Below are positions 1-33,857 of a stretch of DNA of 33,857 nt, piece by piece. The position numbers and the translations under genes are program-made. Below the pieces are notes generated by a model, which was not told the origin of the DNA, searched no databases, and saw nothing but the letters and a program-made list of their open reading frames with translations. The DNA is from Deltaproteobacteria bacterium (GTDB taxonomy: Bacteria; Desulfobacterota; DSM-4660; Desulfatiglandales; Desulfatiglandaceae). The DNA lies in assembly GCA_021737785.1 (NCBI GenBank), contig JAIPDI010000056.1, positions 1 to 33,857 on the forward strand, in the 5' to 3' direction. Every line of letters begins with the position of its first letter. Position 1 is the first letter of the stretch.

Positions 1-116
1 GTTCGTTATTCGGTAATGGCCTTTGGATAAAAGAGATCTTTGTGTCTTGGGTGCGGTGGTTAGACCGCGCTAGGGCATAGTCCTCAGAGTTTTTCATTTA
101 ATTGCCAGAATTCCTT

Positions 117-158
117 AACTTTAGGCACTTTAGATCACTTTAGACATTTTAGTCACTT
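117..158. repeat. Degenerate short direct repeats, ~10-nt period
   Basis: About four head-to-tail copies of a roughly 10-nt unit of the form CTTTAGRYCA can be read here, with small variations (ctttaggca, ctttagatca, ctttagaca, ttttagtca). They lie in non-coding DNA about 165 nt upstream of the glycosyltransferase start. The function is unknown. Confidence 0.6.
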
Positions 159-179
159 CTGGGTTGCGGGTATCCGCGT

Positions 180-235
180 TAGGAATTGAGGGATTGGGGA
201 ATTTAGAAATTTGAGGATTGAGGGAGGGTGGAATG
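180..235 (+). repeat. Low-complexity repeat, family C copy 1
   Basis: A G/A/T-rich run of variants of 'gaattgaggga' and 'gaatttagaaatttgagg'. A closely similar run lies on the minus strand at 16670-16748. Both copies read in the same orientation relative to the gene that follows them (the glycosyltransferase here, sucD there) and sit about 60-90 nt before its start codon. Confidence 0.6.
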
Positions 236-322
236 CCGGTTTTGCGGATTTCCGACTTGCGCCTTCCGACTCCCGACCTCTGATCTTTGCGCCTTTGGAT
301 AAGACATTGGGGAGGACATTTG

Positions 323-1606
323 ATGAATTATGATTCGGCTTTGAGGACCTATACATCCAAAAGAATAGAAGAAATCGGATCCGCCGATATTCTGGTGGGG
401 ATCCCCTGTTACTATAATGAAAAAACCATCCAGCACGTTATTCAGATGGTGACCCACGGACTGGCCACCCATTACAATGACAAGCGATGCGTTATTTTCA
501 TCGCTGACGGGGGCTCCACGGACGATACCCGGGAAGTGGTAAAGGAATTTGAGATCAAGCCATGGCAGGAAAAGGTCATTTCCATCTATCGCGGCCCCGC
601 AGGCAAGGGGTCTGCCTTCCGGTCCATCTTTGAGGCGGCCAAACGCCTGGATGTGGCGGCCTGCATGGTGGTGGATTCGGACCTTCGGTCCATTACCGGC
701 GACTGGGTCAAGTATCTTCTGGAGCCGGTTCTGAGCAAAGGCTTTCAGTATGTGTCGCCGATCTATTCCCGTCACAAGTATGATGGGACCATCACCAACA
801 ATATTGTGTACAACCTCACCAGGACCCTGTACGGGCTTCGAATCCGTCAGCCCATCGGCGGCGACTTCGCCTTTGCAGGGGAATTGGCGGCCTATTTTAT
901 CGAGCAGGATGTGTGGGACACGGACGTGGCCCGTTACGGCATCGACATCTGGATGACCACCAATGCCATTGTGAGCAATTTCAAGATCTGCGAGGCCAAC
1001 CTGGGGGTCAAGATCCACGATGCCAAGGATCCGGGCGAGTCCTTAGGACCCATGTTCCGCCAGGTGGTGCACACCCTGTTCGTCCTGATGGAGCAGTATG
1101 AATCCCATTGGAAGACCGTAAAGGGAAGCCGCACAGTCCCGATGTTCGGCCTGGACGGGTTCTCCGAACCCGAACCGGTGTCCGTCAATCTGGGGCGACT
1201 GGTGTCTGAGTACAAGACCGGTTTCCGGCAATTTAAAGGTTTCTATAAAGATATATTCTGTCCGGATTGCTATGAAACGCTGAAACGATGCGCCGCGATG
1301 GCCAAGACCAAATTCGTCCTGCCGATGAAGACCTGGGTTATGGTGCTCTATGAAACGGCCGCAACGTTTCATCATTGGAAGTACAACCGGACACAGTTGA
1401 TCAATCTGGTCACGCCCCTTTATCTGGGCCGGGTCGCGTCCTTTATCAACGAGAGCCTGAAGATGAGCGCCGCCGAGGCCGAAGGTCTGGTGGAAGAACA
1501 GGCCCAAATATTTGAAGATCATAAGGACTATCTGATCGAGGTCTGGGATAAGGGGGTCAAGGGGGCAAGTCAGGAGGTGTCTCCAAGTAATATCACCAGC
1601 GCCTAA
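323..1606 (+). CDS. Family 2-like glycosyltransferase (GT81/glucosylglycerate-synthase-like)
   Basis: A 427-residue cytoplasmic glycosyltransferase with a GT-A fold. The N-terminal nucleotide-sugar region has IPCYYNE at about 27-33 and ADGGSTDDT at 61-69. The metal-binding DxD motif is seen as VVDSDL with D118 and D120. A conserved acceptor-side segment (PIGGDFAF, about 177-184) follows. The overall pattern recalls family 2/81 enzymes that make glucosyl- or mannosyl-glycerate compounds, but the substrate cannot be read from the sequence. There is no signal peptide and no clear membrane segment. I chose the ATG at 323 because GGGGAGGA lies 6-7 nt upstream; an in-frame ATG at 287 lacks this. 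The gene stands alone and converges on the efflux operon, with a 36-nt gap. Family confidence is high and substrate confidence low. Confidence 0.85.
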   Translation: MNYDSALRTYTSKRIEEIGSADILVGIPCYYNEKTIQHVIQMVTHGLATHYNDKRCVIFIADGGSTDDTREVVKEFEIKPWQEKVISIYRGPAGKGSAFRSIFEAAKRLDVAACMVVDSDLRSITGDWVKYLLEPVLSKGFQYVSPIYSRHKYDGTITNNIVYNLTRTLYGLRIRQPIGGDFAFAGELAAYFIEQDVWDTDVARYGIDIWMTTNAIVSNFKICEANLGVKIHDAKDPGESLGPMFRQVVHTLFVLMEQYESHWKTVKGSRTVPMFGLDGFSEPEPVSVNLGRLVSEYKTGFRQFKGFYKDIFCPDCYETLKRCAAMAKTKFVLPMKTWVMVLYETAATFHHWKYNRTQLINLVTPLYLGRVASFINESLKMSAAEAEGLVEEQAQIFEDHKDYLIEVWDKGVKGASQEVSPSNITSA

Positions 1607-1642
1607 GAAGGTGCGGGCCTGGAATTTCTGTGTGAATCCCGC

Positions 1643-2854
1643 CTATTCGTAACGCAATGCCTCGATCGGGTCCAGCCGGGCGGCCTTTCTGGCGGGGAAA
1701 TAGCCGAAGATAACGCCCACCGCGGCGGAAAAGGCAAAGGCGATGAACACGATGGCCGTCTGAAAGACGAAGGGGACGCCAAGAACTCGGGCGCCCCCGC
1801 TTGCCGCTCCAAGACCCAGGAGAATGCCGCACACCCCGCCAAAGGATGACAGCACCACCGCCTCCACCAGAAACTGCATGAGAACATCCCGCTCCCGCGC
1901 ACCGACGGCCAGGCGGGTCCCGATCTCCCGGGTGCGCTCCGTTACCGATACGAGCATGATGTTCATGATGCCGATGCCGCCCACCAGAAGGCTCACGGCT
2001 GCCACGGCGCTCAAGAGGGCGGTCAAGACGCGGGTGGTGCTGGTGAGCATGGAAACGATTTCCTGCATGTCCCGCACCGTAAAATCGTCGGCTTTCCCCG
2101 GCGCGACGCGCCGGCGTTCGCGCAGCAGCCGCTCGATCTCCGCCTGGGCCTGTTTTGTGGGGTCGCCGTCCCTGACCGATACGGAGATGGAGGCCACATC
2201 CGTATTGCCGGCCAGTCGGCGTTGGAGGGTTCGGAGGGGAATGATCACCAGATCATCCTGATCGGTGCCGAAGGAGTTTTGCCCCTTGGGCACCAGCACA
2301 CCGGTCACCTTGCAGGAGATTTTCCCCAGACGAAGGGTTGCCCCGATCGGATCCTGGCTTCCGAAAAGCGCATCCCTTACGGTTTGGCCCAGGATGCAGA
2401 CCGCCTTTCCCGCCCTGGTTTCGCCCTCTGTAAACGCCCTCCCCATGGCCAGGGGCCAGTCCCGCACCGCCAGATATTCGGAGGTGGTTCCCAGGATCCT
2501 GGCGGACCGGTTTTCACTGCCGTAAATGACCTGGGACATGTGTGAGGCTATGGGGGCCACGGCCGACAGGCTGGAGACTTCCCGTTGAATCGCCGCCACG
2601 TCGGCGGCCTTAAAGGGCTGACTCTCCCCGCTGGCCCCGCCAGGCCCGTGTCGCGTCTGGCCGGGCCGGATATCCATCAGGTTACTCCCCATGCTGGAGA
2701 TATCAGCGGTGACCTTGGCAGTGGCGCCCTGGCCCAGGGTGACCATGGTGATCACCGCGGCCACGCCGATAACGATGCCCAGGACGGTCAGGGCGGAGCG
2801 AAGGACATTCCGGCGGATCTCCCTCAACGCGAGTATGATGTTTTCCCAGAGCAT
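1643..2854 (-). CDS. MacB-like ABC transporter permease (FtsX domain)
   Basis: A 403-residue inner-membrane permease of the MacB/FtsX family. One N-terminal membrane segment (about 18-40) is followed by a large periplasmic MacB_PCD domain (about 45-275). Three C-terminal membrane segments (about 280-395) contain the typical TERTREIGTRLAVGA loop, and the protein ends near DPIEALRYE. It should work as a dimer with the separately encoded ATPase just upstream. In E. coli MacB these two parts are one polypeptide; here they are split, which is common outside Enterobacteria. It is the last gene of a four-gene efflux operon. The start ATG lies 15 nt after the ATPase stop and has only a distant AAGGGA, so translation may be coupled. 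The substrate is unknown: a macrolide, peptide, lipid or siderophore are all possible. Confidence 0.93.
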   Translation of the reverse strand: MLWENIILALREIRRNVLRSALTVLGIVIGVAAVITMVTLGQGATAKVTADISSMGSNLMDIRPGQTRHGPGGASGESQPFKAADVAAIQREVSSLSAVAPIASHMSQVIYGSENRSARILGTTSEYLAVRDWPLAMGRAFTEGETRAGKAVCILGQTVRDALFGSQDPIGATLRLGKISCKVTGVLVPKGQNSFGTDQDDLVIIPLRTLQRRLAGNTDVASISVSVRDGDPTKQAQAEIERLLRERRRVAPGKADDFTVRDMQEIVSMLTSTTRVLTALLSAVAAVSLLVGGIGIMNIMLVSVTERTREIGTRLAVGARERDVLMQFLVEAVVLSSFGGVCGILLGLGAASGGARVLGVPFVFQTAIVFIAFAFSAAVGVIFGYFPARKAARLDPIEALRYE

Positions 2855-2869
2855 CGATATAAGATCCCT

Positions 2870-3568
2870 TCAGTCTCCTTGAGGATCGTGGATCCGGCCG
2901 TCCACAAAATGAATCTTCCGCCCGGCGTACGCGGCCATGTCCGATTCATGGGTCACCATAATGATGGTGATTCCGCGATCCTGATTGAGATCCACCAGGA
3001 GGTCCATGATCTCCCGGCTCCGGACCGAATCCAGGTTGCCGGTGGGTTCATCGGCCAGGAGAATCTGGGGGTTGGTGACGATGGCGCGGGCAATGGCCAC
3101 CCGCTGCTGCTGGCCCCCGGAGAGTTCGGAGGGCGTGTGGGTTTCCCATCCCCCAAGCCCCACGGACGCAAGGGAGGCCCGGGCCATTCTGTGCCGGGTG
3201 CTGCGGGAAATGCCGCCATAGATGAGGGGCAGCTCCACATTCTCCAGGGCCGTGGTGCGGTTCAGCAGATTAAACCCCTGGAACACAAAGCCCAGATAAT
3301 GGCGCCGCAGAAGGGCCCTCTGATCCCGGGAAAGATCTTTCACCTCCACCCCCTCGAACAGGTAGCTTCCGGATGTGGGGGCATCGAGGCATCCCAGGAT
3401 GTTCATGCAGGTGGATTTCCCGGAGCCGCTGGCCCCCATGACCGCGGCAAAATCCCCCCGGTGGATCCTGAGATCCACATCCCGAAGGGCATGAACCGCT
3501 GCCTTGCCGCTGCCGAAAACCTTGCTGACGCGGTTCAGTTGAATGATGGGTGACACGGATGCCTGCAT
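2870..3568 (-). CDS. MacB/LolD-type ABC transporter ATPase
   Basis: A 232-residue ATP-binding subunit that drives the adjacent FtsX-type permease. The Walker A motif GASGSGKST is at 45-53, the Q-loop glutamine lies in FVFQGFN (about 94-100), the ABC signature LSGGQQQR starts at 149, the Walker B ILLADEP is at 169-175, the D-loop follows as GNLD, and the H-loop histidine is H207. The length is normal for a stand-alone subunit of this class. The gene starts 3 nt after the stop of the membrane-fusion gene, a spacing that implies co-translation. The family also includes lipoprotein-releasing LolD, but the neighbouring membrane-fusion and outer-membrane proteins make an exporter role more likely. 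Confidence 0.95.
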
Positions 3569-3571
3569 GGG

Positions 3572-4864
3572 TTACCCCTTCCTGTCAATCCGGTGTTCCA
3601 GGATGACCTCCATTCCGGGCGCAAGGGCGTTGCCCATCACCTGGGTCTTTGCGCCGTCGCTGGCCCCGACCTGGATGGTCACGGCCCGGGGGTGTCCGTT
3701 TTCCAGTATCCAGATGCGACGACCGTTGCCGGCCGAGGGGGTTTTTTCAAGGGTGGCGCTCCTGCGCCTGGGTAGCCGCGGCATCAGCGAATATACCAGC
3801 GACCGGCTGGATTCATCCTTATTTTCCACCTGCGGCGTAAACCGGAATGCCGCATTGGGGATCAGGAGGGCCTCTTCCACTTTTTTCACAATGATGTCGG
3901 CGGTGGCCGTCATGCCGGGTCGCAGGGAGAGGTCCTTGTTGTCCAGCTTCAGGATGGTTTCGTAGGTGACCACGCCGTCCGTGGTATCCGACCCGTAACA
4001 GACCCGGGTGATCCTGGCCTCGAACCGTCGATCAGGATAGGCGTCCACCACGAAGGTGGCCTCCTGATCCTCCTCCACCTGCCCCACATCCGCCTCATCC
4101 ACGTCCACGTTCAGCTCCATCTGGGCCAGGTCTTCGGCCAGGGTAAACAATACCGGGGCCGTCATGGAAGCGGCCACGGTCTGTCCCGGTTCCACACGCC
4201 GGGCCAGGACCACGCCGTTCATGGGGGACCGGATGATCGATTTGTCGAGGTCTGTTTCCGTGCTTTTCAGGGTGGCCTGGGCCTGGGCCACAGCGGCCGT
4301 TGCGGCTTTTTCGTCGGCCCGGGCCCGGGCAAGGGCGGCCTCGGCCGCGTCCATGTCAAAGAGGGAGGGAACCTTGTTGCCGCTCAACTCCCGCACATGC
4401 CTGAGTCTGGCCAGATTGCTTTCCGCCTCCCGGATGGTGGCCTGGGCCTGCAGGACCTTTGCCTTTGCCGAGGCCACTTCCGCCTTGTTTTTGGCGTGCT
4501 GGGCCTCCAGTTTGCTGGTGTCCAGCCGGGCCAGGACCTGATCGATCTCCACCCGGTCGTTTTCCTCCACCAGTACCGATCGGATGATCCCGGACAACTC
4601 GCTTCCCACGTCCACCTGGTTGGTGGGCTCGAGATTGCCCGTGGCGCTCACGGTGACCGTGAGAGGTCCCTGTTCGATCTTTTGGGTCTTGTACCGGGCC
4701 GACGCAGGGGGTTCCATATTTTTGAAGGCCAGTGCGCCGACCACACCTCCCAGAAGGAGGAAGACGGCCAGGAGGGTCCATCCGAGCCATTTTCTGCGCC
4801 GAGGTCCCTCTGTTATTTCGAGGGTTTCCGCCACGGAGCAAGGCGATTCATTTTTTCCGGTCAT
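3572..4864 (-). CDS. MacA-like periplasmic membrane-fusion protein
   Basis: A 430-residue HlyD/RND-type adaptor that bridges the inner-membrane ABC transporter and the outer-membrane channel. After a short basic cytoplasmic stretch comes one membrane anchor (about 27-48). A lipoyl/barrel-sandwich half (about 70-105), an alanine-rich helical hairpin with repeated 'AKxxVxxAxA' heptads (about 110-205), the second lipoyl half (about 210-245) and a beta-barrel follow. The C-terminal part contains an arginine-rich insert (LPRRRSATLEK) before the membrane-proximal domain, which is somewhat longer than usual. I prefer ATG 4864, preceded by AAGGTGGAAG, over a TTG six codons upstream that has no good ribosome site. 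Second gene of the operon, 28 nt after the outer-membrane gene. Confidence 0.92.
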   Translation of the reverse strand: MTGKNESPCSVAETLEITEGPRRRKWLGWTLLAVFLLLGGVVGALAFKNMEPPASARYKTQKIEQGPLTVTVSATGNLEPTNQVDVGSELSGIIRSVLVEENDRVEIDQVLARLDTSKLEAQHAKNKAEVASAKAKVLQAQATIREAESNLARLRHVRELSGNKVPSLFDMDAAEAALARARADEKAATAAVAQAQATLKSTETDLDKSIIRSPMNGVVLARRVEPGQTVAASMTAPVLFTLAEDLAQMELNVDVDEADVGQVEEDQEATFVVDAYPDRRFEARITRVCYGSDTTDGVVTYETILKLDNKDLSLRPGMTATADIIVKKVEEALLIPNAAFRFTPQVENKDESSRSLVYSLMPRLPRRRSATLEKTPSAGNGRRIWILENGHPRAVTIQVGASDGAKTQVMGNALAPGMEVILEHRIDRKG

Positions 4865-4892
4865 ATGATCTTCCACCTTCAACGTGATATTT

Positions 4893-6356
4893 CTATTCTC
4901 CGGTCATTTCGGTCCAGCCGCCGCCCAGGGCCTTGTACAGGGTGATCAGGTTGGTGGTGACCGCGGCCTCGCTCTGGGCCAGTTGATCATCAAAGGAAAA
5001 CCGGGATCTCTGGGCGTCAAGGACCCCGTCGAAATCGATGATTCCGGCCTCGTATTTATTCTGCGCCAGTGTCACCGCCTGCTGGGCCGCTTCGCTGGCC
5101 TGCTTTAGGGCGGCTCGACGGTTCTGTTCCTCTGCATAGGACTTCAGGCTGTTTTCCACCTCCTCCATAGCCAGGAGGATGGCGGATTCATAACGGACAA
5201 GGGCCTGCTCCTGAAGGGCGGTCTGAACCTGTATGTTCTGCCGGATGGCCCCCGCGTCAAAGAGGCGCCAGGAAAATGCAGGACCGATGCTGTAGGTGAG
5301 GCCGTTTGAAGAGGCAAATCCGCCGAAGGACAGGGCCTCAAGTCCGATGGTGCCCAGAAGCGAAAACTTGGGATACAGTTCGGCCGTGGCCACGCCGATC
5401 CGTGCGGTCTGGCCTGCCAGTTCCCGCTCGGCCTGCCGGATATCCGGCCGTCGCCGGATGCACTCGGCAGGGATCCCCACCGCCACCTGCATCGGGGTTA
5501 CCGGAATGGGCGCGGATGTCGCCAGTTCTTTATGGAGTTCCCCGGGTTCTCTTCCCAGGAGGACAGCGATCCGGTTCAGGGAGGCCGCCAGCCCGGAACG
5601 GAGGGTGGGCACCTGGGATCGGGTATTTTCCAGGTTGTAACGGGCCTGCTCCATGGAAAGGGCATCGCTCAGGCCCGCCTGGTAGCGCCATCGGGTGAGC
5701 TGATGGGTCTCCTCCTGGGCCTTGAGATTGGCCTCTGCCACGGCCAGCCGGGCCTGATAGGCCCGCATCTCCACATAATTCAACGCCGTCTCGGCGGTCA
5801 GGCTCACCAGCACATCCCGAAGGGACGCCTGGCTGGCCTGGAGATCCGCATCCGCCGCCTCCACGGACCGGCGTATCCCGCCGAATACGTCCACCTCCCA
5901 ACCGGCGTCAAAACCGGCGGCATAGAGGGTGCGCTCCGTGCCTGCCCCGGTCTCTTCGCTCCCTTTACTTCGGGTTAGCTTGCCGGATGCGTCCACCTCG
6001 GGAAACAACCTGGCTTTTTCTATCCCCCGCCTTGCACGGGCTTCCCGAACCCGTGCCCTGGCCGCTTTCAGATCCAGATTGTCTGCAACGGCCGCTTCCA
6101 TGAGTCTTGACAGCAGGGGGTCGTCGAGGGTGTGCCACCATTGCGACAGGGCCTCCTGATCTACGGCCCTATCCTCGAGGCCCCCTTCCAGCGGGGTATG
6201 CCATTGAGACGATATCTGCTTGTCCGGCAGCTCATAGTCGGGTCCAACGGCCGCGCACCCACCCAGAAACAGCAGGACGAGACACGGAAACACGATAGAT
6301 CTGATTTTGAGGGGTGGTTGCCTGCCCTTGTTGGATCTTTTCACGTTCACTCCCAT
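4893..6356 (-). CDS. NodT-family outer-membrane efflux lipoprotein
   Basis: A 487-residue TolC-like channel of the NodT/OprM family. An N-terminal signal sequence ends in a lipobox (LFLGGC, lipidated cysteine C34) and is followed by the family hallmark AAVGPDYELP. Two repeated OEP domains follow, with long alpha-helical hairpins (for example AARARVREARARRGIEKARLFP at about 99-120) and the typical RRPDIRQAERELAGQTARIGVA segment in the second half. It would supply the exit duct for the MacA/MacB-type pump encoded downstream and be anchored in the outer membrane through its lipid. It is the first gene of the operon. The start ATG has GAAAGG about 8 nt upstream. No confident promoter was found between it and the tRNA terminator. 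Confidence 0.93.
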   Translation of the reverse strand: MGVNVKRSNKGRQPPLKIRSIVFPCLVLLFLGGCAAVGPDYELPDKQISSQWHTPLEGGLEDRAVDQEALSQWWHTLDDPLLSRLMEAAVADNLDLKAARARVREARARRGIEKARLFPEVDASGKLTRSKGSEETGAGTERTLYAAGFDAGWEVDVFGGIRRSVEAADADLQASQASLRDVLVSLTAETALNYVEMRAYQARLAVAEANLKAQEETHQLTRWRYQAGLSDALSMEQARYNLENTRSQVPTLRSGLAASLNRIAVLLGREPGELHKELATSAPIPVTPMQVAVGIPAECIRRRPDIRQAERELAGQTARIGVATAELYPKFSLLGTIGLEALSFGGFASSNGLTYSIGPAFSWRLFDAGAIRQNIQVQTALQEQALVRYESAILLAMEEVENSLKSYAEEQNRRAALKQASEAAQQAVTLAQNKYEAGIIDFDGVLDAQRSRFSFDDQLAQSEAAVTTNLITLYKALGGGWTEMTGE

Positions 6357-6493
6357 TTGAGGACCTTTCTCTTCTTATCACCTGATTTCGGTATCGTTCA
6401 GGGGCGCACAATAGTTACAAGAAGCGGGAGGTTTTGTTAAAAAGATCCGCGTGATCTGGTGGCTGGGGCTGGATCGGGCTTCTGCAAAAGTAC

Positions 6494-6535
6494 AAAAAAA
6501 AGGCCTGTAAGTTTTTAATTCAACTCACAGACCTT
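6494..6535 (-). terminator. Rho-independent terminator of the tRNA operon
   Basis: Read on the minus strand, arms at 6535-6522 and 6513-6500 form a 14-bp stem with two G-U pairs and an 8-nt loop, followed by a run of eight T. It lies 14 nt after the tRNA-Cys 3' end and would end the tRNA transcript before the efflux operon. Confidence 0.85.
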
Positions 6536-6548
6536 AATTCGATGATAT

Positions 6549-6624
6549 TGGAGGCGGCAACCGGATTCGAACCGGTGAATAACGGTTTTGCAGACCGCTG
6601 CCTTAGCCACTTGGCTATGCCGCC
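6549..6624 (-). tRNA. tRNA-Cys (anticodon GCA)
   Basis: A complete 76-nt cloverleaf with an encoded CCA end. The acceptor arms GGCGGCA and TGCCGCC pair fully, the discriminator is T, the anticodon loop is CTGCAAA, and the T-loop is GGTTCGAATCC. It is the second gene of a two-tRNA transcript, 14 nt after tRNA-Gly. Confidence 0.96.
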
Positions 6625-6638
6625 GGTCTTATCATTTA

Positions 6639-6714
6639 TGGAGCGGGAAACGGGACTTGAACCCGCGACAATCACGTTGGCAACGTGAGGCTCTACCAGC
6701 TGAGCTATTCCCGC
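6639..6714 (-). tRNA. tRNA-Gly (anticodon GCC)
   Basis: A complete 76-nt cloverleaf with an encoded CCA end. The acceptor arms GCGGGAA and TTCCCGC pair fully, the anticodon loop is TTGCCAA (GCC reads GGC/GGT), and the T-loop is GGGTTCAAGTCCC. It is the first gene of the tRNA pair. Confidence 0.96.
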
Positions 6715-6722
6715 ATGCCTCC

Positions 6723-6751
6723 TATTTAACAACAGAGAGATCCTTTGTCAA
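6723..6751 (-). promoter_or_regulatory. Sigma-70-type promoter of the tRNA pair
   Basis: On the minus strand a perfect -35 TTGACA (6751-6746) is separated by 17 nt from a -10 TAAATA (6728-6723), which lies 8 nt before the tRNA-Gly 5' end. Confidence 0.75.
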
Positions 6752-6811
6752 CAAAAATTCGCAGGGGGATAGGAGGATAAGTCCGTGTCCCTTCAGGCGA
6801 TCAGCTTTCCA

Positions 6812-7102
6812 TCAGCAGTTGGATTCGGCGGTCTCTTCAATAAGTTCGGGAACGACCTCGGGAAACGGCTGGGTGAGGTGGTCCTGGAGAAAATCGATAA
6901 TGTCGGCCATGGATTTTCGTCTGTCAACAAAGAGGTGGTATTCCCCCCGTATGGTGCAGATGCCCCCCTTCAATCTCAATCCGGCTGCCTCAAGGAGATC
7001 GTAATGTATCTGGATGCCCTTTGTGGCCGCCATCTCCTCCAGTTCCGTCAGGCGCTTTTGAAGTGCAGGGGAGGGGGTTTTTTTTCTTTTCTTGGATTTC
7101 AT
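6812..7102 (-). CDS. Small conserved-type hypothetical protein
   Basis: A predicted 96-residue soluble protein. It opens with a strongly basic stretch (MKSKKRKK), then a helix (about 12-30) and a mixed alpha/beta body with GGICTIRGEYHLFVDRR (about 46-62), ending in an acidic helix. Proteins with a similar 'CxxRGxxxxFxDRR' core occur as uncharacterised single-domain proteins in several bacterial groups; that is recollection, not a search. There is no signal peptide or membrane segment. The ATG at 7102 has AGGA only 3 nt upstream, and a TTG start at 7120 is possible. It is transcribed away from the MoxR gene. No function is proposed. Confidence 0.65.
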   Translation of the reverse strand: MKSKKRKKTPSPALQKRLTELEEMAATKGIQIHYDLLEAAGLRLKGGICTIRGEYHLFVDRRKSMADIIDFLQDHLTQPFPEVVPELIEETAESNC

Positions 7103-7124
7103 ATGTCCTGTAGATTCCAAAGTG

Positions 7125-7153
7125 TTGACGACGGCGATATCATACCGTATAGA
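7125..7153 (+). promoter_or_regulatory. Putative promoter for the MoxR/CoxE pair
   Basis: TTGACG (7125-7130), a 17-nt spacer and TATAGA (7148-7153). It lies about 140 nt upstream of the MoxR start in the divergent spacer. Motif match only. Confidence 0.5.
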
Positions 7154-7291
7154 TCACCTCAACGCAAGTGCGCAGGGGAGAGCATCCGCAATTCTCATCG
7201 CCAATAGGTGAAAATTCGCAGTTCTGTGAGAGGGGCGTCCCCGCCGCGAGGTCGATGCTGGAAGCCTCTCACACAAGATTAAGGAGGTCCT

Positions 7292-8197
7292 GTGTTGTCG
7301 CCAAATTTCGAATCGATCGATCAGGTAATGAATGAACTGGCCGAGTCCCATTACATTGCGGACCGCGCCCTTGCAACGGTCCTCTTTCTGGCACACCGGC
7401 TGGAAAAACCCGTTTTTTTAGAGGGAGAGCCGGGGGTTGGGAAAACAGAGGTGGGGATTGTCATGTCGCGCCTCTTCGGGACGGAATTGATCCGGCTCCA
7501 GTGCTACGAGGGTCTCGACGCCGCTACCGCGCTTTATGAATGGAATTACCCCAAGCAGCTTCTCCATATCCGGTTGGAGGAGGAGGGCAAGAGGGACCGG
7601 GAAGAGATTGAAGAGCTGATTTACGGCCCCCGTTTTCTGATAAAGCGGCCCCTTTTGGAGGCCATATTGATGTCCGAAGAAAGGGCGCCCGTGCTCCTCA
7701 TCGATGAAATCGACCGCTCAGACGAGGAGTTTGAGGCCTTCCTCCTGGAGGTGCTTTCGGATTTCCAGATCACCATTCCCGAGATCGGGACCATCAAGGC
7801 CAAAAGAAAGCCGCTGGTGGTGGTCACCTCCAATCGTACGCGCGATGTCCATGACGCCCTGAAACGGCGATGCCTCTACCACTGGATCGATTATCCCTCT
7901 TTTGAAAAGGAATATCGTATCCTGATGACCCGTCTTCCGGGCATCGACTCCCGTTTCGCCGAACAGGTGACCCGCTTCATGCAGAAGGCCAGGACGGTCG
8001 ATTTTCTGAAGAAGCCCGGGGTTTCCGAGACATTGGACTGGGGCAGGGCCCTGATGACCATGCAGAGGGCATTTCTGGATGAAACCGTCGTTCTGGAGAC
8101 CCTCGGGTGTTTTCTCAAGTACCAGGACGATATCAAACGGTTCAAAGAGGAGATATGGGCGGATGCAGGACAGCGGGGTGAATACCTGGGTGGTTAA
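7292..8197 (+). CDS. MoxR-family AAA+ ATPase
   Basis: A 301-residue MoxR/CoxD-type AAA+ ATPase, a chaperone-like motor thought to remodel or mature partner proteins together with VWA proteins. Walker A GEPGVGKT is at 45-52, Walker B VLLIDEID at 133-140, sensor 1 is VVVTSN, and an arginine-finger-like RCLYHW region follows. It has no signal peptide. The start is a GTG with AAGGAGG only 4 nt upstream; a TTG one codon later would have better spacing, so the first residue is uncertain. The CoxE-like VWA gene follows 83 nt downstream, a pairing typical of this family. No carbon monoxide dehydrogenase genes are visible nearby, so the client protein is unknown. Confidence 0.93.
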   Translation: MLSPNFESIDQVMNELAESHYIADRALATVLFLAHRLEKPVFLEGEPGVGKTEVGIVMSRLFGTELIRLQCYEGLDAATALYEWNYPKQLLHIRLEEEGKRDREEIEELIYGPRFLIKRPLLEAILMSEERAPVLLIDEIDRSDEEFEAFLLEVLSDFQITIPEIGTIKAKRKPLVVVTSNRTRDVHDALKRRCLYHWIDYPSFEKEYRILMTRLPGIDSRFAEQVTRFMQKARTVDFLKKPGVSETLDWGRALMTMQRAFLDETVVLETLGCFLKYQDDIKRFKEEIWADAGQRGEYLGG

Positions 8198-8280
8198 GAA
8201 TTATGAATGAGGAATTAAGAAGAAGAAGGAAAAGGGGAGCGACTGACAACGATGACGCGGGGCCGAATGGGCGTTGACCG

Positions 8281-9444
8281 ATGACGAGTGAGCAAACCAC
8301 GCTGGCAGGAGAGGTGATTCGTTTTGCCGGGTTTCTCAAGGGACGCGGCTTCAGGGTGTTTCAGAGCAGCGTCCATGACGCCCTTCGAAGTCTGGAGGAG
8401 ATATCCCTGGAGGAGAAGGGAGATTTTTTTCATTCTCTTCGGACCAATCTGACCGCCACGGATCTGGAGTGGGTCCAGTTCGAGAATCTCTTTGATCAGT
8501 TCTGGGGCCGGGCAGGCCGGGACCAAGAGGCCGCCGCGGAAGACCGAAGGCAGGACCCCAAAACCGGACCCCCCCCATCTGTCACGGAAGATCAATTTCT
8601 TCCTGATGCCCCTGCCGATGCGTCGACACTAACCGATTCGGATGACAACAGACAGTGGCTGGAAGGGATTGCCTACAGCCCGGTGTCCATGGTCCGGAAA
8701 AAGGATCTCGGCCGTTTCAACCAGGGCGATATCCCCATGGCGGAGCTTGCCCTCAGGCAGATGATGGCGCCCTTCAAGATCCAACCGTCGCGGCGGACCA
8801 AGAGAGGGAGGAGCGCCGGAAACCTGGATTTTCCCGCCATCATTCGGAAATGTCTCAAGACAGGGGGAACACCCTTTGAAATCTTTTATAAAGAGAAGAA
8901 GAAGCGGCTCAAACGGCTGGTGATCCTGGCCGATGTGAGCGGGTCCATGGACCGATATGCACGATTTGTGATGCCGTTTCTCCTGGGACTTCGGGGAATC
9001 GGGTCGCGGGCGGAGGTCTTTGTCTTCTCCACGTCCCTCACGCGGGTCACCTTTTTAATCCGTCACCTGAGTGTGGAAAAGGCGTTGGCACGGATCGCCG
9101 ATGAGGTCCCTGACTGGTCCGGAGGCACACGGATCGGATATTCCCTTCATCAATTCAACCAGAAATACGGCGACTTCCTCCTGAGCCGGAGGACGGCGGT
9201 GGTTCTGTTAAGCGACGGGTGGGATCTGGGGGGAAAAGACCTCCTGATGCGGGAGATGGCTTTTCTGAGCCGCAAGGCCCATGCCGTCATATGGCTCAAT
9301 CCCCTGGCAGGGGATCCCGCTTATGAGCCCCTCTGTCGCGGCATGAAAACAGCGCTGCCCTATGTGGACTATTTTCTCCCGGCCGACAGCCTTCAGAGTC
9401 TCAAGCGGGTGATTCGCCTCCTGTCCAGGGTGATGGGTCACTGA
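8281..9444 (+). CDS. CoxE-like VWA domain protein
   Basis: A 387-residue cytoplasmic protein of the CoxE/VWA-containing family, the usual partner of the MoxR ATPase encoded upstream. The N-terminal helical region (about 1-80) starts with the family-typical GEVIRFAGFLKGRGF. A variable, acidic and proline-containing linker (about 80-125) leads to the VWA domain, whose metal-ion-dependent adhesion site is complete (DVSGSM, D218, S220, S222) with a later LLSDGWD. No Shine-Dalgarno sequence is evident before the ATG. The 83-nt gap to the MoxR gene contains low-complexity AATTATGAATGAGGAATT sequence. Its last 7 nt overlap the 3' end of the convergent lolA gene. Confidence 0.9.
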   Translation: MTSEQTTLAGEVIRFAGFLKGRGFRVFQSSVHDALRSLEEISLEEKGDFFHSLRTNLTATDLEWVQFENLFDQFWGRAGRDQEAAAEDRRQDPKTGPPPSVTEDQFLPDAPADASTLTDSDDNRQWLEGIAYSPVSMVRKKDLGRFNQGDIPMAELALRQMMAPFKIQPSRRTKRGRSAGNLDFPAIIRKCLKTGGTPFEIFYKEKKKRLKRLVILADVSGSMDRYARFVMPFLLGLRGIGSRAEVFVFSTSLTRVTFLIRHLSVEKALARIADEVPDWSGGTRIGYSLHQFNQKYGDFLLSRRTAVVLLSDGWDLGGKDLLMREMAFLSRKAHAVIWLNPLAGDPAYEPLCRGMKTALPYVDYFLPADSLQSLKRVIRLLSRVMGH

Positions 9445-10112
9445 CCGTCTCCCTCTCTGATCAGCTTTACGCCTTCCGGGGGGGCAAACCGGAAGAAATC
9501 CTCTTCAAACGCTCTTTCTTCAGAGAGCTCCCCCAGGGTGAAGAGGGTGACGGTCCCCAAGGTATTGTGGATTTTTATGGAAGTAATTCTGTACTGGGAG
9601 GTGGTGGTTACCGTGATTCGCGCGATGTCCTGCCAGGGCGGATCGGGAATGAGTTCAATTTCATATTCCCCGGACGGGGTCCGACCCTGCAGGACCACCT
9701 GAAAATTGTTTTCCACATGGGCAAGGCCCCGGAATATGTCGCTCAGCAGGCGCAGTTCCTTTCCGAACTCATTCGCAGGATATCTGTAGGCCGTTTTCTG
9801 GTCGGGGACATACCACCACAGAATATCCTGATTGGCGACAATGGTCTCCGGTTTGGGCGCTTTCTGCTCCAGCCTCAGAAAATGGGGGTGTTTGAAATAG
9901 ATCGTGCCCGAGGCGATATCCCCCTTGGCCTCGCCCCCCAGCATGCTCATGGACCGGGTGATGACCTCTCTGTGGTAGGGCACGGAAAGACCCGGAAGGT
10001 GACCGTAGGTCTTCTGAATGCCTTCCAGGATAGTGGTGAGACTCTCATCGGCCATGGAAACGCCCTGGAAGAGCGATATCATCGCCAGACACAGGATCAG
10101 CCGTTTTGCCAT
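9438..10112 (-). CDS. lolA: LolA-like periplasmic lipoprotein carrier
   Basis: A 224-residue exported protein with a signal peptide (about 1-21, ending SMA). The mature part matches the LolA beta-barrel fold in pattern: an early L..I...Y segment, then a run of beta strands including GTIYFKHPHFLRLEQ and DILWWYVPDQKTAYRY. LolA shuttles lipoproteins from the LolCDE complex across the periplasm to the outer membrane. I chose the ATG at 10112, which has GGAG 5 nt upstream, over a GTG two codons earlier. The gene begins 2 nt after the ftsK stop, so the two are probably translationally coupled; this ftsK-lolA order is familiar in this bacterial group. It converges on the CoxE-like gene with a 7-nt overlap. 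Confidence 0.88.
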   Translation of the reverse strand: MAKRLILCLAMISLFQGVSMADESLTTILEGIQKTYGHLPGLSVPYHREVITRSMSMLGGEAKGDIASGTIYFKHPHFLRLEQKAPKPETIVANQDILWWYVPDQKTAYRYPANEFGKELRLLSDIFRGLAHVENNFQVVLQGRTPSGEYEIELIPDPPWQDIARITVTTTSQYRITSIKIHNTLGTVTLFTLGELSEERAFEEDFFRFAPPEGVKLIREGDGQ

Positions 10113-10114
10113 TT

Positions 10115-12334
10115 TCACTCCGCCTTCCTGCCGTAAACATCCCGCGGCCGGACCCCGTCCGAGGGACCGACGATCCCCTGTATTTCCATAACCTCGATCA
10201 TCCTGGCGGCCCGGTTGTAGCCGACCCTCAGTTTGCGTTGCAGCATGGAAATGGAGGCTTGCCCGGTTTTGGAGATAAGATCAACGGCTTCTTCGTATTT
10301 TTCATCGAATTCCAGCTCTTCCTTCGGGTCCTCTTCGTCGCTCGCAATGTGTGAAAGGATGGTGGCGTCATAATCCGGGGTTTTCTGCTGCTTCAGGAAG
10401 TCGGTCACGGCCCTGACCTCCTCCTCCGAGACGTAGGCCCCATGAATCCTCATAATACGGCCCACACCGGGCGGCATGAAGAGCATATCCCCCTCCCCCA
10501 GCAGATGCTCCGCGCCGTTGGTATCCAGAATGGTTCTGGAGTCCACCTTGGATGAGACCTGAAAAGAAAGTCGTGTCGGGAAGTTGGCCTTGATGATCCC
10601 TGTGAGGACATTGACCGAGGGGCGCTGGGTGGCGATAATCAGATGGATGCCGGCAGCGCGGGCCATCTGGGCCAGTCTCGTGATGGCCTCCTCCACCTCT
10701 TTGGACGACACCATCATCAGGTCGGCCAGTTCATCGATAATGACGATGATATACGGGAGTGTTCTGTCGACCCCCCTCGAGGTGTCCTCGTCGGGCAGGG
10801 GTGTTATCGCCCCCACGATTTTCCGATTATAGGTTTCAATATTTCTCACCCCCCTGTCGGACAAGAGCATGTAACGCCTTTCCATCTCTTCCACCACCCA
10901 TCGAAGGGCCTTGGTCGCATCCTTCGGCTGGGTTACCACCGGGTGGAGGAGGTGAGGGATTTCCTGGTAGGTGGAAAGCTCGATCCTCTTGGGATCGATC
11001 ATGAGGAATCGTACCATGTCCGGTGAGACCTTGAAGAGGAGGCTCTGGATCATGGTATTGATCGAAACGCTCTTCCCGGTGCCGGTGGCCCCTGCCACCA
11101 GGAGATGCGGCATCTTTGTCAGATCCGCAACCACAGCGGCCCCTGTAATGTCCTTGCCGAGGGCGATGGCGAGTTTGTGTTTGGAGTTTTTGTAAGTGGC
11201 GCTGGAGAGGATCTCTTTCAGATAGACCACTTCCCGCTGGTTGTTGGGAATTTCGATGCCGATAGCCGCTTTGCCCGGTATGGGGGCCACGATCCGGATG
11301 CTCTGGGCCCTGAGCGTCAAGGCCAGATCATCGGAGAGATTGGCCACCTTGCTGATCTTGACCCCGGGGGCCGGCTTATATTCGTACATGGTAATGACCG
11401 GTCCGGGAAGGATCTCCACCACCTCTCCCTCCACGCCGAAATCCGCAAGCTTTCTTTCCAGACGACGGGCATTCATCTCGAGGGTTTCCCGCTGAACATG
11501 GATATTTTTCTGCTCCGGGGGATCTCTCAGCAAATCCAGAGGGGGGAGTTTGAATTCTCCGACAACATTCATGAACGGGAAGTCTTCCTGCTGTGGAGCG
11601 GGGTCTGTTGTCGGTTTGGGGTCTAAAATGGTCACCTTGGGTTTCAATTTGATCTTGTGATGCGCCACCTTGGTCTTCCGGATGCGCTTTTTCCTTTCCT
11701 TTATCTTGGTAACCATATCCCTTGCCCGTCTCAGAATGCCGAGTATGGCCAGCCCCATTCCGGTGAAGATCCGTCCCAGGGAGAGATGGGTGACCACCAT
11801 GAGCGAAACGAGGAATACGGTGGCAAGGAAGACATAGCTCCCGAAATGGTTCAGAACACCCTGAGCCCACCCGGCAAGATGGAGTCCCACCAGTCCGCCG
11901 GCCGCCATGCGCCCTTCACGAAAGGCTACTTCGCCGGGGAACTGGAGATTCAAAATGGCGGAAAAAGAGGCGAGGAGGGCGGCTATGGCAATGAGGTTCA
12001 ACAAGGGGGACGCGACGGTGCGGCCTCGAAACGTCATAAAGGCGAGGACCAGGAGGGTGATCGCCAGCCAGAAGGAGGAGAAGCCCAGGAGGTCGAACAA
12101 GATGCCGGCCAGATGAGAGCCGACGGCCCCGAACAGGTTGTGGGCCTTGCCTATTTCGCCGGTGACATTCCAGAACAGCCTGTCGTCGGGATGATACGAC
12201 AGGAGACTGCCGGAGAGAAGGATGGCCAACAGCAGGAAAACAAGCCCTGCGATCTCTTTCTTAAGAGGATGTGCCGGCCTGTCCTGTTGTGCTTTCGCAT
12301 CGGATTTGCGGCTGGAATGGGTTTTTCTGGTCAT
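10115..12334 (-). CDS. ftsK: DNA translocase FtsK
   Basis: A 739-residue septal DNA pump that moves chromosome ends during division and helps dimer resolution. Four membrane segments (about 25-180) are followed by a short, basic linker (about 195-235), much shorter than in E. coli and like SpoIIIE/short FtsK. The alpha and beta motor domains (about 270-660) carry Walker A GATGTGKS (about 413-420) and Walker B IIVIIDELADLMM. The C-terminal winged-helix gamma domain (about 675-739) ends with the RAARMIEVMEIQGIVGP pattern that reads KOPS-like sites. No clear ribosome-binding site precedes the ATG. It lies between rnj and lolA on the same strand. Confidence 0.96.
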   Translation of the reverse strand: MTRKTHSSRKSDAKAQQDRPAHPLKKEIAGLVFLLLAILLSGSLLSYHPDDRLFWNVTGEIGKAHNLFGAVGSHLAGILFDLLGFSSFWLAITLLVLAFMTFRGRTVASPLLNLIAIAALLASFSAILNLQFPGEVAFREGRMAAGGLVGLHLAGWAQGVLNHFGSYVFLATVFLVSLMVVTHLSLGRIFTGMGLAILGILRRARDMVTKIKERKKRIRKTKVAHHKIKLKPKVTILDPKPTTDPAPQQEDFPFMNVVGEFKLPPLDLLRDPPEQKNIHVQRETLEMNARRLERKLADFGVEGEVVEILPGPVITMYEYKPAPGVKISKVANLSDDLALTLRAQSIRIVAPIPGKAAIGIEIPNNQREVVYLKEILSSATYKNSKHKLAIALGKDITGAAVVADLTKMPHLLVAGATGTGKSVSINTMIQSLLFKVSPDMVRFLMIDPKRIELSTYQEIPHLLHPVVTQPKDATKALRWVVEEMERRYMLLSDRGVRNIETYNRKIVGAITPLPDEDTSRGVDRTLPYIIVIIDELADLMMVSSKEVEEAITRLAQMARAAGIHLIIATQRPSVNVLTGIIKANFPTRLSFQVSSKVDSRTILDTNGAEHLLGEGDMLFMPPGVGRIMRIHGAYVSEEEVRAVTDFLKQQKTPDYDATILSHIASDEEDPKEELEFDEKYEEAVDLISKTGQASISMLQRKLRVGYNRAARMIEVMEIQGIVGPSDGVRPRDVYGRKAE

Positions 12335-12494
12335 TTCATATTAAGGCGATTACAGTTTCAGAAAGGGTGGTCTTCGAAATTAATATGTGAAAACAGGGTG
12401 CTCGGTCAAGATCCCAAGGCGGCCGAACAGCCGCAACCAAAAAAGGTATTGGTGCACATCCCGGCAATTTTTGAGCGCGCGGGGGAGTCTCTTT

Positions 12495-12514
12495 GTCCCG
12501 CCCAAGGGCGGGAC
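12495..12514. repeat. Perfect 9-bp-arm inverted repeat in the rnj-ftsK spacer
   Basis: Arms GTCCCGCCC and GGGCGGGAC flank only two bases, so the hairpin would have a small loop. It lies about 90 nt after the rnj stop and 160 nt before ftsK on their shared strand. No T-run follows on either strand, so it is not a classical intrinsic terminator. It may be a factor-dependent terminator, a processing site or an RNA-stability element. Confidence 0.5.
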
Positions 12515-12601
12515 ATTAAAATGGATACATAACGCTCGGCGACCGCCCCAGGGCTTTGAATAGCTTCTCCGCAGGGTGCAGAGAGGTCACCATCAAAGAT
12601 T

Positions 12602-14248
12602 TTAAATCGCGATGATCACCGGAGTGATCAAAGGGCTTCGGCCGATCACCTTGTAGAAAAAGCGTTTCAGTCTCCTTGCTATTTCCGATTGAACCGTGCT
12701 GCAGTCCATTGGTGAAGGGCGCTCCAGTTCATCAAGCACCTCTAACACGATACATTCTGCGTCTTCAAGGATAAATTGTCCCTCCTCCTCAAATACAAAG
12801 CCGCGCGAGATGATTTCCGGCCCATAAACGGTCTCCCCTGTCTCTGCATTCACTGCCAGGAGGATCACCACCATCCCGTGCCGGCTCAGTTTTCTCCGCT
12901 CTTTGAGGATAATGTCGCCGATACCGCCGACGCCTTTTCCATCCACGAGAATCTTGCCCGTGGTCACAGGGTCACCCAGTTGTATCCTGTTGTCCTGAAA
13001 ACAGATAACATTTCCATCTTCAGCAATCAGGACGCGGTCATCGGCCATCCCCGTCTCCAGGGCGATCTGGGCATGTTTTACCATATGCCGGTATTCACCA
13101 TGGATAGGCACAAAATAACGGGGCTTTACCAGACTCAACATGCATTTGAGCTCTTCCCTCTTGGCATGCCCGGAGGTATGAATGTCGGAGACCTTTTCAT
13201 AGACCACGTCCGCGCCTAAACGGTAGAGCTTGTTGATAACGGAGGTAATGGCCCGTTCATTGCCGGGGATGAACCTGGATGAAAGGATAACGGTGTCGCC
13301 GCGTTTTATCTTAACGCCCTTGTGCCTGCTCTGGGCCATGCGGGTCAGGGCGGACATCGGTTCCCCCTGGCTCCCTGTGGTAATGACCACGATCTCCTGG
13401 TCAGGAAACCGGCTGATCTGGTGTTCACTGATTTCAATATCTTCAGGCAGGTGGATGAATCCCTGCTGGGTGGCGATGCCCACGTTGGTGATCATGCTTT
13501 TTCCGTTAAACACCACCTTGCGGTGGAATTTGTCCGCCAATGAGATCACCTGCTGGATCCGCGTGATATTGGAGGCAAAACTGGCAATGATCAGCCTCCC
13601 CCGGGAGGTTTGAAACAGGTCTCCCAGGGTCTTCGTAACCTCCTTTTCGCTGAGGGTATACCCCTCCTTTTCTGCATTGGTGGAGTCGGAAAATAAGGCC
13701 AGCACCCCCTTCTCTCCGAAGTGGGCAAAACGGATCAGATCCGTGAACTGGGCGTCCACGGGGGTGGCATCGATCCTGAAGTCACCGGAATGGACAAGTA
13801 TCCCTTCGGATGTCTCGATGGCCAGGCCCACCCCGTCAACAATACTGTGATTGACGCGAATATATTCCACCCGGAATGGGCCGAGAGGGGTGACGTCCCC
13901 CGGTTTGACCAGACGAAGGTCGGCCTCGATCAGATAATGCTCCTTCAGTTTTTCTTCCAGGAGCCCCAGGGTGAAGCCGGTGCCAAATACGGGGACGGGG
14001 AAGTGCCTGAGAAAGAAGGGGACAGCCCCGATATGATCTTCGTGGCCGTGGGTGAGGATGATTCCCCGGATCTTCTCTTCATTTTCTTTCAGATAGGTAA
14101 AATCGGGGATGACGAGATCCACACCCGGCATGTAGTCATCCGGGAACATCAGCCCCGCATCAATGACCAGAAGATCAGAGCCCTGTTCCACAACCATCAT
14201 ATTGAGACCGATCTCTCCCAGTCCCCCCAAAGGGATTACCTTGAGCAT
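12602..14248 (-). CDS. rnj: Ribonuclease J
   Basis: A 548-residue metallo-beta-lactamase/beta-CASP ribonuclease with endo- and 5'-3' exonuclease activity in RNA maturation and decay. The zinc-binding signature HGHEDH (H67, H69, D71, H72) is intact, followed by GDFRID and the beta-CASP core (for example FASNITRIQQVI and TTGSQGEPMSAL). The carboxy-terminal domain carries HTSGHAKREELK and PIHGEYRHM. The length is normal for the family. I trimmed the start to ATG 14248, which has AAGGAG 5 nt upstream and gives the usual MLKVIPLGG start; the longer frame would add 27 residues without homology character. It heads the rnj-ftsK-lolA run and is divergent from ssb. Confidence 0.95.
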   Translation of the reverse strand: MLKVIPLGGLGEIGLNMMVVEQGSDLLVIDAGLMFPDDYMPGVDLVIPDFTYLKENEEKIRGIILTHGHEDHIGAVPFFLRHFPVPVFGTGFTLGLLEEKLKEHYLIEADLRLVKPGDVTPLGPFRVEYIRVNHSIVDGVGLAIETSEGILVHSGDFRIDATPVDAQFTDLIRFAHFGEKGVLALFSDSTNAEKEGYTLSEKEVTKTLGDLFQTSRGRLIIASFASNITRIQQVISLADKFHRKVVFNGKSMITNVGIATQQGFIHLPEDIEISEHQISRFPDQEIVVITTGSQGEPMSALTRMAQSRHKGVKIKRGDTVILSSRFIPGNERAITSVINKLYRLGADVVYEKVSDIHTSGHAKREELKCMLSLVKPRYFVPIHGEYRHMVKHAQIALETGMADDRVLIAEDGNVICFQDNRIQLGDPVTTGKILVDGKGVGGIGDIILKERRKLSRHGMVVILLAVNAETGETVYGPEIISRGFVFEEEGQFILEDAECIVLEVLDELERPSPMDCSTVQSEIARRLKRFFYKVIGRSPLITPVIIAI

Positions 14249-14547
14249 CTGTTCTCCTTGGCGCCTGCCAGGCAGCCCGGACCTCGCGGCCGGACACTTC
14301 CGAGGATAACTTCCGTGTTGCCTGGGCAAGTGAAATATTCTTTTGAAACAGGAGCTTAACCTTTTAAAGCGTTTCCGTCAATAGAGGATGCATCTTTATT
14401 TGCGCTCCCCCGAAAAAAAGGAATCCGGACGGGGTGACATTATGGTAAATGCCTTTGACCTGAATCCATTTATTATGCTATGAAAAACAGAAAACCACAA
14501 TTGAAGTTTCAACTCCCCTGAACCGGAAACAAAAAGGAGGCCGAGAG
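14249..14547. other. Divergent rnj/ssb regulatory spacer
   Basis: A 299-nt spacer without a credible gene. It must hold the promoters of both rnj (-) and ssb (+). A plausible ssb promoter is listed separately. A possible rnj -35 (TTGACG on the minus strand, 14381-14376) has no good -10 at the right distance. Confidence 0.5.
14455..14484 (+). promoter_or_regulatory. Putative ssb promoter
   Basis: TTGACC (14455-14460), an 18-nt spacer and TATGAA (14479-14484), about 60 nt before the ssb start in an AT-rich segment. Motif match only; no LexA-type box was recognised. Confidence 0.4.
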
Positions 14548-14970
14548 ATGGCGGGAATAAACAAGGTGATTTTGGTTGGCAGGCTGGGAAAAGATCCCGA
14601 GGTGAAGTATACCCCCGACGGCGTGGCAGTGGCTGTTTTCCCGATCGCCACCTCCGTGGAGTGGAAAGACAAAAACACGGGGGAAAAAAGGGAGAAAACA
14701 GAATGGCATCGGATCGAGGCCTGGAGACGTCTGGGTGAAATATGCGGGGAATACCTGCACAAAGGGAAACAGGTGTATATAGAAGGGAGGCTGCAAACCG
14801 ATTCGTGGGAGGACAGGGATGGGAATAAGCGATACTCGACAAAGGTGGTCGCCCGTGAAATGCAGATGCTGGATTCCCCGGGGGGAAAAGCTGAAAGAGA
14901 AGACTACCAAGGTCAGCAGCCTCCTCTCGAAGAACCGGTAAACGTACCGGAGGACGATATCCCCTTTTAG
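14548..14970 (+). CDS. ssb: Single-stranded DNA-binding protein
   Basis: A 140-residue SSB that coats single-stranded DNA in replication, recombination and repair. The OB-fold spans about 4-108 and starts with [21 protein letters not shown], with typical [22 protein letters not shown] and the late [17 protein letters not shown] strands. A short, polar, glutamine/proline-containing linker (about 112-133) leads to the acidic tip EDDIPF, the peptide that docks SSB-interacting enzymes. AAAGGAGG lies about 8 nt before the ATG. It is a single gene, divergent from rnj. Its tip is shared with the unrelated protein at 18303-18650. Confidence 0.97.
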
Positions 14971-14991
14971 GGATCGGCGATGCGGTTTTGC

Positions 14992-15186
14992 TTATGCTTC
15001 GTCCTCTTTCTTCTTGTCCTTGTCATCGGGGGCGGGGATTTCCTCTTTGGTCTCATTGGTCGCCTTCTTGAAATTCTTAATCCCTTTTCCGATGCCGCTG
15101 CCGATTTCCGGCAGTTTGCCCGCCCCGAATATGATCAGAATGATAATCAAAATAATGATCAATTCCGGCATGCCTATCCCAAACAT
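14992..15186 (-). CDS. tatA: Twin-arginine translocase subunit TatA/TatE
   Basis: A 64-residue pore-forming Tat subunit that exports folded proteins across the inner membrane. A single membrane helix (about 7-22, [22 protein letters not shown]) leads, through the conserved FGxxKLPE hinge, to an amphipathic helix (about 27-42) and a very charged Asp/Lys/Glu tail. GGGAGG precedes the ATG by about 8 nt. It is the last gene of the sucC-sucD-cysteine protein-tatA run. No TatB or TatC gene is in the window. Confidence 0.95.
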
Positions 15187-15207
15187 TGCGCTACCTCCCG
15201 CCTTGGA

Positions 15208-15239
15208 AACCCCTGTTCACCTCGGTTCGCGCAGGGGTT
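15208..15239. repeat. Inverted repeat upstream of tatA
   Basis: Arms AACCCCTG (15208-15215) and CAGGGGTT (15232-15239) can form an 8-bp stem with a 16-nt loop in the spacer before tatA. No T-run follows. It may be a leader structure or a weak attenuator. Confidence 0.35.
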
Positions 15240-15264
15240 GATTTCTTCTCAAAGTAACTTTCAC

Positions 15265-15648
15265 TTATTCTGTTATGTTCGTAAAATTAAAGGAACTTCT
15301 AAACTTATTTATCGAACGTTGGTAATTGATCCAGCATGTCCAGAGTTCGATCCATTCAGTGTTGTGCCAAAAGATATCCGATTCGACCTCCCCTTTTCGG
15401 GATGCCTCCATAAATGCCTCATATTCGAAGCGGCAGCTGTCACATAGAGTGAATTCCATCAGGGAAGCCGGCGGGGAATCCGATGGTTCGGATTGATCTA
15501 TATGCCGGTTGCACATGGCACATTTATACTGGCACCCGGAGCATTGCAGGACCCGCTGCACGGCCTCAAATCTGTCGCGATACTCCCGGACCTGTTCTTT
15601 CCGTTTCTTGTCTTTGAGTCGGGAGGTGATACTCAGTACTTTTTCCAT
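15265..15648 (-). CDS. Hypothetical protein with CX2CX3CX2C and CX2C motifs
   Basis: An unrecognised 127-residue protein. A basic helical N-terminus (about 8-33, KDKKRKEQVREYRDRF) precedes four cysteines spaced CX2CX3CX2C (C36, C39, C43, C46) and a later CX2C pair (C69, C72). This looks like a zinc-ribbon or metal-cluster site. The C-terminal part is rich in tryptophan and aromatic residues (HNTEWIELWTCWINYQRS). There is no signal peptide. The ATG has AGGA 5 nt upstream. It lies between sucD and tatA on the same strand, with gaps of about 80 nt on each side, so co-transcription is possible but not shown. Zinc-binding or redox roles are both open. Confidence 0.65.
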   Translation of the reverse strand: MEKVLSITSRLKDKKRKEQVREYRDRFEAVQRVLQCSGCQYKCAMCNRHIDQSEPSDSPPASLMEFTLCDSCRFEYEAFMEASRKGEVESDIFWHNTEWIELWTCWINYQRSINKFRSSFNFTNITE

Positions 15649-15732
15649 CTTTTCCTGCTCCGCTTAATTATGGTCGATTAATTCACACTACCACCATGTA
15701 TAATCGGAGTCAAGAACGGCCATGCGCACGGA

Positions 15733-16608
15733 TCACGCCTTCTCCATGACTTCCTGGACCGTTTTCCCAAGGGTTCCGAGATCCATGGCCACTGTAATGC
15801 CGGCAGCCTGAAGGGCGTTTATCTTGTCTTTGGCCATGCCCTGACCTCTGGAAATGATGGCCCCCGCATGGCCCATCCGTCTCCCCGGAGGGGCGGTCAG
15901 CCCGGCGATGAAGGCGATAACCGGCTTGTCGAAGGTCTCCCGAATATAATCCGCAGCTTCTTCCTCCGCGGTGCCGCCGATCTCTCCGATCATGACAACG
16001 CCTTTGGTCTCCGGATCTTCTTTTAAAAGGCGGAGGTGGTCAATAAAGGTCGTCCCGATGATGGGATCTCCCCCGATGCCGATACAGGTGGATTGGCCGA
16101 GGCCGATCCGGGTCAATTGCTCCACGACCTCGTAGGTCAGGGTGCCGCTTCTCGATATGACTGCCATCGGGCCCGGCGTGTGGATGGGACCGGGCATGAT
16201 CCCCACTTTGGTTTTTCCCGGTGAGATAACGCCGGGACAATTGGGCCCGATGAGGCATGATTTTCGGTTTCGCAGGACCCCGGCCACCTTGACCATGTCC
16301 AGGATGGGGATGCCTTCGGTGATGCATACAATAAGGGCGAGCCCTGCCGAGGCCGATTCGATAATGGCGTCCGCTGCAAACGGGGGAGGCACGAAAATGC
16401 AGGACACGTTAACGCCTTCCTGCGCTACAGCCTGCTTGACCGTGTTATATACCGGTACGCCTTCAACCGTACTTCCGGCCTTGCCCGGCGTTACACCCGC
16501 TGCCACCACGGTCCCGTATTCCAGCATCCGCTGGGTATGAAACGCCCCTTCCCGGCCTGTAATTCCCTGTACAACCACCCTGGTGTGTTCATTGACCAAT
16601 ATGCTCAT
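15733..16608 (-). CDS. sucD: Succinate-CoA ligase alpha subunit
   Basis: A 291-residue alpha subunit of succinyl-CoA synthetase, which makes ATP (or GTP) and succinate from succinyl-CoA. The N-terminal CoA-binding Rossmann domain has [15 protein letters not shown] at 11-25. The phosphorylated active-site histidine is H247 in RRMGHAGAI. The CoA-ligase segment [11 protein letters not shown] and [10 protein letters not shown] are present. Length and motifs are standard. AAGG lies 8 nt before the ATG. It follows sucC by 141 nt, an unusually wide gap for this pair, filled by a low-complexity repeat. Confidence 0.97.
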
Positions 16609-16669
16609 GATTTCGCGCCTTGCCGTTCCTCAAATCTCATCCAGAGGTTTCGCAGATTTCACGGATTAA

Positions 16670-16748
16670 TGATCTCTCATCCCAGCATTCCAGCATCCCG
16701 GAATCCCTTAATTTCTAAATTCCTCAATTCCCAAAAACCCTGAATCCC
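16670..16748 (-). repeat. Low-complexity repeat, family C copy 2, between sucC and sucD
   Basis: On the minus strand the segment begins directly after the sucC stop codon and consists of variants of 'gggattcaggg', 'gggaattgagg', 'aatttagaaatt' and 'gggatgctggaatgctgg'. It closely resembles the + strand segment at 180-235. It stretches the sucC-sucD spacer. Confidence 0.65.
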
Positions 16749-16749
16749 T

Positions 16750-17916
16750 TTACGCGACCTGTTTCGCCACCAGCGCGGCCGCCTCCACCAGGTCTTTGGC
16801 CACGAAAAATTTCAGCTTCGAATCCTTGAGAATCGCCCGTCCCTCTTCCACATTGGTCCCCTCCATCCTGACGATCAGGGGAACCCGAATCCCTGTCTTC
16901 CGGGCCGCTGCAACCACGCCCCGTGCCAGGACGTCGCATCTCAGAATACCTCCGAAGATATTGATCATGATGGCCTTGACGCGTCTGTCCTTGATGATGA
17001 TTTCAACACCCTTGGTGATCATATCCTCGCTTGCCCCACCGCCCACATCCAGGAAATTGGCGGGTTTCGCCCCGGCCATCTTAATCATATCCATGGTGGC
17101 CATGGCAAGACCGGCGCCATTGACCATTACGCCGATGTTCCCCTCCAGACGGATATAATTGAGATGGTATTTGTCCGCCATCAGTTCCAGGGGGTCCTTT
17201 TCTCTTGTGTCCTCCAACAGGAGGAGTTCCTTCTGCCTGTACAGGGCGTTGTCATCGATATTGATCTTGGCGTCAAGTGCATAAAGCTTGCGATCCTTTG
17301 TCAATGCGAGAGGATTGATTTCCACGAGGCTGCAGTCAAGGGTCATGAAGATCTTGTATACGCTGCCCATGACGGCCATCAGCGATCTGACCGCCGCGAC
17401 CGGCACCGGCGGATCCAGGCTGTAGATGAGGTTCCTTGCGTTGTGGATCATCCATCCGGCAGTGGGATCGATATATTCTTTCAGAATAAGGTCAGAGGAA
17501 CTGATGGCTGCCTGTTCGATTTCCATGCCGCCCGCCGGGCTGAAGATCATGGTGGGACACGCAGTGGATCTGTCCACCACCATGCCGAGATAGTACTCCC
17601 TGTCGATTTCCACCCCCTCCTCGATAAGGACCTGATTGACAGTGATTCCGTCAGGCCCGGTTTGGGGGGTGACCAGTTTGTTGCCGAGAAGCGATTCTGT
17701 CGCCGTAACCACCTCGTAGGGATATTGCACCAGCCTGATCCCGCCCCCCTTGCCCCTGCCGCCGGCATGGATCTGGGCCTTGACCACCCAGGGCGGACCG
17801 TTGATGATTTGCGTGGTCTTTGTCGCCTGATCCGCGGTCGTCACCAACTGCCCGTTAGGAACGGTTATTCCCGATTTTCCGAGGATATCTTTTGCCTGAT
17901 ATTCGTGTAATTTCAT
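16750..17916 (-). CDS. sucC: Succinate-CoA ligase beta subunit
   Basis: A 388-residue beta subunit of succinyl-CoA synthetase, bearing the ATP-grasp nucleotide site. The start MKLHEYQAKDIL is diagnostic. The nucleotide-binding WVVKAQIHAGGRGKGGG lies at about 43-59. The magnesium-site VEINPLAL and the C-terminal ligase segment NIFGGILRCDVLA are intact. Length is standard. AGGA lies 7 nt upstream of the ATG. It is the first gene of the sucCD run, divergent from the SSB-tail protein gene. Confidence 0.97.
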   Translation of the reverse strand: MKLHEYQAKDILGKSGITVPNGQLVTTADQATKTTQIINGPPWVVKAQIHAGGRGKGGGIRLVQYPYEVVTATESLLGNKLVTPQTGPDGITVNQVLIEEGVEIDREYYLGMVVDRSTACPTMIFSPAGGMEIEQAAISSSDLILKEYIDPTAGWMIHNARNLIYSLDPPVPVAAVRSLMAVMGSVYKIFMTLDCSLVEINPLALTKDRKLYALDAKINIDDNALYRQKELLLLEDTREKDPLELMADKYHLNYIRLEGNIGVMVNGAGLAMATMDMIKMAGAKPANFLDVGGGASEDMITKGVEIIIKDRRVKAIMINIFGGILRCDVLARGVVAAARKTGIRVPLIVRMEGTNVEEGRAILKDSKLKFFVAKDLVEAAALVAKQVA

Positions 17917-17995
17917 ATCAACGTCCTGTTGTCAGATTCCCATCGGATCCCGATGATAGGCGGGAGACCTGCTGATCCCGTATACGATGATCCCT

Positions 17996-18023
17996 ATGTA
18001 TAATCCTTCAAGCAGATTGTCAA
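17996..18023 (-). promoter_or_regulatory. Putative sucC promoter
   Basis: On the minus strand a perfect TTGACA (18023-18018) is followed after 16 nt by ATACAT (18001-17996), within a TTATACAT context. It lies about 80 nt before the sucC start. Confidence 0.5.
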
Positions 18024-18179
18024 GGGATGTTTGGCCGATGGGACGTGCCGGAGTCTTCCCCTCCTATTGCCGGAATCAATATGGCGGTGTAAACGCGCCA
18101 GGCGGAATGGGAATGGATCCCAAAGGTCAAAGCAAGACATCCGGTAACCGGCCGGGTATATAAATCCCAGACGTTTATG

Positions 18180-18208
18180 TTGACACACGGCATGCTTTGA
18201 AAGATACT
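18180..18208 (+). promoter_or_regulatory. Putative promoter of the SSB-tail protein gene
   Basis: A perfect TTGACA (18180-18185), a 17-nt spacer and GATACT (18203-18208), with about 95 nt to the start codon at 18303. Confidence 0.55.
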
Positions 18209-18302
18209 TCTTTGAACCGAAAAGAAGGGCCGTATTGATGAAGGTACCCGTCCGTCAGCGGCCGCAGACCTGACCCGGACATCGCGCATTAAGGAGGAAT
18301 CC

Positions 18303-18650
18303 ATGGACAAAGAGACCTTTTACGAATATCAGACCAACAATGCCTATGGCGACGGCATCCTGCTGGACGAATACAGGAATGAGTTTTCCCTGGTGTCAGC
18401 CAAGCGCAAGGACGGAAAGACCTACATGGAATGGGTGTTTCCACAGAAGAAGGACGGCAGCAAGCAACCGATAGACAAGAGCCTGCCGTGGAAAATCAAA
18501 CTCGGTCCCAAGGATGAAGCCATCAAGGTGCTGCGGTTTTTCCTGGCACAACTGGAGGGGGCGCCCGCTTATACGACCGATGTCCAGGATGATGTCCCCA
18601 TCGGAGAACCGCCTCCTGAACCCCCCTATGAAGACGATATCCCGTTTTAG
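18303..18650 (+). CDS. Hypothetical protein with SSB-like acidic C-terminal tip
   Basis: An unrecognised 115-residue protein. The N-terminal about 85 residues look like several beta strands (GILLDEYRNEFSLVSAK, TYMEWVFPQ, WKIKLGP) and then a helix (KDEAIKVLRFFLAQL). A proline/acidic linker follows and the chain ends in YEDDIPF. The last five residues equal those of the window's own SSB (EDDIPF), and a near copy (QDDVP) lies 19 residues earlier. In SSB this tip recruits repair and replication enzymes; a like role here is inference. The strand-strand-strand-helix order loosely recalls PC4/Whirly-type single-strand binders, which is speculation. Expression signals are strong: AAGGAGG before the ATG and a good promoter. 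An HD-domain gene follows on the same strand after 96 nt. Confidence 0.8.
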   Translation: MDKETFYEYQTNNAYGDGILLDEYRNEFSLVSAKRKDGKTYMEWVFPQKKDGSKQPIDKSLPWKIKLGPKDEAIKVLRFFLAQLEGAPAYTTDVQDDVPIGEPPPEPPYEDDIPF

Positions 18651-18746
18651 CGGCGTTGAGCGGGGAATACCTGTTGCGCCATGGCAGAAACAAAAAAGAC
18701 CCCACGTCGGTTCTGACCGGCCCTATTCATTCAGGAGGTGACACCT

Positions 18747-19328
18747 ATGAGTGAGAAAATCCCGAGCAGAGAGGAGGCCTATGCACTCCTTACCCGATAC
18801 AATCAGAGCGACAGTCTCATCAAGCATGCCCTGGCAGTGGAGGGGGTGATGCGCTATTTTGCCCGGAAGCGGGGGGAAGATGAAGAGAAATGGGGCATCA
18901 TCGGTCTGGTTCACGACCTGGATTACGAGCAATATCCGGAAGAACACTGCAAGAAGAGCGAAGCGATCCTTCGGGAAAACCAGTGGCCTGAGGAATACAT
19001 CCGGGCCGTGATCAGCCACGGGTGGGGGATCTGTTCGGATGTGGCGCCACAGAGCGAGTTGGAAAAGGCCCTGTATGCCGTGGATGAACTCACCGGCCTG
19101 GTGGTGACGACCGCGCTGGTTCGGCCTTCCAGGAGCGTCCTGGATGTGGCGGCCAAATCGGTCAAGAAAAAGTGGAAGGACAAGCGGTTCGCGGCCGGGG
19201 TGGACCGGTCCATTATTGAAAAGGGCGCGCAGATGCTCGGGGTGGAATTGACGGATCTGATTACAGATACCATTATGGGCATGCGGGAGGTGGCCGATCA
19301 GATCGGATTGCGGGGGAGCATATCCTGA
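18747..19328 (+). CDS. HD-domain protein, putative metal-dependent phosphohydrolase
   Basis: A 193-residue soluble protein with an HD-superfamily core. The first metal ligand is likely H27 (LIKHALAVEGVMRYFA), then the HD pair H56-D57 in GLVHDLDYEQYPEEH, and a later histidine in AVISHGW (about 95). A downstream VDELTGLV segment carries the usual last aspartate. Proteins of this type hydrolyse phosphates of nucleotides or act on small phosphorylated compounds; the substrate here is unknown. The ATG at 18747 is preceded by a strong AGGAGGTG, so I prefer it to the GTG three codons upstream. It probably shares a transcript with the SSB-tail gene. Confidence 0.85.
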   Translation: MSEKIPSREEAYALLTRYNQSDSLIKHALAVEGVMRYFARKRGEDEEKWGIIGLVHDLDYEQYPEEHCKKSEAILRENQWPEEYIRAVISHGWGICSDVAPQSELEKALYAVDELTGLVVTTALVRPSRSVLDVAAKSVKKKWKDKRFAAGVDRSIIEKGAQMLGVELTDLITDTIMGMREVADQIGLRGSIS

Positions 19329-19553
19329 AACAGGATGAAACACTTCACCCCCTGTGATGGCTGTTTCAGATCCACGGTGCTGCCTGGAGATCGGGAGACT
19401 CAAGAAACGGTTACGCGGCATCGGGCGCTGCCTCTGCCCGGAAGCCGCACAGGCCCGCCCGGCATGGCAACGCATGGGCACGCAGCTCAGACAGAAACGG
19501 CTCAAAGAACAAACATCCAACATCGAATGTCGAACGAAACGGTATTGAGCAAC

Positions 19554-19587
19554 CACTATCCAGTATCAAATATCCAATATCCAGTGT
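19554..19587 (+). repeat. Low-complexity repeat, family B ('tatccag')
   Basis: Tandem variants of a 7-8-nt unit (ctatccag, tatcaaa, tatccaa, tatccag). The same unit recurs inside the carbamoyltransferase gene (22319-22396) and, inverted, at 29761-29794. Confidence 0.65.
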
Positions 19588-19630
19588 ATCTTCTCAATAA
19601 ACCGGGGTGAATACTTTCTCCACAGACTTC

Positions 19631-19703
19631 CTGGATTCCGGCCTTCGCCGGAATGACGGGGGGGTTGGGTTGTTTCGTCATTCGGGCGAAGCCCAGAATC
19701 CAG
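19631..19703. repeat. Paired palindromic 'cgtcattccggc' repeats
   Basis: Copy one (19631-19661) contains ATTCCGGC-CTTC-GCCGGAAT, a perfect 8-bp hairpin. Copy two (19676-19703) is a diverged copy in opposite orientation. Together they form a larger inverted repeat. Related elements lie at 23806-23885. The pattern matches a REP-like extragenic palindrome. Confidence 0.65.
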
Positions 19704-19764
19704 TCGGGTTACCCCCAGTTATTGAGATGTTACTATCCAGTTTCATAGGGCAAGAGGGCATGAG

Positions 19765-20076
19765 ATGAAGATCAAGGTGGAAGGCGAGAAGATCGTCAAG
19801 ATCGTAAAGAAGATAGAGGGTATCGAGATCGTATTGGAAACTCCCGTCGATGCCAAGGAGGGAATTGACCTCATTCTGCGCAAAAGCGACCTGCTCGCCC
19901 AAGACGCCTTCGGGGGGCTGAAGGATATCAAGGTCACCGCCTTTCAGGAATACAAGACCTCGGCAGTGGATTACAAAATGGTCTTTCTGATCGAGTTCCT
20001 GTTTGAAGAGGACGTGCCGCTGGAGACAAGGGCCTCGGCGATCCGGGAATTTCAGGCCCTTTTTGACAGGGTATAG
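19765..20076 (+). CDS. Small hypothetical protein
   Basis: An unrecognised 103-residue protein. The N-terminus alternates lysine with hydrophobic residues (MKIKVEGEKIVKIVKKIEG), suggesting beta strands. The middle has DLILRKSDLLAQDAFGG, and the C-terminus is a strand plus helix (YKMVFLIEFLFEEDVPL, RASAIREFQALFDRV). There is no signal peptide or membrane segment. GAGGG lies about 6 nt upstream of the ATG. It follows a repeat-rich spacer and precedes the PLP enzyme by 96 nt. Codon use resembles the neighbours. No function is proposed. Confidence 0.65.
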   Translation: MKIKVEGEKIVKIVKKIEGIEIVLETPVDAKEGIDLILRKSDLLAQDAFGGLKDIKVTAFQEYKTSAVDYKMVFLIEFLFEEDVPLETRASAIREFQALFDRV

Positions 20077-20172
20077 CCGGACCCCATGAGGGTGTGTTTC
20101 TTGGTGTCTCCGTATCTCTTTTGTGGGATTTCTTTTTAATTCCGGTTTGTCCGGGTAAGGCAAGGAGGGAGT

Positions 20173-21189
20173 ATGAACCTGGCGCAATTCCCCAGACGGC
20201 GTTACACACAAGGACAGACGCCCATAGAAAGGCTCCCGCGGTTCTCAAAAGTCCTGGGCGGTCCTGACATCTATATCAAGCGGGACGACCTTCTCGGTCT
20301 GGCAGCCGGGGGGAACAAGACCCGCAAGCTGGAGTTCCTGGTGGCGGATGCCCTGGCCCGGGGGGCCGATACCCTGATCACCTGTGGGGCTGTTCAGTCC
20401 AATCACTGCCGGTTGACCCTTGCCGCGGCAGTGAAAGAAGGCCTGAAATGCCGGTTTGTCCTGGAGGAGCGGGTGCCCGGCAGCTATGACCCGAAGGCCG
20501 GCGGGAACATCTTTCTCTACCACCTCCTGGGGATCGAACAGATCCAGGTGGTTGCGGCCGGATCGGATCTGATGGCAGAGATGACGCAGGTGGCCCAAAA
20601 ACTGGCAACAGAGGGCCGCAAGGGGTATATCATTCCGGTGGGCGGTTCCAACGCCATCGGCGCCGTGGGGTACGTGGCCTGCGCCCAGGAGATCCTTGAC
20701 CAAACCTTTGAGATGGGGCTTGACATCGACGCGGTGGTCTGCGCCAGCGGGAGCGCAGGGACCCAGGCGGGACTGGTCACCGGATTGCACGGTTGCAGTA
20801 TGAATATCCCGGTGATCGGGATCAATGTCAGCCGGGCCCGGGAAGAACAGGAGGACATCGTCTATGGCCTGGTCAGAGAAACGGCCCGACATGTGGGTGT
20901 CCATTTTGACATCGAACCGGATGCGGTGACCTGCTTTGGAGACTATGTGGGCCCCGGCTATTCTCTTCCTACCCCTGAAATGGCCGAGGCCGTGACCCTC
21001 CTGGCAAGGACCGAGGGGATCCTTCTGGACCCGGTCTATACGGGGAAGGCCATGGCCGGCCTGATCGACCTGGTTCGAAAGGGTTATTTTAAAACGGACA
21101 GCAAGATCCTGTTCCTCCACACGGGCGGATCGCCGGCCCTGTACGTGTATCGGGACTATCTGCTTCGAACGGGGAGCGGGGAACGCTGA
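20173..21189 (+). CDS. D-cysteine desulfhydrase / ACC deaminase family PLP enzyme
   Basis: A 338-residue fold-type II PLP enzyme. The PLP lysine is K49 in GGNKTRKLEF. The following GAVQSNH carries the serine and asparagine typical of D-cysteine desulfhydrase and ACC deaminase. The phosphate-binding loop is seen in CASGSAGTQAG (about 196-206), and LLDPVYTGKAMAGLI and FLHTGGSPALY are family blocks. The reaction is probably release of sulfide and ammonia with pyruvate from D-cysteine, or deamination of a related small amino acid; the two activities cannot be separated by eye. AAGGAGGGAGT precedes the ATG. The carbamoyltransferase gene follows after 84 nt on the same strand. Confidence 0.9.
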   Translation: MNLAQFPRRRYTQGQTPIERLPRFSKVLGGPDIYIKRDDLLGLAAGGNKTRKLEFLVADALARGADTLITCGAVQSNHCRLTLAAAVKEGLKCRFVLEERVPGSYDPKAGGNIFLYHLLGIEQIQVVAAGSDLMAEMTQVAQKLATEGRKGYIIPVGGSNAIGAVGYVACAQEILDQTFEMGLDIDAVVCASGSAGTQAGLVTGLHGCSMNIPVIGINVSRAREEQEDIVYGLVRETARHVGVHFDIEPDAVTCFGDYVGPGYSLPTPEMAEAVTLLARTEGILLDPVYTGKAMAGLIDLVRKGYFKTDSKILFLHTGGSPALYVYRDYLLRTGSGER

Positions 21190-21256
21190 ACTCGGAAGAT
21201 TCAAATGCAGGCTCATGACAATAACCGATAAGGGATTACCCATAACCGACAACAAC

Positions 21257-21270
21257 CGGGAGATCTCCCG
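21257..21270 (+). promoter_or_regulatory. Perfect palindrome over the carbamoyltransferase ribosome site
   Basis: CGGGAGATCTCCCG is a perfect 14-nt palindrome ending 3 nt before the ATG at 21274. The only Shine-Dalgarno-like element (GGGAG) is inside it. It could be an operator or could hide the ribosome site. Confidence 0.35.
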
Positions 21271-21273
21271 TCC

Positions 21274-23679
21274 ATGACAGCGTACCATCTGGGCATTTAT
21301 ATGGGCCACGACACCGGTCTGGCCATCGTAGACGACCAACTGAACATCCTGTGGGTGTTTGAAGAAGAACGCTTCAACGGGGAGAAGATGACCTATTTCA
21401 ACCCCTATTTCTCCCTTAAAGAGATGCTGAGGCTGGATTTCAGGCATTTCCGGTCCATCAGCTTCGGATTCAATCCGGATGAGAGAGAGGCGGATTTTCT
21501 CAAAAAGTTTGTCCGATTCCAGAAGGTGCGCGCCGCCGAGGTCCTGGGGTATCTCTCGGGAAAAATCGGCTGGGACGAGGTTTGTTACGTGGGGCATCAC
21601 GACGCCCATGCAGCCGGGGCCTTTTATCCATCGGGGTTTGATGAGGCCCTCATCCTGGTGGCCGATGGGACCGGTGAATCCGAGTCCACCTCCCTCTATG
21701 CGGGGAAAGGCCATGAGATCTCACGCATATCCTGTGAGTTGACCAACGATTTTTCCCTGGGCATCCTCTATCAGTATTTTACCGAGTGGCTGGGCTATCG
21801 GAGCCACAATACATCTCAGCACTGCGGTAAGATTATGGGCCTGGCGAGTTACGGCAGCCCTGTTTACAAAGACCGCGTTCGCGGGCTGTTGAAGGGTAAC
21901 GGGTCTGATTACCGATGGCCCGGCGGGTCTCTTCTGAAGATGAGGGGGGAGATGGCCCGGGTACTGGGTCCGCCCCAGCCCAAGCCGGTCGATGGTTTCA
22001 ATCCGCTCCAGGCGGATGTGGCGGCCAGCATTCAGGCCCTTCTGGAGGAGATCCTTATTGAGAGGCTGCAGCAGGTCCAAAAAACCCGACCTTTCAAGAA
22101 CCTCTGCTTTTCAGGCGGCGTTGCCATGAACAGCCAGCTCAACTATCAACTCCTGAAATCGGCGGTCTGTGAAAATCTCTTTGTACAACCCCTTGCCTCT
22201 GACAGGGGGATCGCCCTGGGGGCGGCCCTGGCATCGGCCGCCGGGATGGGAGGACGGAGGACGGAGGCAGGGAGAAAGCAGGGAGCAGGGAGCAGGGAGC
22301 GAGGAGTCACCCGCAGTCAATACCCAGTGCCGGGCATTAATACCCATCCAGTATCCAGCATCCAGTATCCAGCATCCGGCATCCAGCATCCGGCAGGCAT
22401 CTACCTGGGATACGGGGAGACCAACCCCAGGAGAGAACTGGATCGGCTGATCCGGGCCTATGACCTCCCCGTCTATATTGAGCATGAGGACCTCTCGCCG
22501 CGGGAAGCGGCCGAGTTCCTTGACTGCAATCAGATTATCGCCCTGTTTCAGGGGCGGCAGGAAATCGGTCCGAGGGCCCTCGGAAACCGGTCTATCCTGG
22601 CCGCCCCGTCCATCGAGGCACGGGACAGAACCAACCGGCTTGTGAAGTACAGGGAACCCTGGAGGCCTTTTGCCCCGAGCGTCCTGGAAGAAGAGGTGGG
22701 GAAGTTCTTTGACATGGACCGGCCCGAACCCTTCATGACCGTGATCTACGGGGTCCTGCCGGAGATGAGAAGGGGGATTGAAGGGATCACCCATGTGGAC
22801 GGGACCGCCCGGCTCCAGACCGTGAACCAGAGGCAGAACCCGCTGTTTTATGAAATCATCCGGGGCTATCATGAGATCAGCGGCATACCGATGGTCCTCA
22901 ATACCTCTTTTAATATCAATGGCCAGCCGATTGTCCGGTCCGTCTACGATGCGGTCCTGACGTTTCTCTGCTGCGGCATCGACGGTCTTCTGATCGACAG
23001 GACCCTGGTGCGCAAGACGAGGGACCTGTCCAAGGACCATATCAACCGGCTGGACCGCGTTCTTTCCGAGGCGACCCGGGAGGCTTCCGGTCTTGTACTC
23101 AATATCCTGGATTACAGCGAAGAAACCGAGACCCTTCTCTCAAGGCTGCTCGACTGCGCCTGTATCAAATTTCGCAGGGATTATGGTGCGAAACCGGTTT
23201 CAAGATGTTATATCAGCGGCCATACCAAGATGAGCTGGAACATCATTTCCAGGATGGAACCGTACGTAAGAGAATTTGTCTATGGGAATTCGGAGCGGCC
23301 GCACATGGAAGGGGGCGAGATCTGCGTCATGATCTCAGGAAACAGGCTTATCGAGGCCTCGAGTCGACCTACACGGACCTATGTCAAATTTGATCGCAAT
23401 GTGTTCAGAGATCTCATCGAGACCTGTGCCCACCATCCGGACAGCGACAGGTATCTCCTGCTCGACCGGGAATATCACCTGTTTGACATGGATTATCTGA
23501 AGAGCCGCTTTGACGGTTCCGGGGCGAACGGCCTTCCGGTGGAGACATCGGACCGTCGGCCCGGGGTTTCCCCTGTGGGCAAAGGGGACCTCCGGTCGAT
23601 TCCCCCGGATTCCGCGGACAAGTCCCCGACCCCTCCGGGTGAACATGAAGATATGTACGAGACACTGGCAGACGCATGA
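21274..23679 (+). CDS. NodU/CmcH-family carbamoyltransferase with in-frame repeat insert
   Basis: An 801-residue O-carbamoyltransferase-type protein. These enzymes transfer carbamoyl from carbamoyl phosphate, through carbamoyl-adenylate, to sugars or natural products. The N-terminal Kae1-like domain has the metal ligands HHDAH (108-112), ADGTGESES (130-138) and FSGGVAMNSQLN (about 279-290). The C-terminal YrdC-like domain has QGRQEIGPRALGNRSIL (about 426-442) and VLNTSFNINGQPI. Two features are odd. Residues about 325-374 are translated low-complexity repeats (QYPASGIQHPA) placed between ALGAALASAAG and the family-typical YLGYGE. About 200 residues (from about 590) extend beyond the usual end, unrecognised and finishing in a proline-rich tail. 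The frame stays open through the insert. The acceptor is unknown. Confidence 0.87.
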   Translation: MTAYHLGIYMGHDTGLAIVDDQLNILWVFEEERFNGEKMTYFNPYFSLKEMLRLDFRHFRSISFGFNPDEREADFLKKFVRFQKVRAAEVLGYLSGKIGWDEVCYVGHHDAHAAGAFYPSGFDEALILVADGTGESESTSLYAGKGHEISRISCELTNDFSLGILYQYFTEWLGYRSHNTSQHCGKIMGLASYGSPVYKDRVRGLLKGNGSDYRWPGGSLLKMRGEMARVLGPPQPKPVDGFNPLQADVAASIQALLEEILIERLQQVQKTRPFKNLCFSGGVAMNSQLNYQLLKSAVCENLFVQPLASDRGIALGAALASAAGMGGRRTEAGRKQGAGSRERGVTRSQYPVPGINTHPVSSIQYPASGIQHPAGIYLGYGETNPRRELDRLIRAYDLPVYIEHEDLSPREAAEFLDCNQIIALFQGRQEIGPRALGNRSILAAPSIEARDRTNRLVKYREPWRPFAPSVLEEEVGKFFDMDRPEPFMTVIYGVLPEMRRGIEGITHVDGTARLQTVNQRQNPLFYEIIRGYHEISGIPMVLNTSFNINGQPIVRSVYDAVLTFLCCGIDGLLIDRTLVRKTRDLSKDHINRLDRVLSEATREASGLVLNILDYSEETETLLSRLLDCACIKFRRDYGAKPVSRCYISGHTKMSWNIISRMEPYVREFVYGNSERPHMEGGEICVMISGNRLIEASSRPTRTYVKFDRNVFRDLIETCAHHPDSDRYLLLDREYHLFDMDYLKSRFDGSGANGLPVETSDRRPGVSPVGKGDLRSIPPDSADKSPTPPGEHEDMYETLADA
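22248..22396 (+). repeat. Composite low-complexity repeat inside a coding region (families A then B)
   Basis: Family A (22248-22308) is tandem GGGAGCA-type units. Family B (22319-22396) is tandem ATCCAGTATCCAGC-type units. Both recur at 29761-30028 in the same order and relative orientation on the other strand. Here they lie in frame in the carbamoyltransferase gene and encode about 50 residues. Confidence 0.8.
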
Positions 23680-23805
23680 CACGGATGGGATAAACTCTTT
23701 CGGTGGTAACTTCTCTCCACCCTGCGGAGAATTTGGTTGTCAGCCGGCGCGTGGGGGTCTTTTTCCCCGACTGGGAGGCAATCCTTCCACTGCACAGGTA
23801 CCCTT

Positions 23806-23885
23806 CCGTCATTCCGGCACGGTTTTGGCCGGAATCCGGAAAACCGCCGGAGTGGATTCCGGCTAAGGGAATGCCGGAATAACGG
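23806..23885. repeat. Nested palindromic repeat
   Basis: Outer arms CCGTCATTCCGGCA (23806-23819) and TGCCGGAATAACGG (23872-23885) pair at 13 of 14 positions. Inner arms GCCGGAATCC (23828-23837) and GGATTCCGGC (23854-23863) pair perfectly. The core resembles the repeats at 19631-19703. It lies in the 270-nt spacer between the carbamoyltransferase and rpiB genes. Confidence 0.7.
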
Positions 23886-23949
23886 GACAGCACACAGCCG
23901 TTTTCGTTGGGGGCGTCCGCATTGGGGGATATTAATGACAGGAGGCGAT

Positions 23950-24711
23950 ATGAAGATTTCAATCGGTTCGGACCATGCAGGATACCAGTATAAGGAGATG
24001 ATCAAGAAATATCTTGAGGACAAGGGACATGCGGTGCATGACTTCGGCACGGATTCGGATACGTCGGTCGATTATCCCCCGTTTATACGCGCTGCGGCCT
24101 TGGCGGTCCAGAAGGGGGAATGCGATCGGGGCATTGTCCTGGGGGGATCCGGCAATGGGGAGGCCATGGTGGCCAACCGGCTTAAGGGCATCCGGTGCGC
24201 CCTCTGCTGGAACAGGGAAACCGCCCTCCTTGCCAGAGGGCACAACGACGCCAATATGCTCTCCCTGGGCGCCAGGATGATCCCGGCCGATCTGGCCCTG
24301 GAGATCGTGGACGTCTGGCTCAATACCCCCTTTGACGGCGGGCGTCATATCTCCCGGATCCGGCAGATCGATGACACCCCCACAGGCAAGGATACGCCCG
24401 GCCGGGGCACAAAAGACGGACCGGCTGAAGGGGTCAGGTCATCCATCGTCCGAGGGGATGGACCTTACCGGGAGGACACTGAAAATTATGACCTTCTCAT
24501 TGCCTTCCGGTATATCAAGTACATCGAAGGCAAAAACAGCATCGAGTTTCAAGTGGATCCGGGAATAAAGACGCCGTCGCTGATTCATGTCCCGTCCCAG
24601 GACCGGTGGAATTCGGAGTTCCCGGAATGGGCCAGGGATCGGAGGGATGAGATCCTCGGCCGCATCAAGGAAAAGACCCTGCACATGAAATTGGAATTCA
24701 AGGATTTTTGA
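23950..24711 (+). CDS. rpiB: RpiB/LacAB-family sugar-phosphate isomerase with C-terminal extension
   Basis: A 253-residue protein. Residues 1-141 form a ribose-5-phosphate isomerase B domain: SDHAGYQYKE at 7-16, DYPPF at 41-45, GGSGNGEAMVANRLKGIRCAL at about 65-85 and HNDANMLSLGARM at 98-110. In place of the E. coli catalytic cysteine it has the GSGNGE form with E71, as in actinobacterial enzymes, where glutamate is the base. Residues about 142-175 are a charged linker. Residues about 176-253 are an extra domain (YDLLIAFRYIKYIEGKNSIEF, WARDRRDEILGRIK) not in standard RpiB, whose length is about 150. A strong AGGAGG precedes ATG 23950; the open frame upstream runs through repeat DNA and is not part of the gene. 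It may isomerise ribose or ribulose 5-phosphate or a related sugar phosphate. Confidence 0.88.
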   Translation: MKISIGSDHAGYQYKEMIKKYLEDKGHAVHDFGTDSDTSVDYPPFIRAAALAVQKGECDRGIVLGGSGNGEAMVANRLKGIRCALCWNRETALLARGHNDANMLSLGARMIPADLALEIVDVWLNTPFDGGRHISRIRQIDDTPTGKDTPGRGTKDGPAEGVRSSIVRGDGPYREDTENYDLLIAFRYIKYIEGKNSIEFQVDPGIKTPSLIHVPSQDRWNSEFPEWARDRRDEILGRIKEKTLHMKLEFKDF

Positions 24712-24712
24712 G

Positions 24713-24733
24713 AATTGGGGGCCTCGCCCAATT
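24713..24733 (+). terminator. Weak hairpin after rpiB
   Basis: Arms AATTGGG (24713-24719) and CCCAATT (24727-24733) follow directly after the rpiB stop. No T-run follows; the next bases are GAAAATAG. It could help end transcription, but it is not a standard intrinsic terminator. Confidence 0.3.
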
Positions 24734-24847
24734 GAAAATAGTGGAATGCTGGATTTCCGGAATGGATGGGCTGGAAAACGTTGCGCCTGCGGCGTGATTC
24801 AGTTTCTCTGATGTCACGTTAAACGTGGTTTGGACAGGGGGGGTACC

Positions 24848-26281
24848 ATGGCGAAGAGATCTTTCCTATACACGGTTGTTTTATGTGTTGCGATCCTGTG
24901 GTTGTCGCTGCCGGCCCATGGCAGGGAGATGCCCGAGGTGATGTTCATCCTGGATGCATCGGGGTCCATGTGGGGACCGGCGGGCGATATTCGTAAGATC
25001 GAGGCGGCCAAGGAGGTCATGGCCAAGGTGGTACCGGCACTGCCGGACGGGGTCGGGGTGGGTCTGACCGTCTACGGCCACCGCAAAAAGGACGACTGCA
25101 GCGACGTGGAGATCATGATCCCCTCAGGATCGACCGACAGGGCCGGGCTTCTGGCCAAGGTCAAGGCGATCCGTCCCAAGGGGATGACGCCTATGGCGGC
25201 CTCGGTCAGCATGGTTGCCGATGCGTTGAAGCTCAAGGAGGGGGAGACCACCATCATCCTGGTCAGCGACGGAATCGAGACCTGCGACAAGGATCCCTGC
25301 GCAACCATTAAGGGGCTTAAGGATTCGGGCATTAAGTTCATCCTCCACGTGGTCGGTTTCGGGGTCGACCAGAAAGGGAGAGACCAGCTCACCTGTTTCT
25401 CCGAGGCCGGCGGGGGGACATATTTCCAGGCGACCGACGCCCAATCCCTCCTGGCCGCTTTAGAGACGGTCCAAAAAGAGGTCGCGGTCAAGGTGGAGGA
25501 GGCCAAAACCACAACGGTCAAGGCCCAGACCCGATTGGGCAAGCTCAAGATCACCATGCCAGAGTCGGCAATCAAGACCCAGGGCGAGATTAAAATCGTC
25601 CGCGTCAAGGATAACAAGGTAATCAAACTGGCCAAACCCGAGAGCGAAGGAACCCATCCCCTCCTGGCCGGGGAGTATGAGGTGGTTCTCCAGTTCAACA
25701 ACACCAACTACAAGCCGGCCAGCGAGGCCTCTTTGGGCCGGTTTGAGGTCAAAGGGGGAGAGGTCACGGAGATCCATTTAGGCGCCATGGTGCTCAACAA
25801 GGCCAAGGGATTAGGCGATGCGGCCGAGGCCGTCGTTATCCTGCCCGCGGGGAGCGACACGCCTTTTGTCCGGAACGATGCCGGCGGCAATGATTACTAT
25901 CTCTGGAGGACCAAACCGCTTCCGGCCGGGACCTATGATCTGGGCGTGGTGTACGGCAGATCGCCCGACCTGTTCAGGGTGGTCAAGGGGATCGTCATCG
26001 AGGCGGGAAAGGAGACCGTGGTGACGCTGGACTCGGGCATCCAGATCACGCCCAACCCTCAGATCGTCTCCTGGCAATTGACCCCTTCAGGCCGGGAGGA
26101 GTGCATCCTCAAGGTAAAACGCCGCTGGGACAACGACTACCCGCTCTGGAAGGCATTTCCGGTCACGCCCGGTACATACGATCTCGGGGTTTTCCTGAAA
26201 GGGATGGATGAACCGCTCCCTGCAGGGGAGGGCATTGAGATCAAAAAGGGCGAAGTCCTCCTTTTTGATCCCGGGCTGTAA
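24848..26281 (+). CDS. Secreted VWA-domain protein with tandem C-terminal beta modules
   Basis: A 477-residue exported protein. A signal peptide (about 1-25, ending PAHG) leads to a VWA domain (about 29-215) whose metal site is complete (D36-x-S38-x-S40 in DASGSMWG, with later GMTPMAAS and LVSDGIETC). A lysine-rich, mostly beta region follows (about 225-325). At the C-terminus two similar modules each contain YxLWxxxPxxPGTYDLGV (about 355-370 and 440-455), so a duplication is likely. VWA proteins of this class bind protein partners at the cell surface or in the periplasm; the ligand is unknown. I prefer ATG 24848, with a G-rich stretch upstream, over a TTG six codons earlier. It stands alone and converges on the GNAT gene. 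Confidence 0.85.
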   Translation: MAKRSFLYTVVLCVAILWLSLPAHGREMPEVMFILDASGSMWGPAGDIRKIEAAKEVMAKVVPALPDGVGVGLTVYGHRKKDDCSDVEIMIPSGSTDRAGLLAKVKAIRPKGMTPMAASVSMVADALKLKEGETTIILVSDGIETCDKDPCATIKGLKDSGIKFILHVVGFGVDQKGRDQLTCFSEAGGGTYFQATDAQSLLAALETVQKEVAVKVEEAKTTTVKAQTRLGKLKITMPESAIKTQGEIKIVRVKDNKVIKLAKPESEGTHPLLAGEYEVVLQFNNTNYKPASEASLGRFEVKGGEVTEIHLGAMVLNKAKGLGDAAEAVVILPAGSDTPFVRNDAGGNDYYLWRTKPLPAGTYDLGVVYGRSPDLFRVVKGIVIEAGKETVVTLDSGIQITPNPQIVSWQLTPSGREECILKVKRRWDNDYPLWKAFPVTPGTYDLGVFLKGMDEPLPAGEGIEIKKGEVLLFDPGL

Positions 26282-26329
26282 AAAAGAAAGGGTGATCATG
26301 GTTTCGGAAGCGGAGCGATGGTCGCCCGG

Positions 26330-26830
26330 CTATTTTCTTGGGGGCATTATATTGGCAAACACGCCCAACTCGTGTCCGGTTCTCTCATTGATGAAGGTTC
26401 CCGCCAGAACCATCCCTTCCCTGTAGGTCATCTTGAGGGGGGGGGTGTTGTCCATGCGGATCGTCACATAGACCTTTTTCCCGGTGGATCGTTCAATCAG
26501 CCCCCTTATCAGCCTCCCTCCGATACCCGATCCCCTGTATTCCGCCCTTACAGCCGTGTATCCCCTCTCCAGGTATCCGGAAAGATCGAGGCCTGTGGCC
26601 GCTTCAAGCTTCTTTCGGTAGGCCTCCTTCGGGTACTTGTGGGTGGATGTGCCTACGACCGTTCCCTCGTGCTCCGCATATGCGACAAGAAAGGCGTTTT
26701 GAAGATTTTCCCTGACCCATGAGGTCCCCACGCCGCTTCCCGCTTCGATGAGGCAACTGATCTGTTCAAGGGTCTCCGGCGGGATTTCTTCCGGGCGCTT
26801 GAAATGACAGGTGATGGGCGATATTTTCAT
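26330..26830 (-). CDS. GNAT-family N-acetyltransferase
   Basis: A 166-residue acetyltransferase. The acetyl-CoA binding motif A is RAEYRGSGIGGRLIRGLIE (about 108-126), following a beta strand of the form YTAVRAE. The C-terminal motif B segment has NTPPLKMTYREGMVLAGTF. Enzymes of this fold acetylate amines of small molecules, peptides or proteins; the substrate cannot be told. ATG 26830 has GGGGA 5 nt upstream, so I prefer it to the GTG at 26851. It lies 45 nt downstream of the adenine-deaminase-like gene on the same strand. Confidence 0.82.
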   Translation of the reverse strand: MKISPITCHFKRPEEIPPETLEQISCLIEAGSGVGTSWVRENLQNAFLVAYAEHEGTVVGTSTHKYPKEAYRKKLEAATGLDLSGYLERGYTAVRAEYRGSGIGGRLIRGLIERSTGKKVYVTIRMDNTPPLKMTYREGMVLAGTFINERTGHELGVFANIMPPRK

Positions 26831-26875
26831 AGGTTCCCCACGTCCCGGCACACAGGTTCGTTCCGATTCAGGGCA

Positions 26876-28597
26876 TTACCAAGGCTCCGTCATATCCAGA
26901 TCTCTCCTCGGCCAGAGCACCTCGTCCTTTCGGATGTCGATCACCCCCCGGTAGTTGATCCGCACGTCAGGAAGAAAATCATTCGGCAGAAAAACCAGGG
27001 TATACAGCGGATCGTGAAAGGGATACCCCCTGTGGGAGAGGAACGTCTTCAGATCACGCTCTTTTTCCGCGGCCCTGTCCACCGAGGCGTCGGACATGAT
27101 GCCCCCCAGGGGGAGGGGGAATTCAAAGGCAATCTTTCCGTTTTCAACGGCCACGATCCCGCCTTTGATCTCCAGCATCCTGTTTACGGCCGCGGCCATG
27201 GCATCTGGTTTGCGACCTATGACCAGGATCTCCGCGGCGGTATTAAACGAAGCAGCCAACCCTTCCACGCGGTTTCCAAATCCCTGGATGACGCCGTTGG
27301 TCGCCCATCTCCTCTCCTTATGGAGAAGTGTCAGAAAGGAGAATCCTTCCCGTGCGCCGAGATCCAGGCGGCCCCCCTGGACATCGAATTCGATCCACTC
27401 CGTCCGTGTGATGACGGCACTGATCAGTCTTATGACGGGAAAGCGTATCCTGTTTTCAGACGAGGCGATTTCAAACAGGTCTCTTTCCGCAGACCAGTTG
27501 CCCCTGACAAAGGAGCCCGGTGGAAAAAACCGATCCCAGTCGATCTGTGGGAAGGGCGCGATGAGGCGGCCCTGCCCGGCCACAAGTCTCCCCTTGGAGA
27601 TGACGGTTTCCGGCGTGGGGTGAAGGAGGTCTTTTAAGATCAGAATGTCGGCATATCTCCCCGGTGCGATCCCTCCCACCTCCTGGTCCATGCCATAGTA
27701 GACGGCCGGGGTGATGGTCACCATCTGATAGGCTCGGATGGGATCGATCCCCTCTCTCAGGGCGATTTCCAGGATGTGGTCTGTGACCCCGAACTCCTGA
27801 TAGAATGCAGGGGATGAGGAGTCGCTGGTCAACATGATGCGTTTTGTAGACACCCTGTCTCTGGTGACCACCTTAAGCAGATCGCTCAGGTCCTGCCGGA
27901 GAGAACTCTCTCTCAGAAAGACGTAGAGACCCAGCCTCAATCTGTCCAGGACCTCCTGGGCCGTGATGGCCTCGTGACAGGAGGCCACGCCCCCCCTTGA
28001 TATGTCGTTGAGCTGGTCGTAGCGGGCCCCCGCGGTATGACCGTCCACCCGCTTGCCAAGCCCCTGCGCGATCCTGATGATCTCCATAATCTTCGGATTT
28101 CCCCTTATCAGCTCGTGCCACCGGGTGATCTCCCCTAGCGACTGCACCAGCGGATGTCTGAGCAGTTTCTCCAGATTTTCGATTGAAAAAAGGTCATTTT
28201 CGCCCGCCATCGGGGTCTGGGGAACAGCCCTGCAAAACCAGAAGTATTTGACGGGCATGTCTGAGAGGGACTCCATGAATCGCTGAAAAAGATCCGGACC
28301 CATGAGGAGGTAAAAGAGGAGATTGTCGCAGAAGAGCGTCGTGGTTCCGAGGGCGCAGGCCATTTCGCCGAAGGTGAGGGGGTTGTAGACAAACCAGGGG
28401 TGAAAATGGGGTTCGATATAGCCGGGAACCAGGACCTTGCCGGTGGCGTCCACAGTCAGGGCATCTTGGCCCGCTGCATCGTTCCGGGGCCCCACATACC
28501 AGATCCGCTCCCCTCTTGCGACCACGTTCATTTCCAGCAATTCACCGGAGTAGACGTTAAGCACCGTGCCGCCCTTTAAGAAGATATCTGGTTTCAT
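26876..28597 (-). CDS. Adenine-deaminase-like amidohydrolase
   Basis: A 573-residue member of the amidohydrolase superfamily with the two-part architecture of adenine deaminase (Ade): a small beta domain, a TIM barrel with metal site, and a C-terminal domain with GNRVEGLAASFNT and a final stretch near DVRINYRGVIDIR. The first metal motif is PGYIEPHFHPW rather than the usual GFIDxHxHIESS, so it is a diverged subgroup. Other likely ligands are DGHTAG, SCHEA and LTSDSSSP. Adenine to hypoxanthine is the probable reaction, but another purine-like or N-formyl substrate is possible. The start is uncertain: ATG 28597 or GTG 28606, neither with a strong ribosome site. It lies downstream of mtnA, between it and a GNAT gene. 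Confidence 0.8.
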   Translation of the reverse strand: MKPDIFLKGGTVLNVYSGELLEMNVVARGERIWYVGPRNDAAGQDALTVDATGKVLVPGYIEPHFHPWFVYNPLTFGEMACALGTTTLFCDNLLFYLLMGPDLFQRFMESLSDMPVKYFWFCRAVPQTPMAGENDLFSIENLEKLLRHPLVQSLGEITRWHELIRGNPKIMEIIRIAQGLGKRVDGHTAGARYDQLNDISRGGVASCHEAITAQEVLDRLRLGLYVFLRESSLRQDLSDLLKVVTRDRVSTKRIMLTSDSSSPAFYQEFGVTDHILEIALREGIDPIRAYQMVTITPAVYYGMDQEVGGIAPGRYADILILKDLLHPTPETVISKGRLVAGQGRLIAPFPQIDWDRFFPPGSFVRGNWSAERDLFEIASSENRIRFPVIRLISAVITRTEWIEFDVQGGRLDLGAREGFSFLTLLHKERRWATNGVIQGFGNRVEGLAASFNTAAEILVIGRKPDAMAAAVNRMLEIKGGIVAVENGKIAFEFPLPLGGIMSDASVDRAAEKERDLKTFLSHRGYPFHDPLYTLVFLPNDFLPDVRINYRGVIDIRKDEVLWPRRDLDMTEPW

Positions 28598-28695
28598 GGG
28601 TTTCACAGATCCAAAGGTTTCCTTCCCGTTTGAATGTGGGTGAGAGACGGTTTTTGACGGCGCTCAAGAAACCGGAGATCCGGGGGGCCAAGCCC

Positions 28696-29748
<1,053 letters not shown>

Positions 29749-29760
29749 GTCCTTGTCCCT

Positions 29761-29794
29761 GCTGGGTTCTGGATTCTGGATACTGGATACTGGT
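29761..29794 (-). repeat. Low-complexity repeat, family B, inverted copy
   Basis: On the minus strand, tandem CCAGTATCCAGTATCCAGAATCCAG-type units. They sit 12 nt before the mtnA start codon. They share the unit with 22319-22396 and 19554-19587. Confidence 0.7.
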
Positions 29795-29806
29795 TAATAG
29801 ATCAGC

Positions 29807-29850
29807 GGGTTGTTGAGTTCATTGGGCTTGTTGAGTTTATTGGGTTGAAC
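29807..29850. repeat. Tandem repeat, ~17-18-nt unit
   Basis: About 2.5 copies of a unit of the form GGGYTTGTTGAGTTYATT, between the family B and family A blocks in the ilvE-mtnA spacer. Confidence 0.65.
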
Positions 29851-29917
29851 GTCGCGGCATCGGGTTGCTGGCCCGGGCCGATATCCCTTACGCCTCTTTC
29901 ACCTTATGCCTAACGCC

Positions 29918-30028
29918 CTTGTTACTCCTTACTGCCTACTCCCTACTCCCCGCTCCCTACTCCCTACTCCCCGCTCCCTGCTCCCTGCTCCCCGCTCCCT
30001 GCCCCCTGCTCCCCGCTCCCTGCTCCTA
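29918..30028 (-). repeat. Low-complexity repeat array, family A, abutting ilvE
   Basis: About 110 nt of tandem GGGAGCA/GGGGAGC/GGGAGTA units on the minus strand. The array starts at the ilvE stop codon itself, where TAG runs into GAGCAGGGAGC. The same unit occurs in the + strand at 22248-22308 within the carbamoyltransferase gene. Confidence 0.75.
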
Positions 30029-31099
30029 CCCGATCTTCACCACCCATCCATAAGGGTCGGGTTTGTGTCCATACTGGATGGCCACGATTTCATCATACAA
30101 CCGGCGGGACAGTTCGCCCATCTTGCCTCCGGCCACGATAAAATCCTCTCCCTTGTAGGTGATCTGGCCCACCGGGGAGATGACGGCAGCCGTGCCCGTG
30201 CCGAAGGCCTCTTTGAGCGTAGCATTTCTGGCGGCCGCAATGACCTCATCAATGGTGAGGGACCGCTCCGAGAGCCTTATCCCCCATTCCTTGACGATCT
30301 GAATGACCGAGTCCCGGGTGACGCCGGGGAGGATGCTCCCGTTCAAAGGCGCGGTGATCAGTTCATCATCTATGAGGAAAAACATGTTCATGGTCCCCAC
30401 CTCTTCCACGTATTTCCTCTCGGCCGCATCCAGCCATAGCACCTGGGTGAAGCCCTTTTTCTTGGCCTCTTCCGCGGCCAGGAGGCTCGCGGCATAGTTG
30501 CCCGAGGTCTTGGCTTCGCCGGTCCCGCCGATGGCCGCCCGGACGAAATAATCCTCCACATGGATCTTGACCGGGTTGAGGCCCTCTTTGTAGTAGGCCC
30601 CCACCGGGCCGATGATGATGTAAAAGAGATAGGCGTTGGCCGGCCGGACACCCAGGTGGGGTTCGGTGGCGATCATGGTGGGCCGGATGTAGAGCGATGT
30701 GCCGCCGCTCTTCGGGATCCAGTCCCTGTCCACCTTGAGAAGCTGTTTCAGCGCCTCCATGGCCAGATCCACATCCACCTCCGGCATGACCAGTCTTTTG
30801 GCTGAGCGGTTGAGACGTTTGAAATTCTCGGTGGGCCTGAACAGATATATCCCGTCGTTCGCCCCCCTGTAGGCCTTCAGCCCCTCAAACACCTCCTGAC
30901 CATAGTGAAGGACCATGGCGGCCGGGTCGATGGAGAGGGGTCCGTAGGGTTCGATCCGGGGGTTGTGCCAGCCTTTTTCCGGGATCCAGTCCATCTTGAA
31001 CATGTGATCGGTAACGATGTCGCCGAAACCGAGGTTGGATTCATCAGTGGGTTTTGTTCTTCGTTCATGTTCCTCTGCCTGGTTCACTGTAATTTCCAT
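30026..31099 (-). CDS. ilvE: Branched-chain amino acid aminotransferase
   Basis: A 357-residue fold-type IV PLP aminotransferase that interconverts leucine, isoleucine or valine and their 2-oxo acids. The length and the N-terminal extension fit the BCAT type II group. The PLP lysine is K197 in AKTSGNYAAS. The region LHYGQEVFEGLKAYRG (about 65-79), EVGTMNMFF and the SILPGVTRDSV loop are conserved. The start is ATG 31099, with AAGGAG 6 nt upstream; the open frame upstream is not coding. A sigma-70-like promoter lies just ahead. The gene is divergent from the TRAP cluster, and a GGGAGCA repeat array begins at its stop codon. It could also serve methionine salvage by transaminating 4-methylthio-2-oxobutanoate. 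Confidence 0.95.
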   Translation of the reverse strand: MEITVNQAEEHERRTKPTDESNLGFGDIVTDHMFKMDWIPEKGWHNPRIEPYGPLSIDPAAMVLHYGQEVFEGLKAYRGANDGIYLFRPTENFKRLNRSAKRLVMPEVDVDLAMEALKQLLKVDRDWIPKSGGTSLYIRPTMIATEPHLGVRPANAYLFYIIIGPVGAYYKEGLNPVKIHVEDYFVRAAIGGTGEAKTSGNYAASLLAAEEAKKKGFTQVLWLDAAERKYVEEVGTMNMFFLIDDELITAPLNGSILPGVTRDSVIQIVKEWGIRLSERSLTIDEVIAAARNATLKEAFGTGTAAVISPVGQITYKGEDFIVAGGKMGELSRRLYDEIVAIQYGHKPDPYGWVVKIG

Positions 31100-31144
31100 G
31101 GTGCGCTCCTTCACAATTAGGATTGTGCGATTCAAAAATGGTAA

Positions 31145-31173
31145 TAAATAGCACATTGAATTCACAATTTCAA
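31145..31173 (-). promoter_or_regulatory. Putative ilvE promoter
   Basis: On the minus strand TTGAAA (31173-31168), a 17-nt spacer and TATTTA (31150-31145), 46 nt before the ilvE start. Confidence 0.6.
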
Positions 31174-31187
31174 CGGACAAAATGGAG

Positions 31188-31216
31188 TTGACAACAACCT
31201 CTTTGTATGGTGTTAT
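31188..31216 (+). promoter_or_regulatory. Putative TRAP-cluster promoter
   Basis: A perfect TTGACA (31188-31193), a 17-nt spacer and TGTTAT (31211-31216), 55 nt before the first gene of the TRAP run. The -35 boxes of this and the ilvE promoter are only 14 nt apart, so the two promoters may share a regulator. Confidence 0.6.
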
Positions 31217-31271
31217 CTGAGATCGAATGAAAAGGGGGTAACCGTTTAACCATGCAGGGAAAGGAGGGAAC

Positions 31272-31703
31272 ATGAAACAGTGTAAAGGCGTATTCCTATG
31301 GATGGTGGTGATCGGGGCGGCAGTCTGCCTGGGCCTGTGGGCCGGCATGGGGGGGATGGCCCAGGCCGCAGAGGGAGACTTTGCCTGCGCTCAGGAAGAC
31401 AAGATAAGCAAAGACATCTCTCCCGAGGCCCAATTGGAAGGGTTGACCTGCTTCTTCAAGAAATATGAAGGGGCACAGGTCCTTCATTTCAAATTGGCCG
31501 TCAAGAACGTCAGCGACACACCTCAACGGTACCGTGTGCATATTTTCCTGGATAACGGCAAGGCGGTGGGAGGTCTCATCCCGGCAAAGACCAAGAAGGG
31601 GCTGGTCAAGCCGGGGCAGAGCGCTGAGTTTGTCTACCCTGTCACCGGGATGACGGACAAGGCCGGTTCGGTGGACCTGAAGATTGCCACAGTCAAAGAG
31701 TAA
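31272..31703 (+). CDS. Small secreted protein upstream of the TRAP genes
   Basis: A 143-residue exported protein. A long signal peptide (about 1-32, ending AQA) precedes a mature part of about 110 residues with two cysteines (C39 and C60) that could form a disulfide, and a beta-sandwich-like pattern (LHFKLAVKNVSDTPQRYRVHIFLDNG, KPGQSAEFVYPVTGM). The pattern recalls FxLYD/periplasmic Ig-like folds, but I do not recognise the family. AAAGGAGGG precedes the ATG. It is the first gene of the TRAP run, 29 nt before the solute-binding gene, which suggests an accessory role in binding or stabilising the transporter. That is inference. Confidence 0.8.
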   Translation: MKQCKGVFLWMVVIGAAVCLGLWAGMGGMAQAAEGDFACAQEDKISKDISPEAQLEGLTCFFKKYEGAQVLHFKLAVKNVSDTPQRYRVHIFLDNGKAVGGLIPAKTKKGLVKPGQSAEFVYPVTGMTDKAGSVDLKIATVKE

Positions 31704-31732
31704 CCGATGACAGTTCAAGAAAGGGAGGTCGA

Positions 31733-32710
31733 ATGACTATGAAAAAGCTGAGTATGTTGTTGATCATTATCGCGGCCCTGTCTCTGATGGTGGCAGCACC
31801 GGTTGGGGCCAAAACCGTCTTTCTCGGCATCGGCACCGGCGGCACCGGCGGCATCTATTATCCCTACGGCGGGGGCGTGGCCGAGATATGGACCCGATAT
31901 GTGCCCGGCGTCAGGGCGGTGGCAGAGGTCACGGGCGCGAGCGTGGAAAATGTCAAGCTGGCTTCCAAGGGCGAAACCGTGGTGGGCGAGGTTATGGGCG
32001 ATGTGGCTGTCGCCGGCTATGAGGGGACCTCCAAGTTCAAGGGACAGAAGCAGAATATCCTGTCCATGGCCATCATGTACCCCAACCTGCTTCAGCTGGC
32101 GGTGATGAAGGACGGCTCGATCACCGACGTGGAGCAGATCAAGGGGAAGACCATCAGCTCCGGGAGTCCCGGCAGCGGCACCAATTTCATGGCCGAGGTG
32201 GTGTTTAAGGCCCTCGGCATCCCTTTGGATTCTTACAAAGATTCCCGCCTGTCCTTTACCGAGACCGCCAATGCCCTAAGGGACGGGACCATTGAGATGG
32301 GGACGTGGTCTGTGGGGCCGGGCACCAGTTCCATCATGGATCTGGCCACCACCCATGACATCCGGATACTCCCCTTTACGCCCGAACAGACGAAGAAGGT
32401 GCTGGCGGCCAACCCGACCTATTCCGCGGTGGAACTGGCTGGGGGCGTATACAACGGCGTGGACAAGCCGGTGCCCACCATCGGCGTCTGGAATGTGCTG
32501 ATCTGCCAGAAGTCCCTGGACACCGACCTGGTGTACAAACTGGTCAAGGCCCTGTACGAACACAACGACCTGCTTCGCAAGATCCACCCCTCGGCGGCGT
32601 ATACCACCCCTGAAAATGCGGTGAAGTACTCGCCGATCCCGCTCCATCCGGGCACGATCAAATACCTCAAGGAAAAGGGGATTCAGGTACCTGAAAAGCT
32701 GATTCCGTAA
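31733..32710 (+). CDS. TAXI-family TRAP transporter solute-binding protein
   Basis: A 325-residue periplasmic receptor of the TAXI type, which catches a solute and passes it to the TRAP permease. The signal peptide (about 1-26, ending VGA) is followed by the family-diagnostic GTGGTGGIYYPYGG (about 35-48). Later blocks include KGKTISSGSPGSGTNFMAEVVFKALG and a C-terminal HPGTIKYLKEKGIQVPEKL. Length is standard. GGGAGGT lies about 5 nt before the ATG. Known TAXI systems move glutamate or other carboxylates, but the ligand cannot be read here. The DUF1850 gene follows after 14 nt. Confidence 0.94.
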   Translation: MTMKKLSMLLIIIAALSLMVAAPVGAKTVFLGIGTGGTGGIYYPYGGGVAEIWTRYVPGVRAVAEVTGASVENVKLASKGETVVGEVMGDVAVAGYEGTSKFKGQKQNILSMAIMYPNLLQLAVMKDGSITDVEQIKGKTISSGSPGSGTNFMAEVVFKALGIPLDSYKDSRLSFTETANALRDGTIEMGTWSVGPGTSSIMDLATTHDIRILPFTPEQTKKVLAANPTYSAVELAGGVYNGVDKPVPTIGVWNVLICQKSLDTDLVYKLVKALYEHNDLLRKIHPSAAYTTPENAVKYSPIPLHPGTIKYLKEKGIQVPEKLIP

Positions 32711-32724
32711 CGGGGTGACGGGAA

Positions 32725-33279
32725 TTGCTCAAGAGGCCGGCTAGGGGCGTCATATGGGCCGCAGCCGGCCTTTTCCTGGGCCTGATCCTGGTCGCCTGGT
32801 TGCGGCCGGGCGGTCTGGAGCTGCGCATCATCCCCGTGAGGGGGGGACAGCCATTGCTGGTGTTGCCGATGGACCCGGGGGAGCGATTTACGGTTCGTTA
32901 CTATCACTCGGTGGAAGACGCCCCCATCTGGGAGGTGCACAGCCTGGATGAAGAGGGGCGGATCTATATCGAGGAGGAGCGCTATCTCAAGTTCGGGGCC
33001 GGCATGGGCCGGATGCCGGGCGTGGGACGGATGGTGAAAAGAGGGCCGTACGAGGTGATCGAGGCGATGCATCTTCCCACGGGTAATTTTGTCCTGCGGA
33101 TCGGAAGTCCCGGCGTGGACCATACCATTCTCTGGCGGGGGACCGAAACCCATCTCTCGGCTGTCGCGCCCCATGAGGCGGTTCAATTTTCGGCCCGGCC
33201 AATGAGCCTCCTTTACAAGATCTATCGCTTTTTTCTTCCCCATCCCGCCACGCCCGCAAACCGCGGAGACCAGGAGTGA
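32725..33279 (+). CDS. DUF1850 protein of the TRAP cluster
   Basis: A 184-residue protein of the DUF1850 family, often found beside TAXI-type TRAP genes. A signal-anchor-like segment (about 8-25) is followed by a beta-rich part with FTVRYYHSVEDAPIWEV (about 54-70) and YLKFGAGMGRMPG, both typical. The start appears to be a rare TTG with a GGGGTGACGGGAA stretch upstream; no in-frame ATG or GTG exists nearby. It sits between the solute-binding gene (14 nt) and the permease gene (7 nt), so the three are surely co-transcribed. The role is unknown, perhaps assembly or coupling of the fused permease. Confidence 0.88.
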   Translation: MLKRPARGVIWAAAGLFLGLILVAWLRPGGLELRIIPVRGGQPLLVLPMDPGERFTVRYYHSVEDAPIWEVHSLDEEGRIYIEEERYLKFGAGMGRMPGVGRMVKRGPYEVIEAMHLPTGNFVLRIGSPGVDHTILWRGTETHLSAVAPHEAVQFSARPMSLLYKIYRFFLPHPATPANRGDQE

Positions 33280-33286
33280 GGTGATC

Positions 33287-33857
33287 ATGACAGAGAGGAG
33301 TGACGCAACATCCGCCGCTTCCCCCGTTGAATGGGGGATCTTGAAAATCATTGCAGTGGTCGGCATCGGGCTCAGCCTGTTCGAGCTGTATACGGCAGGG
33401 ATTGTTGCAATGACCGCCATGCAGCACAGGGCCGTGTTCCTGGGCGCCATTCTGGTGATCGCCTTTCTGACGCGGCCCCTGTATAAGGGGGCGAGAAGAG
33501 ATCGCTGGAACTGGGCCCTGGCGATTGACCTGATCCTGGTTGTCCTGAGTGTGGCCGTATGCGCCTATATCTTTATCGATCTTCAGGGCATATTCGACCG
33601 TCAGGGCGACTGGAGCCAGTGGGACATCGCCGTGGGCATCACCCTGGTGGTCCTGGTGCTGGAGTCTACCCGCCGCGTCATCGGCCTGAACCTGACCTTT
33701 ATCGCCCTGGGATTTCTGCTGTTCGGGTATTTCGGTCCCTACATGCCGACCATCATCGTGCATAAAGGCTATTCCATCGAACGGATGGCCACCACGCTCT
33801 CTCTCACCACGGAAGGGATATTCGGACTGCCCACGGCTGTTGCAGCCACCTTTGTGT
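33287..33857 (+). CDS. TRAP transporter fused permease, 5' part
   Basis: The first 190 codons of a TRAP permease of the 4TM/12TM fused type, cut by the window end. The frame is open from the ATG to the last base. Visible are hydrophobic segments at about 18-35, 44-60, 75-98 and 111-150, the typical FELYTAGIVAMTAMQHRAVFLG, LESTRRVIGLNLTFIALGFLLFGYFGPY, and the start of the large domain, TTEGIFGLPTAVAATFV. Together with the TAXI receptor it would drive ion-coupled uptake of a carboxylate-like solute across the inner membrane. GAGGTGA precedes the ATG by 2 nt, and it starts 7 nt after the DUF1850 stop. Confidence 0.92.
   Translation, partial: MTERSDATSAASPVEWGILKIIAVVGIGLSLFELYTAGIVAMTAMQHRAVFLGAILVIAFLTRPLYKGARRDRWNWALAIDLILVVLSVAVCAYIFIDLQGIFDRQGDWSQWDIAVGITLVVLVLESTRRVIGLNLTFIALGFLLFGYFGPYMPTIIVHKGYSIERMATTLSLTTEGIFGLPTAVAATFV

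Follow-up and report, generated by a model that had tools for sequence, protein, structure and literature searches.

The window, which is a stretch of 33,857 nucleotides of contig JAIPDI010000056.1 from a bacterium of the Desulfatiglandaceae (GenBank assembly GCA_021737785.1), encodes a protein of 115 residues (MDKETFYEYQ...PPYEDDIPF) whose gene is preceded by a strong ribosome-binding site, is divergent from sucC and has an HD-domain gene next downstream (Table 1). The limits and length of the gene and the C-terminus EDDIPF agree with those of the initial annotation, which had also noticed that the single-stranded DNA-binding protein (SSB) encoded 3.3 kb away has an identical ending; this neighbor is a genuine member of PF00436/TIGR00621 and ends in PEDDIPF. 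Bacterial DNA repair and replication restart are organised by the SSB tip, nearly all studies of which have used OB-fold SSB proteins. The window protein has no family match in Pfam, NCBIfam or PHROG, no relative of it is found in the plasmid records searched, and PDB sequence matches to hydroquinone dioxygenase (0.018) and ribosomal S20 (0.032) were dropped as isolated and weak. According to alignments and two models, its core is built by β strands followed by a helix at residues 70-85, and Trp44, Lys59, Pro62, and Gly68 (W44, K59, P62, G68) are invariant.

Table 1. Position of the gene, of the parts of its protein and of the SSB gene in the window
Feature	Coordinates	Strand	Evidence
Gene of the 115-residue tip-bearing protein	18303..18650	+	translation, ribosome-binding site, 18-member family
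Ribosome-binding site AAGGAGGAA	18291..18299	+	sequence
Conserved core, residues 1-88	18303..18566	+	alignments and two models
Proline-acidic linker, residues 89-109	18567..18629	+	alignment, low pLDDT
Near-copy DDVP in the linker	18588-18599	+	alignment
SSB-type C-terminal tip EDDIPF, residues 110-115	18630..18647	+	sequence; kept in all members
Ordinary SSB with the same tip	14548..14970	+	PF00436 2.4e-39, TIGR00621 2e-48

Eighteen intact or near-intact members of 85-121 residues were compared, which come from Desulfobacterota genomes, IMG/VR contigs (L025-L027 and L038-L040) and two viruses of methanogens, vir555 and MetMV, scans of GTDB contigs having given loci L014-L024; the alignment is small and the size of the family is bounded by the collections searched. 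The spread among bacterial genomes is patchy: whole-genome search places the gene in 10 of 99 relatives, a count that includes this genome and one marginal match (E 0.0095), and in 3 genomes of a phylum-wide sample of 395. The Methanomicrobiales virus record vir555 is matched at E 2e-6. The Methanosarcina virus MetMV is matched over residues 13-80 by L027 as query, and despite the weak E-value (0.03) it serves as a blind confirmation, since its protein end, ESQDVPF, falls outside the matched part and its gene is positioned behind a Prim-Pol/helicase gene. Truncated copies are found in L022 (3303-3506), where the C-terminal half and the tip are kept behind an unrelated gene, and in L024 (3741-3839), and both genomes also hold an intact copy, which suggests gene gain and loss. 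The family tree is poorly supported, and virus-to-chromosome transfer is not readable from its branching.

The acidic Pro-Phe tip is carried by all 18 members with small variations only. Phenylalanine is the C-terminal residue in 17 of them and the penultimate one in vir555, which has one extra serine, while the proline before it is likewise kept in 17, L038 (7983-8303) being the sole member in which it is replaced (DDDIAF). The tips read YEDDIPF (window), EDDAPPF, DDDIPF, DDDPPF, EDDIPF, EDDVPF, NGDSVPF, DDDQIPF, NEDIPF, EDEIPF, GGDIPF, DDDIAF, DEPPPF, DEEIPF, DDVPFS, and QDVPF. In the alignment the linker before the tip has no conservation across members, and the near-copy DDVP, which had been pointed out in the window linker and is present there, is replaced by DNVP, ENVP or DDSW or is absent in relatives. 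A terminal D-D-[IVL]-P-F kept in diverse homologs had been named as support for the proposed role, and the tip is indeed retained in members with as little as about 35% identity, viruses of archaea included. Five members (MetMV, vir555, L021, L023, and L026) were detected through matches that end before the tip. When 1903 stop-to-stop ORFs of 16 sequences were scanned blind, a tip pattern was matched by 14 of the 16 family members versus 3 of the 1887 other ORFs, and these three are two true SSBs and the gene just upstream of the L023 member. This upstream neighbor (L023 1954-2640), which lies in a viral-type replication region and ends in EDVNEIPF, has no match in PHROG or Pfam. The literature searched, partial in its coverage, describes no DDIPF tip on a phage protein that does not belong to the SSB family.

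Viral members of the family belong to replication modules. Stop/start overlap with a helicase or primase gene is seen in four loci. For L025 the overlap is between the start codon of the member and the stop of a DnaB helicase gene (PF03796, 7.8e-84); an ERF annealing protein is encoded upstream and a RuvC-like resolvase downstream. The L021 member overlaps a primase-helicase gene (PHROG 239, 1e-120), itself behind a replication-initiation gene, and the members of vir555 and L039 each overlap a Prim-Pol/helicase gene. The order in L027 is a replication-initiation gene, a CHC2 primase zinc finger, a DnaB-like ATPase and the member, and in MetMV two small genes lie between the Prim-Pol/helicase gene and the member. 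Helicase or primase adjacency was scored in these six loci, and the genes of L026 and L040 lie near a contig end. The L023 member overlaps a gene that comes after a replication-initiation gene, and in L038, which has no adjoining helicase gene, the downstream gene matches PHROG exonuclease families. Chromosomal copies are solitary and lack a helicase gene, and their surroundings are variable, with neighbors named by eye from the sequence as sucCD in the window and L014, a DnaK-like gene in L016, and carB and a glutamine-amidotransferase-type gene in L015.

The four overlaps would fit a helicase or primase accessory, a loader or stimulator that does not coat ssDNA and whose tip binds the viral helicase-primase or the host PriA. 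One kind of Prim-Pol/helicase is also common to MetMV, vir555, and L039, and at least 80% of the L039 protein is matched, among 50,697 phage records, by just MetMV and vir555, the same two phage records that yielded family members; this match counts in favour of a stand-in for SSB as well. Such an accessory is unlikely, as the neighboring helicases are of several types (DnaB, T7-like primase-helicase, Prim-Pol/ATPase) while the tip stays constant, and the chromosomal copies have no helicase gene beside them. The genes after similar helicases in Pseudomonas phage BR144a and podovirus ctjLE16 are unannotated.

A search for the SSB family PF00436 covered four carrier virus records, namely vir555 and those of L025, L026, and L027, and gave no match in any of them, IMG/VR records being possibly incomplete. 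None of the 59 genes of vir555 is annotated as an SSB. The L023 contig also encodes an OB-fold SSB-like protein without the tip. Of the SSB ends read in eight genomes, six are EDDIPF, one is EDEIPF and the last is this tipless protein, and the host SSBs of seven carrier genomes end in one of the two former sequences. The distance of 3.3 kb between the two genes, although true in the window, is a spacing confined to the genus, and a general linkage of the gene to SSB was rejected because the two lie on separate contigs in G003, G006, G037, G042, and G053.

The folded part had been described as lacking a recognisable OB pattern, and no OB fold is recognised here either: neither PF00436 nor any other SSB model of Pfam and NCBIfam matches the window core, the Pfam SSB domain matches none of the 16 family members searched, and no OB-fold SSB chain is among the structural matches listed, although such an absence proves nothing by itself. 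The full-length model (AlphaFold2, 13 alignment rows, pLDDT 73) has strands at residues 5-8, 17-24, 27-36, 39-42, and 64-68 before the helix, a linker of low pLDDT, and the order b-b-b-b-a, as in PC4/Sub1/YdbC proteins (PF02229). Foldseek gives no significant match with this model. After re-ranking by VIA-align, whose Z values are low here and under 8 may reflect merely a common arrangement, chains of the PC4/Sub1/YdbC type rank first (Z 3.9-5.4): the best is the PC4 homolog BPSL1147 (Z 5.4, 61 residues, 2.9 Å), the top six also include human PC4 (4.7), PUR-alpha (4.1), MoSub1 (4.1), and EF_3132 (3.9), and the T5 PC4 homolog is found at Z 3.5. The likeness is gone in the core-only model, which has the higher confidence (16 rows, pLDDT 87, pTM 0.72) and in which the fourth strand is not kept and the best Z is 3.0; its best match in a viral library is an unnamed 85-residue protein (30% identity, E 0.007). 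Profile comparison by hhalign gives a probability of 0.3% against PC4/YdbC and 0.1% against T5.115, which we take, by reading its sequence, to be the gene of the T5 PC4-like ssDNA-binding protein, and the window protein has no Pfam match to PF02229. The structure prediction and fold search that had been suggested earlier gave one model that is PC4/PUR-like, which the core-only model and the profile comparison do not confirm, and a PC4-like fold is a lead only, given by the full-length model. A by-eye alignment, which pairs W44 with W89 (REYW vs MEW) and Y24 with F77 (DFKG vs EYNG), W89 and F77 being the two PC4 residues that stack on bases (PMC4350104), was rejected because both pairs together need an insertion and hhalign does not support them.

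The core has a nearly neutral charge, a property that does not argue for strong ssDNA binding but is compatible with it. This charge would suit a competitor or hijacker that does not bind ssDNA and whose tip occupies or redirects RecO, PriA, RecQ, RecJ, and others for viral replication, as would the presence of the same tip on host SSBs and the strictness of the tip compared with the variable remainder of the C-terminus. A competitor is nevertheless unlikely: the well-conserved core with its four invariant residues points to more than a peptide carrier, the gene is locked to helicase/primase genes, and viruses of methanogens keep the tip though their hosts are described as RPA-type (PMC3984812).

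The tip pattern [DE][DE]-hydrophobic-P-F-stop was also searched in the whole 5.33-Mb genome. It has five matches in DNA, four of which end an open frame, namely SSB, the window gene, an ORF of 140 residues (contig C1) and one of 85 residues (C77). The reversed-pattern control gives six matches at the DNA level against these five, so the tip alone is no proof, and its weight comes from its conservation in relatives. A chance ending without function, which these counts would allow, can be dismissed, being contradicted by the conservation in 18 of 18 members past an unconserved linker and by the several members that were found without using the tip.

A viral ssDNA binder that reuses the SSB tip is the most economical reading, since the tip is strict, the linker is free and the context is that of replication modules. 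On balance, comparison of the sequences favours a family of small replication proteins, not described before, that most likely bind ssDNA and would act as a viral stand-in for SSB with a docking tip; tailed viruses that infect bacteria or methanogenic archaea carry it in their replication modules. The window protein is probably an unrecognised stand-in of this kind. The idea of an unrecognised ssDNA binder, already present in the initial annotation, gains from the helicase/primase neighbors and from the four virus records with no OB-fold SSB match, whereas a PC4/PUR-type fold was not confirmed by the second model or by profile comparison.

In such a stand-in, the compact core of β sheet and helix would cover the single strands that the neighboring helicase or primase exposes, and the SSB-type tip, formed by acidic residues and then hydrophobic-Pro-Phe, would hang on a flexible linker of free length. 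In bacteria the tip would dock SSB-interacting proteins, which include RecO, PriA, RecQ, RecJ, Pol III chi, and others, and in archaeal viruses it perhaps docks the virus's own helicase-primase. The family would thus bind ssDNA and partner proteins, and the chromosomal copy that stands alone beside sucCD in the window may be of viral origin and may have a present role in the host. Tip peptides of E. coli SSB bind RecO, PriA, chi, and PriC without help of the linker (PMC7145534), and the combination of a free linker and a strict tip in the family agrees with such linker-independent docking. An SSB variant whose tips are each extended by six residues does not bind RecO when complexed with ssDNA (PMC7145534), and the extra serine of the vir555 tip hints at a different partner there.

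Among known systems, the family shares with bacterial SSB (PF00436/TIGR00621) the arrangement of a folded core, a disordered linker and an acidic tip that ends in hydrophobic-Pro-Phe, and differs from it in a core without SSB-model match or recognised OB fold, in its small size and in a shorter linker. In phage T7, the ssDNA-binding protein gp2.5 has an acidic tail with an important terminal phenylalanine that contacts viral replication proteins, features that the family shares or would share; its OB fold sets gp2.5 apart, as does a tail of another type than D-D-I-P-F. The PC4-like protein of phage T5 (PDB 4BG7), which is a precedent for a PC4-like viral SSB (PMC8545432), is, as the family may be, a small non-OB proposed viral SSB in a replication region. 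Unlike the family, T5.115 ends in KAKNA and is tipless, and hhalign shows no sequence relation between them.

Three RPA proteins are described in Methanosarcina acetivorans (PMC3984812). It is possible, and we put it forward tentatively, that a non-OB viral ssDNA-binding family acquired the docking tip of SSB and employs it even where the virus infects an RPA-type methanogen. If so, the tip of methanogen viruses must dock a viral or an unrecognised archaeal partner, and the SSB-tip code would be more portable than the SSB fold; archaeal viruses make it testable what the tip binds where SSB is not the host ssDNA-binding protein. A stand-in for SSB would also mean that the docking code is transferable to another scaffold, would explain the replication of some viruses without OB-fold SSB and would provide compact tools for studying SSB partners.

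The two further tip-ended ORFs of the genome are both uncharacterised. The one of contig C1 (L042 1096-1518, stop at about 182023) is rich in acidic residues and ends in NPDDIPF, and the one of C77 (L046 1501-1758, minus strand) ends in DDDDLEKEDIPF. The SSB genes of L014 (3950-4753, genome G001) and of contig C326 of G003 encode two tandem PF00436 domains in a single protein of 267-285 residues, while the relative in the window has one domain.
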